A stretch of 64,000 nucleotides of DNA from Methanopyrus sp. SNP6 (GCF_002201895.1 NZ_CP019436.1:62001-126000); one strand, 5' to 3'; positions 1 to 64,000 are shown, counted from the first letter of the stretch. The notes: generated by a model not told the origin, from the letters alone. A program made the numbers and translations.

Positions 1-707
1 CGGGTTCGACGTGGTCGTGGTCGACCAGCAAGGAGCGCGTGGAACGGGCGAGACGCGAGGGATTCCCTACGGTCGAGGGGAACCTTACAGACCGTCGGAC
101 GCTGGAGCGTGCGGGTGTGGATAGGGCCAGATTCGTGGTGATCTGTACGGACTCCGACGAGACCAACGTGTACGTGACGCTGTTAGTACGCAAGCTTAAC
201 CCCGACGCCCGGGTGATCGCCGTAGCCCGAGATCCGGAGAACGCCGATCTCCTCCCGCACGCGGGGGCCGACGAGGTGGTCGACGCCTACCGGGTCGCGG
301 GCGAGGAGGCCGTGGAGCGTGTGCTGGCCGAACACTCGTTCACGGTGACCGTCAGGCACGATCTCAATGAAGTTGAGAAGGAGTGGCGCGCGATCGTCGA
401 GAACGGCGGCACGATCTTGGACGTACGTTTCCACGTCCCCGAGTCACCAGAACCAATAGTGAAGTAGCTCCCGATAGAGTCGCCCGAGGACCTCCAGCGC
501 CGGAAGGAGCTACTGGAGACCTCGAAGGAGTTCAGGTCGACAGTGGAGGCCCTTCACGAGCTGTGTCGAGGGGTACATTCACATAGGGTGTTCGTCGCGG
601 ACCCTGGCGATAAAGAGAGGATCGTTAAGGAACTCGAGAAACTAGGGTTCCTGATCGGTGTCGATATGTCTCACAGGGAAGTGCTGGACCGGGCTTTTCG
701 GAACTAA
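1..707 (+). pseudogene. TrkA N-domain (RCK) protein, 5' truncated, with a frame break and an in-frame stop
   Basis: A Rossmann fold of the TrkA-N/RCK type that binds NAD(H) and gates or regulates potassium transport. The first bases (frame 2) read GFDVVVVD, a typical second beta strand ending in the acidic ribose-binding residue. The following helix, starting SKERVERARR, is in frame 3, so there is a frame break near base 27. Frame 3 then runs through a normal core (VEGNLTD, FVVICTDSDETN, a C-terminal HADEVV-like segment) to TAG at 465-467. The same frame continues without a stop, with coding-like composition, for 79 more codons to TAA at 705-707. The intact ORF is 39-467 (GTG start, 142 aa). 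The true gene probably began upstream of the window. Whether the two breaks are real decay or sequence error cannot be told here. The TrkA fold assignment is firm, the pseudogene status is not. Confidence 0.6.
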
Positions 708-1213
708 ATCGGCGGTGCCAGTGCCAGCTCCCGTCTCCTTTTGAACGCACCCAGGAGTTCGAAGACGACGACGCCGAGCGCCGTCGCCAAGCCCACACCG
801 GACACCAAGAAACCCGTGGGTCCCACCTCCGAGGATCGTGCGATCGGTGCGAACGACCACGAGATTCCCTTCGGACCCAGAAGCACGTAGGCCTCCAGTC
901 CGTACGATTTTAGCGAGAAAGGGAACATCGCGGGAACGCCGGTCCCTGCCCCTTTCATCCCAGCTAGAGCGTCAGTCACAAGGTGAAATACGTACATAGC
1001 CAGGACGAGTCCCGTCCTCAGTCCGGCCGCGTACGCAGTGGCTACCCCCGCTAGCAACGCGACGGGCGAGTGGAGTATCCAACGGTACCGAAGGAGGTGA
1101 TCGAGGTCGATCGCCACGTTTATTCCGAAGGCGTACACCAGGGACGTGCGGACGGTGTACCCAGCAGCCCGCGCCAGCGCATACGAAGCTGCCACATGGA
1201 ACACCGGGTCCAA
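704..1213 (-). CDS. Membrane-bound metal-dependent hydrolase-like protein (YdjM/DUF457 type)
   Basis: A 169-aa integral membrane protein with several hydrophobic segments. It carries the spaced polar pattern of the YdjM/LexA-regulated membrane hydrolase family: His6, DLDH at 36-39, HS at 48-49, and H77-x3-D81, all placed at membrane-segment borders where they could bind a metal. The start is TTG at 1211-1213, preceded by a GGGGAG ribosome site that lies inside the leader of the divergent cobyric acid synthase gene. Its stop overlaps the end of the broken TrkA reading frame. No substrate is known for the archaeal members; the hydrolase name rests on family resemblance only. Confidence 0.6.
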   Translation of the reverse strand: MDPVFHVAASYALARAAGYTVRTSLVYAFGINVAIDLDHLLRYRWILHSPVALLAGVATAYAAGLRTGLVLAMYVFHLVTDALAGMKGAGTGVPAMFPFSLKSYGLEAYVLLGPKGISWSFAPIARSSEVGPTGFLVSGVGLATALGVVVFELLGAFKRRRELALAPPI

Positions 1214-1239
1214 TGGGACTCCCCCGAGGGGTTTGTGAC

Positions 1240-2724
1240 TTGTCGGCGATCATGTTCGTCGGTACGGCCTCGAACTCCGGTAAGTCGTTCTTGGCGGCGG
1301 TTACGTGCGCCTACCTACGCCAGCATGGCGTGGACGTGGCTCCGTTCAAATCCCAGAACATGTCGCTGAACTCGTGTGTGGCAAAGGAAAACGGGGAGAT
1401 CGCCGTCGCCCAGGCGTTCCAGGCCGCGATGGCAGGTCAGGAACCCTCGATCCACCATAATCCCGTGCTCCTTAAACCCAAAGGGGAGCTCCGCTCGGAG
1501 GTCATCGTCCATGGAAAGCCTATCGGGACGATGTCGTATCGCGAGTACCGGGAAATCGTCTTCGAAGATCCCTGGCAAGCCGTCTTGGAATCCGCCGAAA
1601 TCCTCTCGGAGGAGCACGAGGTCATCGTCGCCGAGGGTGCAGGGTCGCCCGCGGAGGTCAACGTCCTTGACACCGATATCGCGAACCTTCGGGTAGCCGA
1701 AGCCCTGGGTGCGGACGTGATCCTGGTCGCGGACATCAGTAGGGGCGGAGCCTTCGCGGCCGTCTACGGCACGATCGAGCTCTTACCGGAGCGATGGCGA
1801 CGGTTGGTAAAGGGTTTCCTGTTCAACAAGTTCCTCGGCGATGAGTCCCTCCTCGAGTCTGGGATCAAGGAGTTGGAGCGCCGCCTAGGCGTACGTTACT
1901 TCGGAACCGTGCGTCACATCGGGGACTTCTGGATGCCTTGGGAAGACTCGGAGGCACTCGACACCCATTCCCCCGGGCGCGGTTCCGTACGGATCGCGGT
2001 CATCAGGCTGCCCCGGATCTCCAACTTCACCGACTTCGAGCCTCTCGCGATGGAGCCGGACGTGAGAGTGGAGTTCGTGGACCCTAGGGACAGCCTCCCT
2101 GAGGACGCGGATGCAGTGATCCTCCCTGGAACCCGTACCACTATCTCCGACCTCGAAGAACTTCGGAAACACGGGATGGACGAGGAGGTAGTTCAGGCGG
2201 CCGGCGAGGATACGGTGGTGCTCGGGGTGTGCGGAGGATATCAGATGCTCGGCAAAGAGCTCGTCGACGAGTCGGGGAGTGAGCTCAACCCGGGGGAGTC
2301 GGTCCCGGGGCTCGGACTTCTCGATGCCGTGACCGTGTTCCCCAGTGACACCGGTAAGGTGACGGTGCGATCGGAGGGAGTCGTGAACCATCCGCACCTC
2401 CGCGGCATCCGAGTTGAGGGGTTCGAGATCCATGAGGGGCGTACCTATACCGGCGGCCCACACTTGATCCGTTTACGGTCGGGGTATGGAAACAGAGGAT
2501 GTCTTCTAGACGGTGCGTATCGCATCGATCGGCCCGTTCTCGGTACCTACTTACACGGGATATTCTTCAACCGACGCTTCCGTCACGAGTTCCTCAGATG
2601 GGTATCCGGAGGCAGGTGGAATCCTCCCGAGCGGGACGTAGTTCGGGAGGCGGTGAAGCGGAACCTTCAGGTCGCCCAGGAGATCGTAGAATCGACGGAT
2701 CTTCCAGAGCTCCTGGGGGAGTAA
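1240..2724 (+). CDS. cobQ: Cobyric acid synthase (adenosylcobyrinate a,c-diamide amidase)
   Basis: Amidates four side chains of adenosylcobyrinate diamide with glutamine and ATP to give cobyric acid, a late cytoplasmic step of cobamide synthesis. The N-terminal half is a dethiobiotin-synthase-like ATPase with a P-loop TASNSGKS and the FKSQNMSLNS and LLKPKGE signatures of CobQ/CbiP. The C-terminal half is a class I glutamine amidotransferase with the nucleophile Cys in GVCGGYQ and the catalytic His in TYLHGIF. I chose TTG at 1240 because GAGGGG at 1226-1231 sits at good spacing; ATG 1252 and GTG-type upstream starts are possible. 494 aa is the usual length. The downstream methylase follows after 2 nt. 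Confidence 0.93.
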   Translation: MSAIMFVGTASNSGKSFLAAVTCAYLRQHGVDVAPFKSQNMSLNSCVAKENGEIAVAQAFQAAMAGQEPSIHHNPVLLKPKGELRSEVIVHGKPIGTMSYREYREIVFEDPWQAVLESAEILSEEHEVIVAEGAGSPAEVNVLDTDIANLRVAEALGADVILVADISRGGAFAAVYGTIELLPERWRRLVKGFLFNKFLGDESLLESGIKELERRLGVRYFGTVRHIGDFWMPWEDSEALDTHSPGRGSVRIAVIRLPRISNFTDFEPLAMEPDVRVEFVDPRDSLPEDADAVILPGTRTTISDLEELRKHGMDEEVVQAAGEDTVVLGVCGGYQMLGKELVDESGSELNPGESVPGLGLLDAVTVFPSDTGKVTVRSEGVVNHPHLRGIRVEGFEIHEGRTYTGGPHLIRLRSGYGNRGCLLDGAYRIDRPVLGTYLHGIFFNRRFRHEFLRWVSGGRWNPPERDVVREAVKRNLQVAQEIVESTDLPELLGE

Positions 2725-2726
2725 GG

Positions 2727-3308
2727 GTGGATTTAGACCGGTTGAAGGTAAGTTCCTTCGAGCGCGTAACTAGGCCTATCGAGCCGAAGGATTCGGGCCT
2801 AATCACGGAACGACTTGGGCTACTCCCAGGCCATCGCGTGTTCGAATCGGGTGTCGGATCCGGGTTCCTCACAGCTTCCATAGCCCGGATAGTCTACCCA
2901 GATGGTGAAGTAGTCGGGATCGAGATCGACGCCAGGAAGCTCAAGAAGGCTCGGGAGAACCTCGAACAGTTGGGAAAAGTCTACGAGAGGAGCGTGACGT
3001 TGAAGCACGGTGACGCTAGGGAGTACCTCGAGGGGTTGGAAGACGAGTTCGATGCGATGGTGTTGGACCTACCCGAGCCCGACCGCGTACTTGAGGTGGG
3101 ATTAAACGCCATCAAATCGAACGGGAAGGTCGCTGTGTTCTGCCCGTTTTTCGAGCAGGTGAGAGCCGTCTGGCAGATCTTGGAGGATCGGTGCACCTGG
3201 TTGGAAGCCGTTGAACTGATCGAGCGAAAACTCCAGGTGGAAAAGCGTGGGATTCGACCCGGCCGTACTCTGGGTCACACGGGGTTCATAGTCTTCGGTA
3301 GGGTCTGA
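2727..3308 (+). CDS. SAM-dependent methyltransferase, tRNA m1A (TrmI/Gcd14)-like
   Basis: A 193-aa class I methyltransferase. It has motif I ESGVGSG, an acidic residue after strand 2 (GIEIDARK) and motif IV DLPEP, which matches the DLPxP signature of tRNA adenine-58 N1-methylases. It lacks the ~60-residue N-terminal beta domain that normal TrmI proteins have, and begins directly with a short segment leading into PKDSGLI. The GTG start at 2727 has GGGGGAG just upstream and lies 2 nt after the cobQ stop, so the two are probably cotranscribed. Because it follows cobQ, a CbiT-like precorrin methylase is the main alternative, but the DLPEP motif favours tRNA modification. Confidence 0.7.
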   Translation: MDLDRLKVSSFERVTRPIEPKDSGLITERLGLLPGHRVFESGVGSGFLTASIARIVYPDGEVVGIEIDARKLKKARENLEQLGKVYERSVTLKHGDAREYLEGLEDEFDAMVLDLPEPDRVLEVGLNAIKSNGKVAVFCPFFEQVRAVWQILEDRCTWLEAVELIERKLQVEKRGIRPGRTLGHTGFIVFGRV

Positions 3309-3374
3309 CTCTCCATACCCACAGGACGGTCCACCGGTTCTCCAGGTCTTTACGGAACGATCAGTCGAGGAACT

Positions 3375-4199
3375 TCACTTTATCTTCCTAGGGTTTGTGC
3401 AGGGCATCACGCCCGCAAGTTCAAGTACTTCATCTTCTTCGAGCGGTTTGGGCATGACACCTTCCGTCTCGAGCATTCTGTGCGCGAGCTCGCGGAACGC
3501 CTCGGCCGCGTCCGAGTCCGGGAACTCTCTGATCACAGTACGATACCGAGACTCGGCCTTCCGTACCTCATTCATGTAGGGAAGATCGTAAATCAACTCG
3601 GCCCGGATTCGCCGGCAGAACTCCGTCACTACGCTAGAATCTGAGTCACGGGAGCGTCGGTTGTGGACAATCCCCCCGAGTTTCGCACCACCTCGATCTG
3701 CGTACTCGGCGATCCCGCGGCAGATGTTGTTAGCGGCGTATAGGGACATTGGTTCGCTGGACGTGACCACGAAAACGGTATCCGCGTAGCCGTGGCGGAT
3801 CGGTAGGGCGAATCCACCACACACCACGTCGCCGAGTACGTCGAAGATCACCACGTCGACGTCCTCGAACGCCCCACTTCGAGTCAACATCTCGAGGGCC
3901 TTCAGCACACCGCGCCCCGCGCATCCGACCCCGGGCTTCGGCCCACCGGACTCGACGCACAAGACCCCGAAATCACCTTCGACGATAACGTCCTCGAGCT
4001 CGAGGTCTTCCCCTTTCTTCCGGTACTCGTGCATCACCGTTGGGATTCTACGTCCCGCGAGCGTCAGGGTCGAGTCCGCCTTCGGGTCACACCCTACCAG
4101 CATGACCAGATAACCTTCTTCGGCCAAAGCCGCGGCCACGTTCGCCGCGATCGTGGACTTTCCTATCCCACCCTTCCCGTAGACGGCGATCCTTTTCAA
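3375..4199 (-). CDS. cfbC: Ni-sirohydrochlorin a,c-diamide reductive cyclase ATPase subunit (NifH-like)
   Basis: A homodimeric NifH/BchL-family reductase of 274 aa. The P-loop GKGGIGKST is at the N terminus. The two cluster cysteines lie in GVGCAGRG and DVVCGGF and would hold one 4Fe-4S cluster between two subunits. In methanogens without nitrogenase this family member passes electrons to CfbD during synthesis of coenzyme F430, the cofactor of methyl-CoM reductase. No nifDK-like or cfbD gene is in the window. The TTG start at 4199 follows GGGGCG at good spacing and gives the standard N terminus [11 protein letters not shown]; a GTG at 4214 is also open. A cobamide gene nearby (cobQ) fits the tetrapyrrole theme. 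The choice of CfbC over NifH is by context and family knowledge. Confidence 0.85.
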
Positions 4200-4231
4200 G
4201 CGCTGTCGCCCCACGATCCGGGGTGAGATGC

Positions 4232-5035
4232 GTGAGGAAGGAAATCGCAGTGATCTTCGTGATCGCCGTTATAGTCCTCCCGGCGGCCGGATACTACGAG
4301 GTCAACTACGGACGTGGTTCGATCGAACGGCCCGCAGTGACTTACGGAGAAACCACATGGAGGACCGAGCGTCCTACCGTGGTAGAACTGTTTAAGGAGG
4401 TTGGGGTCGATCCGACTAGGTTCCACAGAACGATCGTGACGGCCGAAGAGACCAACCGAGTAGCGGCGGAGGTCACCGGACATAGATACACTCCATCCCA
4501 AATATACAGCTGTGCCGCAGTCACACCTTACGACGAACCACCGCGGCGCTATCAGGAGGTCGATGGGTACCGCATCTACGTGGGCCCCGAGATCACGGTA
4601 TGTAAACCGGAGACATACGCCGAAGCCCTAGCGTCGATAGGCGCACCTCCTTGCTGCGTGACCATCCGTAGTCCCGTTCAGGCCACGGGCGAGGCGGCTC
4701 TCGCCGGAGTGTACAAAGCCATGAGGGAGGCCGGTGTAGAGATCACGGAACGTGACGCTAGATTCTCCCAGGCGGTGCTCGAAGCCGTGAAGGAGGCCGG
4801 GGACGATCCTCAAAGGCGAGCTGCGGCCGTAACCGTAGTCGCAGTGTGCGTGTTCCGAGGTGCCGACAATCCGCAGAAGGCGAGGGACGTTCAAAACGAA
4901 GTCGAGGACGTCTACGGGGTGAACTTACCGCCCGAAACCGCGGTTCACGCCGCGCAAGCGGCGAAGTTGGCCGAGGAAGGGGCAGAGTATTCCTGGTGGT
5001 GGCTCTTCAAGAGACTCCTGACGTACTGGATCTAA
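4232..5035 (+). CDS. Secreted DUF1002-family protein
   Basis: 267 aa. The first ~20 residues form a signal peptide or membrane anchor (KE, then a hydrophobic run ending LPAAG). The rest matches the layout of DUF1002, a family known in Firmicutes and some archaea: a central strand-rich part ([13 protein letters not shown]) followed by the family's best signature, [12 protein letters not shown], and a helical tail. A pair of Cys (APPCCV) and a Trp-rich C-terminal segment ([10 protein letters not shown]) are visible. The GTG start at 4232 follows GGGGTGA; its start is only 32 bp from that of cfbC on the other strand, so both promoters must overlap the leaders. Function unknown. Confidence 0.7.
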
Positions 5036-5107
5036 CCTCCCTGTCCCGAATGACGACACCTTTAGAGTTTCGCGAGGACAATGTGGGCTCAACGGGAGGA
5101 AACAAAG

Positions 5108-5122
5108 AAAAAGTGTTTAAGA
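5108..5122 (+). promoter_or_regulatory. Probable TATA box for nadE
   Basis: The run AAAGTGTTTAAGAGATA resembles an archaeal TATA element. It lies about 38 nt before the ATG at 5156, which itself follows GAGGGG at 5144-5149. A transcription start about 25 nt downstream would give a very short leader, and it argues against the longer in-frame starts at 5081 and 5132. Confidence 0.35.
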
Positions 5123-5155
5123 GATAGTTTTATGGTGAGTCCCGAGGGGCAACCG

Positions 5156-6010
5156 ATGGCAAAGTACGAGCCGATCATACCGGAGCTCGAGGTGAATCCT
5201 GAGGAGGAAGTGAGCAAGATAGCAGAATTCCTCCGGGAGAAGTTCGAGGAGGCTGGTCGGGAGATCGCGGTAGTGGGTTTGAGCGGCGGAGTCGATTCAT
5301 CTACGACCCTCGGACTTGCGGTCGAGGCGCTGGGTCGCGAGAACGTGGTGACACTGATACTACCGGAGCGTGACACTCCGCGGGAGGACGTTGAAGACGC
5401 CGTGGAAGCTGCGGAACGGTTCGGTGTCGAGTACTACGTCCACGACGTCACCGAGGTCCTGCGAGCCTTCGGCACCGGTTCATACGTCCCCTGTCACACG
5501 TTCAGCCGTAAGAGCGACGCTAACCTCAAACCACGGGTCCGGATGTGCATACTGTATTATTTCGCGAACAAGCTCGGCGGTCTCGTCCTGGGTACCGGTA
5601 ACCGTACGGAGTGGCTTACTGGGTACTTCACACTTCACGGAGACGGCGCCTGCGACGTGGCCCCTATCAGGCACCTCTACAAGACGCAGGTTTACATAAT
5701 AGCAGAGTATCTCGGCGTACCAGAGCGTATTGTGGAGGAGAAGGAACCTTCGGCACGACTCTGGCCTGGCCAGACGGATGAGGGTGAACTCGGGATCGAT
5801 TACCCTACTCTCGATGCTCTCCTGTACGCGCTCGTCGACGAAGGTTTGAAGATTCGGGAGGCTGTCGACTGGCTCGGGGAGCGTGGGGTAGAGGTGACGG
5901 AGAAAGACGCTGAGAAAGTCCTGGACCTTGTGCGAAGTTCCTCGTTCAAGCGACGACCTGCTCCTGGTCTGGACTTGCCAGAGCCCGAGGATCCTGCGAT
6001 GCCGAGGTGA
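5156..6010 (+). CDS. nadE: NH3-dependent NAD+ synthetase
   Basis: Converts nicotinic acid adenine dinucleotide, ATP and ammonia to NAD+. The ATP-pyrophosphatase P-loop SGGVDSS is at about residue 45, followed by the typical GNRTEWLTGYFT and HGDGACDVAP segments that bind deamido-NAD, and the SARLWPGQTDE loop. There is no nitrilase/glutaminase domain, so ammonia is the direct nitrogen source. 284 aa is normal for archaeal NadE. The start at 5156 is chosen from the ribosome site and the upstream TATA box. It heads a close-packed run of five genes reaching dapB at 9025. Confidence 0.92.
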   Translation: MAKYEPIIPELEVNPEEEVSKIAEFLREKFEEAGREIAVVGLSGGVDSSTTLGLAVEALGRENVVTLILPERDTPREDVEDAVEAAERFGVEYYVHDVTEVLRAFGTGSYVPCHTFSRKSDANLKPRVRMCILYYFANKLGGLVLGTGNRTEWLTGYFTLHGDGACDVAPIRHLYKTQVYIIAEYLGVPERIVEEKEPSARLWPGQTDEGELGIDYPTLDALLYALVDEGLKIREAVDWLGERGVEVTEKDAEKVLDLVRSSSFKRRPAPGLDLPEPEDPAMPR

Positions 6011-6027
6011 GAGGGAGTTCGATCTGT

Positions 6028-6411
6028 ATGGAACCACGGAAGGTAGAAGTGGTCCTAGAGTTCGGGTGTGAGTTCGGTGCGCGCCTATGGGTAATCCAGC
6101 AGGTGGTCTGCATCTTCGTTTCGTCACTAGTGATACTCATCCTCATCTACCACACGATCCGTGCCGTGCGACGCCACGACCTCGACTGTGCGCTGGCCAG
6201 CTTCGGGATGCTCCTACTGATACTGGCCGCCGGCGTGATCACTCCCCTGAATACCCTCCTCCACCTTTATTCCCATCCTCGCATCAAGTGGGGTATCATC
6301 CTCTGGACATACATCGGATCCCTAGGAGTGGGGATGGTGACGTTCGGCATTGGTATATTCAACGTTCTCACCAGACGGCCCGCCGCCCCGTTCGGGGGCG
6401 AGGAGAGTTGA
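6028..6411 (+). CDS. Small membrane protein of unknown function, three predicted transmembrane helices
   Basis: 127 aa with three hydrophobic stretches (VVCIFVSSLVILILIY; a second at ASFGMLLLILAAGVI; a third at WTYIGSLGVGMVTFGIGIF) and a short charged tail. The ATG at 6028 has GAGGGAG 10 nt upstream; a GTG at 6007 that overlaps the nadE stop is also possible. The end overlaps the start of the next gene by 4 nt, so it is translated as part of the nadE operon. I do not recognise the family. Confidence 0.6.
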   Translation: MEPRKVEVVLEFGCEFGARLWVIQQVVCIFVSSLVILILIYHTIRAVRRHDLDCALASFGMLLLILAAGVITPLNTLLHLYSHPRIKWGIILWTYIGSLGVGMVTFGIGIFNVLTRRPAAPFGGEES

Positions 6412-7151
6412 TCGGCGCACTTCTCGCATCTCACAGCTACCCAGCAGCCGTGACCTGGGATATCCTCGCGGAAATAGTAGAGATACTTCCATCTTCGATC
6501 AAAATTTCATGCGTGAACCGAGACATTTGGGAGTTCTGCGTCGAGCTTAGGGATCGCGTCGAATTCTCGGAAGTGGAGGAAGTAGATTCCCTCGATGATC
6601 CTACCATCGTCGTCGCACTCGCGGAGGAAGAGGCGCACATAGGTCCTAAGGTGCTGCGCACGCGAGTGCGTGGGGTCGTGATAGTTACGGACGATCCCGA
6701 GCGGGCGGCGGAAGATTGGCGACTCCCTGCCGTCAGTGCTCGTGAAATTTACGTTCCAGTGGTACGCGTCGGTGGGAACGTGACCGTCCACGTTTACGAG
6801 CACGGGGAAGCGTTATGGCGCTTCGGGCTTAGGGAGGGGAGGACCATGCTACCACCCGATTACAAATCGCTCCGCGAACTACTCTGGAACGAGTTCCCCT
6901 ACGTGAGGACCATAGGCTCACTGGCCCAACGAACGAACTGGCACGAGGTCCTCGTCCGGCTGGCACTGATCGAGGAGTGGATTAAAGGAAACAGATTAGT
7001 GTCCGAATTTTTGGATTGGATTCCGAAGAGCACTAAGGTGATCCCCAGAGGCACGTATTCACCCACCGATAGATCATCGGGAGAGGACCTACTAGAAGGC
7101 CGGCTGATATTATTCCCGACGTTTTCCTCCGCCTTAAGCGCTCTAACGTGA
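6408..7151 (+). CDS. Uncharacterised protein
   Basis: 247 aa, starting at a TTG that overlaps the preceding stop by 4 nt. It is soluble, with no signal peptide, no Cys motif and no P-loop. The N-terminal half alternates strands and helices (IKISCVNRD, PTIVVALAEEEAHIG, GVVIVTDDPE) like a small Rossmann-type or receiver-like fold; the C-terminal half is more basic and Trp-rich. I do not recognise it. Its place between a membrane protein and a TraB-like protein suggests the three act together, but nothing in the sequence says how. Confidence 0.55.
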   Translation: MIGALLASHSYPAAVTWDILAEIVEILPSSIKISCVNRDIWEFCVELRDRVEFSEVEEVDSLDDPTIVVALAEEEAHIGPKVLRTRVRGVVIVTDDPERAAEDWRLPAVSAREIYVPVVRVGGNVTVHVYEHGEALWRFGLREGRTMLPPDYKSLRELLWNEFPYVRTIGSLAQRTNWHEVLVRLALIEEWIKGNRLVSEFLDWIPKSTKVIPRGTYSPTDRSSGEDLLEGRLILFPTFSSALSALT

Positions 7152-7163
7152 GGGGGCCCCTCG

Positions 7164-8201
7164 TTGTTCAGGTCCAAACGTCTCCCCTCGTTTCTAATTG
7201 AAGGCAAAGTGGACGAGGAATTGGAAGATTTCACGGATGACTTCGGGCAACCTGATCTGGACGCGATCGTCCGAGCCTGCGTGGATAGACTCGACCCTCA
7301 TCCTGACCTAGAGGAGAGGGTGTTGAAAACAGCCCGGAAGGCCTGCGAACGGATCGGATTTCCGATGGGGGAGCACACGGAGTTCGACCTGTGCCCGTGG
7401 CTAGCCCCACAAATATTCCACGAGCGAGTGATCCGAGATGTCTACTCGGGTGAGAGTCGGGAACCCGACGAGGCGCGGGTGGCCTTCGTTTCGATCCATC
7501 ACGACAAACGTGGCGTCGCCGAGTACGTGTACCGGACTCTGGAACGTCTGGAACCAGAGGCTGTGTGTTTGGAAACCAGTCCAGCTGGACTGGAAACCGC
7601 ACTCCACTACACACTCTCACCGCTACCGCACGCCGGAATCGAGGTGATGGCACGGGTACCCACTAAGATGCTCATGGGGCCGTTCCGGGACCTCTACGGG
7701 GCTTTAGTGTACTGTTTAAGGGAAGGTGTCCCTGCGATCCCCGTCGACGTGCCATCGTCCTTGAAGCTCGAGAAGTCTAGGAAAAATCCCGAGTGTCTCC
7801 GCGATCCTATCGTGTTCGAGTACACTTCGGAAGTCGAGCGCGTCTTGGGACCCACCGGTGAGTTGTTCTTCCTCGAGTACGAGGAAGTCGAGCCCGTGCT
7901 CAGGAGGCTCGGCGAAGAAATTCGCACCAACGTCTCCCTCGTGGCCTCGGAGACCTTCGTCCGCTTCCACCTAGAGTTTCGAGAGTGGTACATGCTCAGC
8001 CGCATCGCCGACGTAACCGAAGATTTCGATCGTGTCGCGGTGGTGGTGGGAGCCGTACACACCTCAGCGATGGAAAAGGCTTGGAGCGAGGACGAATTCC
8101 GATACCTGAAACCATCACCTGAGGACTTCAAGGGTGTGGAGTGGGAGCTCTCACCCAGGTACAAACGCCACAAGCTCGTGGTTGGGGGCAGGCGGAGGTG
8201 A
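7164..8201 (+). CDS. TraB/PrgY-like protein
   Basis: 345 aa. After a ~95-residue N-terminal helical segment, the protein has the TraB-type core: an early HHDKRGVAEYV with the His pair, then EAVCLETSPAG, and near the end VVGAVHTSAMEK, which corresponds to the GxxH motif of the TraB/GumN/ChaN group (proposed metal-dependent proteases or phosphoesterases). No C-terminal membrane helices are present, unlike many archaeal TraB proteins. TTG start with AGGGGG 7 nt upstream. Family assignment moderate; substrate unknown. Confidence 0.55.
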   Translation: MFRSKRLPSFLIEGKVDEELEDFTDDFGQPDLDAIVRACVDRLDPHPDLEERVLKTARKACERIGFPMGEHTEFDLCPWLAPQIFHERVIRDVYSGESREPDEARVAFVSIHHDKRGVAEYVYRTLERLEPEAVCLETSPAGLETALHYTLSPLPHAGIEVMARVPTKMLMGPFRDLYGALVYCLREGVPAIPVDVPSSLKLEKSRKNPECLRDPIVFEYTSEVERVLGPTGELFFLEYEEVEPVLRRLGEEIRTNVSLVASETFVRFHLEFREWYMLSRIADVTEDFDRVAVVVGAVHTSAMEKAWSEDEFRYLKPSPEDFKGVEWELSPRYKRHKLVVGGRRR

Positions 8202-9025
8202 TCGGGATCGTCGTCCTCGGGGCCACTGGTAGGATGGGTCGCCGGATATGCCGGATGGTGATAGAAGATGAAGAGCTCGAGCTGGTAGGCGCTATCGCAT
8301 CACCCACCTCCGAGCACCTGGGGAGGGACGTGGGACTGCTCATAGGAGTGGGCGAGACAGGTGTAGAAATCGCTCCTCCAGCCGCTTTACCTAACATCGC
8401 TAAGGACGCGGACGTCGCGATCGATTTTACAGTCCGTGAAGCGACGTTGGAGAACGCGCCCAAAGCCGCCCATGCGGGGTTGGACCTCGTAATTGGTACC
8501 ACTGGGTTCAGAGGTGAAGACCTCAGGATGCTCGAACACGAGATCGAGGAAGCAGGAGTTTCGGCCGTGATCTCCGCGAACATGTCCTTAGGAGTCAACC
8601 TGCTCTTCGAGCTCACAAGACAGCTCGCTAGGGTGCTCGGAAACAACGGGTTCGATTTCGAGATCGTGGAGATCCATCATCGGCACAAGGTGGATGCACC
8701 GAGCGGGACGGCCCTCGAATTGGCGGCAGTCATAGAGGAAGAGCTGGGTAAGGAAAAGAAGGTCTTCGGTCGTGAGGGGAACGTAGGACCACGTGATGAC
8801 GACGAGATCGGTGTGTTGGCAGTTCGAGGAGGTGAGGTCGTAGGCGATCACACCGTCATGGCGTTGGGCGAGCACGAGAGGATCGAACTCACGCACAGGG
8901 CCCTCTCACGTGACGCCTTCGCCAAGGGAGCCTTGGTAGCCGCGAAGTTCGTCGTGGAGGCCCCTCCGGGGATTTACTCGATGAGGGACGTACTGTTCGG
9001 CGGGAAACGGGAGGAAGGGTTATAA
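8198..9025 (+). CDS. dapB: 4-hydroxy-tetrahydrodipicolinate reductase
   Basis: Reduces hydroxy-tetrahydrodipicolinate with NAD(P)H in the diaminopimelate/lysine pathway. The Rossmann motif VLGATGRMGR opens the protein, GTTGF marks the nucleotide site, and the signature HHRHKVDAPSGTA holds the catalytic His and Lys. 275 aa is the normal length. The GTG start at 8198 overlaps the stop of the TraB-like gene (GTGA). The stop codon is embedded in the TATA box of the following secreted-protein gene, so the operon ends here. Confidence 0.95.
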   Translation: MIGIVVLGATGRMGRRICRMVIEDEELELVGAIASPTSEHLGRDVGLLIGVGETGVEIAPPAALPNIAKDADVAIDFTVREATLENAPKAAHAGLDLVIGTTGFRGEDLRMLEHEIEEAGVSAVISANMSLGVNLLFELTRQLARVLGNNGFDFEIVEIHHRHKVDAPSGTALELAAVIEEELGKEKKVFGREGNVGPRDDDEIGVLAVRGGEVVGDHTVMALGEHERIELTHRALSRDAFAKGALVAAKFVVEAPPGIYSMRDVLFGGKREEGL

Positions 9026-9027
9026 AC
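9020..9027 (+). promoter_or_regulatory. TATA box of the secreted-protein gene
   Basis: TTATAAAC is a strong archaeal TATA element. It overlaps the dapB stop codon (TAA 9023-9025) and lies about 38 nt before the GTG start at 9062, which places the transcription start just upstream of the GGGGGGTGA ribosome site at 9049-9057. Confidence 0.6.
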
Positions 9028-9061
9028 CCGGAACTCCGGCTCCGGCTTGGGGGGTGAAGGT

Positions 9062-9940
9062 GTGAGGCGCGTGTTGGTAGTCCTCTCCATCGCCCTGGTG
9101 GCTCTGGCGGCTCCGGGACTGGCGGAAGACAAGGTCGCAGCGGTGACCGAGCAGCAGACACAGGCCAGCGAGCAGCAGTCACAGCAGGCGCAAACCACGG
9201 AGCAGCAGACCGAGCAGAAGGCTACCGCGTCGGCGCCCAAGACGGTGGCGCTGAAACTGACGCCGAGCCTTCAGGCGGACTTCACCGTGGACCTGAAGAA
9301 CGGAGAAGCGGTCTTAACTCTGGCCGGAGGCTACTCGCTGGTTGCCGAGGGACAGGACCTGTTGTCAGACGTCCTGACGGCTGCCCTAGCGGGTGCTATC
9401 AACGCTATCGTGGCGCCTATCGACGGTAAGGAGGTACTACCAGGCGTGAAACTGGAGGCCGGAGTGGAGATTCCGACCGTGACCGCGGAGCTGGCAGAGG
9501 ACTGTGGTGTCAAACTGACAGCGACGGTCCTCAATATCGAGGTACCAAAGCTGGACCTCGATCGTGAGTGGAGCGAAACCGTGGAGGACCCGGTGAAAGC
9601 CTGCATCAGCGTGGCTCTACGGCTGCTGCACACGGCCGAGGAACCGTTCATCAAGGCCACTCTAGACCTGCTGACCGGAGCGCTGAAAGTCGTCGTGCAC
9701 CTGTTCGAGCTAGAGGTCAGCCCGTCAGAGGACTACGAGGGACCGTATTTGGAACTCACACCGGTGAACGTGTCGGAGGAACTGATCGACAACGCGACCG
9801 TAACCGCTTACCTGGGAGCGAGCCTATCAGCGTCGACACTGAAATTGTCGCCGACGATCACCTACGAGACGACTACACCACTGAAGCTGCCGGTGACACT
9901 GCCGGAGATTACACTGTGCACCTTCCAGCTTCCGGCCTAA
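9062..9940 (+). CDS. Secreted Gln-rich orphan protein
   Basis: 292 aa. The N terminus is a clear Sec signal peptide (RR, hydrophobic VLVVLSIALVALA, cleavage near PGLAE). It is followed by a low-complexity linker of about 35 residues built from Gln, Thr, Ser and Glu (EQQTQ, EQQSQQ, EQQTEQK), then a beta-rich body with few charges (AVLTLAGGYSLVA, VKLTATVLNIEVPKL) and two Cys. The GTG start at 9062 has GGGGGGTGA upstream and its own TATA box, so it is transcribed alone. The codon bias is strong and regular, as in a well-expressed gene. I do not recognise a family; a cell-surface or S-layer-associated role is only inference. Confidence 0.65.
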   Translation: MRRVLVVLSIALVALAAPGLAEDKVAAVTEQQTQASEQQSQQAQTTEQQTEQKATASAPKTVALKLTPSLQADFTVDLKNGEAVLTLAGGYSLVAEGQDLLSDVLTAALAGAINAIVAPIDGKEVLPGVKLEAGVEIPTVTAELAEDCGVKLTATVLNIEVPKLDLDREWSETVEDPVKACISVALRLLHTAEEPFIKATLDLLTGALKVVVHLFELEVSPSEDYEGPYLELTPVNVSEELIDNATVTAYLGASLSASTLKLSPTITYETTTPLKLPVTLPEITLCTFQLPA

Positions 9941-9959
9941 AGGTGGCCCCCTTACTAAC

Positions 9960-9972
9960 CTCTCATTTTTTA
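9960..9972 (+). terminator. T-run terminator of the secreted-protein gene
   Basis: CCTCTCATTTTTTAG lies 20-30 nt after the stop codon at 9940. A T6 run (9966-9971) without a strong hairpin is the usual archaeal terminator form. Confidence 0.4.
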
Positions 9973-9991
9973 GGATAGGTTCCGTCTCAGG

Positions 9992-10138
9992 TTGCTCCAT
10001 GCCACAACTCCAGACGAATCTCCAATAGTAGAGAGAATTGTTTGCTTTTTCGGGAACTACCTACCCGTCGCGATCTTCGTCGTGAAACCCGACGGGTCGG
10101 TGAAGTTGAGCTTTGGTGTTAATCGAATGTTTATATAA
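9992..10138 (+). other. Short coding-like stretch of uncertain status
   Basis: One frame reads 48 codons from TTG 9992 to TAA 10136-10138, with a plausible protein-like order (TPDESPIVERIVCFF, LPVAIFVVKPDG). There is no good ribosome site and the end is a TATA-like sequence. It could be a small gene, a remnant of a decayed gene, or chance. I see no relative that I recognise. Confidence 0.2.
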
Positions 10139-10139
10139 G
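10130..10139 (+). promoter_or_regulatory. Strong TATA-like box with no protein gene behind it
   Basis: GTTTATATAAGG is the best TATA match in the gap between the secreted-protein gene and valS, which converge on it. The core TTATATAA is nearly symmetric, so direction is not certain. On the plus strand it would start a transcript near 10160. Confidence 0.4.
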
Positions 10140-10154
10140 GAGGCGCTTAAACCT

Positions 10155-10409
10155 GTCACCGATCGCGTCGCCGGCTGTAGGGTCTCGTGTTCCGGATGGA
10201 GGTCCAATGGGGCTACTCGACGGAACCGTCCCACGCTAACGAGCGGGGCGGGCGAAGGGTCCAGCGTCACGCTGGCACGGCAATGTGGGCCCGTGTTTCA
10301 GCGTCAGCACGCCCGACGGCCTGCAAGTGTCACCGATCGGCACGTACACGCTACCGCCGCCGGAGGATTACCGAAAGTCGGTCCAGTTATCGAGTTATCC
10401 GGAAAGGAG
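10155..10409 (+). ncRNA. Candidate structured RNA or gene remnant between convergent genes
   Basis: 255 bp GC-rich stretch behind the TATA box. It contains a perfect 6-bp hairpin with a 3-nt loop (CCAGCG/CGCTGG, 10261-10274) and a 12-nt direct repeat TGTCACCGATCG at 10154-10165 and 10328-10339. One frame from about 10282 (NVGPCFSVSTPDG, then TYTLPPPEDYRKS) looks coding but has an upstream stop and no ribosome site, so a decayed gene is as likely as an RNA. I tested by eye for RNase P and SRP RNA core motifs and did not find them. Confidence 0.25.
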
Positions 10410-13154
<2,745 letters not shown>

Positions 13155-13208
13155 GACCCCGGGAGCCTAAATATCACGGTTCCGGCTGAGCCACCCGATG
13201 GGGTGACG

Positions 13209-13928
13209 GTGTTGAACGGTCATGTGATCCATTCACCCACCTCCAGGGCTTTCCTGCTCTTCCTATCGGCCTGGCTGTTCCTGTCGTTTTTGATGACATT
13301 CCTGTACTTCGTGAGCATCCCCGGGTTCTTCCACGCCCTAGGACTGGAACCCAAGACGGCACTGCTACTGTCCCTCCTATCCATCGTGGGGAGCGCGGTC
13401 AACGTCCCGATCAAACGTATACGCAAGCTAGTCACGGTGCAACACGAGACCTTCGGGTTCTGGGGTATCTCGTACCAGGTACCGGTCCGGCGCTCCGAGG
13501 AGATCGTGATCGCCGTGAACGTCGGGGGCTGTCTGATCCCTATCGCTGTCTCGGTGTACCTCATCGCCACCAACCTCGACCTGTGGCTCCAGTACCTGAT
13601 GGCTACCGCCGTCACCACCGTAGTGTCCTACGCTACCGCGCGAGTCATACCGGGGGTCGGTATTGCGGTCCCGTTCTTCCTCCCCGCGACCGTGGCCGGT
13701 ACGGTGGCCCTGCTGACGGCTAAGGGCGGCGCCGCCAGCGTCGCGTACGTGGCCGGTACGCTCGGGACGCTCATCGGGGCCGACTTGCTCAACCTGAGGA
13801 AGGCTGTGAATTGGGGCGATGCGCCGGTCCTCAGTATCGGAGGGGCCGGCACGTTCGACGCCGTGTTCGTGACGGGTCTCACCGCCGTGTGGATCGCGTA
13901 CGTCCTCTCACCGGGGGCCGGAGCGTGA
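13209..13928 (+). CDS. DUF1614 family membrane protein
   Basis: About 239 aa with six to seven hydrophobic segments. The family markers of DUF1614 are visible: the early NVPIKRI after the second helix, SYATARVIPGVGI in the middle, and the C-terminal signature GGAGTFDAVFVTGL. The start is uncertain among GTG 13203, GTG 13209 and TTG 13212, all behind GATGGGGTGA at 13197-13206. Its last codons overlap the start of hisC by 4 nt, so the two are translationally coupled. Function unknown; the family is common in archaea and thermophilic bacteria. Confidence 0.75.
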   Translation: MLNGHVIHSPTSRAFLLFLSAWLFLSFLMTFLYFVSIPGFFHALGLEPKTALLLSLLSIVGSAVNVPIKRIRKLVTVQHETFGFWGISYQVPVRRSEEIVIAVNVGGCLIPIAVSVYLIATNLDLWLQYLMATAVTTVVSYATARVIPGVGIAVPFFLPATVAGTVALLTAKGGAASVAYVAGTLGTLIGADLLNLRKAVNWGDAPVLSIGGAGTFDAVFVTGLTAVWIAYVLSPGAGA

Positions 13929-15067
13929 GGATCCGGGAAGCCGTGCTGAACATCGACCCGTACGTTCCCGGCAAGTCGAAGGAGGAGATCGCTCGGGAAT
14001 ACGGTATCGAACCGGATGAGATAGTGAAGCTGGGATCCAACGAGAACCCACTGGGTCCTTCACCCAAAGCCGTGAAGGCCGCGAAGCGTGAGCTGGAACA
14101 CCTTCACGAGTACCCGGAGCCGTTAGCACCTCCGTCCCTGTACGAAGCCATCATCGATTACCTGGCGGACCCCCCTTATCCCGCCGGAAAACCAGTGGAG
14201 GTCACGCGGGGGCACCTAGTGGTCGGTGGGGACGGTGCCGACGAGATCATCGACGTGCTGACGCGCGTACTCGTCGACCCGGGCGACCCCGTGGTGATTC
14301 CCGTACCCACCTTCTCGCAGTACGGTATCTCCGCACGGGCGTGCGGTGCCGAGGTCAGGAAGCCCCGCTTCGACCCGGAGCGGGGGTTCAAGCTGGACGA
14401 GGACTCACTGTTCGAGGCCCTCGACCGGAAAGTGCGTCTAGTGTACCTCTGCACCCCGAACAACCCCACTGGCAACCGGATCCGGGAGCGGGTCGTGAGG
14501 GACGTCGTGGAGGAGTGCCGCGGAGTCGTCTTGATCGACCACGCCTACGTCGAGTTCGCCGACCACGACTACACACCGCTGGCGCTCGAGTACGACAACG
14601 TCCTCGTGCTGCGCACGTGTTCCAAAGCGCTGGGCCTGGCCGGGGCCCGGGTCGGTTACGGAATAGCCGATCCTGAGCTGATCGAGCACTTACACCGGAT
14701 CAAACCCGTGTTCAGCCTGACTAGACCTAGTGCGGCCGCAGCCGAGGCCACGTTCCGCGATCGGGACTACGTCGAGAAGTCCGTACGGTTAATGATAGAG
14801 AGTCGAGAGTACCTGTACCGGGAACTCCGGAAGTTAGATCGGTTAACACCGTTCCCCTCGGAGGCCAACTACCTCCTGGTGGACGTTTCCGACACCGGAA
14901 TGAACGCGTCGGAATTCACGGGAGAGCTCCTGAAGCATGGCGTAATAGTACGCGACTGTTCCAGCTTCGAGGGTATAGAGCCGTTTTACGTCCGGGTGTC
15001 TACCGGCACGCTCGAGGAGGATCGAAGGTTCATAGAAGTCGTGAAAGAAGTGCTGCTCGAGGAGTGA
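13925..15067 (+). CDS. hisC: Histidinol-phosphate aminotransferase
   Basis: PLP enzyme that converts imidazole acetol phosphate and glutamate to histidinol phosphate in histidine synthesis. 380 aa with the class I/II fold: KLGSNENPLGPSPKA at the N terminus, NNPTGN in the middle, and the Schiff-base lysine in TCSKALGLAGARVGY. The C-terminal Arg that binds the substrate carboxylate lies in YVRVSTG. The GTG start overlaps the upstream stop (GTGA). No other his gene is in the window. Confidence 0.92.
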   Translation: MRIREAVLNIDPYVPGKSKEEIAREYGIEPDEIVKLGSNENPLGPSPKAVKAAKRELEHLHEYPEPLAPPSLYEAIIDYLADPPYPAGKPVEVTRGHLVVGGDGADEIIDVLTRVLVDPGDPVVIPVPTFSQYGISARACGAEVRKPRFDPERGFKLDEDSLFEALDRKVRLVYLCTPNNPTGNRIRERVVRDVVEECRGVVLIDHAYVEFADHDYTPLALEYDNVLVLRTCSKALGLAGARVGYGIADPELIEHLHRIKPVFSLTRPSAAAAEATFRDRDYVEKSVRLMIESREYLYRELRKLDRLTPFPSEANYLLVDVSDTGMNASEFTGELLKHGVIVRDCSSFEGIEPFYVRVSTGTLEEDRRFIEVVKEVLLEE

Positions 15068-15075
15068 CGCAACGC

Positions 15076-15124
15076 GCCGTAGTAAGCGACACTACGATCC
15101 GTGCACATAAGTCGCAGCTACGGC
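15076..15124. terminator. Two-step hairpin between convergent genes
   Basis: GCCGTAG (15076-15082) pairs with CTACGGC (15118-15124), and inside it GCGAC (15086-15090) pairs with GTCGC (15111-15115), leaving a small TAA/AG internal loop and a 20-nt loop. It lies 8 nt after the hisC stop and 13 nt beyond the end of the minus-strand radical SAM gene. A two-way terminator or a small structured RNA are both possible. Confidence 0.35.
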
Positions 15125-15136
15125 ACTCTGAGTTGC

Positions 15137-15979
15137 TTAGCGCACTAATTCATCGAGTAGCTCGTGTAGAGGTGTGAAACGTCGTTCAGGGGCTGGAGTG
15201 CCGGGATTCGGGGAGTACCGGACGCTCCGGAGGTCGACGAATCCCAGCTCGTCCTCCATTCTCTCCTCGAGCCTTCCGAGACTGTCAACCCAGCACGCTG
15301 GGAATCTGACGTCGAATCCGAGCTCTTCGAACTTCTCGGCCCAGTCCAGCAGGGATCCGACCACGTTGTAATGGTCCCGTAAGCCGATCCGTTTGAGTCT
15401 CTCTACGGATTTCTTCCCGAAGGGTATCAGGGGTTGTACGAAGACCTCAGCGGGTTCTATCTCGGTGTTGGCGAGCCCCTGGGGCAGGTCGTCGTTGATA
15501 CCGGGTAGGTACAGTGAACGGACCACGGGACAGTCCGTGTTCTCGGCGAATCGCAGCGTCCTTTCGGGCCCTACACCGTGGAGGCGCCGATAAACGTCGG
15601 GACACGTGACGTCGATGCTCACCATCACCAGGTCACAGATCTCCGACAGCTCCGGGGCCAGATCGGGTCTGTATCCTCTGGTCTGGAGGTCTATCCTGTC
15701 GAAAAGTCCGGCCTCTCGGACAGTTTCCAGGATATCGATCAATTCTCTCCCGAGGACCGTGGGTTCCCCGTACTGAGAGACTGTAAGGCACCCACGGGGT
15801 TCCCCGTACAGTCCCGGTTTCACGACCATACCCACGTTCTTCGCGTAGCGTGCGTAGCAATGAGGGCACTTGTACGGACAGGATGTGGTCAACTCGAGCG
15901 TCGGATGGTGAGGACCTTCCCCTTCGGCCCCAGGACACCCCTCGCAGTGACGTGATGTCGGCAGGCTTAAGCGCGTCAC
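15137..15979 (-). CDS. Radical SAM protein of unknown function
   Basis: 280 aa. The 4Fe-4S cluster motif is C34-x3-C38-x2-C41 (TTSCPYKCPHCYAR). A second Cys pair upstream, HCEGC at 11-15, may bind another metal. The barrel that follows shows GLTVSQYGEPTVLG-like (the GGEP equivalent as YGEPT), DLQTRGYRPDL and VMVSIDVTCPDVY strands. The C-terminal part has a single Cys (FPACWVD). The start lies 26 bp from that of cbiE on the other strand, so the two genes share a promoter region. It does not look like MoaA, PqqE or Elp3; family not recognised beyond the superfamily. Confidence 0.7.
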   Translation of the reverse strand: MTRLSLPTSRHCEGCPGAEGEGPHHPTLELTTSCPYKCPHCYARYAKNVGMVVKPGLYGEPRGCLTVSQYGEPTVLGRELIDILETVREAGLFDRIDLQTRGYRPDLAPELSEICDLVMVSIDVTCPDVYRRLHGVGPERTLRFAENTDCPVVRSLYLPGINDDLPQGLANTEIEPAEVFVQPLIPFGKKSVERLKRIGLRDHYNVVGSLLDWAEKFEELGFDVRFPACWVDSLGRLEERMEDELGFVDLRSVRYSPNPGTPAPERRFTPLHELLDELVR

Positions 15980-16005
15980 GGTCGAGATCCCCCAAGGGGC
16001 TTCCG

Positions 16006-16647
16006 GTGCAGATAGTCGGGGTCGGTCCGAATCCGGCGAGGTTTCTGACGGTCGAGGCGATCGAACGAATCTTGCAAGCGGATCTACTGATCAGTAGTGA
16101 GTCGATGCTCCGAGAGATCGACGGATTCAGGATCGAGGCGGAGATAGACCTCTCCGACAAGGAGATAGTTGTCTGGGACGGTTCCGTTCGGGAGACGCTG
16201 ACGGAGTACGCGGACAACGATCCGGTGGTGATCGCCAGAGGCGATCCGACCTACATGGGTGTCGGGAGGCTGGCGTCGTTACTTTTTGACGACGTCAAAA
16301 TCGTGCCGGGGGTATCCTCACTGCAGGCGTTGACGGCCCGGTTCGGTCTGGGCTTTCACGAGGTCGAAGCGCACGTCAACCTTCACAGCGGGAAGGACGT
16401 TAAAAAGGTCGTAGAGAACCTAGGAGCCGGTCGTACCACAGCGGTACTGTTCGGTAAGGTTCGACCGGCGAAAGTCGTCGAAGTCATTGAGTCGACGGGC
16501 CTAAACGTAAAAGTGATCGCTGGAGAGCGATTATGGTACCCGGACGAGCGTCTCGCGACCGAACTGCACTCGTTACGGGACTTTTCCGAGTTCACGGTGG
16601 CGATATTCGAGCCGGATCATGCTAGTTCGAAACCCACGTTAAGGTAA
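16006..16647 (+). CDS. cbiE: Cobalt-precorrin-7 C5-methyltransferase
   Basis: Methylates C5 of the corrin ring in anaerobic cobamide synthesis. 213 aa with the tetrapyrrole methylase fold: VQIVGVGPNPARFLT at the start, VVIARGDPTYMGVG at the SAM site and PGVSSLQALTARFGL after it, the order typical of CbiE. The GTG at 16006 is chosen because AAGGGG at 15994-15999 lies 6 nt upstream; an ATG at 15955 would add 17 residues inside the divergent gene's leader. A possible TATA element (CTTAAGC, 15966-15972) is also there. CbiT is not fused. Confidence 0.85.
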   Translation: MQIVGVGPNPARFLTVEAIERILQADLLISSESMLREIDGFRIEAEIDLSDKEIVVWDGSVRETLTEYADNDPVVIARGDPTYMGVGRLASLLFDDVKIVPGVSSLQALTARFGLGFHEVEAHVNLHSGKDVKKVVENLGAGRTTAVLFGKVRPAKVVEVIESTGLNVKVIAGERLWYPDERLATELHSLRDFSEFTVAIFEPDHASSKPTLR

Positions 16648-16675
16648 CGATCACGGTATGAGGGGGGAAGAGACC

Positions 16676-18184
16676 TTGGCGGAAGTCGTGTTGACAATGG
16701 ATCGTACGCTGGCCAGCAATTACCGCGGCGGCATGTTCATGGGGTTCAGTGCCTGCGTACCGAAGGGTATCATACCCGACTGGCTATACTTCTCGGTGTT
16801 CTGCCCAAGCGTCGAGTACGACGGGGAAACTGGGGAAGTTAAGGAAGCCCCCTTGGGTATACGGCGTATCGAGGCGCAGCTGCGTCGGGAAGGTTACGAC
16901 GTGACCGTGGTCCACCCGGATGCCGTTCACAAAGCCATCGACGAGGACACCATCGCGGTCGGAATTTCCGAGATAGATCCCCAGGGGATGGGTCCGGCTA
17001 CGACGACTTTCACGTCCTTCTCCGGTAAGCCGGCGTACATGAAGGTGTGCTTCGAGGACCTCATGGATAGAATCCGCGAGCTAAAGGATCGCTACGAGTT
17101 CGGAGTGTTCATGGGAGGACCGGGCGCTTGGCAGGTCGCCGAGACGTTCCCACGCTTCGGAATCGACTTCCTGATAATGGGTGAAGGGGAGTACGTGGTC
17201 GGAGAGGTCGTACGCAGGATTGAGGAGGGGGACCGCGGTCCCGAGATCGTCCGCGGCGAGCCGGTAGCGGCGGAGGATATACCAACCATTGTCAACCCTA
17301 CTACCAACGGAATCGTCGAGGTGGCCCGTGGCTGCGGTCGCGGATGCAAGTTCTGCAGTCCGGACATGCGCGAGCTCAGGAGTTTCCCACTAAGTAAGAT
17401 CCTGGAAGACGTCGACGTTAACGTACGCAGAGGCCATGAGGAGATATTACTCCACGCGGAGGACGTATTGCGATACAAGGCGGACGGGTGGCGGCCGAAC
17501 GTCGAAGCGGTGCTGGAGCTGTTTTCGGCCGTAATGGATCAACCGGGAGTTAAACGCGTCAGCGTTAGTCACGTAGCACTTTCGACTGTCTGTCAGTTCG
17601 ACGAGAGGCTAGGGGAAATCTCGGAGGTGGCGGGTGTGGGTGAGCTCATACCCTGGATGGGAGCACAAGTAGGTGTGGAAACAGGCAGTCCGAGGTTGAT
17701 GGCCGAGCACATGCCTGGGAAGGTGGCCCCATACAAGGTGGAGGAGTGGCCAGACGTCGTCGAGCAAGCGTTCGGGATCATGAACGATCATGGTTGGGTG
17801 CCTTGCGGAACCCTCATCTTGGGACTACCGGGTGAGACCGAGGACGACGTCATGATGACAGTCGAACTCTTGGACCGATTGCGGGATTACAAGAGCTTCA
17901 TCGTGCCGCTGTTTTTCGTGCCGATCGGCGAATCCAGACTGAGCGATCACGATTTCTTCACCCCGAAAAAACTCACCGAGGCGCACTGGGAGATCATCTT
18001 GAAGTGCGTCGACCACGACCTGAAGTGGTTGCCGGAGCTATACGAGGAATACGCTCGAGCCAACGGACACGGGCCACTGGTGAAGTTGGCGATCCGAGCG
18101 CTGACGTGGTACGGACGTCGGAAGATCTTCAAATCTGCCCTCAGGTGGTGCTCGAGAGAAATCGTGGAGGCGGTGTTAGGGTAG
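16676..18184 (+). CDS. B12-binding domain radical SAM protein
   Basis: About 502 aa. The N-terminal ~200 residues are a cobalamin-binding-like Rossmann domain (RRIEAQLRREGYDVTVVHPDAV, then FGVFMGGPGAW and FLIMGEGEYVVGEVV). The radical SAM core follows with the cluster motif C-x3-C-x2-C in ARGCGRGCKFCSP. Later strands include GAQVGVETGSPRLM and CGTLILGLPGETEDDV, typical of B12-dependent radical SAM enzymes. A TTG at 16676 with GGGGGGAAG upstream is the favoured start; ATG 16658 is the alternative. Substrate unknown. Methanogen members of this group methylate methyl-CoM reductase or tetrahydromethanopterin, which would fit the genus, but nothing here decides it. The next gene starts right at its stop. 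Confidence 0.7.
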   Translation: MAEVVLTMDRTLASNYRGGMFMGFSACVPKGIIPDWLYFSVFCPSVEYDGETGEVKEAPLGIRRIEAQLRREGYDVTVVHPDAVHKAIDEDTIAVGISEIDPQGMGPATTTFTSFSGKPAYMKVCFEDLMDRIRELKDRYEFGVFMGGPGAWQVAETFPRFGIDFLIMGEGEYVVGEVVRRIEEGDRGPEIVRGEPVAAEDIPTIVNPTTNGIVEVARGCGRGCKFCSPDMRELRSFPLSKILEDVDVNVRRGHEEILLHAEDVLRYKADGWRPNVEAVLELFSAVMDQPGVKRVSVSHVALSTVCQFDERLGEISEVAGVGELIPWMGAQVGVETGSPRLMAEHMPGKVAPYKVEEWPDVVEQAFGIMNDHGWVPCGTLILGLPGETEDDVMMTVELLDRLRDYKSFIVPLFFVPIGESRLSDHDFFTPKKLTEAHWEIILKCVDHDLKWLPELYEEYARANGHGPLVKLAIRALTWYGRRKIFKSALRWCSREIVEAVLG

Positions 18185-18502
18185 ATGGAGTGTCGTGTGA
18201 AAGTGTTCATCTGCGCGGACGGACGACCCGTGATGGGTCCAGGCCGGTACGCACTGCTGAAGGCAATTTCCGAGGAGGGAACTGTCAAAAAAGCGGCGGA
18301 GCGGCTGGGCTGGTCGTACGGGTACGCCAGGAGGAGCATCGAGGCCCTCGAGAGGGCGTTCGGTCGCAAAGTCGTCAGAACTGAGAGGGGAGGACCCGAG
18401 GGCGGCCGGGCTTCACTCACGGACTTCGGCCGTAAGTTGGTCGAGGAGTACGAGCGGGCCGTAAAGGAGGTCCGTGAGAAGGACCTCAAGCCGATTCTCT
18501 GA
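18185..18502 (+). CDS. ModE-like winged-helix DNA-binding protein
   Basis: 105 aa. The whole protein is one LysR/ModE-type HTH: a first strand KVFICADGRPVMGPGRYALL, then ISEEGTVKKAAERLGWSYGYARRSIEALE as the helix-turn-helix, and the wing with the glycine-rich loop RGGPEGGRASLTDFG. It lacks the molybdate-binding TOBE domains of full ModE. The ATG immediately follows the stop of the B12 radical SAM gene, so they share a transcript. Its 3' end overlaps the end of the convergent phosphoesterase gene by 17 bp. It may sense or control metal-cofactor genes, but no ligand is visible. Confidence 0.8.
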   Translation: MECRVKVFICADGRPVMGPGRYALLKAISEEGTVKKAAERLGWSYGYARRSIEALERAFGRKVVRTERGGPEGGRASLTDFGRKLVEEYERAVKEVREKDLKPIL

Positions 18503-19298
18503 GGATGTCCGATATTCCCTTAACGCGCATTAGGCGGTACTCTCCTCCCTCGACCACCGGTTTGTATCGGGCTAGCTCCAGTTTGCGCTCCGTCGTTATT
18601 TCGTACAGGTTGACGATGACGGCGTCCTCCGAGAACTCGATCACGTTGAAAGAGTTCCTGCTGTACCCACGGAGCTTGGTAGCCGAGAACGTGCCTGCGT
18701 TCACCACCACGGTATCCTCCACCTTCGCCGCGAACGGCACGTGTCGGTGACCACACAGGACTAGGTCAACACCGTACTTGATACAGAGGTTGATCATCTC
18801 GCCGGCATCCACGAGCACGTTCCTCTCCCTACCCGCACCCGGTACAGGGAGCAAGTGATGGTGCATCGCGACGCACTTGCAAGCGCTGTCCGGAATGCGT
18901 CCAAGGATCTTTTCCAACCATTCCTGTCGTTCTCTTCCGAGCTGGCCGTAATCGACGTCCGGCTCCGACGAGTCCAACCCTACCACGTAAAGATCGGCCG
19001 AGATACGCTCGACCCTGTATCGGTCTCCGAACACGTCTTCGAAGATCATCCATCCGAGGTTTCTCGCGTCGTGGTTGCCAGGGACGGGGACCACTGGTGC
19101 TTCTATCTTTTCAAGCAGCAAGGACGCCTCCTCGTACTCGCGGACTACCCCGTTGTCGGTGAGATCACCGGTGACAATGACCACATCAGGTCCGATCTCG
19201 TTAACTTGATCGATACCATGATAGAAAATCTTGGGGTTCCAGCTCTTTCGGTACGGTGAAATGTGGAGGTCGGAAATGTGAACGATCTTGGCGTTCAA
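18486..19298 (-). CDS. Calcineurin-type metallophosphoesterase (Icc family)
   Basis: 270 aa. All metal ligands of the family are present: D10-x-H12 (ISDLHIS), GD in VTGDLTDN, GNHD in VPGNHDAR, a later HHHLLP and the final GHRH in LCGHRHVP. The N-terminal order resembles Icc/CpdA cyclic-nucleotide phosphodiesterases. It is the last gene of a three-gene operon with A2 and the methanogenesis marker protein; its ATG overlaps the preceding stop by 4 nt. No substrate can be read from the sequence. Confidence 0.85.
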   Translation of the reverse strand: MNAKIVHISDLHISPYRKSWNPKIFYHGIDQVNEIGPDVVIVTGDLTDNGVVREYEEASLLLEKIEAPVVPVPGNHDARNLGWMIFEDVFGDRYRVERISADLYVVGLDSSEPDVDYGQLGRERQEWLEKILGRIPDSACKCVAMHHHLLPVPGAGRERNVLVDAGEMINLCIKYGVDLVLCGHRHVPFAAKVEDTVVVNAGTFSATKLRGYSRNSFNVIEFSEDAVIVNLYEITTERKLELARYKPVVEGGEYRLMRVKGISDILRESA

Positions 19299-19828
19299 TC
19301 ACCCTTGCCCCATGACTTCAACAGCTTCACGGCTCTCACCGGGTCTCCGTCCGCCTCCTCCAACGCACGTCTCGCCTCTTCTTCCGATACTCCGGCAGCC
19401 TCCGCCACAGCCTCGACGGTCTTGTCATCCGGCTCGGATTCCTTGGTCTCCCGTAGGATTTCCTCCAGATCCTTCTTTCCAAGGAGGTACTCCGACAGCT
19501 TCTTCTTCCACCACATGTACTCCTCAGGACTCATTCCGATGCGCTGCAGCGTCGAGTCCCGCAACGGACACGGCTTGGTGATCTTGCAACACCATACTAA
19601 ACCACCGAAGCACGTGTTCTTCCCAGAACCCAGCGGGGTCTTCTTCGCGAATTCCTTTTTCCTCCGTACGTATTCCTCTGGATCTAGGTCCGCCTCGTCT
19701 AACGCGTGAAAGATCGGACAAGGTTTTACGGGTGGGCAGCAGAAGGCGAGCGCTTCCGGGGGTCCTCCACGACACACGTGCGACGGGGCGTCTGGCCAAC
19801 CTTCCTTAACAGCGTTCATACCTATCAC
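19295..19828 (-). CDS. Methanogenesis marker protein 9-type Cys-rich protein with UBA-like tail
   Basis: 177 aa. The N-terminal ~95 residues are rich in Cys in two similar blocks: [20 protein letters not shown] and [16 protein letters not shown], each followed by a D/S-PEEY helix. This C-x-GG..CC..CP pattern is that of methanogenesis marker 9, found only in methanogens. The cysteines could hold an Fe-S cluster. The last ~45 residues ([25 protein letters not shown] and beyond) are a UBA/NAC-type three-helix domain. It sits between A2 and a phosphoesterase with 4-nt overlaps on both sides, so it probably works with A2 on methyl-CoM reductase. Family name given from memory of the motif. Confidence 0.7.
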
Positions 19829-21423
19829 TCCTGTCGAATCATTTCCTCCCGCTCTTCGGGTGTCAGTTCGCGGATGATCTCCTCTGGATCTCCGGTTTTA
19901 ACGAATTTTCCATCCCGCATCAGTGAAGCACGGTCGCAAACCATGAGAACGAAGTCCATGTCGTGCGAGACTATCACGAACGTCTGGTTCATCTCCTTCC
20001 TGGCGTTCAAAATCGATTTCGCGACCTTGCGCATAGTGATCGGGTCCATGGTACCCGTCGGCTCGTCGAGGATTAGTATACGTGGTTCCCTGATGAGTAC
20101 CTGAGCTAGTGCCACTCGGTGCCTCTCGCCTTCTGAGAGCTGATCCGGGTACTTGTCCAAGATGTTACCAGCCTTCTTCTCGTCGAACCCGACCGCCTTC
20201 AGGACGTGAACGGCCTTCATCCTGGCGAGCTCGTCCGGCAGCTCGATACCGATGGCCTTAGTAAGGTTCTCCAGCACGGTGCGGTGTGGATAGAGCGTAT
20301 ACTGCTGGTGCAGCATCCCGATGTACCGTTTCGCTCGACCCCGTTCACGACGGTCGGTCATGTCAACCCAGTCGTCACCCACCCGCACGTACACCTCGCC
20401 GTCGGTCGGCTCCAGCACACCCGCGAGGATCTTCGCCAGCGTGGTCTTGCCTGCTCCGCTCCTTCCGACGATCCCGTAGATCTCGGCCTCCTTCACGTCC
20501 AGTGAGACTCCGTCCACGGCCTTCACGACACCACGCTCGATCGAGTAGTAGTACTTCTTGGCGTCCCTAACTCGGATGATGTCCTCTCCGACCTCCACCT
20601 CTTCCCGCTCAACCTCTTCCACGAGCTCCAGGTACTTGCTGACGACCTCGGAGGGTTTACCCACCTCCTTCACACACCCGTCCTCCAGCCACACGACCTT
20701 ATCGGAGATGTCTTCGATAACCTCGGGCCAGTGGGACGTGATCACCATGGTGATGCCCTCTTCCTTCACACCTTCACGGAGAGCCTTGTGCACGATGTCC
20801 GCGGTCTCCGGGTCTAAGGTACCGGTAGGTTCATCAGCCAGGAACACGATCGGCTTCTTTGCCAACTGCCGAATCAACACCACACGCTGCTTCTCGCCAC
20901 CGCTCAAATCTCGCGCTAGGTGCGTGATGCGGTGCTCGAGTTGTACCATCTCGATGAGATCCACCGCACGCTGTACGGCTTCCTCTCCCGAGTAGCCCGA
21001 CTCTTCGAGCGCCTCCATGACGTTCTCGAGGACAGTTTGCTCCTCGTACAGGGCGAAGGTTCGCTGGAACATGATGGCGATTCTTTTACGGAATCTACGG
21101 CGCTCCGTGTCCGAGAGTCCCCACAGGTCGACAACTTCCTCCTCCAGTTCTCCCTTCTCACACTTAGGACATGGCTCACCGATGAACTCCGGACGCTCTA
21201 CCCAGCCGCATTCTGGGCACATTCCCACCCTGTAGAGAATGCTTCCTTCGTCGGGCTCGTAGTCGTCCAATCCCTTCAGCGCGTGGATGAAGACGGACTT
21301 ACCTGCGCCGCTTTCTCCGAGGACTCCGAGGACTTCGCCTTCCTCGATCTCGAGCTCCGGGATCTCTAAGCGGAAATCCTCGAGCTCCTTGACTAAGTCC
21401 TCCACGTGGATTACCCACGACAC
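19825..21423 (-). CDS. atwA: Methyl-coenzyme M reductase system component A2 (double ABC ATPase)
   Basis: 532 aa with two ABC ATPase domains. The first has Walker A GESGAGKS, a signature LSGGEKQR and Walker B FLADEPTG; the second [16 protein letters not shown] and LILDEPTG. Between Walker A and the signature of domain 1 is a zinc-ribbon insert (CPECGW and CPKC), the hallmark of A2. A2 hydrolyses ATP during reductive activation of methyl-CoM reductase. No membrane partner is encoded nearby, as expected for a soluble ATPase. GTG at 21423 is chosen since GATGGGGGGAA precedes it; an ATG-type start at 21459 would add 12 residues. First gene of the operon with marker 9 and a phosphoesterase. Confidence 0.9.
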
Positions 21424-21498
21424 CGTTGGTTCCCCCCATCTCGTCGCCGGAAGAGACACTTCAACATCTTATTAGGTTGTCCGAACGGGGTGAGGTCC

Positions 21499-22194
21499 TT
21501 GAAACCCGTCCGGGTGTGCCCGGAGTGCGGCAAGTACACGGAAAGATACACGTGCGAGCGGTGTGGTCGGCGCACCGAGGAGTTTTTGGACGGGCGGCGA
21601 AGGCTCGCGCTCAGCAAACTCCTCTCGGGTATCCTCCGGCACTTTCCTGAGGAGGTGAAGGTGAAACTCGACGAGGAGGGTTTCACGGACTGCGACGTAC
21701 ACGAGCTGGCGGAGCGGATCAAGAAGTACTGGAAGAACCGCGAGTACTATCGCTGGCTCACTGGAGAGCACATCATCGCGGTCGTGGAGACCTGCCCCAA
21801 GGGCCGGTTCGAGATCGACGAACATGGCCGTATTCGGGCTAGGTACGGTCACTCGAAGCGTCTCAACGTCAGGCCGACGCTCCCCGAAGCCGAGAACGTT
21901 AAGGGACTGTACCACGGCACGGCGCGTGAGAACCTAGAGTCCATACTTCAGCACGGGATCAAGCCGATGGGTAGACGTGCGGTGCACTTGACGGACGACG
22001 AGCGTGAGGCCCTGATCACGGCGCTCCGTCACACCCGAAACCCGGTGATACTCGTCATTGACACGGAGCGACTAAGACGGCATGGGTTGGTTCCCAGGAA
22101 AGCTGGTAAGAGCGTCTACGTGGTGGAAGGCACGATACCTCCGGACTGCATCACTCGCGTGATCCGGAACCCCAAGGAGGTCCGCCGAGAGTGA
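21499..22194 (+). CDS. kptA: RNA 2'-phosphotransferase Tpt1/KptA
   Basis: Transfers an internal RNA 2'-phosphate to NAD+, giving ADP-ribose 1'',2''-cyclic phosphate; in eukaryotes it finishes tRNA splicing. 231 aa. An N-terminal zinc ribbon (CPECGKY and CERCG) precedes the catalytic part, which keeps the family core: [13 protein letters not shown], later [35 protein letters not shown], and [17 protein letters not shown] 21499 lies 5 nt after GGGGTGAGG. The end overlaps the endonuclease V start (GTGA). Archaea do not need Tpt1 for their usual tRNA splicing, so its job here is open. Confidence 0.9.
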
Positions 22195-22832
22195 AAAGCA
22201 CTGAATGGTTCGAGGCCGACACCGAGAAGGAGCGCGTAGAAATTCAGCGGAAAGTAGCCCGTGAAGTCCGACTGGAACCGCTCGACGACGTGGACGCCGT
22301 CGCCGGGGTGGACGTCTCTTACCGTGGTGAAGAGTACAAGGCCGCCGCGGTGGTTTTGGACCCCGAAACCTACGAAGTGGTTGACCGTCGGGTGGTCCAA
22401 GGGACTACGAGCGTCCCATACGAGCCCGGGTTCCTCGCGTTCCGCGAGGGTCCGCCCGCCCTGAAGGCCCTCGAAGGCCTGGACTTCGATCTGTTGTTCG
22501 TCCACGGTCACGGCATAGCCCATCCCAGGCGTGCCGGTCTCGCTTCCCACCTCGGGGTAGCCCTAAACGTCCCGACGATAGGGGTAGCGCGACGTCCGCT
22601 CGTGGGTAGGTCGAAGGAGGAACCAAGAAGGGTGGGAGATACCGCACCTCTCGTACATAGAAGGGAGGTAGTCGGCTACCTCGTACGAACCGACGCCGAA
22701 GCCCGACCCGTAGTAGTGAGCCCTGGTCATCGGTGTAACCTCGAGGACGCCGTGAGATGGACGTTACGCCTCACCCGAGTAGGAAAGTGGCCAGAGCCGC
22801 TGCGTCTGGCTGATCTGCTCTCACGTGCGTAG
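22191..22832 (+). CDS. nfi: Endonuclease V with a changed active-site residue
   Basis: Cleaves DNA (or RNA in some family members) one nucleotide 3' of inosine. 213 aa, an RNase H-like fold. Recognised by GVDVSYRG with the first catalytic Asp, [11 protein letters not shown] with the catalytic Glu, and [18 protein letters not shown] followed by VPTIGVA. In most bacterial enzymes the third block begins VDGHG, with Asp as a metal ligand; here it is VHGHG (about residue 106), so that ligand is His. The start overlaps the kptA stop, and topoisomerase V begins 29 nt downstream, so the three genes look like one operon. Confidence 0.88.
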
Positions 22833-22861
22833 AGGAGCATTACGGGTAGAGGGTGAAGGTC

Positions 22862-25816
22862 GTGGCTCTGGTGTACGACGCTGAGTTCGTGGGCTCGGAG
22901 CGAGAGTTCGAGGAAGAACGCGAGACGTTCCTCAAAGGTGTCAAGGCTTACGACGGCGTTCTGGCCACCCGTTACTTGATAGAGAGGTCTCCTAGCGCAA
23001 AGGACGACGAGGAGCTGTTAGAGCTTCACCAGAATTTCATCCTTCTCACGGGATCGTACGCCTGCTCGATAGATCCGACAGAAGATAGGTATCAAAACGT
23101 CATAGTTCGTGGTGTTAACTTCGATGAACGAGTTCAACGCCTGTCCACGGGCGGTTCACCGGCTCGCTACGCGATCGTGTACAGGCGTGGCTGGAAGGCG
23201 ATCGCCAAGGCCTTGAATATCGACGAGGAAGACGTTCCTGCCATAGAGGTGCGTGCTGTGAAACGCAACCCACTCCAGCCGGCATTGTACCGGATCCTGG
23301 TACGATACGGGCGCGTCGACCTAATGCCCATAACCGTGGACGAGGTGCCACCTGAGATGGCCGGCGAGTTCGAGCGACTGATCGAACGGTACGACGTCCC
23401 GATCAACGAGAAGGAGGAGCGCATACTCGAGATCCTCAGGGAGAACCCATGGACCCCACACGACGAAATCGCGAGACGGCTCGGGCTCTCGGTTTCGGAA
23501 GTCGAGGGTGAGAAGGATCCGGAGAGCAGCGGTATCTACAGCCTGTGGTCTCGAGTCGTCGTGAACATCGAGTACGACGAGCGTACGGCCGAGCGACACG
23601 TTAAGCGCCGGGATCGAATTCTCGAAGAACTATACGAGCGCCTGGAGGAGCTCTCGGAGAGGTACTTACGTCGTCCGTTGACTAGACGGTGGATCGTCGA
23701 ACATAAGCGCGACATCATGAGAAGGTACCTCGAGCAGCGGATCGTCGAGTGTGCGCTCAAGCTCCAGGACCGTTACGGGATCCGTGAGGATGCGGCACTG
23801 TGTCTCGCAAGGACTTTCGACGGGTCCATCTCAATGATCTCTACCACTCCGTACCGGACGCTCAAGGACGTGTGCCCCGACCTGACACTCGAGGAGGCCA
23901 AGTCCATCAACCGCACCCTGGCGACACTGATCGACGAGCACGGTCTCAGCCCCGACGCCGCGGACGAGCTCATCGAGAACTTCGAATCGATCGCCGGTAT
24001 TTTGGCTACCGACTTGAAGGAGATAGATCAAATGCACGAGGAAGGAAGGCTATCCGAGGAGGCTTACCGGGCCGCCGTCGAGATACAGCTGGCAGAGCTC
24101 ACGAAGAAGGGAGGTGTGGGTAGGAAGACTGCGGAGCGTCTCTTACGCGCCTTCGGAAACCCCGAACGCGTCAAGCAGCTGGCCCGCGAGTTCGAGATCG
24201 AGAAGCTAGCCTCGGTGGAAGGGGTCGGCGAGCGCGTCCTACGCAGTCTCGTCCCGGGGTACGCTTCGCTGATCTCAATCCGTGGCATCGACCGGGAGCG
24301 GGCGGAGCGTCTGCTCAAGAAGTACGGCGGCTACTCCAAGGTCCGTGAGGCCGGCGTCGAAGAGTTGCGCGAGGACGGCCTCACCGACGCCCAAATCCGG
24401 GAGCTCAAGGGTCTAAAGACCCTCGAGAGCGTAGTAGGGGATTTAGAAAAGGCCGACGAACTAAAGCGGAAGTACGGATCCGCGTCCGCGGTTCGAAGTC
24501 TACCCGTAGAGGAGCTGCGCGAACTCGGGTTCTCCGACGACGAAATCGCCGAGATTAAAGGAGTACCTAAGAAGCTCCGGGAGGCCTTCGACCTCGAGAC
24601 CGCCGCGGAACTCTACGAGCAGTACGGTTCGCTGAAGGAGATCGGTCGTCGATTATCTTACGACGATCTACTCGAGCTCGGTGCGACTCCGAAGGCCGCA
24701 GCTGAGATCAAGGGACCGGAGTTCAAGTTCCTCTTGAACATCGAAGGGGTCGGACCGGAACTCGCCGAGCGGATACTCGAGGCAGTGGATTACGACCTCG
24801 AGCGATTGGCTTCCATGAATCCAGAGGAACTCGAGGAGAAAGTGAAAGGACTGGGTGAAGAACTCGCGGAACGCGTCGTGTACGCCGCTAGGGAGCGCGT
24901 AGAAAGTCGCAGAAAGTCCGGCCGCCAGGAGCGATCGGAGGAAGAATGGAAGGAGTGGCTCGAGCGTAAGGTCGGTGAGGGGAGATCTCGCCGGCTGATC
25001 GAGTATTTCGGATCCGCGGGTGAGGTAGGAAAACTGGCCGAGAACGCCGAAGTATCGAAGCTGCTGGAGGTCCCTGGTATAGGCGACGAGGCCGTCGCCA
25101 GGCTCGTACCGGGTTATAAGACCCTACGAGACGCCGGTCTCACACCGGTTGAAGCGGAGCGCGTGCTGAAACGGTACGGGTCGGTCTCCAAAGTCCAAGA
25201 AGAAGCCACTCCGGACGAGTTACGCGAACTCGGCCTCAGCGACGCCAAGATCGCGAGGATCCTGGGCCTGCGTAGCCTGGTGAATAAGGGCCTGGACGTG
25301 GACACCGCGTACGAGCTCAAGCGTAGATACGGTTCCGTCTCCGCCGTACGGAAGGCACCGGTGAAAGCACTGCGCGAGCTCGGCCTCTCCGATCGTAAGA
25401 TCGCGCGTATCAAGAGTATCCCGGAAACTATGCTCCAGGTACGAGGGATGAGTGTGGAGAAAGCGGAGCGGCTACTGGAGCGTTTCGATACCTGGACTAA
25501 GGTGAAGGAAGCACCCGTATCGGAGTTGGTGAAAGTTCCGGGCGTCGGATTGAGTTTGGTCAAGGAGATCAAGGCTCAAGCGGACCCGGCCTGGAAGGCA
25601 CTCTTAGACGTCAAAGGGGTCAGTCCGGAGCTGGCCGACCGACTCGTCGAGGAATTCGGCAGCCCCTACCGGGTGCTGACGGCCAAAAAATCCGACCTGA
25701 TGAAGGTCGACGGAGTCGGGCCGAAGCTCGCCAAGCGAATCCGGACCGCGGGCAAACGATACGTGGAGGAGCGTAGGTCGAGGAGGGAGAGGATCAGGAG
25801 GAAGCTCCGAGGATGA
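22862..25816 (+). CDS. top5: DNA topoisomerase V with linked AP-lyase repair activity
   Basis: A type IC topoisomerase that relaxes DNA without Mg or ATP by a swivel mechanism, and also cuts abasic sites. Starting at GTG 22862 gives exactly the 984 residues of the published M. kandleri enzyme (N terminus ALVYDAEFV); GTG 22853 would add three. The catalytic domain (1-~270) keeps Tyr226 in GIYSLWS. From about 290 to the end there are tandem helix-hairpin-helix pairs, seen as repeated G-[VI]-G and GYASL/GYKTL motifs with RY/KYG spacing (for example KYGGYS, KYGSAS, QYGSLK, RYGSVS twice). These clamp DNA and hold the repair sites. A basic tail (RRSRRERIRRKLRG) ends the protein. The gene is known only from Methanopyrus. 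Several residues differ from AV19 as I remember it. Confidence 0.98.
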   Translation: MALVYDAEFVGSEREFEEERETFLKGVKAYDGVLATRYLIERSPSAKDDEELLELHQNFILLTGSYACSIDPTEDRYQNVIVRGVNFDERVQRLSTGGSPARYAIVYRRGWKAIAKALNIDEEDVPAIEVRAVKRNPLQPALYRILVRYGRVDLMPITVDEVPPEMAGEFERLIERYDVPINEKEERILEILRENPWTPHDEIARRLGLSVSEVEGEKDPESSGIYSLWSRVVVNIEYDERTAERHVKRRDRILEELYERLEELSERYLRRPLTRRWIVEHKRDIMRRYLEQRIVECALKLQDRYGIREDAALCLARTFDGSISMISTTPYRTLKDVCPDLTLEEAKSINRTLATLIDEHGLSPDAADELIENFESIAGILATDLKEIDQMHEEGRLSEEAYRAAVEIQLAELTKKGGVGRKTAERLLRAFGNPERVKQLAREFEIEKLASVEGVGERVLRSLVPGYASLISIRGIDRERAERLLKKYGGYSKVREAGVEELREDGLTDAQIRELKGLKTLESVVGDLEKADELKRKYGSASAVRSLPVEELRELGFSDDEIAEIKGVPKKLREAFDLETAAELYEQYGSLKEIGRRLSYDDLLELGATPKAAAEIKGPEFKFLLNIEGVGPELAERILEAVDYDLERLASMNPEELEEKVKGLGEELAERVVYAARERVESRRKSGRQERSEEEWKEWLERKVGEGRSRRLIEYFGSAGEVGKLAENAEVSKLLEVPGIGDEAVARLVPGYKTLRDAGLTPVEAERVLKRYGSVSKVQEEATPDELRELGLSDAKIARILGLRSLVNKGLDVDTAYELKRRYGSVSAVRKAPVKALRELGLSDRKIARIKSIPETMLQVRGMSVEKAERLLERFDTWTKVKEAPVSELVKVPGVGLSLVKEIKAQADPAWKALLDVKGVSPELADRLVEEFGSPYRVLTAKKSDLMKVDGVGPKLAKRIRTAGKRYVEERRSRRERIRRKLRG

Positions 25817-25818
25817 TC

Positions 25819-27003
25819 TCACGACCCGCGTGTTATGTCCTCCATAGCCGACAGGAACATCTCCGCTTCCTCGATGTCGTTGTAGAACGCCACCGAGGCC
25901 CGAACACAACCGTCGAGCCCGAGCTTCTCGAACACCAAGCTCGCACAGTGCCTCCCCGTTCGCACACAGATTTTCCGCTCACTGAGCTTTTTGCCTACCT
26001 CTGCGTGATCCACGCCGTCGACGAGGAACGGGACGATGGCCTTCCTCTCCGCCTCGGGTGCTAGAATCTCGACCCCCTTCGATCTCTTCTAATCCGTTGA
26101 GGATCCGATCGGTAACCTTGCGGATACTCCGCTCTACGCGGTCCAACCCGACTTCCTCCAGGATCTTGACGCCTTCCGCCAGTCCTATCACACCCGGGAG
26201 GTTCGGCGTTCCGGATTCGAAGGAGAGTGGAGGTTCTCTGGTGACGACCTCGAAATCTCTGGTTACGTAGTCCGTCGACCCTCCACCTAGAGCCGTAGCT
26301 CCAGCTCCTCCATCACGTCCTCTCGAACGTAAAGGATTCCAGTACCATGAGGTCCCAGGAGGCCCTTATGGCCGGGTGCCGCTATGAAGTGATACCTCGA
26401 CCAATCGTGATCCATGTGGCCCAACGACTGGGCCGCGTCGAGCAGCACGTACGCGCCGAACTCTTCGGCGAGCTCTAAGATCTCGTCCACGGGCTGCAAC
26501 GAACCCAGAGCGTTGCTCTCGTGAGTTATGGCGATCAGACGTGTGTCGTCGTCGACCACGGTCTCCAGCTCGGTCATGTCAATTTCACCGTTTTCCCGGT
26601 TGAACCCTACCACCTCGACTTCGAACCCGAACGTCTCGGAGAACTTCAGCCACGGCACCAGGTTCGAGTGGTGCTCGAGGGCCGTGGTAACGACGACATC
26701 GCCTTTCTCCCATCGGATCGAAGCTAGCACGTAATGGATCGAGTGGGTCGTATTCAGCGTGAAGGCGAGACACTCCGGCTCAACTCCGAGGAACGAGGCG
26801 ACGATATCCCTAGCGCGCTCGAACTCCTCGGTGGCACGCTCGCCCGGGGGATGCGCCCCGCGACCCACGTTCACGCCGAACTCCCGTAAGGCTCTTTCCA
26901 TGGCTCTTATAACACGTTCATGCTTCAGCGACGTGGCAGCGTTGTCGAGGTACACCCATTCCTCCTTGAGTGGAAACCCGTTCACGATTTCATCCAGACC
27001 CAA
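25819..27003 (-). pseudogene. Cysteine desulfurase (SufS/NifS class V aminotransferase), two frame breaks
   Basis: Read across both breaks, this is a ~395-residue PLP cysteine desulfurase that would supply sulfur for Fe-S clusters or thiolation. Part 1 (27003 to 26287) carries LDNAATSL, the PLP-site TALEHHSN, LLDAAQSLGH and the Schiff-base lysine in APGHKGLLGPHGTG. It stops at TAG 26287-26289, while the neighbouring frame continues as LGGGSTDYVTRD..., which needs one missing base near 26295. That frame returns to the first at a run of five G (plus-strand CCCCC, about 26072-26076), giving GVEILAPEAER. The last part has the active-site loop RTGRHCA with the catalytic Cys. The two shifts cancel. 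TTG start with GAGGGGG upstream. Decay and sequencing error are both possible. Confidence 0.75.
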
Positions 27004-27104
27004 TGCTTTCCCCCTCGGCCGACCTTTAACCGTTGGTTCAAAGTCGTTGCTTCACCGAAAACACATCGCTATCAGACGTCTTTGACACCCGAGTCGAGTA
27101 CTCA

Positions 27105-27893
27105 CTATCCTTTGAGGAAGCCCTTCAAGAATTCACGTACCCTGTTCGTGTTAGGGACCTCCCAGACGTGCCAACCACTTTCGTAAGGGGTGACGAGGGA
27201 GTACCAGTCGGCTTCCGGGTCGAGTTCTCCACCTTCCCAGGCGACTAACACCTGGCCACCGGCCGCTGCGACGGCGCTCTCACGATCGTCATAGTAGTCC
27301 CGATGGTCCTCCGACCGGAGTACGAGCACCGCCGCCTTATGACGTCGTTTTACCCTGTCCAAGAGATATCCTCGCTCCGACATGTGGTTCACGATATCGT
27401 CGATGAACTCTGGCGGACACCTCGTCACAAGACGACCCGTCTTCGGACGCAAGACGTCCACACAGGTGTCCAGGAACGACAGCACGAACTCGAGATCGGG
27501 TGTTCTGGAGATGCCGCTACGGGGTCCCCACGGGGGATCTGTCAGCACCTCGTCGACGGGACGTCTAAAATCTTCGATGCCGCATTCCAGCGGGAGGACG
27601 TCACCCAGAAGGACGTCCCGATTCGCGGAGATGTTGGCCGACAAAGCTGCGGAGTGCTCCTGATCCGGTTCCACGGCGTACACGGTGTAAGGACCGAGGG
27701 CGGCCACCGTCAGGGCGAAAGATCCGCAACCCGCTCCGGCATCGAGGATCTCTCCTCTCCACGGAGCACGAAGGTCGCGAACTACTTCCATGATGTACCT
27801 GGTGCTGGGAATTATTACACGCGAAGGGGACATGGTGAGAGGATCTTCGAGGAAGGGTAAGAGCACCGGTATCGAGCGCTCTGACCTTCCCAT
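27105..27893 (-). CDS. Class I SAM methyltransferase with DPPW motif
   Basis: 262 aa. Motif I is LDAGAGCGSFA, motif II an acidic end at VYAVEPDQE, and motif IV TDPPWG, the catalytic signature of amino-methylating enzymes acting on guanine N2, adenine N6 or cytosine N4. No THUMP or zinc domain is fused. The C-terminal ~90 residues are specific (WEGGELDPEADWYSL). The ATG at 27893 has GGGTGA 6 nt upstream and a TATA-like GTTTTAATC about 20 nt further. A tRNA or rRNA guanine methylase is likely; the exact target cannot be read. Confidence 0.65.
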   Translation of the reverse strand: MGRSERSIPVLLPFLEDPLTMSPSRVIIPSTRYIMEVVRDLRAPWRGEILDAGAGCGSFALTVAALGPYTVYAVEPDQEHSAALSANISANRDVLLGDVLPLECGIEDFRRPVDEVLTDPPWGPRSGISRTPDLEFVLSFLDTCVDVLRPKTGRLVTRCPPEFIDDIVNHMSERGYLLDRVKRRHKAAVLVLRSEDHRDYYDDRESAVAAAGGQVLVAWEGGELDPEADWYSLVTPYESGWHVWEVPNTNRVREFLKGFLKG

Positions 27894-28073
27894 TCGCGGT
27901 CACCCGGCGCCGAGAGATTAAAACGGACGGAATTTAAGGTACCTGGCAGCCGCGGGGCGGCGGTCGTACGAATTAATGCCTCAAGAAGCGTTGAAGGATC
28001 CGACGGCCCGGGCGAACGGGATCTTTCCGAGCGGAGTCATTGGCAGTGTAGTACTCAGGTTCGGTATTCGGCT

Positions 28074-28259
28074 GTGATCGACGCGCTCGTCGGGATCACG
28101 GTAACCTGAATTTATCCAGGGAGATGGGGTCTGGTCTCCCGTTCAAACTGGAGAGAAGAGTTCGGGTGTATGAAGATTCGTCGATCGAGCGCGTCACCCG
28201 AACGCTGTACTACCGGGGGTACCTACTACCTCCGAAGTAGGGATCATAGTTCGATCGAC
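28074..28259. ncRNA. Candidate structured non-coding RNA in a 456-bp gap
   Basis: The gap 27894-28349 has no convincing ORF but several well-formed inverted repeats in a row. GTGATCGACG (28074-28083) pairs with CGTC-GG-GATCAC (28088-28099); CCTG/CAGG flank an AT-rich loop (28105-28120); GGGAGA (28119-28124) pairs with TCTCCC (28135-28140); and GTCGATCGA (28180-28188) pairs perfectly with TCGATCGAC (28251-28259), enclosing smaller stems such as CCTAC/GTAGG (28222-28241). Strand is unknown. RNase P and SRP core motifs were not seen. Confidence 0.3.
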
Positions 28260-28349
28260 AGGGTTACGCGGCTCAGGGTTCATACGGTGGAAGAGGATGT
28301 TGTTGGGGAGCGCCCGCGGTCGGATCGATAGGATCTTCACGGATGTACC

Positions 28350-29606
28350 CTAGAGGTAGGAACGAGGGTCAGTGATCTCACCCTCGATAGCGCTAGCGGC
28401 GGCCGTCGCCGGGCTGGCCAGGTACACTTCCGACTCACGGTGTCCCATCCTACCAGGGAAATTCCTGTTGGACGTCGCCACGCACCGCTCGCCTTCCGCG
28501 AGAACCCCCATATGACCACCCAGACACGGACCGCAGTTCGGCGGGCAGATCAGTGCTCCCGACTCGTGGAGTACTTCGAGTATGCCGTCCTTGAGCGCCC
28601 GGTCGTAGACTTCCCTCGACGCCGGGATGACGATCAGCCGGACGTCGTCGTGGACTTCCTCGCCTTCAAGTACCTCCGCCGCGACCTTCAGGTCCTCGTA
28701 CCGACCGTTGGTGCAGGAACCGATGAAGACTTGGTCGATCGCGATACCTTCGACTTCCCCCACGGGCACCACGTTGTCCGGAGAGAACGGCTTCGCGACC
28801 TGCGGCTCGAGGTCACTCACGTCCAAGGTCAACTCGGCCTCGTACCGGGCGTCTGGGTCTGGCTCAACCGGGCGCCCTTCCGTACCCGCACGCTTCTTGA
28901 CGTACTCGAACGTCTTCTCATCGGGCGGGATCATCCCCGTCTTCGCCCCCATTTCGATCGCCATGTTACACAGACACATACGGTCCGATACGGACATTTC
29001 TCGGACGACCTCGCCGTGGTACTCGATCGCCATGTACGTCGCGCCGTCGGCACCGATTTCTCCCGTCACCTTGAGCACGACGTCCTTAGCGTACACACCC
29101 TCCTGAAGTTCTCCCGTAATCTCTACGCGGTACGTTTCCGGGACACGGAACCACAGCTTACCGGTCGCGAAGACCGCCGCCATGTCGGTGGAACCGATCC
29201 CGGTAGCGAAGGCTCCGAGAGCTCCGTGGGTGCAGGTGTGGGAGTCGGCCCCTACGATCACGTCCCCAGGACGCACGTGACCCTTCTCGGGGAGAACCTG
29301 GTGACAGACACCTTCCCGAACGTCGTAAAAGTGCTCGATACCCTGTTCTTCGACGAACTCCCGCATCATCCTGTGGTTCTCCGCGGCTTCCACGGAGTCC
29401 GCTGGCACCTGATGGTCGAACAACACGACGATCTTGGACGGATTCCACACGCGCTCGACTCCCATCTCCTCGAACCGCTGAACTGTGATCGGACCCGTGA
29501 TATCATGGACCATCGCAACATCGATGTTGGCGACGACGATATCCCCCGCTTCGGCGTCCTCCCCGGACGCTCGGGACAGTATCTTCTCGGCCATCGTCTT
29601 CCCCAC
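28350..29606 (-). CDS. leuC: Homoaconitase / 3-isopropylmalate dehydratase large subunit
   Basis: 4Fe-4S hydro-lyase large subunit. The cluster cysteines are in FIGSCTNGR and [11 protein letters not shown], and the substrate region [23 protein letters not shown] is intact. 418 aa matches the archaeal HacA/LeuC type, which acts in leucine synthesis, or in the 2-oxosuberate chain extension that makes coenzyme B. Which of the two cannot be told without its small subunit, which is not here. The GTG start at 29606 gives the standard N terminus GKTMAEKIL; an open frame continues upstream to 29765 but overlaps the divergent RPA gene. Confidence 0.9.
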
Positions 29607-29676
29607 GGTGCTCGACCCCCGGCCGCCCCCGGGCGGCAGTTGAAAAAGGATCGGGGACCCGAGCTCCGTATAACAG

Positions 29677-30963
29677 GTGGAAGTGCCAAAGTTTAGAGGG
29701 GCGATCCTGACCTCAGACATTGACCGGCTGGTAGAAAAGCTGGCTGAGGAGGTCGGAAAGCGCAAGGAGGAGGTGCGCCGGGAGATCGACAGAATCCGGA
29801 AACAGTGGGGAGTGTCGGAGCTTGGAGCGCTTCTCGCCTTCGCCGACCGAATGGGTGTGAAGCTGATGCGAACGGGAGAGGAAAAACCGGGGAAGGTGAC
29901 TCTGGATGAAGCAATTTCTCAAGAACTACAGTCTTTCGATACGGAGTTCATCGTCGTACGCGTATCGGACCCCGCGGAGACCAGGTCGGGCGGTAGAATG
30001 GTGACTTTAGTGGTAGGAGACGAGACGCGATCCGCCGCGTTGGTAGCGTTCGACGAGGTCGTCGAGAAACTCGAGGAACTTGATGAAGGTGACTTGGTAC
30101 TGGCTAGGAACCTGACGGTGGGTTCGTTCCGCAACAGCCCGCAGCTGGTGGTTACCCGAGAGACCGAGCTTGAAGTAGTAGGCCACGAGGAGAATCCGGA
30201 TCGGATCATCGAGCGAAGCATCTCCGAGGTGAAACACGGAGAGTACGTACGCGTGCGAGGTGTCGTGGCGAGCGAGCCCGTCGACACGGGAGAACGCGTG
30301 TACTTCTGGCTCTCCGACGAGACAGGTTCGACGCGTGTCAACCTGTGGGGTGAGGAAGCCGAGCGTGCGATGGACCTCGACTACGGCGACGGTGTGATCG
30401 TGGAAGGGTGGGTTTCTACCCGCAGTGATCACCCGGTGATCAACGTACTCAGGACCCAAGGTCGTGTGGAGCCCACTGAGGTTTCCATCAAGCCCGCTAT
30501 CCGGAAGCGTGTCGAGGAGCTCGATAAGGGGGATGTAGCAGAGGTATCAGGCGTCATCGTCACCGTGTACGCACGCCGTCGGTACTACGAGGCGTGCCCC
30601 ACCTGCGGTCGGGCCATGAAAGAGGGGGAGTGTCCCGAGCACGGGGCCGTGGAACCCGAACGGAGACCAGTGCTGAACGTGGTAGTAGACGACGGCTCCG
30701 GGACTGTAAGGACGGTGTTCTTCGGAGAACACGCGGTCGAGTTCGTGGGATACGAGACCACGAAGGAATACCTGGAAGCCGACGAATCCGACATCGAAGA
30801 GAGACTTTTAGGTGAAAGCGTTTCCGTGGTGCTCAGGGTTCGGGGAGAAGGGGTCGTAGAGGACTACGATGCCGTCGCACTGCGGGCTAGGATACTCACC
30901 GAGGAGGACTTCAAACGTGAGATCCAGATCTTGGCCCGGGAGCTAAAGGGGGGAGGAGGGTGA
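29677..30963 (+). CDS. Replication protein A (RPA), multi-OB-fold with zinc finger
   Basis: Single-stranded DNA-binding protein of 428 aa. A basic helical N terminus is followed by OB folds at roughly 85-165, 180-270 and 280-400. The second shows [11 protein letters not shown] and VNLWGEEAE, classic RPA strands. The third carries a zinc finger CPTCGRAM...CPEHG, as in euryarchaeal RPA41-type proteins. The GTG at 29677 lies 70 bp from the divergent leuC start. The end overlaps radA by 4 nt, so replication/repair partners are cotranscribed. Confidence 0.88.
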
Positions 30964-31913
30964 AGGAGAGGAAGCTGAGTGATCTGGACTTACTACCAGA
31001 TGAAACCGTCAAAAAGCTGGAAGAGAAGGGGGTTGTAACTGTCGAGGACTTCATTTACGCCGATCCGAAGTACCTATCGGAGGTGACGGGGATGTCCGAG
31101 CGGGATATGGAGGACATACAAGAGGAGTTGAGGAATATCGAAGTGGAGTTCGAAACGCTAGAGAAGCTGGAACGGGAACGCAGACGCATAACCACGAGCT
31201 CCAGCGCGCTCGACGAGATCTTGGGAGGGGGCGTCCCGTGCGGAGAGTTGACGGAGTTCGCGGGCCCCTTCGGCTCGGGTAAATCCCAGATCGCGTTCCA
31301 ACTATGTGTGAACGTACAACTGCCTGAGGAGGAGGGTGGATTGGAGTCCAAGGCCATCTTCATCGACACAGAGGGAACTGTGTCACCCGGTCGTATCAAG
31401 GGAATGGCGGAGGCCTTAGGACTCGATCCCGGGGAAGCTCTACGTAACGTCTTCGTGACGCAGGTGAGATCCGTTGAAGAGCAAATGCGAGCCGCGGAGG
31501 AGGCGCACAAGCTGTGCGAGCGTGAGGATGTCGGACTCGTCGTTATAGATTCCCTCACGGCGCACTTCCGCGCGGAATACTCGAAGCTGGGGGATGTCAG
31601 CGAGCGTCAGGCCAGACTGATGAAGCACGTGGATCAGCTCAGGAACCTGGCCATGGATCACGACGTGGCCGTAGTCTTCACTAACCAAGTGCATGTCGAC
31701 ATTGAAGCAGCCACGAAGGGTAAGGGCAGGCGTTACGAACCCGTCGGAGGAACGATCGTAGCCCACCAAGCAACGCATAGGATCATGCTCAGGAGAGCCA
31801 AAGGTGAGGTCCGAATCGCACGGATCATCGACTCACCGTACCTCCCACAGCGTGAGGCGCCGTTCAGGATCACGGAAGGAGGCATTCGGGACGTGGAACT
31901 ACCCGAGCGATGA
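30960..31913 (+). CDS. radA: RadA recombinase
   Basis: Archaeal RecA/Rad51 homolog that forms filaments on ssDNA and pairs homologous strands. 317 aa. The N-terminal HhH domain (PDETVKKLEEKGVVTVEDF) precedes the polymerisation motif and the ATPase. Walker A is GPFGSGKSQ, where most RadA proteins have a Glu in place of the Pro and Thr in place of the Ser. Walker B is VVIDSLTAHFR, and L2 and the ARI-RIIDSP strand are intact. GTG start overlaps the RPA stop (GTGA). No intein is present. Confidence 0.96.
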   Translation: MKERKLSDLDLLPDETVKKLEEKGVVTVEDFIYADPKYLSEVTGMSERDMEDIQEELRNIEVEFETLEKLERERRRITTSSSALDEILGGGVPCGELTEFAGPFGSGKSQIAFQLCVNVQLPEEEGGLESKAIFIDTEGTVSPGRIKGMAEALGLDPGEALRNVFVTQVRSVEEQMRAAEEAHKLCEREDVGLVVIDSLTAHFRAEYSKLGDVSERQARLMKHVDQLRNLAMDHDVAVVFTNQVHVDIEAATKGKGRRYEPVGGTIVAHQATHRIMLRRAKGEVRIARIIDSPYLPQREAPFRITEGGIRDVELPER

Positions 31914-31982
31914 AGACAGGCCCAATAGCCGAAAACCCGATGACGAGCTCCCGGTCCCATCCGAGCCCAGCGGGTGAAACTC

Positions 31983-33119
31983 GTGGAGTTCGATGTGGTT
32001 GTGGTTGGTGCTGGTCCGGCGGGTTCGGTCGCGGCGTGGGCTGCGGCGGAGGCAGGTTGTGATGTCTTGGTACTCGAGCGTAAGGCCGAGGTCGGTGTCC
32101 CAAAACAGTGTGCCGAGGGTATCAGCGCACATGGGCTCGAACACGCTGGAATCGAGCCACAGGACGAGTGGATCGCTACCGAGATCTCGCGTGCTCTCAT
32201 TTACGCTCCCAACGGGAAGGAGTTCGAGGTCCCCGGTGACGGGTACGTGTTGGAGCGTCGTGTGTTTGATAAGTGGTTGGTTGTTCGGGCTGTTGAGGCT
32301 GGTGCGGAGGTTAAGTTGTTGGCGCGTGCTCGTCGGGCGTTGGTTGATGATGGTCGGGTGGTTGGGGTCGAGTACGAGGGAGTGGATGGTGTGCATGAGG
32401 TTCGAGCACGCGTCACCATCGCCGCGGACGGGATCGAGTCTCGCATAGGAAGAACCGCAGGACTAGTCCCACCACTCAAACCCACAGAGATATGCACATG
32501 CGCACAGTACGAGATGATAGGTGTTGATGTTGAGGAGGACGCCACGCACTTCTTCGTCGACGCCGAGTTCTTTCCGGGAGGATACTTCTGGATCTTCCCG
32601 AAGGGCGAAGGTCGGGCGAACGTGGGAGTGGGCATCCGAGGGTCCGAATCCGAACCCGGAGATGCGCTGAAGGTACTGAACCGCGCCTTGGAGGATCACG
32701 AGCTCATTTCAGAAGCTGTAGCGGAGGCCGTCCCCGTGGAGGTGAATGTGGGTGGTGTGCCGGTGTGTGGGCCTGTTGGGCGGACGTATGGTGATGGTAT
32801 TCTCGTGGTGGGTGATGCGGCTCGTCAGGTTAACCCGGTGACCGGTGGTGGTCTTCACACTTCCCTGGTTTGTGGTCGGATCGCGGGTGAGGTCGCGGCC
32901 GAAGCGATCGAAGAGGACGACACGTCCGCCACCTTCCTAAAACAATACCAAGACCAATGGAAAGAAGAATTCGGTGACACGTTCGGATGTGCGCGTGAGG
33001 TAGCGGAGATACTCCCAGAACTTAACCTGGAAGAGGTCGTCGAGTTCTTGTCGTCGGTGGAAAACTTGGAAGAACTGCTTAGGACTTCGGGCATCTTGGA
33101 GGACATATGGTGGGGTTAG
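31983..33119 (+). CDS. Geranylgeranyl reductase family FAD protein (digeranylgeranylglycerophospholipid reductase)
   Basis: 378 aa flavoprotein that saturates isoprenoid chains of archaeal lipids. The FAD motifs are VVVGAGPAGS at the N terminus, ADGIESRIGR in the middle and ILVVGDAARQVNPVTGGG near the end; YFWIFPKGEG and the CAQYEM segment are typical of the family. GTG 31983 is favoured because GGGTGA precedes it; GTG 31974 is possible. Codon use is patchy: roughly 32240-32390 and 32740-32880 favour G- and T-ending codons, unlike the rest of the gene and its neighbours. The stop overlaps the L24e stop from the other strand by 4 nt. Confidence 0.85.
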   Translation: MEFDVVVVGAGPAGSVAAWAAAEAGCDVLVLERKAEVGVPKQCAEGISAHGLEHAGIEPQDEWIATEISRALIYAPNGKEFEVPGDGYVLERRVFDKWLVVRAVEAGAEVKLLARARRALVDDGRVVGVEYEGVDGVHEVRARVTIAADGIESRIGRTAGLVPPLKPTEICTCAQYEMIGVDVEEDATHFFVDAEFFPGGYFWIFPKGEGRANVGVGIRGSESEPGDALKVLNRALEDHELISEAVAEAVPVEVNVGGVPVCGPVGRTYGDGILVVGDAARQVNPVTGGGLHTSLVCGRIAGEVAAEAIEEDDTSATFLKQYQDQWKEEFGDTFGCAREVAEILPELNLEEVVEFLSSVENLEELLRTSGILEDIWWG

Positions 33120-33322
33120 AGTTTTCCGCGCTGTCCAGCCATGAACTCTCGGTGCTTCTCCGTCCATCGAACCTTCTTCGGATCCCTTCCGAGCTTCAGC
33201 ATGTTACGCTCACACTTGCTGGAGCAAAACCATAGGATAGTACCATCGTTCCCAACGAACATCTTTCCTGTCCCTGGTTCGATGATCCGACCGCAGAAGT
33301 CACAGCGCCGAACATCGGGCAT
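33116..33322 (-). CDS. rpl24e: Ribosomal protein L24e
   Basis: 68 aa, large-subunit protein. A treble-clef zinc finger is made by CDFCG near the N terminus and CSSKCERN later. The tail RDPKKVRWTEKHREF is the standard L24e ending. ATG start; lies 12 nt downstream of S28e, with which it is cotranscribed, as in other archaea. The usual L7ae gene upstream is not here. Confidence 0.95.
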   Translation of the reverse strand: MPDVRRCDFCGRIIEPGTGKMFVGNDGTILWFCSSKCERNMLKLGRDPKKVRWTEKHREFMAGQRGKL

Positions 33323-33334
33323 TTTAAGTCCCCC

Positions 33335-33559
33335 TTACTCGATCGGTCGCGCCTCCCTTTCGGTCTCCCTCAGCAGTAGGATATCTCCCTCTCGAACGGG
33401 TCCTTTGACGTTTCTAGTGATTATCCTACCCTTATCCGGTCCTTCCAAGATCCTGACCTTCACCTGTGTCACTTCGCCGGCCATTCCGGTGCGCCCTAAG
33501 ATCTCCACGACTTCCGCTGGTGTCGCATCCTCCGTCGGGTCGTAATCGCACTCTACCAT
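33335..33559 (-). CDS. rps28e: Ribosomal protein S28e
   Basis: Small-subunit protein of 74 aa, an OB fold. The core [48 protein letters not shown] is split only by short loops and fits S28e throughout. ATG at 33559 has GGGGTGAG 6 nt upstream; a GTG three codons earlier is open. First gene of the S28e-L24e pair. Confidence 0.95.
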
Positions 33560-33632
33560 CCTACTCACCCCTAAACGAGACTTTCCCTGATCCCGGTTAT
33601 GAAGTTTCGTCGGGGGTTCGGACGCGGTACAA

Positions 33633-33641
33633 GACTTAAAG
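33633..33641 (+). promoter_or_regulatory. TATA box of the S6e operon
   Basis: GACTTAAAG lies 35-43 nt before the TTG start of S6e. The predicted transcription start falls next to GGGGGTG at 33664-33670, giving the short leader common for ribosomal genes here. Confidence 0.45.
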
Positions 33642-33675
33642 TGAAGGGTGGGTTCGGCGCGCTGGGGGTGGCCAC

Positions 33676-34071
33676 TTGCCCGAGTTCAAGGTGGTAGTGG
33701 CGGATCCGGAAAAGGCTCGCTCCTACCAGGTGGACGTGAAAGGTGAGGACGCTGAGAAGCTGATCGGGAAGAGAATCGGCGATGTGATCGACGGCGAAAT
33801 CGTCGGTCTACCTGGATACAAGCTCAAGATCACTGGCGGGACGGACAAGGATGGGTTCCCGATGCGACCCGACATCCATGGACCGGTGCGCGTTCGCCTA
33901 CTCCTCAGCGGTCCGCCGGGTTTCCGCCCTGAGCGTAAGGGTGAGCGTAGGCGTAAAACCGTTCGAGGAAACACGATCAGCGAGGATATCGTTCAAGTGA
34001 ACACCGTCATCGTCGAGTACGGAGACAAGCCCGTAGAGGAGTTACTCGGCGAGGGCGGCGAGGAGGAGTAA
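33676..34071 (+). CDS. rps6e: Ribosomal protein S6e
   Basis: 131 aa small-subunit protein. The start [15 protein letters not shown], the central [20 protein letters not shown] and the basic [16 protein letters not shown] are diagnostic. TTG start at 33676 behind GGGGGTG. The aIF2-gamma gene begins 6 nt after its stop, the usual archaeal order. Confidence 0.96.
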
Positions 34072-34077
34072 CCGCGG

Positions 34078-35346
34078 GTGAGTACCGTGCCCGTCGACTT
34101 ACGACGAGTGGACGACGAACGGTTCCAACAGGCTGAGATGAACATCGGAATGGTGGGGCACGTAGATCACGGTAAAACCACGCTGACGAAAGCCCTTTCC
34201 GGTGTGTGGACGGACACGCACAGCGAGGAGACTAGGCGCGGCATCTCCATCAGACTAGGTTACGCGGACACCGTTCTCACTCGGTGTCCCGAATGCGACA
34301 CGTACTCGGTGGAAGAGAAGTGTCCAAAGTGTGGAGCCGAAACCGAGTGGCTCCGGCGGGTCTCCTTCGTCGACTCCCCGGGCCACGAGACGTTGATGGC
34401 GACGATGCTCTCCGGTGCCGCGATCATGGACGCTGCCATCCTGGTAATCGCCGCGAACGAGCCCTGCCCGCAGCCTCAGACCCGAGAGCACCTGATGGCA
34501 CTGGAAATAATCGGAACCGAAGACGTGATCGTCGTTCAGAACAAGATAGACTTAGTCACTTCGGAGGAAGCTAGAGGGCATTACGAGCAGATCGTGCAAT
34601 TCCTAGAGGAGGAGACGCACCTCGATCCAGATAAAACCCCCATCATACCAGTATCCGCCCAGCATAAGGCGAACTTAGACGTTTTAGTCGAGGCCATGTA
34701 CGAGCACTTCGAGCCCCCCGAATACGACCCGAACGCACCATTTCGCATGTACATCGCCCGATCGTTCGACGTCAACAAGCCCGGCACCAGACCGAGCGAA
34801 CTCAAGGGTGGCGTGATAGGAGGGGCCATTGTTCAGGGAGAAGTCGAGATCGGTGACGAAATCGAGATACGACCGGGAATCCGAGTGGAGCGATACGGTC
34901 GCACCGAGTGGGAGCCAGTATACACGGAGGTGGTGAGTCTCCACGCGAACGTGACGCCGGTGGAGCGTGCGAGACCTGGCGGTTTGGTCGGTATAGGCAC
35001 GAAGCTAGACCCTACCATGACCAAAGCGGACCGGTTGTCGGGCCAAGTTGCCGGAGAACCCGACACGCTGCCACCCGTCCGCCACGAGTTGCTGCTGGAG
35101 GTGGAGCTGCTCGAGCGAGTGGTAGGGACAGAAGAGGAGCGTAAGGTGGAACCTATCCGGACGAACGAGGTACTGATGCTCACCGTGGGTACGGCAACCA
35201 CAGTGGGCGTGGTGACTAGTGCACGGGACGACGAGATCGAGATTAAGCTGAAGCAACCGGTGTGCGCCGAAGAGGGCGACATGATCGCGATAAGCCGTAG
35301 GATCCAGCGGTGGCGTCTGATAGGTCATGGCGTCATCAAAGGGTGA
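34078..35346 (+). CDS. eif2g: Translation initiation factor aIF2 gamma subunit
   Basis: GTPase that brings initiator Met-tRNA to the small ribosomal subunit. 422 aa. G1 is [10 protein letters not shown]3 DSPGHE, G4 NKID. A zinc knuckle CPEC...CPKC (about residues 68-85) lies between G1 and G3, the mark of aIF2-gamma as opposed to EF-Tu or SelB. The C-terminal beta domains include [18 protein letters not shown] start. Confidence 0.97.
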
Positions 35347-35352
35347 AGGGGC

Positions 35353-35748
35353 GTGACCATCAGAGTCGTGTTGGACGCCAACTTCCTAATGATACCGCAC
35401 CAGGAAAGGGTGGACGTGTTCTCCGAACTCGACCGCCTCTTGGGCTCCTACCGACCCATCGTTCCCCGTCAGGTCCTCGAGGAACTGGAACACGTGAAAC
35501 GTGCGGCTACCGGTCGGGACAAGATCGCAGCGAGGGTAGCCATCTCCCTCGTAGACGCTAAAGGAATCGAAGTAGTAGACGACGTTGAAGGGAAGGACGG
35601 AGACGAGGCCATCTTGAACCTCGTCCGACGGTGGGATCGAGTGTACGTGGCCACCCGAGATAAGGAGCTCAAAAAGCGCTTGTGGAAACTCGGTATTCCG
35701 GTGATAACGTTGCGTCAGCGCACACACTTGGTTATCGAGCGGGGTTGA
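35353..35748 (+). CDS. PIN-domain ribonuclease, Fcf1/Utp24-like
   Basis: 131 aa, a single PIN domain. Acidic metal ligands sit where expected: Asp8 in VVLDANFLM, Glu in QVLEELEHV, Asp in GDEAILNLV and Asp in YVATRDKELKKRL. It is a housekeeping type, located after aIF2-gamma as in many euryarchaea, not next to an antitoxin, so a role in rRNA processing is more likely than a toxin. GTG start 6 nt after the aIF2-gamma stop. Confidence 0.8.
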   Translation: MTIRVVLDANFLMIPHQERVDVFSELDRLLGSYRPIVPRQVLEELEHVKRAATGRDKIAARVAISLVDAKGIEVVDDVEGKDGDEAILNLVRRWDRVYVATRDKELKKRLWKLGIPVITLRQRTHLVIERG

Positions 35749-35752
35749 CACC

Positions 35753-36343
35753 TTGGAAGTACCGCCTTCTCCTGTCTTGAGCGATGCCCTAGGGAAGCGC
35801 TACGTACTCCGGGGAATCAATCACATCGTAGGCCCGGTACCGATCTGCGGACGAGCGGTGACTGTGCTTGTGGAAGGAACGGACTGGGGGACCGTGGTGG
35901 AAGCTATCGACGAAGCCGAGGAAGGTGACGTACTTGTAATCCAAGCCAGAGACAGGGCGAGGGCGTACTGGGGAGGTCTCTCCTCTCTATCAGCCAAGCG
36001 GAAAGGATTGGCCGGGACAGTCGTGGACGGATTGGTGAGGGACGTAGACGATGTACGCGAGATAGGCTACACCGTTTTCGCCCGCGGCGTTACCCCTAGA
36101 GCGGGAACCCACCGTCGATCCGGAAAGATTAACGTCGACCTGTACGTCTCGGGTGTGCTCGTGCGTCCCGGTGATGTTATAGTGGGGGACGAGAGCGGCG
36201 TCGTGGTCGTTCCCGATGAGGAGTGGGAAGATGCGCTCAAGCGGGCCCGTGAGACACTCGAATTGGAGGATGACATTAGGGCCGACATCGCGGCTAACCG
36301 TGCATGGTGGGAGATCGTGCTGGATAAGTTAGGGGGATGGTGA
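35753..36343 (+). CDS. RraA-like / HMG-CHA aldolase family protein
   Basis: 196 aa. The family pattern is clear: SDALGKRYVLRGINHIVGP at the start, then VLVIQARDRARAYWGGLSSLSAKRKGLAGTVVDGLVRDVD with the substrate-binding G-G-L and R-D pair, and GDVIVGDESGVVVVP. Known relatives are the RNase E inhibitor RraA and 4-hydroxy-4-methyl-2-oxoglutarate aldolases. Archaea lack RNase E, so an aldolase or decarboxylase is more plausible. TTG start 4 nt after the PIN gene. Confidence 0.8.
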   Translation: MEVPPSPVLSDALGKRYVLRGINHIVGPVPICGRAVTVLVEGTDWGTVVEAIDEAEEGDVLVIQARDRARAYWGGLSSLSAKRKGLAGTVVDGLVRDVDDVREIGYTVFARGVTPRAGTHRRSGKINVDLYVSGVLVRPGDVIVGDESGVVVVPDEEWEDALKRARETLELEDDIRADIAANRAWWEIVLDKLGGW

Positions 36344-36352
36344 GGAATGGTA

Positions 36353-36880
36353 ATGAACTTATGGAAAGACCTGGAACCGGGCCCGAATCCACCCGACGTA
36401 GTGTACGCGGTGATAGAAATCCCACGTGGCTCGAGGAACAAGTACGAGTACGACGAAGAGCGTGGGTACTTCAAGCTGGATCGGGTACTATACTCACCGT
36501 TCCATTACCCGCTGGACTACGGGTTCATCCCCAGAACGCTGTACGACGACGGTGACCCACTCGACATCTTAGTGATCATGCAAGATCCCACGTTCCCCGG
36601 ATGCGTCATAGAGGCACGACCGATCGGTCTGATGAAGATGTTGGACGACAGCGATCAGGACGACAAGGTTCTGGCGGTGCCCACTGAGGACCCCAGGTTC
36701 AAGGACGTTAAGGACCTGGACGACGTTCCAAAGCACCTGCTCGACGAAATCGCCCACATGTTCTCCGAGTACAAGCGACTGGAAGGCAAGGAGACCGAAG
36801 TACTCGGATGGGAAGGTGCGGACGCGGCTAAGGAAGCCATAGTTCACGCGATGGAGTTGTACGAGGAGGAGCACGGGTGA
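36353..36880 (+). CDS. ppa: Inorganic pyrophosphatase, family I
   Basis: Hydrolyses PPi to drive biosynthesis. 175 aa. Catalytic residues are in the typical blocks: [45 protein letters not shown] and the metal site [16 protein letters not shown] 36353 gives the standard N terminus NLWKDLEPG and has GGTGAGG upstream; ATG 36347 is the alternative. Confidence 0.95.
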
Positions 36881-36886
36881 ATTCCG

Positions 36887-37438
36887 TTGTACGAGCTCGT
36901 GGAACTTGAGACCACGGTTAGAATTCCTCCCACTCAATTCACCTCCGACGTCGAGGATGCCGTGCTCAAGGCCTTAGAGAACGACGTCGAGGGGAAGCTC
37001 TTCCGGGAAGACGACACCGGTGAGCCCATCGGATTCGTGGTCTTCGTGGACGAAATTCTTGATGTGGAGAACGAGGGCATTTTCCCCGGCGATGGCTCCT
37101 CCTACCACCGCGTAAGGTTTAGGGCTCTGGTCTTCCGCCCGGTGGAGCGCGAAGTGGTAATGGGCGAAGTAACCAAGGTAAAGGAGTACGGAGCCTTCGT
37201 GCGTCTGGGACCGCTAGACGGTCTTCTGCATGTTTCCCAGATCCTCGACGAGTACATGTACTACGACGGAGCCCGAGAGGCGCTAGTCGGTGAGGAGACA
37301 GGCCGGGAGCTCAAACGGGGTGATATAGTTAAAGTGATGATTATCGGTGTGAGCCTCAACGAGGAACGGCCCAGAGACTCGAAAATCGCATTGACAGTGA
37401 AGAGACCTGGTCTAGGAAAGCCGGAGTGGTGGGAATGA
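36887..37438 (+). CDS. rpo7: RNA polymerase subunit Rpo7 (RpoE1)
   Basis: 183 aa stalk subunit that pairs with Rpo4. An N-terminal tip domain (YELVELETTVRIPP) is joined to an S1 RNA-binding OB fold (GEVTKVKEYGAFVRLGPLDGLLHVSQI) with the loop GDIVKVMIIGVS. TTG start; 6 nt after the pyrophosphatase. Spt4 follows after a 240-bp gap, which is unusual because the pair is normally adjacent. Confidence 0.95.
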   Translation: MYELVELETTVRIPPTQFTSDVEDAVLKALENDVEGKLFREDDTGEPIGFVVFVDEILDVENEGIFPGDGSSYHRVRFRALVFRPVEREVVMGEVTKVKEYGAFVRLGPLDGLLHVSQILDEYMYYDGAREALVGEETGRELKRGDIVKVMIIGVSLNEERPRDSKIALTVKRPGLGKPEWWE

Positions 37439-37678
37439 CCCCGCCCTGAGCGAGCAGGATGATCCATTCCGACTCTATTCAGGACATCTTTCATCTCAGC
37501 GAAAGATCCACAACATCTGAGAGTATCGGGCGTCAAGGACCAGGGCAAATCCTGCGGGTTCACGCTTCATCACCTCCCAACACGTCATCAGTATCAGTAC
37601 CAAAAAAGAACTCGTATACACACTACACGCTTCCCATCACCTGAAGGGCGGGACTTTCCAGGGGGGTCGTGAAAGCCG
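37439..37678. other. 240-bp intergenic stretch with no gene
   Basis: Separates rpo7 from spt4. It is less GC-rich than its surroundings and contains CCAAAAAAGAA near 37600 and CTCGTATACACAC just after. On the minus strand there are GTGATGA and CTGATGA strings like C boxes of C/D guide RNAs, but no D box at proper distance. A promoter for spt4 probably lies near its end. Confidence 0.4.
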
Positions 37679-37873
37679 TTGTCCAAGCTGAAAGCGTGCG
37701 TCAAGTGCGGGTATCTGGTGGAAGAAGATACCGAGATCTGTCCCGCCTGTCACGGGGACGAGTTCACGGAGAACTGGTGCGGTATCGCAGTGATCCTCGA
37801 TACTGAGTCCCAGACTGCGGATAGGTTGAACGCGAAGATCCCAGGTAAATACGCCCTGAGGGTTGAGGAGTGA
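37679..37873 (+). CDS. spt4: Transcription elongation factor Spt4 (RpoE2)
   Basis: 64 aa zinc protein that binds Spt5 on RNA polymerase. The zinc ligands are CVKCG and CPACHG. The core FTENWCGIAVILDTESQTAD is typical. TTG start; its stop overlaps the GTG of the dephospho-CoA kinase gene (GTGA). Confidence 0.93.
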   Translation: MSKLKACVKCGYLVEEDTEICPACHGDEFTENWCGIAVILDTESQTADRLNAKIPGKYALRVEE

Positions 37874-38445
37874 CGGTCGTGCTGAGGCTACCTAGGGAGC
37901 TACGCCCCGAGCTACGTCGACCCTGGGGCACACTATACCCACGACCGTCCGTCAAGACCTACCGACGTCTCCATGAGGACTCAGAAGCGCTGATTACAGT
38001 CGGCGACATGACTACTCGAAGCTTCCTCCGATGTGGTATCCGGCCGGACGTCGCCGTCGTAGACCGGAAGATGCTCAGGACGGTCCCAGTGGATCCGGGG
38101 AATAAGTTCCCGGTTACTCTCAACGTGAACAACCCGCCCGGAACTATCACCAAGGAAGCTTGGGAGACCGTACGGCAGGGTATCGAATACGCACTCGATG
38201 GCGACGCGACCCTCATCGACGTTACCGGAGAGGAAGATCTACTAGCCATCCCTGCTATCCTGGTCGCTCCCGAAAACTCGATAGTCTGCTACGGGTTGCC
38301 GGGCGAGGGGATGGTGGCGGCGCGGATAACCCGACACCTCAAGGATTCTGTCCTCCGACTGCTGACGAGGTTTCGGGGGTACGACGAATGGAAGTCGAGA
38401 TCTTGGATCAGCGGGATAACCCACTACTGTACCGCAAAGAGGTGA
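37870..38445 (+). CDS. GTP-dependent dephospho-CoA kinase (DUF359)
   Basis: Last step of archaeal CoA synthesis, using GTP. 191 aa. Family signatures: ITVGDMTTRSFL, PDVAVVDRKMLR, NPPGTITKEAWE, DVTGEEDLLAIPAILVAP and CYGLPGEGMVA. The final ~20 residues (DEWKSRSWISGITHYCTAKR region) overlap the S24e gene by 58 nt in another frame, so this tail is probably not conserved. Its place between Spt4 and S24e is the standard archaeal order. Confidence 0.88.
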   Translation: MTVVLRLPRELRPELRRPWGTLYPRPSVKTYRRLHEDSEALITVGDMTTRSFLRCGIRPDVAVVDRKMLRTVPVDPGNKFPVTLNVNNPPGTITKEAWETVRQGIEYALDGDATLIDVTGEEDLLAIPAILVAPENSIVCYGLPGEGMVAARITRHLKDSVLRLLTRFRGYDEWKSRSWISGITHYCTAKR

Positions 38446-38738
38446 AGTTCGTCGTACGTCACGAAGACGGGGGTACGCCCCGAAAGTCAGAGGTCCTTCG
38501 GAAGCTCGCGGCAATTCTCGATGTCGACAGGGAGGTAGTCCTGATCGACCGCATGGAATCGGAGTTCGGGAGTCGTAAAACCAAAGGGTACGCGAAGATC
38601 TACAAGAGCGTGGAACACCTGGAGGACATCGAGCCCGAGTACATGGTCGAGCGACACAAGAAGGTGCTTGAAGAGCTAGAGTCCGAATCCGAGGAGTCCG
38701 AAGAGTCTGAGTCGGAGGAGTCTGAAGAAGGCGAGTAA
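38388..38738 (+). CDS. rps24e: Ribosomal protein S24e
   Basis: 116 aa. The core EVEILDQRDNPLLYRKEV and ...FGSRKTKGYAKIYKS are diagnostic for S24e. The C terminus is a highly acidic Ser/Glu tail (about 20 residues of ESEESE type). ATG 38388 with GGGGGT upstream; it overlaps the 3' end of the CoA kinase gene. Confidence 0.94.
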   Translation: MEVEILDQRDNPLLYRKEVKFVVRHEDGGTPRKSEVLRKLAAILDVDREVVLIDRMESEFGSRKTKGYAKIYKSVEHLEDIEPEYMVERHKKVLEELESESEESEESESEESEEGE

Positions 38739-38754
38739 CCGGGGGTAAAACGGG

Positions 38755-38937
38755 ATGGGAGTGCCTAGAAGGGCTAAGCTGTACGAGGTTAAGGACGGTA
38801 AGGTGGAGCGCAAGAACCCGTTCTGTCCGAGATGTGGACCCGGCGTGTTCATGGCGGACCACGGGAACCGGTACGCGTGTGGTAGATGCGGATACACCGA
38901 GTTCAAGGACCAGCCGGAGCCCAAGAAAAAGAAGTAA
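38755..38937 (+). CDS. rps27ae: Ribosomal protein S27ae
   Basis: 60 aa zinc protein. Ligands are CPRCG and CGRCGYTEF; the ending KKKK is typical. ATG start, 16 nt after S24e. Archaeal S27ae without a ubiquitin fusion. Confidence 0.95.
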
Positions 38938-38972
38938 TAGAGAAGTAATATTCGCGAGCGAAGTGAGGCGTC

Positions 38973-39629
38973 TTGAACCTGAGAGTTCCCGACCGACTGC
39001 GCGACGTAGTGGAAGCCGGTGACGTCATAGCCCTCGGCGCTGAGTCGCTCCTGGTTCGGCACGACTGGCTCGGGCTCCCCGCCGTCTACAAGATCCGTCT
39101 CCCCAAACCCTACCGCCACCCGTCCTTGGACGAGCGCCTCCGTCGCCTCAGGACCCGACGAGAAGCCCGAGCGTTGATCAGATTACCCGAAATAGGCGTG
39201 CCGACTCCTACCCTATATGAGGTCGACTTAGACCTCAACCTGCTGATCATCGAGTACGTTCCCGGGAAAACTCTCAAGCAGGCAACCGAAAGTTCCTTCG
39301 ATTCGGACCGTTACCGGGAGTTGGGCAAACTCGTCGGGCGGATGCACGAGCACGGATTCGTCCACTACGACCTGACCACATCGAACGTCCTCGTGTCCGG
39401 TGACAACCTCTACATCATCGACCTGGGACTGAGCGAGGATTCCGACGACCCAGAAGACCATGCCGTAGACCTGCGCGTGTTCGAACGGTGTCTCGAGAGC
39501 TCCCACCCCGAAGCTAAGGAGAAGGCGTGGAAGGCTTTCCTGCGAGGCTACAGGGAAGAGAGGGAAGAAACCACCGACACTGTGCTCCGGGCCCTGGAGG
39601 GCCTCAAGTCCAGGGTCCGGTACATTTAA
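38973..39629 (+). CDS. Bud32 kinase/ATPase of the KEOPS complex
   Basis: Works with Kae1 in adding threonylcarbamoyl to A37 of tRNA. 218 aa minimal kinase: GAESLL (Gly loop), VYKIRLPKPYRHPSLDERL with the ATP lysine, the catalytic loop FVHYDLTTSNVLV, and the IIDLGLSEDS motif with the metal Asp. Not fused to Kae1, unlike in many euryarchaea; Kae1 lies 0.9 kb away beyond a minus-strand gene. TTG start; its end overlaps the convergent unknown gene by 4 nt. Confidence 0.93.
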   Translation: MNLRVPDRLRDVVEAGDVIALGAESLLVRHDWLGLPAVYKIRLPKPYRHPSLDERLRRLRTRREARALIRLPEIGVPTPTLYEVDLDLNLLIIEYVPGKTLKQATESSFDSDRYRELGKLVGRMHEHGFVHYDLTTSNVLVSGDNLYIIDLGLSEDSDDPEDHAVDLRVFERCLESSHPEAKEKAWKAFLRGYREEREETTDTVLRALEGLKSRVRYI

Positions 39630-40486
39630 ACCCTCGCCACCACGAGGCCACTTTTAACCTCGATCTCCCCACGTTCTTCGAGCTTTTTGAGGGCGATGTG
39701 CGTGACGTCGTACGGGACGCCGAACTGTGCGAACAAGAACTCGTAGACCTCGTCTTCGGGTACCCTGCCCCGATTCTGCAACCACACCAGCAAAGCACCG
39801 AGTACCTCAGACAGGCGCTCCGGCACGTGCATTAGTTCACCATCCTCTGTCATTTCTACCTCATCGCTCATCAGCGCCGAGTACAGGGCTTCGGAAAGTC
39901 TCTCACCGGAGTACCCTGACCATCGGAGTCTCATCACGAGGTCCCTCCAGTCTAGGCTCACCTCACGCTTGACTATCTGTACCACATCATTCGGAGTCAC
40001 CGGGCGGTCTCCCACCAGAAGGTCCTCCAGTGGTTCGGTGTCCGGCCACTCCGGGATCATTCCGAGCTTCGCCTCGAGAAACACTTCAGTCGCCGAACCG
40101 TAGTCCAGTTTAAGTGGGTCCTCAATAACTTCTAGGGGTAGCGTCTCCCACTCGGTCACTGCTAACCCGAGACTGTAGTGCTCACAGAATGCCGATACGG
40201 ACATCACTTCCTCCCTCGGCTCACGGGGAAAGACTACCAGAGCTCCCAAACCCAGTGCCTCCGCGTCACGTGCGATCTCGGCCAGTCCCTCTTCCCACTC
40301 CCCTAAGGCCGACATCGAAGCTAGATCACTGAGACCTCCGACGCATACCAGCGCGAAGCAGAAATCGTCCGAACGGACCACGAAGTCCAGCCGGTAGTCG
40401 CTGTCTACATCCTCCACGATGCAGCCCAGCTCCTCCAGTACGAACCTACAGTCCCGACGGAACATGGACAAGTTAAGATCCGTCAT
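39626..40486 (-). CDS. Uncharacterised protein with a C-terminal winged-helix-like part
   Basis: 286 aa, acidic. The N-terminal ~120 residues (CRFVLEELGCIVEDVD, YRLDFVVRSDDFCFALVCV, LGLGALVVFPRE) have the alternating pattern of a restriction-endonuclease-like fold, with D in LDFVV but no clear ExK. The C-terminal 80 residues (LGALLVWLQNRGRVPEDEVYEFLFAQFGVPYDVTHIALKKLEERG in outline) resemble a winged helix. It is wedged between bud32 and kae1 on the opposite strand. Not recognised. Confidence 0.55.
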   Translation of the reverse strand: MTDLNLSMFRRDCRFVLEELGCIVEDVDSDYRLDFVVRSDDFCFALVCVGGLSDLASMSALGEWEEGLAEIARDAEALGLGALVVFPREPREEVMSVSAFCEHYSLGLAVTEWETLPLEVIEDPLKLDYGSATEVFLEAKLGMIPEWPDTEPLEDLLVGDRPVTPNDVVQIVKREVSLDWRDLVMRLRWSGYSGERLSEALYSALMSDEVEMTEDGELMHVPERLSEVLGALLVWLQNRGRVPEDEVYEFLFAQFGVPYDVTHIALKKLEERGEIEVKSGLVVARV

Positions 40487-40516
40487 CGCACCTTTCCCCG
40501 CAGGCGGGGTGCCGTA

Positions 40517-41566
40517 ATGTCGACGATGATCTGTGTAGGTATAGAGTCTACGGCCGAGAAACTCGGCGTAGGTGTCGTGACGGACGATGGGGAGATACTG
40601 GCTAACGTGAAGGCCCAGTATGTCCCCCCTCCTGGTTCTGGAATATTACCCAGAGAGGCGGCTGAACATCACTCCAGAGAACTGCCGGAGCTCCTCGAAC
40701 GCGCGTTGAAGAACGCGGGAGTAGAACCCGAAGACATCGACCTAGTAGCTTACTCGCAAGGGCCTGGGCTGGGACCTTGCTTACGTGTCGGCGCCACCGC
40801 GGCCAGAACCCTGGCACTAGCGCTCGAGGTTCCCCTGGCACCGGTCAACCATTGCGTGGCCCACGTGGAGATAGGGAAGTTAGCGGCACGCCAGGACGGG
40901 CTCGACTTCGACGATCCGGTAACACTCTACGTGTCCGGAGGGAACACCCAGGTGCTGGCCCTCAAAGCCGGACGGTACCGGGTGTTCGGGGAAACCTTGG
41001 ACCTACCCGTTGGTAACATGCTGGACACCTTCTCCCGCAAGGTCGGACTCCCACATCCAGGTGGGCCCGAGATAGAACGCCTCGCCGAGAAGGGTGAGCC
41101 AGTAGAACTCCCTTACACTGTACGAGGCACCGACGTGTCGTTCTCAGGCCTTCTAACTGCGGCACTGCGGAGATATAAGCAGGGAGACAGGCTCGAGGAC
41201 GTGTGTGCAGGGCTTCAGGAGACAGCCTTCGCAATGCTGGTGGAGATAACGGAGCGTGCCGCGGCCCAGCTAGGCCGGGATGAGATCCTGCTCACGGGTG
41301 GGGTGGCCGCAAACCGCCGTCTCTCCGAGATGATACACGAAATGGCGGAAAGCCGCGGTGCGGAGGCGTATACGGTGCCCCAGGAACTGGCCGGAGACAA
41401 CGGAGCCATGATCGCTTGGACTGGGATCCTTGTCCACGAACACGGCCTCTCGATACCGCCAGATGAGATCCCGGAGAAGGCTATCGTCAAGCAACGATAC
41501 CGTGTAGACGAGGCGTCCGTCCCGTGGGCTGCCCATCCTTCCAGATCTGCCGATTCCCAAAGGTAG
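40517..41566 (+). CDS. kae1: Kae1, tRNA N6-threonylcarbamoyladenosine synthase subunit
   Basis: 349 aa catalytic KEOPS subunit. The ASKHA fold shows GIESTAEKLGVGVV, metal ligands H-x3-H in VNHCVAHVEIG, YVSGGNTQVLAL and the final DNGAMIAWTG with the Asp ligand. Ends in a short Ser/Arg-rich tail. Kinase domain is separate (Bud32). ATG start 40517; ATG 40526 is also in frame. A perfect GAGGAGGT ribosome site sits right after its stop. Confidence 0.96.
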   Translation: MSTMICVGIESTAEKLGVGVVTDDGEILANVKAQYVPPPGSGILPREAAEHHSRELPELLERALKNAGVEPEDIDLVAYSQGPGLGPCLRVGATAARTLALALEVPLAPVNHCVAHVEIGKLAARQDGLDFDDPVTLYVSGGNTQVLALKAGRYRVFGETLDLPVGNMLDTFSRKVGLPHPGGPEIERLAEKGEPVELPYTVRGTDVSFSGLLTAALRRYKQGDRLEDVCAGLQETAFAMLVEITERAAAQLGRDEILLTGGVAANRRLSEMIHEMAESRGAEAYTVPQELAGDNGAMIAWTGILVHEHGLSIPPDEIPEKAIVKQRYRVDEASVPWAAHPSRSADSQR

Positions 41567-41592
41567 AGGAGGTAGTTCATAGGACCCACGCC

Positions 41593-41877
41593 GTGGTGGT
41601 TGGAACGGTCCGTAAGACGACGGTGGATACCATCCTCCAGTGGAAATCAGTCTCACGAGCTCAGAGTTATGAGCTCGTAAAACGGATAAGACGGAGCACG
41701 ATCAAGCCGGGCTTAAGCACTCTTGTCTGGTTTCAGGCAGAACGTCGAGGCCGGAGGAGGCTCTCGTCACTAGCAATGTGTGTGGACCCATGCCGACCCC
41801 GCCTGTATGCACTCGTCCATTCCAGGAACGTCGAAAGTACGGATATCGAGTACGTCGAGCCCCGGTGCCCTGCCTAA
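41593..41877 (+). CDS. Small basic protein, hypothetical
   Basis: 94 aa in the frame open from inside kae1 to TAA 41875-41877; the first plausible start after kae1 is GTG 41593. Composition is coding-like: VVGTVRKTTVDTILQWKS, SYELVKRIRRSTIKPG, then CVDPCRPRLYALVHS. A strong GAGGAGGT at 41567-41574 has no start codon at proper distance, so either the start is farther than usual or it has been lost. No known family. Confidence 0.35.
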   Translation: MVVGTVRKTTVDTILQWKSVSRAQSYELVKRIRRSTIKPGLSTLVWFQAERRGRRRLSSLAMCVDPCRPRLYALVHSRNVESTDIEYVEPRCPA

Positions 41878-41945
41878 GTTCGAAGGGGTTCACCGTCCTC
41901 ACCCGGTCCCGGCCGTGAGCCAAGTCCCACCGCTAAACCGGCGAG

Positions 41946-42326
41946 ATGTCAGTGCGGGGAGACATAGTGAACTTCCGCCCGAACCTCTTCGGAGACCCTG
42001 TTGACAGAGACTATGAGATAACCCTCGTGCTGGTGGACGGCGGGTTGTGTCTGGGATCGACCAAGTTCGTGCTGCGACGCGTCGAACACGCCGAGACGAG
42101 AGAGAGCCCGTATGGGGAATCCGCGTACCGATGCGTGAAATCGGAGAAGCTCGACGCTCGCGAGTCGGTGGGGAGGAACTTGGTGACCACTTCCACGACA
42201 CCTACTCACGTCGCTCACGGCGGGAAACCTAAGTTCACGAGCTGTGATAGCTCGGAACGCAGCCAGGAAGTCCACCGTGCTGCACTGAAAGTTCTGTCTC
42301 GAGGGAACCCGGCGCCAGGTCAGTAA
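41946..42326 (+). CDS. Hypothetical protein, uncertain
   Basis: 126 codons from ATG 41946. The first ~80 codons have high GC at third positions and a protein-like order (GDIVNFRPNLFGDPVDRDYEI, TLVLVDGG, KFVLRRVEHAE), but the second half is less convincing. No good ribosome site. The stretch downstream to 42620 also has short coding-like pieces in changing frames, so this may be the front of a decayed gene. Confidence 0.3.
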   Translation: MSVRGDIVNFRPNLFGDPVDRDYEITLVLVDGGLCLGSTKFVLRRVEHAETRESPYGESAYRCVKSEKLDARESVGRNLVTTSTTPTHVAHGGKPKFTSCDSSERSQEVHRAALKVLSRGNPAPGQ

Positions 42327-42620
42327 TATCATCGGGTGGATCGAACGGGCCGAAACAACCAGACATGAATTACGGGTTTCGAAATCCTCGAGCGCAGGTC
42401 GGCCCAACTGGGGAAGCACGTGTCCCACACGATCGTGGGAACCTTCGTATACGAGCTTCCCTCTAAAGCTCCCAGACAGCGTCGGTGAGGTGGTCCTTCT
42501 CCGACGTTTATAGTGATGGAGTGGGGAGATTCAACACAGCGGGACTCGGACATCTCATCGAAGAGGCCGGATGAACTAAAACTGGACCACCGAGGCCGAC
42601 CGGGAGAGGGGGCAGCTTAA
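42327..42620. other. 294-bp stretch before serS: promoter and possible gene remnant
   Basis: A coding-like run without a start (TGFEILERRSAQLGK to a TGA near 42489) and a small hairpin CCCAC/GTGGG (about 42424-42439) are visible. TATA-like elements are CGTTTATAG (42505-42513) and AACTAAAAC (about 42574-42582); the second is well placed for serS. Confidence 0.35.
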
Positions 42621-44204
42621 GTGGAGCTGGAGTTCTCGGCTGAGGTCGAGCTCACTCTCTCGCGTGAAGTCGACCCCGACGAGATCGAGCCTACGGTTGA
42701 GGAGTTCGTCAAAGAGGCTAACGAGGATCTCCTCCAGCGAGGTGTCCCAACTGGGGAGGAGGGGGCCAAGATTGAGGGTTATCGAGTACTCGAGGATATA
42801 ATCGAGATGGAGATAACCGGAACGAGGTACCTACGTCCTCACGAAGCCGCTATGAGGGTCCGTAAGCGACTTGCCGAACGTCTCGGAAGGGAGCACCGGA
42901 TCGGCGTTCGCGACCTGAAGATCCCTCGGTACGAGGTCGTGTTCCGGTTCGATCGTGAAGTTACGCGGGACGACGTCGGGTACGTACCAGTAGCCGACGA
43001 CGTGGTAGTGGAGGACGGGACCGTACGGCTGACGTTCCAAGACGTCGACGAGGAAATGCTCCGCCGACACGTCATCGACCGGGTGATACGGTTAGTAGCT
43101 TGGGCAGTCGAGGAGAGATCGGAGCTAGTGGAGCGCGTCACCAAGGTCGAACCAGGTACCGTGGTGGATGAGAGCGGTCCGCGAGAGATTCGGTTCGATG
43201 GGGACGTCACCGAAGAGGCGCGTCGACGGGGTTGGGTGAAGGAGTTCCCCGGCCGCGGACAGTGGATTTACAACCCCCCGATGGCCGCCCTGTTCGAAGT
43301 TCTCCGTGACTTTCTTCTGGAGCGTGTGACGCGTAAGTTGGGCTTCGAGCCCGTCCTGTTCCCGAAGCTGGTCCCATTGGAAACTATGTTCCGGATGCGT
43401 TACCTTCACGGTCTACCCGACGGTATGTACTACGTGTGTCCCCCGAAGCGTGACCCGGAGTTGTTCGACGACTTCAAGCGGGAGCTTTACGTGTGGGGAG
43501 AGCTCAACGAGAGGATTCTCGGATCGTTGAGGGAGAAGCTCCGCGATCCCGGATACGTTCTGGCACCCGCCCAGTGTGAGCCGTTCTACGAGCTGCTGCG
43601 GGACGAGGTAGTGGACCCCGAGCGACTCCCGATCAAGCTTTACGACTGCAGCGGTTGGACGTACCGATGGGAGGGTGGTGCAGCAAAGGGTCTGGAACGC
43701 GTAAACGAGTTCCAACGGATCGAGCACGTATGGATCGCCGAGCCGGAGGAGGCGGAGAGGATCCGAGAGGAGTTACTGGAAGCTACCAAACGTGTCGCGG
43801 AGGAGCTGGAGCTCGAGTGGAAGGTAGTCGTATCAGACGATCCTTTCTACCTAGAAGGTCGGCTGCTGGAGGATCGAAACATCGAACTCCCAGACGTACC
43901 GTCGTACGAGTTTGAAGTCTACTTACCGTTCAAGGGAGAGCGATCGTCGAAAGAAGCCTGGATTTCTGTGGGTTCGTTCAACGTGCACGGCGAACACTTC
44001 GTCGATGGTTTCAACGTGAAGGAGAAGTCTGGAAGGACATTGTTCACGGGCTGTGCGGGTTTGGGTGTCACCCGATGGATGGTTGGGTTACTGGCCCAAC
44101 ACGGGTTCGAACCTGAGGAGTGGCCGGAGCCTATCCTTGAGAGGATCGATGAGAGGTTCGGTGGGTTACCCGAGGTACCGAAGACACTAACCTGGCCGAA
44201 GTAG
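42621..44204 (+). CDS. serS: Type-2 (methanogen-type) seryl-tRNA synthetase
   Basis: 527 aa. Class II synthetase of the rare form confined to methanogenic archaea. The N-terminal ~165 residues are the tRNA-binding domain of this type, not a coiled coil. Motif 2 is seen near YDCSGWTYRWEGGAAKGLERVNEFQRIEHVW, motif 3 at GCAGLGVTRWMVG, and zinc ligands at the conserved Cys in APAQCEPFYELL, the Glu of RIEHVW and the Cys of TGCAGLG. GTG start behind GAGAGGGGG. Confidence 0.95.
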   Translation: MELEFSAEVELTLSREVDPDEIEPTVEEFVKEANEDLLQRGVPTGEEGAKIEGYRVLEDIIEMEITGTRYLRPHEAAMRVRKRLAERLGREHRIGVRDLKIPRYEVVFRFDREVTRDDVGYVPVADDVVVEDGTVRLTFQDVDEEMLRRHVIDRVIRLVAWAVEERSELVERVTKVEPGTVVDESGPREIRFDGDVTEEARRRGWVKEFPGRGQWIYNPPMAALFEVLRDFLLERVTRKLGFEPVLFPKLVPLETMFRMRYLHGLPDGMYYVCPPKRDPELFDDFKRELYVWGELNERILGSLREKLRDPGYVLAPAQCEPFYELLRDEVVDPERLPIKLYDCSGWTYRWEGGAAKGLERVNEFQRIEHVWIAEPEEAERIREELLEATKRVAEELELEWKVVVSDDPFYLEGRLLEDRNIELPDVPSYEFEVYLPFKGERSSKEAWISVGSFNVHGEHFVDGFNVKEKSGRTLFTGCAGLGVTRWMVGLLAQHGFEPEEWPEPILERIDERFGGLPEVPKTLTWPK

Positions 44205-44261
44205 TCCGATCCCGATCCTTTTTTCAACGGCGCCTTCCGGCGGGCCTGGGGGCTTGCGAGC

Positions 44262-44897
44262 TTGGTCAGAGACAAGTGGAAGGACAAGGTGTGGTACACG
44301 ATCCTCGCGCCGGATATGTTCGACAATGTAGAGGTAGGTGAGACGCCCGCCGATGATCCGGAGAAGGTAATCGGTCGAGTGCTCGAAACTACCCTAGGTG
44401 ACGTCTTAGACGACATTACTAAGCATCACATCAAAGTGTTCTTCCGCATTTACGACGTCGAGGGGACGACCGCGTACTCCAAGTTCGAAGGACATAGACT
44501 TATGCGCGACTACGTTCGCAGCCTGGTGAGACGCGGAACGAGCAGGATCGACGGTGTCATCGACGTCGTCACCAAGGACGGGTATAAGGTACGCGTCGCG
44601 GGACTAGCGTTCACGACGCGACGCGCCAAAACCTCCCAGCAGCGGGCCATCAGGAAGGAGATGTTCAAGGTGGTCGAAGAGAACGCGAAGGAGTGCGACT
44701 TCGACGAGTTCATCCGCAGGTGCCTGTCGATCAGCGAAGAGGAGAGCATCCCGGAGCAGATTAAGGAGGCAGGTCGTAAGATCTACCCGATCCGGCAGGC
44801 CGAGATCAGGAAGACGGAGGTCCTGGAAGAGCCGAACGGCCTACCACCGTACGAGGCAGTGGGGGACAGGGCCACCCCGGAACTGGCCAGCTACTGA
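44262..44897 (+). CDS. rps3ae: Ribosomal protein S3ae (eS1)
   Basis: 211 aa small-subunit protein. WKDKVWYTILAPDMFDN, GRVLETTLGDVLDD, and SKFEGHRLMRDYVRSLVRRGTSRIDG are standard for eS1. TTG start with GGGGGC upstream. A T6 run at 44219-44224 just before it may end the serS transcript. Confidence 0.95.
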   Translation: MVRDKWKDKVWYTILAPDMFDNVEVGETPADDPEKVIGRVLETTLGDVLDDITKHHIKVFFRIYDVEGTTAYSKFEGHRLMRDYVRSLVRRGTSRIDGVIDVVTKDGYKVRVAGLAFTTRRAKTSQQRAIRKEMFKVVEENAKECDFDEFIRRCLSISEEESIPEQIKEAGRKIYPIRQAEIRKTEVLEEPNGLPPYEAVGDRATPELASY

Positions 44898-44932
44898 GCC
44901 TCCCTCCGCAACGGTCTTCGGGCGCGTGCGAG

Positions 44933-45976
44933 ATGTTCCTAGTGAAAACGCAACGAAACCTGGAGAATGTGGCGGCAGCGAGAATCGAGGAAGAAACCGG
45001 GGCCGAGACCGAGCCAAGGCCCTTCGGTTACCTCGGACTGGTTATCGTTACGGGACATGTTACTAAGGAGGAACTCGAGAGTATCCAAGAGGTAGAGCGA
45101 GCTATACCGGTAGAAGCCGAGTGCCGCGCGGATCCGAAGGAGATTGCCGAAACCGCGGCCGAACTGGCGAAGACCAAAATTTCGGAGGACGAGACCTTCG
45201 CGGTTAGGACTATCCGTAGGGGTAAGCACGACTTCACCAGCGTCGACGTTAACGTCGAGGCCGGTGACGCGGTCCGGGAGGTTACCGGCGCCTCCGTGGA
45301 CCTAGATGATCCCGATAAGATAGTATGGGTCGAGATAATCAGGGACCGGGCGTACCTGGCGGTCCTACACGGCGAGGAGGAGTGGAAGAAGTTACCTCCA
45401 GGGAAACCCGAGGCCGATCCGCTGCTGGCCAAGGTGGAGTTGGCGCAGATACCCTATCTCGGGGACCCACGAGCCGCCTATTCCATGGGTGAACGGATCG
45501 GACGAGCGGTTCAGGGGTTCGAATTGAAGTCGTACATCGTCACCCCATACGAACCTGTGAACGCCGTCGAATTACTACACTTTTTGCGGGGCCTACGGGA
45601 CGGAGTGAAATCCAGGATGGAAGTACAGCGAGAATCGTACGGGCGGAAGTTCCGACGGACGGAACTGCTAGTCTACGACCTTTACCAGCTGGTACGGATG
45701 AAGCGGGACGCTCCGATCGTTGGAACGGATCCGAAGGGCGAGCCGTACACGAAGGTTCGGGAGGAACTGGGGGAAACACTCCGAGAAGCTGACGAGGTGG
45801 TCGTGCTGGCGGGATCGCGGGTAGGGCTACCGCGGGGAGTGTTGAGAACCTGTGACTTCGTCGTGGACCTATGCCCGGGGGTAACGTTCGCGACAGAACA
45901 CGTCGTGCCTTCCGTCGTGACGGCGCTGGTTGACTCTTACCTGGAGGTCGAGGGGGAAGAGGATCGAGAGGAATGA
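44933..45976 (+). CDS. THUMP-SPOUT RNA methylase-like protein
   Basis: 347 aa. Residues ~1-60 form a small lead domain, ~65-165 a THUMP RNA-binding domain (KISEDETFAVRTIRRGKHDFTSVDVN, VNVEAGDAV, DRAYLAVL). The C-terminal half fits a SPOUT fold: YIVTPYEPVNAVELLHFL, a middle Arg-rich helix, then VVLAGSRVGLPRG and DLCPGVTFATEHVVPSVVTALV where the knot binds SAM. Such proteins are annotated in methanogens as SPOUT family RNA methylases with unknown target. ATG start. Confidence 0.75.
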   Translation: MFLVKTQRNLENVAAARIEEETGAETEPRPFGYLGLVIVTGHVTKEELESIQEVERAIPVEAECRADPKEIAETAAELAKTKISEDETFAVRTIRRGKHDFTSVDVNVEAGDAVREVTGASVDLDDPDKIVWVEIIRDRAYLAVLHGEEEWKKLPPGKPEADPLLAKVELAQIPYLGDPRAAYSMGERIGRAVQGFELKSYIVTPYEPVNAVELLHFLRGLRDGVKSRMEVQRESYGRKFRRTELLVYDLYQLVRMKRDAPIVGTDPKGEPYTKVREELGETLREADEVVVLAGSRVGLPRGVLRTCDFVVDLCPGVTFATEHVVPSVVTALVDSYLEVEGEEDREE

Positions 45977-46197
45977 ACGTTGAATGCAGTGAATATAGCG
46001 TCTTTTTGAACGACACCGAGCTCGATAGGAAGTAACCACACAGAACACGCAGGGATGAGTAGGATCCAATCCGAAGACATCGACTCGTTGTTGAATACGT
46101 AGAACCGTAACGTCTTAACCTCGAGAGATGAAGTCATCGTGTCCACCGCACTCACAGGGAAACGCTCGATGGCATACTTGGGTGATAGTTCGAACAT
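45937..46197 (-). CDS. Possible small protein opposite the THUMP-SPOUT gene end
   Basis: 86 codons from ATG 46195-46197, which has GGGTGGAGAGG just upstream on the minus strand. It reads FELSPKYAIERFPVSAVD, then a hydrophobic segment (SDWILLIPACSVWLLPIELGVV) that could be one membrane helix, and ends in a Ser/Arg-rich tail lying inside the end of the opposite gene (40-bp overlap). The region 45977-46318 has no other candidate. Evidence is the ribosome site and composition only. Confidence 0.35.
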   Translation of the reverse strand: MFELSPKYAIERFPVSAVDTMTSSLEVKTLRFYVFNNESMSSDWILLIPACSVWLLPIELGVVQKDAIFTAFNVHSSRSSSPSTSR

Positions 46198-46363
46198 CGA
46201 TCCTCTCCACCCTCGAACCCCCTTGCCAGAGGCCCAGTTCGATACGAGAGAATTCTTTCGACGGTAGACCTTCGACGGACCGAGAAACCGCGGGGGTTCA
46301 GCGTGCCGTGTACCTACTGTGACGCGCGTGAACTGCACAGGCGACTCACCGGGGGCGTTGCCG

Positions 46364-47143
46364 TTGGAAGTTGTAGGCGTGGTACACTTACCGCCTCTAC
46401 CAGGGTCTCCGAGGGCCAAGTCCATCGAGGAGGTAGTTGAACGAGCCCGCCGGGATGCAGCGCGTCTTGAAGACGGTGGTGTCGACGCGGTCCTCGTTGA
46501 GAACTTCGGAGACGCTCCATATTACCCAGATGACGTGCCTAAGATTACCGTCGCCTGTATGACCAGGGCGGTGGCCGAGGTCGTAGATACCGTGAGCGTC
46601 CCCGTCGGCGTGAACGTGCTACGCAATGACGGTGTAGCGGCTGTCGACGTGTGTGCTGCGACCGGCGCCTCCTTCATCCGTGTTAATGCGTACGTGGAGG
46701 TCGTCGCTACGGATCAGGGCGTCCTCCAACCAATCGCACATATGGTCTGGCGCGAGATCGACCGACTCGGAGTGAACGTCGAGGTATACGCTGATATCAG
46801 AGTGAAGCACGGACGACCCCTGGACGACAGGCCTGTCGAAGAGGTCGCACGGGACGCTGTGGAGCGAGGATTAGCCGACGCTGTGATAGTCACTGGTTCC
46901 GCCACCGGGTCACCTCCACGGCCTGAAGAGGTGCGCAAGGTCTCCAGGGTCGTCGATCGAGTTCTGGTGGGTAGTGGCGTGACTCCGGAAAACGCTCACG
47001 TTTTCCTCCGAGCCGGGGCGACGGGTTTCATAGTGGGGACATACTTCAAGAAGAACGGGATCACCGAGAACCCCGTAGACGTGGACCGAGTGCGCGAGCT
47101 GGTGCGGTCCATCCGACGCTCAGGGGTAGAACGCTGGCCTTGA
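46364..47143 (+). CDS. BtpA/SgcQ family TIM-barrel protein
   Basis: 259 aa. Diagnostic start VVGVVHLPPLPGSPRA, then DAVLVENFGDAPYYPDDVPK, PVGVNVLRNDGVAAVDV, VYADIRVKHG, TGSATGSPPRPEEV and VGSGVTPENAHVFLRAGATGFIVGTYFKKNG. BtpA is linked to photosystem I in cyanobacteria; the archaeal role is unknown, probably a sugar- or nucleoside-phosphate enzyme. TTG 46364 is favoured by GGGGGCG upstream; a GTG at 46319 is open. Its stop overlaps the next start (TTGA). Confidence 0.85.
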   Translation: MEVVGVVHLPPLPGSPRAKSIEEVVERARRDAARLEDGGVDAVLVENFGDAPYYPDDVPKITVACMTRAVAEVVDTVSVPVGVNVLRNDGVAAVDVCAATGASFIRVNAYVEVVATDQGVLQPIAHMVWREIDRLGVNVEVYADIRVKHGRPLDDRPVEEVARDAVERGLADAVIVTGSATGSPPRPEEVRKVSRVVDRVLVGSGVTPENAHVFLRAGATGFIVGTYFKKNGITENPVDVDRVRELVRSIRRSGVERWP

Positions 47144-47814
47144 TACAGAAGAGGCTAAACCGTAGGGAGCTCGAATGGGTGAGGAAGAGGGTGGCACGTG
47201 AGGCGGCTAGACTCCTCTACGAGGGTGCCGTCGACGAGTATATCGACGCAAAGAGACTGGCCGCTAGGCGCCTAGGTGTCGATGTGATGCCGTCCAACCG
47301 TGAAGTCGCGATAGAACTAGACCGAATCGGAGACGAGCTTGAAGGTGAGGAGAAGTTGCGCCGGTTGAAGAGGCTAAGGGAAGAGGCACTCGAAGTTATG
47401 GAGGCCATAGAGGACTTGGAGCCGCGGCTGATTGGAAGTGTGTGGCGTGGAAATATCAAACGGGAAAGTGACATCGATATCGCTGTTCTGGGGACGACGG
47501 ATCCCGAAGAGGTCATCGAACGCTTGAAGGAAGCCGGGATCGAAGTGTTGGACGTGGATGAAGTGGTTATTACGGAGCGCGGTGGGAAACCTCTTGACAT
47601 CCCGGAGCACTACGTCAACATCAAAATCAGAACCCCGGGCGGCGAGAAAGCCGAAATCGGTGTCACCGTTAGCAGTCCGGAGCTGGAGCGTAAAGGGCGT
47701 GTAGACCTCGGGAGGTGTGACTTCTTCGGGGACAAAATCACGGGATTGAGCGTAGAAGAGCTACGGAAACTGCTTCAAGAGGATCCTTACCGGAAGTTCA
47801 TACCTCAAGGTTGA
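47140..47814 (+). CDS. Nucleotidyltransferase-domain protein
   Basis: 224 aa. An N-terminal Arg-rich helical segment of ~100 residues precedes a minimal nucleotidyltransferase domain: GSVWRGNIKRESDIDIAVLG gives the G-S and D-x-D metal site, and the third Asp or Glu may be in KAEIGVTV. Helices before and after suggest binding to RNA or a partner. It is translationally coupled to the BtpA-like gene. Exact substrate unknown. Confidence 0.7.
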   Translation: MIQKRLNRRELEWVRKRVAREAARLLYEGAVDEYIDAKRLAARRLGVDVMPSNREVAIELDRIGDELEGEEKLRRLKRLREEALEVMEAIEDLEPRLIGSVWRGNIKRESDIDIAVLGTTDPEEVIERLKEAGIEVLDVDEVVITERGGKPLDIPEHYVNIKIRTPGGEKAEIGVTVSSPELERKGRVDLGRCDFFGDKITGLSVEELRKLLQEDPYRKFIPQG

Positions 47815-48341
47815 TACCGGACGAGATCGACCTCAACCCCTATCGCGTCCAGTACCTTCTGAATCACGTAGTCCACTAAGTCGTCGATGGTCGTCGGGCT
47901 GTGATAGAAAGCCGGACACGCCGGCAGTATCACGGCACCCTCCTCCCTCAACTTCAACGCAGCCTGCAGGGCGGACCTGGGCCACGGCGTTTCCCGGACG
48001 ACGAAAACCAACGGACGATCCTCCTTCAGCGCAACTACCGCGGCGCGCTTGATCAGATCTCCGGTCACTCCAGCGGCCACACTCGAAAGGGTGTGTAACG
48101 TGCACGGGCACACGACGTACGCGTCGATCCGGTATGTGCCGCTAGCTGGCGGTGCCGTGAGGTCCTCGGGGTCGTACTTCCGCACGTTCTCGGGGAGGTC
48201 GACCCCCTCCCGCTTCATAACGTACTCCGCGGGTCTAGTGACCGAGATCTCTACGTCCACCCCCTCCTCGTGCAGCACTTCGATGAGCCTTCTGGTGTAA
48301 ATCTGCCCACTGGCTCCCGTAACTCCTATGAAGACTCGCAA
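47805..48341 (-). CDS. ubiX: Flavin prenyltransferase UbiX
   Basis: Makes prenylated FMN, the cofactor of UbiD decarboxylases. 178 aa. VFIGVTGASGQIYTRRLIEVL at the N terminus binds FMN; CPCTLHTLSSVAAGVTGDLIKRAAVVALKEDRPLVFVVRETPW is the typical central block; PACPAFYHSPTTIDDLV closes it. TTG 48341 is chosen because the upstream open frame has no homology and GGAGGAGG precedes it. Converges with the nucleotidyltransferase gene (10-bp overlap). In methanogens it serves the AcnX/UbiD mevalonate branch, of which the dehydratase small subunit is at 62599. Confidence 0.9.
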   Translation of the reverse strand: MRVFIGVTGASGQIYTRRLIEVLHEEGVDVEISVTRPAEYVMKREGVDLPENVRKYDPEDLTAPPASGTYRIDAYVVCPCTLHTLSSVAAGVTGDLIKRAAVVALKEDRPLVFVVRETPWPRSALQAALKLREEGAVILPACPAFYHSPTTIDDLVDYVIQKVLDAIGVEVDLVRYQP

Positions 48342-48410
48342 ACCTCCTCCCCCGAGGACCGAGATGACGAGTGATGGGCGGACCGAGTACACGATGCGAT
48401 GACGATTCCT

Positions 48411-49025
48411 TTAAGTGCCGATCAACCCGTGCGCCACCTTGTACCTGGCGTACACTGCGGCGAAATTAAACGCCGCGTGGATCGAGATCGCCGTTGAATA
48501 CCCTAACGTGAACCCAAGCCATCGTCGCCTTAAGAATCCGTACAATAGTCCGAAAGAAGACGTCGCGATCACGTGAATGGGTAACGACGTGAACGTTCGA
48601 AGGAACCCCACTATTATAGGGCCTAGAGGTCCGAACTTCAGCCCTACCAGCGCGTAGAACACGTTCTCTATGGACCCGAACCCCAAGGCGGTGGTGGCCG
48701 CGACCGTAACGATTCCCACCGGACGCCTACCACACTCCCGTACGACGTTCGCGGCCGCTTCAAGAGTCGGTCCGATCACGGGAAACCCCGATGCCAATCG
48801 AAGAGAGCCGGCCAACACTCGCGGGACTACGAGGAACCCGAGCCCTTTGGATAGTTCTTCAACTATCGGAGCTACAACTACGGCCGCTATAACTAGCCGA
48901 TGGGGGCCAGCGTTTAGGCCCGACGTCAGGACTGTTTCTACCAGGAACGCTATCACCACGGAAATCGGGGCGTAGAGGAGCCCTAACAGGACCCCGATCA
49001 CCGCGATTACCGGAGTCAGGATCAA
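48411..49025 (-). CDS. PrsW-family intramembrane metalloprotease
   Basis: 204 aa with about seven membrane segments. The PrsW/CAAX-type motifs are present: APIVEELSKGLGF with the Glu pair, ALGFGSIENVFYAL with the second Glu, RTFTSLPIHVIATSSFGLLYG and the last His in AISIHAAFN. These residues line a zinc site in the membrane. Relatives cleave anti-sigma factors in bacteria; the archaeal substrates are unknown. ATG start. Confidence 0.75.
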   Translation of the reverse strand: MILTPVIAVIGVLLGLLYAPISVVIAFLVETVLTSGLNAGPHRLVIAAVVVAPIVEELSKGLGFLVVPRVLAGSLRLASGFPVIGPTLEAAANVVRECGRRPVGIVTVAATTALGFGSIENVFYALVGLKFGPLGPIIVGFLRTFTSLPIHVIATSSFGLLYGFLRRRWLGFTLGYSTAISIHAAFNFAAVYARYKVAHGLIGT

Positions 49026-49146
49026 GCGTCTATCCCCCGGTGATGAGGAGAGGGCCTGGACACCGACTGAGAGATGACGACAACGGCCGTCGCCGACCGT
49101 TTCCCTCTTAAGTCTTCGTAGGCCGGTCTATCATGGGATACCCAGC

Positions 49147-49422
49147 GTGTTCGTGGCGAAGTACCTGGGCTCGGCCCGTTACTCGGAGCTCGACGAAGAA
49201 CTGAAGAACTTCGCACGATTAAAGGCGCACTTGGCCGGCGTGGACTTGAACAAGGACCCCGAACTGATTGTATTCAACATCGAAGGTACAAGTAGTTACT
49301 ACATAGTGTTTTTCGAGGAGGTAGAGTCCGAAGAGGACGTCGAACGACTGTTAAGGGAGGATATGGGGGCAGAGCTATCACGGGATTCGAAAGCGTCGGT
49401 GAAGAGAGCGCTGAACCGCTGA
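49147..49422 (+). CDS. Small methanogen protein, DUF749-like
   Basis: 91 aa, acidic. FVAKYLGSARYSELDEELKNFARLKAHLAG is followed by two strands (DPELIVFNIEGTSSYYIVFFEEV) and a charged helix. The layout resembles DUF749, a ~90-residue family of methanogens, but I am not certain. GTG start at 49147; GTG 49153 is equally possible. Confidence 0.55.
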   Translation: MFVAKYLGSARYSELDEELKNFARLKAHLAGVDLNKDPELIVFNIEGTSSYYIVFFEEVESEEDVERLLREDMGAELSRDSKASVKRALNR

Positions 49423-49481
49423 AGGCCCAATGGGTCGCCCTGAACGAGGTAGTAAGCGAGCTCCGAGCACGTGGAGAAGAG

Positions 49482-49973
49482 GTGCCGAGAGAAGTACTCG
49501 AGAACTTGCGGACGGCGCGAGTAGTCCTCCATCATTACGAGTTCGACCCCCACACATCCGCCAAGACCCTGGGAAAGGCCCACAAGTACCTAGACAGGGC
49601 TCAGCGGGCGCTCGCCAGGATCTGTGAATCCCATCCGGATCTACTGGATAAGTTGGTAAAGTGGCCGAAACGCGTGAAGGAGCTAGCCGCGAAGTTCCGG
49701 GAGGATACCGCCCGCTCTAAATTCGAACCGATGCCCAATCGACCGGTTTTCAGGGCCGGTGACGGGTTCGCCCGTGTGAAGCTCCCGGAACCGATTGAAG
49801 TCGAGAGGCTTCAGGACGTGTGTGAGTTCGCTGGAGTGATAGTCGAAGTAAAAGAGGTGGACGTAGTGGAAATATCCGGTGACAGGGATCGCGTCGGGAC
49901 GGCACTCAAAGAGCTCAGAGAGCTGCCGGAATCCTGGAAGAAGATGCTCGAGAAACGCAAGAGCAATGAATAA
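49482..49973 (+). CDS. Uncharacterised protein, possibly DUF2096-type
   Basis: 163 aa from GTG 49482. A helical first half (VLENLRTARVVLHHYEFDPHTSAKTLGKAHKYLDRAQRALARI in outline) leads to a beta-rich second half (VFRAGDGFARVKLPEP, VIVEVKEVDVVEISG). The same frame is open and coding-like upstream (KAQWVALNEVVSELRARGEEV) back into the end of the previous gene, but no ATG, GTG or TTG was found there, so the real start is unclear. Resembles methanogen DUF2096 only loosely. Confidence 0.5.
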   Translation: MPREVLENLRTARVVLHHYEFDPHTSAKTLGKAHKYLDRAQRALARICESHPDLLDKLVKWPKRVKELAAKFREDTARSKFEPMPNRPVFRAGDGFARVKLPEPIEVERLQDVCEFAGVIVEVKEVDVVEISGDRDRVGTALKELRELPESWKKMLEKRKSNE

Positions 49974-50024
49974 GTAAAGATCGATGGACGGTTCCGCTGA
50001 TCGCGAAATCGGGGTGATGCGCTC

Positions 50025-50645
50025 GTGATCGGTATCGCGACGGCTGACTTCCACGGAGACGTGGAGAAGGCAGAGCAGGTCGCGGAAAAGGCCGCCGACG
50101 AGGATGCCGACGTCATCTTCGTAGCGGGAGACGTATCCGACTTCAACTTGGAGGATCCCGTGCAGGTGGTTGAGGAGATCGTTGATGTACTGAAGGAGCA
50201 CGGTCAGGAGATCATGGCCGTGCCAGGTAACTGCGACACTCCGGAGGTCGTCAGAGTCCTCGATACCAGCGGAGTCTCGGTGCACCTGAAGGTCAAACAC
50301 ATCGGTCGCTACGACGTGGTCGGAATGGGTGGGTCCAACCCGACACCGTTCGATACGCCGCTGGAGTTCGAGGAAAACGTCATTGAGTCGAGGCTCAGTG
50401 AACTTATGAACTCGGCCGGTGAGCCGGTGATACTCCTGACACACGCACCCCCGAAGAATACGGCGGTGGACAAGATCGAGGCCGGCGACCATGTGGGGAG
50501 TGAGGCGATCCGAAAGATCGTGGAGGAGTTCCAACCCGAGCTCCACATCTGCGCGCACATCCACGAGGCGGCTGGCGAGGACGAGCTCGGTAACACCCGG
50601 GTGATCAACCCAGGCCCGGGTGGTACGGTGGTAATCGAGCTGTGA
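50025..50645 (+). CDS. Metallophosphoesterase, YfcE/MJ0936-like
   Basis: 206 aa. Metal-site blocks: IATADFHGDVE, VFVAGDVSDF, VPGNCDTPE (GNCD in place of GNHD), ILLTHAPP and ICAHIHEAAGE. The GNCD form is frequent in archaeal phosphodiesterases. GTG start. Its stop overlaps the start of the HD gene (GTGA), suggesting a shared phosphate-ester pathway. Confidence 0.83.
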   Translation: MIGIATADFHGDVEKAEQVAEKAADEDADVIFVAGDVSDFNLEDPVQVVEEIVDVLKEHGQEIMAVPGNCDTPEVVRVLDTSGVSVHLKVKHIGRYDVVGMGGSNPTPFDTPLEFEENVIESRLSELMNSAGEPVILLTHAPPKNTAVDKIEAGDHVGSEAIRKIVEEFQPELHICAHIHEAAGEDELGNTRVINPGPGGTVVIEL

Positions 50646-51244
50646 AGGTCAACCCCAAATTCCCTTGGGAACGAGAGGTGATCGAGTTCGTTCGGACGGA
50701 GATGTCCGAGGTCTCGCCTTCCCACGACTTCGAACACGTGAAGCGCGTAGTGGAGCTCTGTGAGCTCATTAGGCGCAAGGAGGGAGGAGATCCGGAGATA
50801 CTCCGCGCGGCTTCCTGGTTACACGATATTGGAAGGCGGGCGGAGGAACGATCGGGTGAGGACCATGCGGAAGTCAGTGCCGAAATAGCGGAAGACTTAC
50901 TCCCACGCGTGGGATTCCCTTCGGACAAGTTAGAGGAGGTAACGCACGCGATCCGAGCTCACCGTTTCTCCAGTGGACCCGAGCCGCGGACTTTAGAGGC
51001 CAAGATACTTCAGGATGCAGACAACCTCGACGCACTGGGGGCCGTTGGGATAGCCCGATGTTTCTGCGTGGTCGGAGAGCGGAGGACATCGCTAGAATCC
51101 GGTGTAGAACACTTCCACGAAAAACTACTCCGACTACCGAGGTTGATGCACACTGAGACGGCCCGCCGATTGGCGGAGAAGAGAAGGCGGAGGATGGTAC
51201 TGTTTCTGGAGTGGCTGGAAAAGGAGTGGCGGATGAGGAGTTAG
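50642..51244 (+). CDS. HD-domain phosphohydrolase
   Basis: 200 aa. SHDFEHVKRVVELCELI gives the first His, ASWLHDIGRRAEE the HD pair, AIRAHRFSSG another His and LQDADNLDALGAVGIAR the final Asp; this order fits the YedJ/uncharacterised nucleotidase group of HD hydrolases. The C terminus is basic. Translationally coupled to the upstream phosphoesterase. Confidence 0.83.
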   Translation: MKVNPKFPWEREVIEFVRTEMSEVSPSHDFEHVKRVVELCELIRRKEGGDPEILRAASWLHDIGRRAEERSGEDHAEVSAEIAEDLLPRVGFPSDKLEEVTHAIRAHRFSSGPEPRTLEAKILQDADNLDALGAVGIARCFCVVGERRTSLESGVEHFHEKLLRLPRLMHTETARRLAEKRRRRMVLFLEWLEKEWRMRS

Positions 51245-51298
51245 GGGTCGGCCGATGGGAAGATGGGGATGATGGGGTTTACCCGACGCCTCCGCGAC

Positions 51299-51309
51299 TT
51301 TTTTAAGAC
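51299..51309 (+). promoter_or_regulatory. TATA box of the S13-Rpo10 operon
   Basis: TTTTTTAAGAC lies about 35 nt before the GTG start of S13, and GGGGGTG at 51327-51333 sits near the expected transcription start. It should drive the eight-gene ribosomal/RNA polymerase operon. Confidence 0.5.
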
Positions 51310-51338
51310 TATCGAATCCGGCGTCCGGGGGTGTTCTC

Positions 51339-51794
51339 GTGGCGGACGACGAGGTGAAACCGATCGTCCGGATAGCCGATGTCGACCTTGACGGGCATAA
51401 AAAGGTCCCGTACGCGCTCACCGGAATCAAAGGTATCGGGATCCGAATGGCATACGCTATCTGCCGGGAGCTAGGCATCGACGAGGAGAAGAAGCTCGGA
51501 GAACTCTCAGACGAGGAAATCGAGCGCATTGAGGAGGAGATAAAGAGGTTATCAGAAGGAGAGTCCAATATCCCCTCCTGGATGTACAATCGTCAGAAGG
51601 ACTACGAAACGGGCGAAGATATGCACTTGGTCGGCGCTGAACTGGAGATGACGGTGAAGCAAGACATCGATCGGTTGAAGAAGATCCGCGCCTACCGTGG
51701 TATACGCCACGAGCTGGGACTCCCAGTCCGTGGTCAGCGTACGAAGTCCTCGTTCCGCCGAGGTAAAACCGTAGGTGTGAAGAAGAAGCGGTAG
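51339..51794 (+). CDS. rps13: Ribosomal protein S13
   Basis: 151 aa. [26 protein letters not shown] at the N terminus and the basic ending [26 protein letters not shown] are standard for uS13. GTG start. First gene of the operon S13-S4-S11-Rpo3-L18e-L13-S9-Rpo10 that is conserved across archaea. Confidence 0.97.
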
Positions 51795-51806
51795 GGGGTA
51801 AACCGG

Positions 51807-52364
51807 ATGGGCGATCCCAAGAAACCACGTAAAAAGTACGAGACCCCCAGACATCCATGGGAAGCCGAGCGACTGGAGTACGAGCGAAAGCTGATGCGCA
51901 AGTACGGACTGCGGCGTAAGAAAGAGATATGGCGACACCAGACGCAACTCAAGCGATGGCGTGAGAGAGCCAAAGAGCTCATGGCTAGGACGGACCCCGA
52001 AGCACAGCGTGAGCGGGAAGCCCTCTTCCGCAAGCTGTACGATCTCGGTATTTTGGACAAGAAGCCAGAGGAGGCCACGCTGGACGACGTCCTCAGGCTG
52101 ACCGTAGAGGATGTTTTGGAGCGTCGTCTTCAGACGATTGTGTACCGAAAGGGTCTCGCCAAGACTCCACTACAAGCCAGGCAGCTCATTGTGCACCGTC
52201 ATATCGCGATAGGCGATCGGATCGTCACCGTCCCGAGCTACTTAGTGTCTCGCGAGGAGGAAGAGGAAGTAGACTACTCCCCGTACTCTCCGCTCAAGGA
52301 TGAAGATCACCCGATCAGGTGCGAAGCACGAGGTGAGTCACCGGAAGAAACCGTGGCTGAATAG
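51807..52364 (+). CDS. rps4: Ribosomal protein S4
   Basis: 185 aa primary rRNA-binding protein. The S4 RNA-binding motif is [24 protein letters not shown]; the N terminus [19 protein letters not shown] is the archaeal form. An acidic C-terminal extension ([14 protein letters not shown] region) follows. ATG start, 12 nt after S13. Confidence 0.97.
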
Positions 52365-52384
52365 TAAACTTCGGGGGTTGACGG

Positions 52385-52798
52385 ATGGCCGAGAAGGAGG
52401 GTAAGAAGGAGAAGAAAGAGCGGTGGGGAATCGCTCACATCTACGCCTCCTTCAACAACACGATCATCACGATCACTGACCTCACAGGTGCCGAGACGTT
52501 CGCCCGTTGGTCCGGAGGTATGGTCGTCGACGCGGACCGAGAAGAGAGCTCACCGTACGCCGCCATGAAGGCTGCCAGACGCGCCGCCGAGGAAGCCATG
52601 GAGAAGGGTATCACCGCAGTCCACGTGAAGGTGCGCGCTCCCGGTGGTCACGGTCCTAAGACACCCGGACCGGGCGCCCAGGCCGCCATCCGAGCTTTAG
52701 CCCGTGCAGGCCTGAAGATCGGACGGATCGAGGACGTCACGCCGATCCCGCACGACGGTACCAGAAGACCCGGAGGTAAGAGGGGACGCAGGGTATGA
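52385..52798 (+). CDS. rps11: Ribosomal protein S11
   Basis: 137 aa. [24 protein letters not shown] and the ending [24 protein letters not shown] are diagnostic. The Lys-rich N terminus is longer than in bacteria. The stop overlaps the rpo3 start (ATGA). Confidence 0.97.
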
Positions 52799-53622
52799 GT
52801 CCCTTGCGCGTCCGTCTCTACGACTACCGGAAAGCCGACGTCGAGCGCGCCACGTTTATCATCGAGGACACGTCCGCGGAGTTCGTCAACACCATCCGCC
52901 GCGCCCTCTACACACTCGTTCCCACCTTACGCATTGAAGAGGTCATTATCTACGAGAACGACACACCGATGTACGACGAAATGCTGGCCCATCGACTTGG
53001 GCTGATACCGCTGCGCGCCGACGACATCGACCAGTTCGAGTTACCCGACCTGTGCGACTGTGGTGGGAAAGGTTGCGAGAAGTGCCAGGTGAGGGCGGAG
53101 CTCGAAGTAGAAGGGCCAACCAAGGTTTACGCTCGAGATCTTGAATTCGATCATCCTGACGTAGAACCAGCCTTCCCCGACACGCTCATCACCGAGGTCG
53201 GAGAGGGCCAGCGGATCAGGCTCGAGGCGATCGCCGTACCGGGTCTGGGCCTCGAACACGCGAAGTGGAAGCCGGTGAGCGCAGTCGGGTACAAAGGCCT
53301 CCCCGAGCTCGAAATCGATGAAGACAAACTCAAGGAAAATAAGATCACGTACGAGTGCCCTCAGGGTATTATCAGAATCGAGAACGGTGAAGTAGTCCAT
53401 ATCGATGAGGATCGTCTTCCCGAGTGTCGGATGTACAAGGAGTACGAGCGCGAGACCGACGGGGCCGTCCGCGTCCGTTTCCGTGATGACGCTTTCGTGT
53501 TCAACGTTGAGACCGACGGCTCGATGTCGCTCGACACCGCGATCTTGAAAGCTCTTGGTGCGATCGAGCAAAAGCTCGAGTCTCTGAAGAAAAACCTGCA
53601 GAAGGAGGTGAGCGGAGAATGA
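52795..53622 (+). CDS. rpo3: RNA polymerase subunit Rpo3 (RpoD)
   Basis: 275 aa, the alpha/Rpb3-like assembly subunit. The dimerisation part has [21 protein letters not shown]. An inserted domain carries a Cys cluster C-x-C-x4-C-x2-C ([13 protein letters not shown], about residues 83-93) that could hold zinc or, as in some archaea, a 4Fe-4S cluster. ATG start overlaps S11; the end overlaps L18e. Confidence 0.96.
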
Positions 53623-54002
53623 CTTGGGCGCCCACCGGACCCACTAATGTGGAACTAAGGAAACTGATCCGTGACCTGAAGAAGGCGGCACGTGAGTACA
53701 ACGCGCCGGTCTGGCGAGATGTGGCGGAACGCCTATCCAGACCCAGAAGGCAGCGAGCTGAAGTTAACGTCGGAAAGCTCGACGGACTAGCCCGCCGCGG
53801 TGTCATCCAGGAGGAAGAGACGGTTCTCGTGCCTGGCAAGGTATTGGGTGACGGAGTGATCACCCAACCTCTACGAGTGGCCGCCTGGAAGTTCAGTAGG
53901 ACCGCCAGGACGAAGATCGAGGCCGTCGGCGGAGAATGTCTGACGATTCGTGAGCTACTCGAAGAGAACCCAGAAGGATCGTACGTTCGGATCATCGAGT
54001 GA
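53619..54002 (+). CDS. rpl18e: Ribosomal protein L18e
   Basis: 127 aa. GPTNVELRKLIRDLKKAAREYNAPVWRDVAERLSRPRRQRAEVNV is split across the L15-like fold; LVPGKVLGDG and the final ENPEGSYVRIIE are typical. ATG start overlapping rpo3 by 4 nt. Confidence 0.96.
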   Translation: MTWAPTGPTNVELRKLIRDLKKAAREYNAPVWRDVAERLSRPRRQRAEVNVGKLDGLARRGVIQEEETVLVPGKVLGDGVITQPLRVAAWKFSRTARTKIEAVGGECLTIRELLEENPEGSYVRIIE

Positions 54003-54017
54003 GGGGGATACGGAGCC

Positions 54018-54497
54018 TTGGTGGAGTACGCCCACTCGAAACCCGTCGACCCGGAAGAATGGACCGTTATCGACGCCGAAAACGCGGTGCTCGGCCGCCT
54101 AGCCAGCGTAGTGGCGAAGAGAATCCTCAAGGGTGAGAGGATCGCCGTCATCAACACTGAAAAAGCCATCATCACCGGCAAGAAGAACACTATCAAGGAA
54201 GAGTGGCTCCAGAAGATCCAGCGAGGTGACCCGAAGAAAGGTCCGTTCTACCCGAGGAGGCCTGATCTGATTTTCCGACGGGTAGTCCGAGGCATGCTTC
54301 CATGGAAGACCAAGCGCGGGCGTGAAGCCTTCAAGCGGCTCCGAGCGTATATCGGTATTCCGAGATGGGTCGAGGAGGCGAACATCGAGCCCGAGCGGGT
54401 TGCCGAGGCTGACATGAGTCGATTGGGACACCTTTGGTACATAACTCTCGGCGAGCTATCAGAGGAGCTCGGTTACCAAATACCTGGGGGCCAGTAA
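54018..54497 (+). CDS. rpl13: Ribosomal protein L13
   Basis: 159 aa. VIDAENAVLGRLASVVAKRILKGE and FRRVVRGMLPWKTKRGREAFKRL are the L13 signatures. TTG start with GAGGGGG upstream. S9 starts at the next base after its stop. Confidence 0.97.
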   Translation: MVEYAHSKPVDPEEWTVIDAENAVLGRLASVVAKRILKGERIAVINTEKAIITGKKNTIKEEWLQKIQRGDPKKGPFYPRRPDLIFRRVVRGMLPWKTKRGREAFKRLRAYIGIPRWVEEANIEPERVAEADMSRLGHLWYITLGELSEELGYQIPGGQ

Positions 54498-54902
54498 ATG
54501 GTTAGGGTAGTTCAGACTACGGGCAAGAGGAAGACCGCCATCGCCCGGGCCGTCGTCAAGGAGGGGGAGGGTAGGGTCCGCGTGAATAAGCGTCCGGTGA
54601 ACATCATCGAGCCCGAAATGGCCCGAATGAAGATCATGGAGCCACTTATCATCGCAGGTGAGGACATCGTCAGTCAGGTCGACATCGACGTGAAGGTTCA
54701 GGGAGGAGGATGGATGAGCCAAGCCGAGGCCGCTCGTATCGCCATCGCCCGAGGCCTCGTCGAGTGGACCGGTGACCCGGACTTACGGGACGCTTACATG
54801 GCCTACGACCGCCATATGCTGAAAGGTGACCCACGCCGTAAGGAGCCGAAGAAGTTCGGTGGCCGCGGCGCCAGAGCGCGGAGACAGAAGAGCTACCGTT
54901 AA
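54498..54902 (+). CDS. rps9: Ribosomal protein S9
   Basis: 134 aa. [28 protein letters not shown] opens the protein, [14 protein letters not shown]-like [16 protein letters not shown] is in the middle and the basic ending [14 protein letters not shown] reaches the P site. ATG start directly after L13. Confidence 0.97.
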
Positions 54903-54917
54903 GGCGGGTGTCTACGG

Positions 54918-55136
54918 ATGATCATACCGATCAGGTGCTTCACTTGTGGGCGTCCTATCGCCCACTTATGGGAGAAGTATGTGAAGTTAATCGAAGAGGA
55001 GGGAAAGGAACCCGGGGAGGCACTGGATGAGCTAGACATCGATCGGTACTGCTGCAGGAGGATGTTCCTATCCCACGTAGACCTGCTTGAGGAGTCCCTT
55101 CCCTACACGCCACCACGACTCGGAATGCCCCGCTAA
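54918..55136 (+). CDS. rpo10: RNA polymerase subunit Rpo10 (RpoN)
   Basis: 72 aa zinc-bundle subunit. [19 protein letters not shown] and the CC pair in [15 protein letters not shown] hold the zinc. The gene ends the ribosomal operon; the stop codon lies inside the TATA region of the tRNA gene that follows. No RpoK or Eno gene follows, unlike in some relatives. Confidence 0.96.
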
Positions 55137-55137
55137 A

Positions 55138-55147
55138 TTCTTAAACA
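55138..55147 (+). promoter_or_regulatory. TATA box of tRNA-Pro
   Basis: TTCTTAAACA lies about 38 nt before the mature 5' end of the tRNA, giving a leader of roughly a dozen nucleotides. It begins 2 nt after the rpo10 stop. Confidence 0.5.
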
Positions 55148-55180
55148 TGATCTTTCGTGGGCCCTCTGGTCCACGCCAAG

Positions 55181-55270
55181 GGGGCCGTGGGGTAGCCTGG
55201 TCTATCCTCCGCGGCTGGGGAGCCGCGGCCCGGAGGCCGCGGGACCCCGGTTCAAATCCGGGCGGCCCCA
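55181..55270 (+). tRNA. tRNA-Pro (anticodon GGG) with a 15-nt intron
   Basis: The acceptor stem GGGGCCG (55181-55187) pairs with CGGCCCC (55263-55269), with discriminator A at 55270 and no encoded CCA. Position 8 is T, so this gene does not need the C-to-U edit at position 8 known for many Methanopyrus tRNAs. The T arm is CCCGG-TTCAAAT-CCGGG. The anticodon stem CGCGG (55210-55214) pairs with CCGCG (55237-55241), and the loop reads CTGGGG up to position 37. Sixteen bases lie where one (position 38) is expected, so there is a 15-nt intron at 55221-55235 or 55222-55236, the usual 37/38 site. The palindrome CCGCGG occurs three times at this place. Confidence 0.9.
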
Positions 55271-55274
55271 CCCT

Positions 55275-55303
55275 CCAATTGTTACGTTAATTGTAACGAT
55301 GCT
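55275..55303. repeat. Left inverted repeat flanking the secreted-protein gene
   Basis: CCAATTGTTACG (55275-55286) and ATGCT (55299-55303) recur in inverted order at 56811-56830. The left copy also holds the internal inverted repeat GTTAC...GTAAC. It lies 5 nt after the tRNA-Pro gene. Confidence 0.5.
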
Positions 55304-55418
55304 GGTAGGCCGGTCCGGCTTTAGGACTCCCGTGCATAACAATACCGCACACCGGTTACGAACGGGATAATACACTCAAGCCCATGGCAGGATCAACGGT
55401 GGATGGGGGTGAGATCAC

Positions 55419-56780
55419 GTGCGAGCCGTAGCCACGCTCCTGGCCTGCATGCTGGCCCTAACCGGAGCAGCGTCGGCGGGTAAGTACTTCGAGGTAACCA
55501 AGACGCCGGTCGTCGTCAGCCTGCAGGGAGTTCCGCTTTCCGACGTCCGAGTGAAGTTCACCGACGAGGGTAAGCAGGTAGTAAAGGACATATTGTCAGG
55601 ACTGAAAGTAAACGTCGACGGCAGGGAGGTCCAAGTGACCAACGTCGCTTGCAAGATCGCTGAGGCGCGCGAGGGTAACATCACCAACGAGGAGTACGTA
55701 GTAGGGGCATTGGGATATGAAGTGCCCGAAGGCAAGTACTTCGTAGGCTACCTAGGTGTTAGGGGAGGCGAAGGTGAGACGAAGAAGTACGTTGTACGCT
55801 ACGAGGAGGAGCAGAAAGCCGTGACCAAGTACGCTCCTGGATTCGGCGGCTTCACAGCGACTGTCGTCCAGGTTCTGGGCCATTACGACGAAAAGGGTCT
55901 ACCGCTGATGGCACCGTCGATCGATCCGACGGAGGCGAAGGACGAGGTCTTACTGTGCTTACCGGTGATCAAGGAAATCACCCTAAAGCCGGCAGTGCTC
56001 CAGATGGACTGGTACAGGATACTGGAGAAGGCGGAACCGGGTAAGGTGTTCGTGAAGCTGGCCCAGGTACATGCACACGGTGATGGCGACAAGATTGAAG
56101 TGATATACGCACCGACGAAAGTGGACGCACTACAGCTGCTTGTAAGTGGTGAGGAGCCGCTGGTACCGAGCCAGGAAGATATGATATCGATGATCGTGGA
56201 TCCGTACATGGAAGAGATCGAGGCGGTAGTGAACACGAAAATCGACGAGTTCCTGAAGCCGATTCAGGATAAGGCACACGGTAATCCTGCCCTCGAAATC
56301 CTTACAGAGAAGTTCCTACCGACGTTCCTGAAGACGCTGGCCTCGAAGCAGATCCTCAGGATGAAGGACGCCATCATCAGCACTATGGTACCGTATGCCC
56401 AGCATATCAGGATGTTCCTAGTTGGCCTGTACCTATCTCAGTACCCGAATGAGGTAAACGTGAACACGTTGATGGTGCGCAAGGCCGCGTACGGCAGTCC
56501 TCTGTACGACTTCCTGGTATCGGCCGTTAAAGCGTCTTACGACATGGTAATCGAATCGCTGGAAAACACGCTATCGAGCATCGTCGATAGTATCATCGGC
56601 AAGTACGCGGACGACATCGCTAAAATAGTGAGCACGACCGCCGACGACGTCAAGCAGACCGTCAAAAGGCTCACGGTAGGCGTCCTGAAGGACCTACTAA
56701 CGGGCGAATACATCGATTACCTCATTAAGCTGGTGGCACTGAACGTACTCTCGGGTATGAGCTCCGCGGGCATACTTTAA
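55419..56780 (+). CDS. Large secreted orphan protein
   Basis: 453 aa. Signal peptide at the N terminus (RAVATLLACMLALTGAASA, cleavage before GKYF). The mature first half is beta-rich (FEVTKTPVVVSLQGVPLSDV, YVVGALGYEVPEGKYFVGYLG). The second half is mostly helical with repeated amphipathic segments (VDPYMEEIEAVVNTKIDEFLKPI, SLENTLSSIVDSIIGKYADDIAKIV) and an aliphatic end. Few Cys. GTG start behind GGGGGTGA; a TATA-like ATAATACA about 50 nt upstream. I know no family. With the gene at 9062 it may belong to a set of genus-specific surface proteins; this is inference. Confidence 0.6.
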   Translation: MRAVATLLACMLALTGAASAGKYFEVTKTPVVVSLQGVPLSDVRVKFTDEGKQVVKDILSGLKVNVDGREVQVTNVACKIAEAREGNITNEEYVVGALGYEVPEGKYFVGYLGVRGGEGETKKYVVRYEEEQKAVTKYAPGFGGFTATVVQVLGHYDEKGLPLMAPSIDPTEAKDEVLLCLPVIKEITLKPAVLQMDWYRILEKAEPGKVFVKLAQVHAHGDGDKIEVIYAPTKVDALQLLVSGEEPLVPSQEDMISMIVDPYMEEIEAVVNTKIDEFLKPIQDKAHGNPALEILTEKFLPTFLKTLASKQILRMKDAIISTMVPYAQHIRMFLVGLYLSQYPNEVNVNTLMVRKAAYGSPLYDFLVSAVKASYDMVIESLENTLSSIVDSIIGKYADDIAKIVSTTADDVKQTVKRLTVGVLKDLLTGEYIDYLIKLVALNVLSGMSSAGIL

Positions 56781-56781
56781 C

Positions 56782-56797
56782 CCCCCCACACGTTTTT
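56782..56797 (+). terminator. T-run terminator after the secreted-protein gene
   Basis: CCCCCCCACACG followed by T5 (56792-56796) begins 2 nt after the stop codon. Confidence 0.4.
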
Positions 56798-56801
56798 CGC
56801 G

Positions 56802-56831
56802 CCCAATGTTAGCATTCTCGTAACAATTGGG
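56802..56831. repeat. Right inverted repeat and hairpin
   Basis: CGTAACAATTGG (56819-56830) is the exact reverse complement of 55275-55286, and AGCAT (56811-56815) of 55299-55303. The right copy itself forms a hairpin: CCCAATGTTA (56802-56811) against TAACAATTGGG (56821-56831) with one bulged A. Confidence 0.5.
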
Positions 56832-58002
<1,171 letters not shown>

Positions 58003-58004
58003 TC

Positions 58005-58469
58005 ATGGCCCTCAAAGTGAAGAGAATTGAAATGGGCACCGTCCTTGACCATCTGCCGCCGGGCACCGCCCCCAAGATCATGCGCATCCTGGACATCGAC
58101 CCGACCGAAACTACCCTGCTCGTCGCCATAAACGTGGAGAGTTCGAAGATGGGTCGCAAAGACATACTGAAGATCGAAGGGAAAATCCTGAGCGAGGAGG
58201 AGGCGAACAAGGTCGCGCTCGTGGCCCCCAATGCCACGGTCAACATCGTTCGGGACTATTCTGTCGCCGAGAAGTTCCAAGTCAAACCACCCGAACGGGT
58301 GGAAGGGTTCCTCCGCTGCCCCAACCCCAACTGCATTACGAACGACGAAAGGGAACCAGTGAACACGGTTTTCATTAGGGAGTCCAGAGAGCCGCTGGAA
58401 TATCGCTGTCGGTATTGCGAGCGTACCGTCCGGGAGGATCATATCCGTGAGCTGATACGCCCTAGTTAG
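58005..58469 (+). CDS. pyrI: Aspartate carbamoyltransferase regulatory subunit
   Basis: 154 aa. The N-terminal allosteric domain binds nucleotides (VKRIEMGTVLDHLPPGTAPKIMRIL). The zinc domain that contacts PyrB has CPNPNC (with NDE following) and CRYCE. ATG 58005 is favoured; a GTG at 57999 overlaps the pyrB stop. Ends 90 bp before the LysR gene. Confidence 0.95.
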   Translation: MALKVKRIEMGTVLDHLPPGTAPKIMRILDIDPTETTLLVAINVESSKMGRKDILKIEGKILSEEEANKVALVAPNATVNIVRDYSVAEKFQVKPPERVEGFLRCPNPNCITNDEREPVNTVFIRESREPLEYRCRYCERTVREDHIRELIRPS

Positions 58470-58558
58470 CCTCTGGGACCAGTTAATGCAATAAAAACGA
58501 GGGGGTGAGTGAAAGTCAGAATACCCGCCATCATACAACCTGATGGGTAGGTGATACA

Positions 58559-59473
58559 TTGTCCGACCCGAGGTTCAGTTATTTCCGGACCTTCCGGGAG
58601 GTCGTCAGACAGAAGAGTTTCTCGAAAGCTGCGGAAGCGCTCGGAATAACTCAAGGAACCGTCAGCAATCAAATCGCCTCGCTAGAGCGGTTCTTCGACG
58701 CGCGCCTCTTCGTCCGGACACCGGAAGGTGTCGAACTGACCGAAGAGGGTGAAATAGCCCTAGAGGCTATTGAGACGGTCCTGGACGCCGTAGAACGAGC
58801 CAAGGACAAGATCGCCGCTGTGTCCAAGGAACCCTCGGGTAAGGTCCGCGTCTCGACCAGTACGGTACCGGGCGGATATCTACTTCCCGGTAGTGTCAAA
58901 GAGTTCCGCTCCGAGTACCCGAAGGTCGACGTGATAATCCGCGTGTGTGATTCACTCGAGGCGACCGAGCACGTGCTCAGCGGCGATGCCGACGTCGCGA
59001 TAGTGGGAACCGACGCGTTCGTGACTAGGAAGAGTGTAGAGGTCGTACCGATAGCCTCCGAAGAACTCGTCGTAATCCTTCCGCCGGACCACGAGCTCGC
59101 CGATGCCATGGAAGTCAGCATCGACGATATCGTGGGCGAACCCTACGTCAACCGTGAGCCCGGTTCCGGAACCAGGAAGGAGGTGGAGAAATACCTCAAG
59201 AGCCACGGGTTAGGGTTCGAGGATTTCAAGATCGTGGAGGAGACGGGAAGCACCGAGGCCGTGATTACCGCGGTATCTCAAGGCGTTGGGATCAGTATCA
59301 TTTCTGAGCGAGCCGCCAAACGTGCCGAATCCGCCGGCCTGATCCGAATCGCCCGACTCGAGGATAGGCCCCGCAGGTTCTTCTACGCCCTAAAGTCGGA
59401 CAGACCGCTCCACGCCAGCGCCACGGAGGCGTTCTGGGAGTTCCTCCTCAGCGAGTTTCGCGGAAAAAGTTAG
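58559..59473 (+). CDS. LysR-family transcriptional regulator
   Basis: 304 aa, full length for the family. The N-terminal winged HTH is FRTFREVVRQKSFSKAAEALGITQGTVSNQIASLERFFDARLF. The C-terminal effector domain is periplasmic-binding-protein-like (KVRVSTSTVPGGYLLPG, DVAIVGTDAF, VVILPPDHELAD). TTG start behind GGGTAGGTGA; TATA-like ATAAAAAC at 58491-58498. LysR proteins are rare in hyperthermophilic methanogens, where they are probably of bacterial origin. Target unknown; the divergent/convergent neighbours (pyrI, pterin cluster) are candidates. Confidence 0.9.
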   Translation: MSDPRFSYFRTFREVVRQKSFSKAAEALGITQGTVSNQIASLERFFDARLFVRTPEGVELTEEGEIALEAIETVLDAVERAKDKIAAVSKEPSGKVRVSTSTVPGGYLLPGSVKEFRSEYPKVDVIIRVCDSLEATEHVLSGDADVAIVGTDAFVTRKSVEVVPIASEELVVILPPDHELADAMEVSIDDIVGEPYVNREPGSGTRKEVEKYLKSHGLGFEDFKIVEETGSTEAVITAVSQGVGISIISERAAKRAESAGLIRIARLEDRPRRFFYALKSDRPLHASATEAFWEFLLSEFRGKS

Positions 59474-59951
59474 CGAGGTACTTAGCTCGAGCCCTCAACG
59501 CCTCAAGAGGATCCTCGAACACGTGTGAAGGTAATCCACCTCCCTCGTAGTCGGGTTTCACTGGCGTCCCTCGTTCCGAGACCTTCACCCCGAAGTCCCA
59601 ACACAACTCTCTCAAGAACCGTTTCTCGGAACGCACTGTACCCTTCAGTGGAGCGAACTCCGACCACACCTTAAGAATCAAAGAGGTGAACCGCACGAGG
59701 TCCTCTACGTCGTACCCCGATAACACGCCGACCCTGAGTCCCGTCTTCAACGCTTCCGAGAAAGAAGCCACCGAACCGGGAACTACATGCTCGGCCCGGT
59801 ACTCCGCCTTCGTATCGAGTAGGTCCCAAGGGACTACCAGGATGTCCGCCTCAGTCTTCTGTAGAACTTCCGGGTTCGGGTCGACCACGTCGACGTCGGA
59901 GCTCAGACGCTCCAACAACCTGGCGTAGTACGGTGTCGCTACGATCCTCAA
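59448..59951 (-). CDS. Uncharacterised protein of the pterin cluster
   Basis: 167 aa. The N-terminal ~90 residues look like a small Rossmann-type domain ([45 protein letters not shown]); the rest is helical and basic. Its ATG overlaps the stop of the dihydropteroate synthase-like gene (ATGA), so it is translated with it. It ends inside the end of the convergent LysR gene (26-bp overlap). Not recognised. Confidence 0.6.
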   Translation of the reverse strand: MRIVATPYYARLLERLSSDVDVVDPNPEVLQKTEADILVVPWDLLDTKAEYRAEHVVPGSVASFSEALKTGLRVGVLSGYDVEDLVRFTSLILKVWSEFAPLKGTVRSEKRFLRELCWDFGVKVSERGTPVKPDYEGGGLPSHVFEDPLEALRARAKYLANFFRETR

Positions 59952-61492
59952 CTTTCCTCGACCTCCTCTAAGATCTTTAAATCACGTAACAGACGGTCGT
60001 AGCGTTCTATCCCGTCGTCTTGTATGTATTGGCCGCATGACTTCAGCCGCTCCTCCGCACGTGCCAGTTCATACCCCAAGTACACGGCATGATGTAGGTC
60101 AGATAATAATCCCAGAGATACCGCCGCCGCCCCCAGTTTCAAGCCGTCGTCGGATTCCAGGCGTAACGGTTCGTAGTCACCGTATCTGTGCTCTAAGATC
60201 AAGATACGACGGTCATGGTCAGTCAGTATCACGAAGTCCCCACGAACGTCCCGGTGCGGCTCCGAGGCGAAGTACTCGGCGTCGAGACCAGACGCGCTAA
60301 CACTATCGATGCGCTTGTCTTTGAACACGACTAGGTCCAACCCAACGTCCTTTGGGAAACCGCCGAACTTGTGTGCTACGTAACACATCCTGGACGCCAC
60401 AGCGAGCTCGAGCGTGCTCATCTTGGTCTTCCCACTGGCTTCCGGTGTGAAGATTATAGAACATTCCAACTCGACCGCAAGCTGAGCGCAAAGAGCCGAG
60501 ACTCCGGGAGAATCTGCGTCTATGAGCTCGAGTACGTTTCCAGCACCGAAGAAGAGTGGTGCTTCCGGAAACTCTTCGGCCACGACTCGGTACCTTACTA
60601 TCGACTCCACGATATTTCCGGGTGGGTCCATCACCGGGTCGAGAATGTAGTCGACATCGCGACGTTCGCACAGGTGGATCAGCTCTCGGAGCTGCCGTAC
60701 GACTGTCTCGGGTCTCCTGCCCCCGGGAACCAGAACTACCGGTACGTCGTACTCGGCCGCCAGGTCTACCGGCTCCTTCAGATCCGGAGACGCGTTGAGG
60801 ATGAGATCGGCACCCGCCTCGACGCCCGCCTCGAGGACCTCTGGATCACCCGAGTCGACGCTCACAGCGACACGATCTCCTACGCGATCCAGTACCTCCA
60901 GTACGATCCTACGGACATCCCCAGGAGGCCGCTCGTGGAACCCTACGTCGACGATTTCGGCACCCAGCTCCGCCCTCTTCTCAGCCTCGGACGCGGCCTC
61001 CTCCGGGGACAGGTCGTCGGCGAACACCTCCGATAAAACCCGCGGTCTACAACCGCGTGCAATCTTCACGGGCCCCACGTCGATCCAATTCCGCTCGGGG
61101 ATATCCCTCTCGGCATCACGAACTTTCTTCCCCAACTCCCGTAGTATCTCATCACGGAGCAGCACGCAGGCCGGCACGTCCTTGGATGGGACGAACCCCT
61201 CCTCCATCTTGCGGAGAACCAGAGGTAGGTCACGGACCTCTCGAGAACTCAGCCTGAAGTCCGCGCCCAAAGCTTCGTCCAGCTTCCTGACATCGCCGCG
61301 GAACCAACCGGGTAGCAGAACGTAATCGTACCCAGTGAGGTCCTCCCCACGCAACTGCCCGAGGACAAAGCTCGTAGTCATCAGAGCGGCCACGTCGATA
61401 GGTAGCACCTTGACTTCTGCCCACTCGAAATCCTCAGCCGCCTTCCTCACATCCTCAGCGGCTAGTCTACCGGTCAGAAGTAGTACCCTCAC
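59948..61492 (-). CDS. Dihydropteroate synthase-like protein (methanogen MJ0107 type)
   Basis: 514 aa. An N-terminal domain of ~140 residues ([22 protein letters not shown]) precedes a TIM barrel of dihydropteroate synthase type: [78 protein letters not shown]. The usual pABA and pterin residues are only partly kept. The C-terminal ~120 residues are specific. In methanogens the pterin is methanopterin, whose synthesis differs from folate, so the substrate may differ too. GTG 61492 gives a clean start. Overlaps the upstream reductase gene by 26 bp. Confidence 0.8.
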
Positions 61493-62207
61493 CGGCGAGT
61501 TCCCCAAGTCTCTCCAAGATCTCATCGGGTCGTCGTAGGACCTCGATACCCTCGATCCGATCCAGTTTCCTCACGTTCTCCGCGTCGACGGACCTAACCC
61601 TCATTTCGTACTCAATACCTCCGTGAATGGCGTTCTCGGGGCAGGCTTCGGAACACCTGCCACACCCCACGCATCGCAGCAGCCTGATGAACGCCTTACC
61701 ATCGACCATGTCGATAGCGCCCCTCGGACACGTGTCCACGCAGATCCCACATCCTTCACATCGCTCCCTGAGCACCATATACGGCGTGATCGTGCGGACT
61801 TTCCCTTCCTCATAATCGCACGGAACAACCCAAACAGGAACGTCTCCTTTACCGGCCTGCGCCACCGCGTTCGTCACCAGGGTATCCGCGATCCCGTGTG
61901 CGATCTTAGCCACCGTGTTGGCGGTAGCCGGCGACACCACCAACAGGTCGTACTTTCCAAGCGCGAACCTGCCGATGATAGGACAACTTGCACCCTCATC
62001 CGATTGCGTGAACACCTCACGGTAGAATCCGCCCGGGCAGATCTCCCTCAAATCCTCCCACAACCCGAACATTCGAACGACTTCCTCACCCGCTTCCGAG
62101 AGGAACGCGCTAACTCGGTGCTCCCGCGACACCTCTTTCATAACTTTAAAACTTTCCACCAAGAAATGCGCTGCACCTGTTATACACCAGCCTATACGGA
62201 GTCCCAA
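61467..62207 (-). CDS. Flavoprotein-ferredoxin fusion, dihydromethanopterin reductase (DmrX/AfpA type)
   Basis: 246 aa. The N-terminal ~150 residues are a flavoprotein domain of the UbiX/Dfp class ([54 protein letters not shown]). Then come two 4Fe-4S motifs: [14 protein letters not shown] and [14 protein letters not shown]. Proteins of this build, such as MJ0208 and DmrX, reduce dihydromethanopterin with electrons from ferredoxin. The next gene is a dihydropteroate synthase-like protein, which supports a pterin role. TTG start. Confidence 0.82.
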
Positions 62208-62246
62208 CAGACCAACACCCGTTAAGGCTTGTAAAAAAGACTTGGC

Positions 62247-62474
62247 CTAGAACGAGAGAAGCAACAACGGTACCAGCAGCACGCCCGCGAAGACCATACC
62301 GCAGGCCAGACCCGCGAACCTGTTCACGTTCAGACCGAAGTATAGCCTGGCGTCACGACCGAAGAATTGGCTGGAATCACGGACATCTTTCACGTAAGCG
62401 TCTGCTCGATCCGTGTCCGCCATCGCCGGTGCCCCTATGATGACCTCCTTCAACTCGGATCCTTCCTCCGCCAA
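62247..62474 (-). CDS. MtrF-like small membrane protein
   Basis: 75 aa. The first ~25 residues are acidic; then DAYVKDVRDSSQFFGRDARLYFGLNVNRFAGLACG leads into one C-terminal membrane helix (MVFAGVLLVPLLLL). The Y-V-x-D-I/V-R-x4-Q-x2-GRD pattern is that of MtrF and the MtrA anchor in the Na+-pumping methyltransferase complex Mtr. No other mtr gene is near. TTG start with GGGGTGA 6 nt upstream. It may be a second MtrF or the only one; this cannot be told here. Confidence 0.7.
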   Translation of the reverse strand: MAEEGSELKEVIIGAPAMADTDRADAYVKDVRDSSQFFGRDARLYFGLNVNRFAGLACGMVFAGVLLVPLLLLSF

Positions 62475-62598
62475 CTCGGTTCACCCCACATCGGTCTACT
62501 GACCCGGTACCTTTTCAACATTGCGACTTCATCTTACACCGGGCGATGATGAAGTGGGTCCGACCGAAAGAGATGAGGTAGGCTGGCGTTCCCGAGCC

Positions 62599-63000
62599 CT
62601 ATACTTCAACCTTACCACCCGGCAAGATCCTCACAACATCACCGTTGTCCAGTTCCGACACGAGGTCGCGCTCGGGCTTGTGAAACAACGGGATATCACC
62701 CAGAACACACCCTACTACTAAAATCGGCTCGGCTTCGCGTACGACGATACCGGCAGGTGCAGTACCACGATGAGCCATCTCCATCAGTACATACGACCCT
62801 ACGGTAGAACCACGCCCACCCGGCAGGACCAAGACCTGATCCGTTAACACCTTTCCACAGAGCTCGTGGGACGGATCCACTACCTCACCTGTTTCCGGAT
62901 CCACTCCACCCAGAAACGAGAGACGCCGCGAAGATACCAGGACTTCCGCTTCAACTGGCTCATCAACGTCGACGATCGGTTCACAACGTACCACAGGCAT
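62599..63000 (-). CDS. Phosphomevalonate dehydratase small subunit (AcnX swivel domain, DUF126)
   Basis: 133 aa. The swivelling domain of aconitase X: ELCGKVLTDQVLVLPGGRGSTVGSYVLMEMAHRGTAPAGIVVREAEPILVVG is the DUF126 signature, read in pieces. With its large subunit (not in the window) it dehydrates mevalonate 5-phosphate in the archaeal mevalonate pathway, feeding UbiD/UbiX chemistry. ATG at 63000 is favoured over TTG 63015 because the TATA box at 63037-63042 predicts a transcription start near 63014. Confidence 0.88.
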   Translation of the reverse strand: MPVVRCEPIVDVDEPVEAEVLVSSRRLSFLGGVDPETGEVVDPSHELCGKVLTDQVLVLPGGRGSTVGSYVLMEMAHRGTAPAGIVVREAEPILVVGCVLGDIPLFHKPERDLVSELDNGDVVRILPGGKVEV

Positions 63001-63036
63001 GTCCGCGTATCCCAAGTGTTTCCATCGGTAGTGGAG

Positions 63037-63042
63037 TATTTA
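63037..63042 (-). promoter_or_regulatory. TATA box of the phosphomevalonate dehydratase gene
   Basis: On the minus strand the sequence reads TTCTAAATACTCC. It lies about 40 nt before the ATG at 63000. Confidence 0.45.
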
Positions 63043-63168
63043 GAATCGCTGGACAATCGGACCGCATATACACAACGAGAAACTTCGGGTGACAGACGAA
63101 CCCAAGGTCGTTGATACCTCCGCGGTTGACTGTATGTGACAGAGAAGCTGATGTGAGTACAGAACAGG

Positions 63169-63423
63169 CTAATATAGTAACACTTGCTGCTTACCACACC
63201 CCGGCTCATTGGATATTATAACCTCTTTCTTGTTCTTAGAGTAGTACGGTGTCGCGTGAAGTGGACCCTCCCCGATCGCCTTGTTCGTCGCCGTGATTCT
63301 CGCGTGTTTTAGGACTTCCTTCTCGAGTGACAAGGCTCGATCGCACACGTCCTGACAGTAAAAACCGGAGGATGGAATCATCATAACGAACACCGGAATT
63401 AAAACCATTACATAACCTAACAT
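63169..63423 (-). CDS. Short secreted protein, hypothetical
   Basis: 84 aa. ATG at 63421-63423 follows GGGGGAT at good spacing. The N terminus LGYVMVLIPVFVMMIPSSG is a signal peptide or anchor, followed by FYCQDVCDRALSLEKEVL with a C-x3-C pair, and a Lys-rich region ending in PGCGK. The surrounding DNA (63120-63500) is more AT-rich than the rest of the window, as seen in acquired or fast-evolving genes. Not recognised. Confidence 0.45.
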   Translation of the reverse strand: MLGYVMVLIPVFVMMIPSSGFYCQDVCDRALSLEKEVLKHARITATNKAIGEGPLHATPYYSKNKKEVIISNEPGCGKQQVLLY

Positions 63424-63505
63424 TAACCATTATCCCCCGTGTGTGGGTCATCGTTACCAGTTTGGTCACTCGCATAACCCGAGTTACAACCAGTGAGTGT
63501 TACTC

Positions 63506-63545
63506 TAACGGGCGGGGCGAGGGTGACTCACCCCGCGTTACCCTC
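63506..63545. promoter_or_regulatory. Competing hairpins upstream of the radical SAM gene
   Basis: TAAC-GG-GCGGGG (63506-63517) pairs with CCCCGC-GTTA (63531-63540). The alternative GAGGGT (63519-63524) with ACCCTC (63540-63545) shares bases with it, and GGGTGA/TCACCC (63521-63533) forms a third option. Mutually exclusive stems suggest a switch or attenuator, but no gene reads directly from it; the TATA-like AATAAAAATTA (63572-63582) lies after it. Confidence 0.3.
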
Positions 63546-63647
63546 CGGAAGGGCAACCACCCCGACTACAAGAATAAAAATTACGAGTCATAATAGGCGT
63601 GCCTAATCAGTTGACACGCGCACTCGGATGCCCTGTCTGATCGTGTG

Positions 63648-64000
63648 GTGACCACCCTGGGAGAGGTGTTCTGGGGGGATCGTCGGATACCGTACGAGAT
63701 CGATGAGATGGGGGTAGCGCGAGAGATCGACGAGATCGACTTGGATTTGTTGGAGGAACCCGAGGATCTCGCGGTCGTCCCTCCATCGAGTGAGGCTGGA
63801 TCGTGCGGTAATTCCTGTGTTTTCTGCTACATCAGGCAGAATCCACCTGAAGTGCTCAAGGAACGTGGTGGTAGTGTGGACACGACGCGTCACGATACGT
63901 TGAACGATCCGAACTTGGAGGAGCGTGTGGAATCTGCCCGGGATAGGTACCATGATCTCAGGTTCAGGATAGTGGATACGGCTGGGAACGTCGGTGTTGA
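63648..64000 (+). CDS. Radical SAM-like protein, 3' end outside the window
   Basis: The first ~117 residues are seen. An N-terminal ~45-residue acidic segment (RRIPYEIDEMGVAREIDEIDLDLLEE in outline) is followed by the cluster motif C-x3-C-x2-C in GSCGNSCVFCYIRQNPPEVL. This layout, with a short lead domain before the Cys motif and a PPEVL after it, resembles the DUF512 group of radical SAM proteins and other methanogen-specific ones. GTG 63648 (or 63645) is the first start after the TATA-like element near 63575; no good ribosome site is seen. Codons favour G and T endings. Partial, so no function is given. Confidence 0.65.
   Translation, partial: MTTLGEVFWGDRRIPYEIDEMGVAREIDEIDLDLLEEPEDLAVVPPSSEAGSCGNSCVFCYIRQNPPEVLKERGGSVDTTRHDTLNDPNLEERVESARDRYHDLRFRIVDTAGNVGV

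Follow-up and report, generated by a model that had tools for sequence, protein, structure and literature searches.

An altered endonuclease V encoded between kptA and the topoisomerase V gene in Methanopyrus

The kptA, nfi and topoisomerase V (topV) genes of heat-loving Methanopyrus probably form an ordinary compact archaeal operon in which the products act separately and endonuclease V (EndoV) has been remodelled. The part worth testing is the recurrent archaeal EndoV variant. The genes were analyzed in a stretch of 64,000 nucleotides, called the window here, which belongs to a Methanopyrus genome of 1.42 Mb in a single contig (G000), and were compared with those of four sister genomes (G001 to G004), making five Methanopyrus genomes in the comparison.

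In the window, kptA (positions 21499 to 22194, TTG start) encodes Tpt1, an RNA 2'-phosphotransferase (PF01885, PTS_2-RNA, E=1.4e-33), nfi (22191 to 22832, GTG start at 22191 and TAG end at 22832) encodes EndoV (PF04493, Endonuclease_5, E=2.8e-63), and topV (22862 to 25816, GTG start) encodes topoisomerase V of 984 aa (topoisomerase V PDB entries, E=0), all on the plus strand. These family-profile and PDB matches agree with the identities given in a preliminary description of the locus, and the ORF coordinates bear out its 4-nt overlap of kptA and nfi (GTGA) and its placing of topV 29 nt after the nfi stop. The span that it gave, 22191 to 25816, includes nfi and topV and leaves out kptA. The 29-nt spacer between nfi and topV (22833 to 22861, plus strand) contains a ribosome-binding motif. 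The junction sequences of the five genomes showed this motif directly 5' of the topV start in all of them, as GAGGGTGA in four and GGGAGGTGTGA in the remaining one, and in the most compact genomes the motif adjoins or spans the nfi stop. The topV start was set at 22862 because this codon aligns with residue 1 of the M. kandleri protein of known structure; an alternative in-frame GTG lies upstream at 22853.

The trio is bounded upstream by a divergent gene for methyl-coenzyme M reductase component A2 (19825 to 21459, minus strand; TIGR03269, E=3e-287) and downstream by a convergent gene for a SufS-type cysteine desulfurase (25819 to 27003, minus strand). The frame of the desulfurase gene is broken in the window strain, and no cysteine desulfurase gene was found beside topV in G004.

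The preliminary description had read the three genes as one apparent operon, to be checked by comparing gene order in the genus, and had taken a separate topV promoter as evidence to the contrary. The order kptA-nfi-topV is kept in all five Methanopyrus genomes, and the reading is favoured by the common strand, the divergent and convergent flanking genes and the almost complete lack of spacers. In none of the five genomes did the 120 nt upstream of topV contain a TATA-like box above background, in a weak scan that also left the box of kptA unremarkable in G002 and G003. The layout and the absent TATA-like box suggest that the three genes are likely carried on one transcript; the RNA-seq of M. 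kandleri in the literature covers only small RNAs of less than 200 nt (PMC3695527). The 4-nt overlap and the 29-nt gap are strain-specific spacing. The kptA and nfi genes overlap in three of the five genomes (by 4 nt in the window, 14 nt in G001 and a larger stretch in G004) and stand about 29 to 32 nt apart in G002 and G003, while the nfi-topV gap is 29 nt in the window and -23, 5, 5 and 2 nt in G001 to G004, respectively.

The tight packing of the trio is the local norm and not beyond chance. Across the whole window, the gap is 30 nt or less in 32 of the 54 co-directional neighbour pairs, and 15 of the 54 overlap. Gene order is also collinear throughout the comparable region in G001, G002 and G003, and up to the end of topV in G004, so that the conserved order of the trio is background without a specific signal. 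In G004, synteny breaks directly after topV and the trio itself is intact, which hints mildly that selection keeps the genes linked. Among 86 genomes outside Methanopyrus with both kptA and nfi (19 from one archaeal phylum and 67 from another), none had the two genes adjacent, and the nearest pair on the same contig was 11.9 kb apart. Linkage that would mark a functional module, either beyond the synteny background or in other lineages, was therefore not found.

The EndoV fold is well preserved in the nfi product. The PF04493 match reached 213.6 bits, and the predicted model (pLDDT 97) superposed in Foldseek on Thermotoga EndoV (TmEndoV) with a TM score of 0.92, including entry 6ozf, which according to its title is the engineered TmEndoV D110N crystallised with inosine DNA. 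Compared with Thermotoga TM1865 and E. coli Nfi, the Methanopyrus protein has the same RNase H-like fold (TM 0.86-0.93) and keeps the equivalents of D43, E89, H116 and H214, the wedge PYEP and the GHG pocket, but in all five genomes it has His or Asn instead at position 110 and Arg or Ser at position 139. H105 of the window protein occupies the position of Thermotoga Asp110. G000 and G001 have His there, and G002 to G004 have Asn; the Lys139 position is Arg in G000 to G003 and Ser in G004. In the Thermotoga enzyme, Asp110 and Asp43 coordinate the catalytic Mg2+, and Lys139 keeps the phosphate of the cut site in place (PMC4650699). Thus, of the first three residues of the DEDD tetrad (D43, E89 and D110), which build the metal site, D43 and E89 are kept and D110 is replaced. 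Because of this replacement, we regard the protein as an EndoV-fold homologue and do not assume canonical activity. With both Asp110 and Lys139 replaced, the earlier statement that EndoV starts the repair of deaminated adenine cannot be taken for granted here.

A sequencing error was ruled out as the source of the change, as the non-acidic residue is present in five genomes, two of them single-contig. A dead gene was likewise ruled out by the dN/dS of nfi in the genus (0.13-0.22, purifying selection) and by the invariance of the other catalytic residues; the nfi protein evolves faster than the topV protein. Each of the five Methanopyrus genomes encodes one EndoV, and no second, canonical copy was found in them. 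Purifying selection on nfi points to a remodelled enzyme and not to a decayed gene, and Methanopyrus has probably retained EndoV in a role other than that of a standard Mg2+ inosine nuclease.

The variation at the catalytic site extends well beyond Methanopyrus. In a sample of 105 archaeal EndoV proteins, D43, E89 and H116 were invariant, while position 110 was Asp in 51, Glu in 25, Asn in 23, His in 4 and Gly in 2. The idea that the change at position 110 is unique to Methanopyrus was thus rejected, since Asn, His and Gly recur in other archaea. Lys139 was kept in 74 of the 76 EndoVs with an acidic residue at 110 versus 8 of the 29 without one (Fisher p 1e-13, a value inflated by relatedness). 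On a tree built without columns 110 and 139, seven of the eight inferred losses of the lysine fell on lineages without an acidic residue at 110 (tree-based p ~0.003), although the weakly resolved backbone of the tree makes the number of independent changes and the ancestral states uncertain. The Methanopyrus EndoVs sit in a group of 12, none of which has Asp at 110 (support 83/78). Both Asp and Lys were kept in seven bacterial EndoVs, one haloarchaeal EndoV and one viral EndoV. In one archaeal group resembling the Thermococcales, position 110 is Glu as a rule; the Pfu and Tba EndoVs of the Thermococcales are active enzymes (PMC8438529), which shows that some change at this site is tolerated.

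EndoV is regarded as a universal inosine endonuclease. However, 29 of the 105 archaeal EndoVs, about a quarter of the sample, have no acidic residue at 110 and cannot safely be annotated as active deoxyinosine nucleases. The EndoV result has a wider reach than the gene order: all five Methanopyrus genomes and several other archaeal lineages have EndoVs without the metal ligand, and in such archaeal proteins the phosphate-holding lysine is usually gone too. Selection on an EndoV without the metal ligand was measured in Methanopyrus, where the protein is still constrained.

The topV product has a topoisomerase domain followed by tandem (HhH)2 repeats, in which the AP-lyase sites lie. Using the residue lists of PMC9489208, we found that Y226, R131, R144, H200, E215 and K218 of the N-terminal domain do not vary among the five genomes, even at 75% identity, and neither do the lysines K566, K570 and K571 of AP-lyase site 1 in (HhH)2 repeat 6, which indicates that site 1 is constrained within the genus. 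In site 2, K809, K820 and K851 are kept, and other residues are lost in G003 and G004. The Tyr226 catalytic set and the site 1 lysines identify the product as a predicted type IC topoisomerase V. The M. kandleri AV19 topoisomerase V (type IC; PDB 5hm5, 8df7-8dfb) is the same protein and shares 95% identity with the G001 copy, with identical residues in the topoisomerase active site and AP-lyase site 1; the difference lies in K831, K835 and K846 of site 2, which are partly lost in the distant genomes (75-81% identity). DNA relaxation and AP-lyase activity were demonstrated for the published M. kandleri enzyme and are predicted for the window protein. Full-length relatives were found only in the five Methanopyrus genomes, and none in viral contigs, phages, plasmids, species-level genome contigs or two other archaeal phyla. 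Matches elsewhere were partial and confined to the HTH region (about residues 150-265) or to single HhH repeats, so every search agrees with the earlier view that topoisomerase V is unique to Methanopyrus.

It was proposed in the preliminary description that the trio is a joint unit against heat damage. In this reading EndoV would open deaminated adenines, topoisomerase V would clear abasic sites and Tpt1 would help at the ends, with co-expression keeping the three enzymes in step. An AP lyase requires an abasic site. EndoV, on the other hand, cuts the second phosphodiester bond 3' of inosine to give 3'-OH and 5'-P ends, and the lesion stays (PMC4650699, PMC8438529). Since EndoV leaves a nicked lesion and makes no abasic site, its products do not feed topoisomerase V, and the two enzymes would at best act in parallel and not in series. 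E. coli EndoV with Mn2+ can itself cut AP sites (PMC4650699), which again gives a parallel route and not a serial one. Deaminated bases could also be handled by enzymes other than EndoV, since all five Methanopyrus genomes encode EndoQ (E=4e-124 to PfuEndoQ) as well as Endo_dU and an HhH-GPD protein. The operon-like layout in five genomes, the nucleic acid targets common to all three enzymes and the invariant AP-lyase site 1, by which a repair function of topoisomerase V is constrained, are in line with a joint unit. However, the conserved order is only background across the window, none of the 86 other genomes with both kptA and nfi has them linked, the catalytic Asp110 and Lys139 are missing from the Methanopyrus EndoV, and the role demonstrated for an archaeal KptA is an RNA function, in which it takes the 2'-phosphate off tRNA Up47 (PMC9095486). 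The joint unit is thus not supported, and we consider it unlikely.

Two other explanations were considered. KptA and EndoV could both act on RNA, on 2'-phosphates and on inosine in tRNA or mRNA, respectively, with topV merely downstream. We know of no inosine-RNA function in Methanopyrus, and both the lack of kptA-nfi linkage outside the genus (86 genomes) and the tight packing common to most neighbours in the window speak against such a pair. It would fit with the overlap of kptA and nfi in three of the five genomes, the erasure of tRNA Up47 by KptA (PMC9095486) and the cutting of inosine in both DNA and ssRNA by Pfu EndoV (PMC4693234), and we judge an RNA pair to be improbable. Alternatively, a catalytically silent EndoV may serve as an inosine reader that brings topoisomerase V, with its strand cutting and rejoining and its AP lyase, to deaminated DNA. 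The natural Asn or His at position 110 equals or resembles the engineered D110N that holds its substrate, Lys139 is lost too, nfi is under purifying selection, and nfi is tightly coupled to topV in all five genomes. However, similar EndoVs without Asp110 occur in archaea without topoisomerase V, and topoisomerase V wraps DNA by its own repeats and works in vitro without a loader (PMC9489208). Recruitment by a silent reader therefore appears very unlikely. The broader version, in which EndoV is a non-cutting or differently cutting inosine reader like several other archaeal EndoVs without Asp110 and Lys139, and the Methanopyrus form, made beside topoisomerase V, hands deaminated sites to this enzyme to be cut and repaired, seems just as remote.

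The reading that we favour is a compact operon with separate products. All three genes would be read from one promoter before kptA, and translation of each gene would be assisted by the preceding one. KptA would have RNA 2'-phosphates as its target, most likely that of tRNA Up47. Topoisomerase V would act on supercoiled DNA and on abasic sites produced by base loss or by glycosylases, and EndoV would act on nucleic acid that contains inosine; we infer separate roles for the three products. The remodelled EndoV, in which Asp110 and Lys139 are replaced but the fold, the motifs for substrate binding and two of three carboxylates remain, would most likely bind inosine and have a cutting activity that is slow, uses another metal or is almost absent. 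Its residues thus suggest a reduced or changed activity, and hypoxanthine in DNA could be handled by EndoQ. To our knowledge, no cellular partner of topoisomerase V is known. Finding a genuine one would be of value, but the order of the genes is not enough by itself to identify it.

The first product of the trio resembles known Tpt1/KptA proteins. Its best solved match was 9ld4 (E=4e-38), and alignment with this entry showed the conserved Arg/His catalytic motifs within a PTS_2-RNA domain. The Methanopyrus KptA shares with 1wfx, 9ld4 and 8tfi the full domain and the LRH, YHGTxR and downstream Arg motifs, and the dN/dS of kptA in the genus is 0.07-0.19. It differs from these proteins by an extra N-terminal zinc ribbon (CPECG...CERCG), and a zinc ribbon is also present within one KptA subfamily model (PRK00819.1-5).

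We found that the homologous nfi start in two of the other Methanopyrus genomes (G002 and G003, loci L012 and L013) was without an in-frame ATG, GTG or TTG, the earliest in-frame start codon being an ATG about 14 codons inside the gene. Since nfi in these genomes has no start codon at the homologous site, the 4-nt overlap of kptA and nfi is not general.

In the endonuclease V protein (Thermotoga numbering), His at position 110 was also found in a distant archaeal family (loci L053 and L054, genomes G160 and G161), and position 139 in the same family is Gly. The alignment of 105 archaeal endonuclease V proteins further showed that H214, the fourth catalytic position, is occupied by His in 53, Asn in 34, Tyr in 9, Ser in 8 and Ala in 1, and therefore is variable too.

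Downstream of topV, a SufS-type cysteine desulfurase gene (25819-27003, minus strand) has its N-terminal 238 amino acids, its middle part and its C-terminal part spread over different frames. While the frame is broken in the window, the matching region of G001 is a single open frame. The broken frame is a pseudogene or an assembly error. In the most distant relative, G004 (locus L014), the conservation of gene order ends immediately downstream of topV, and csd, the methyltransferase gene and leuC are absent after topV on the contig.

The divergent intergenic region between the MCR-A2 gene and kptA carries a short sequence of the type TTAGG...CCGAAC (about 21460-21485), which is present, with small changes, in all five Methanopyrus genomes. 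This sequence is possibly a shared promoter or a regulator site.
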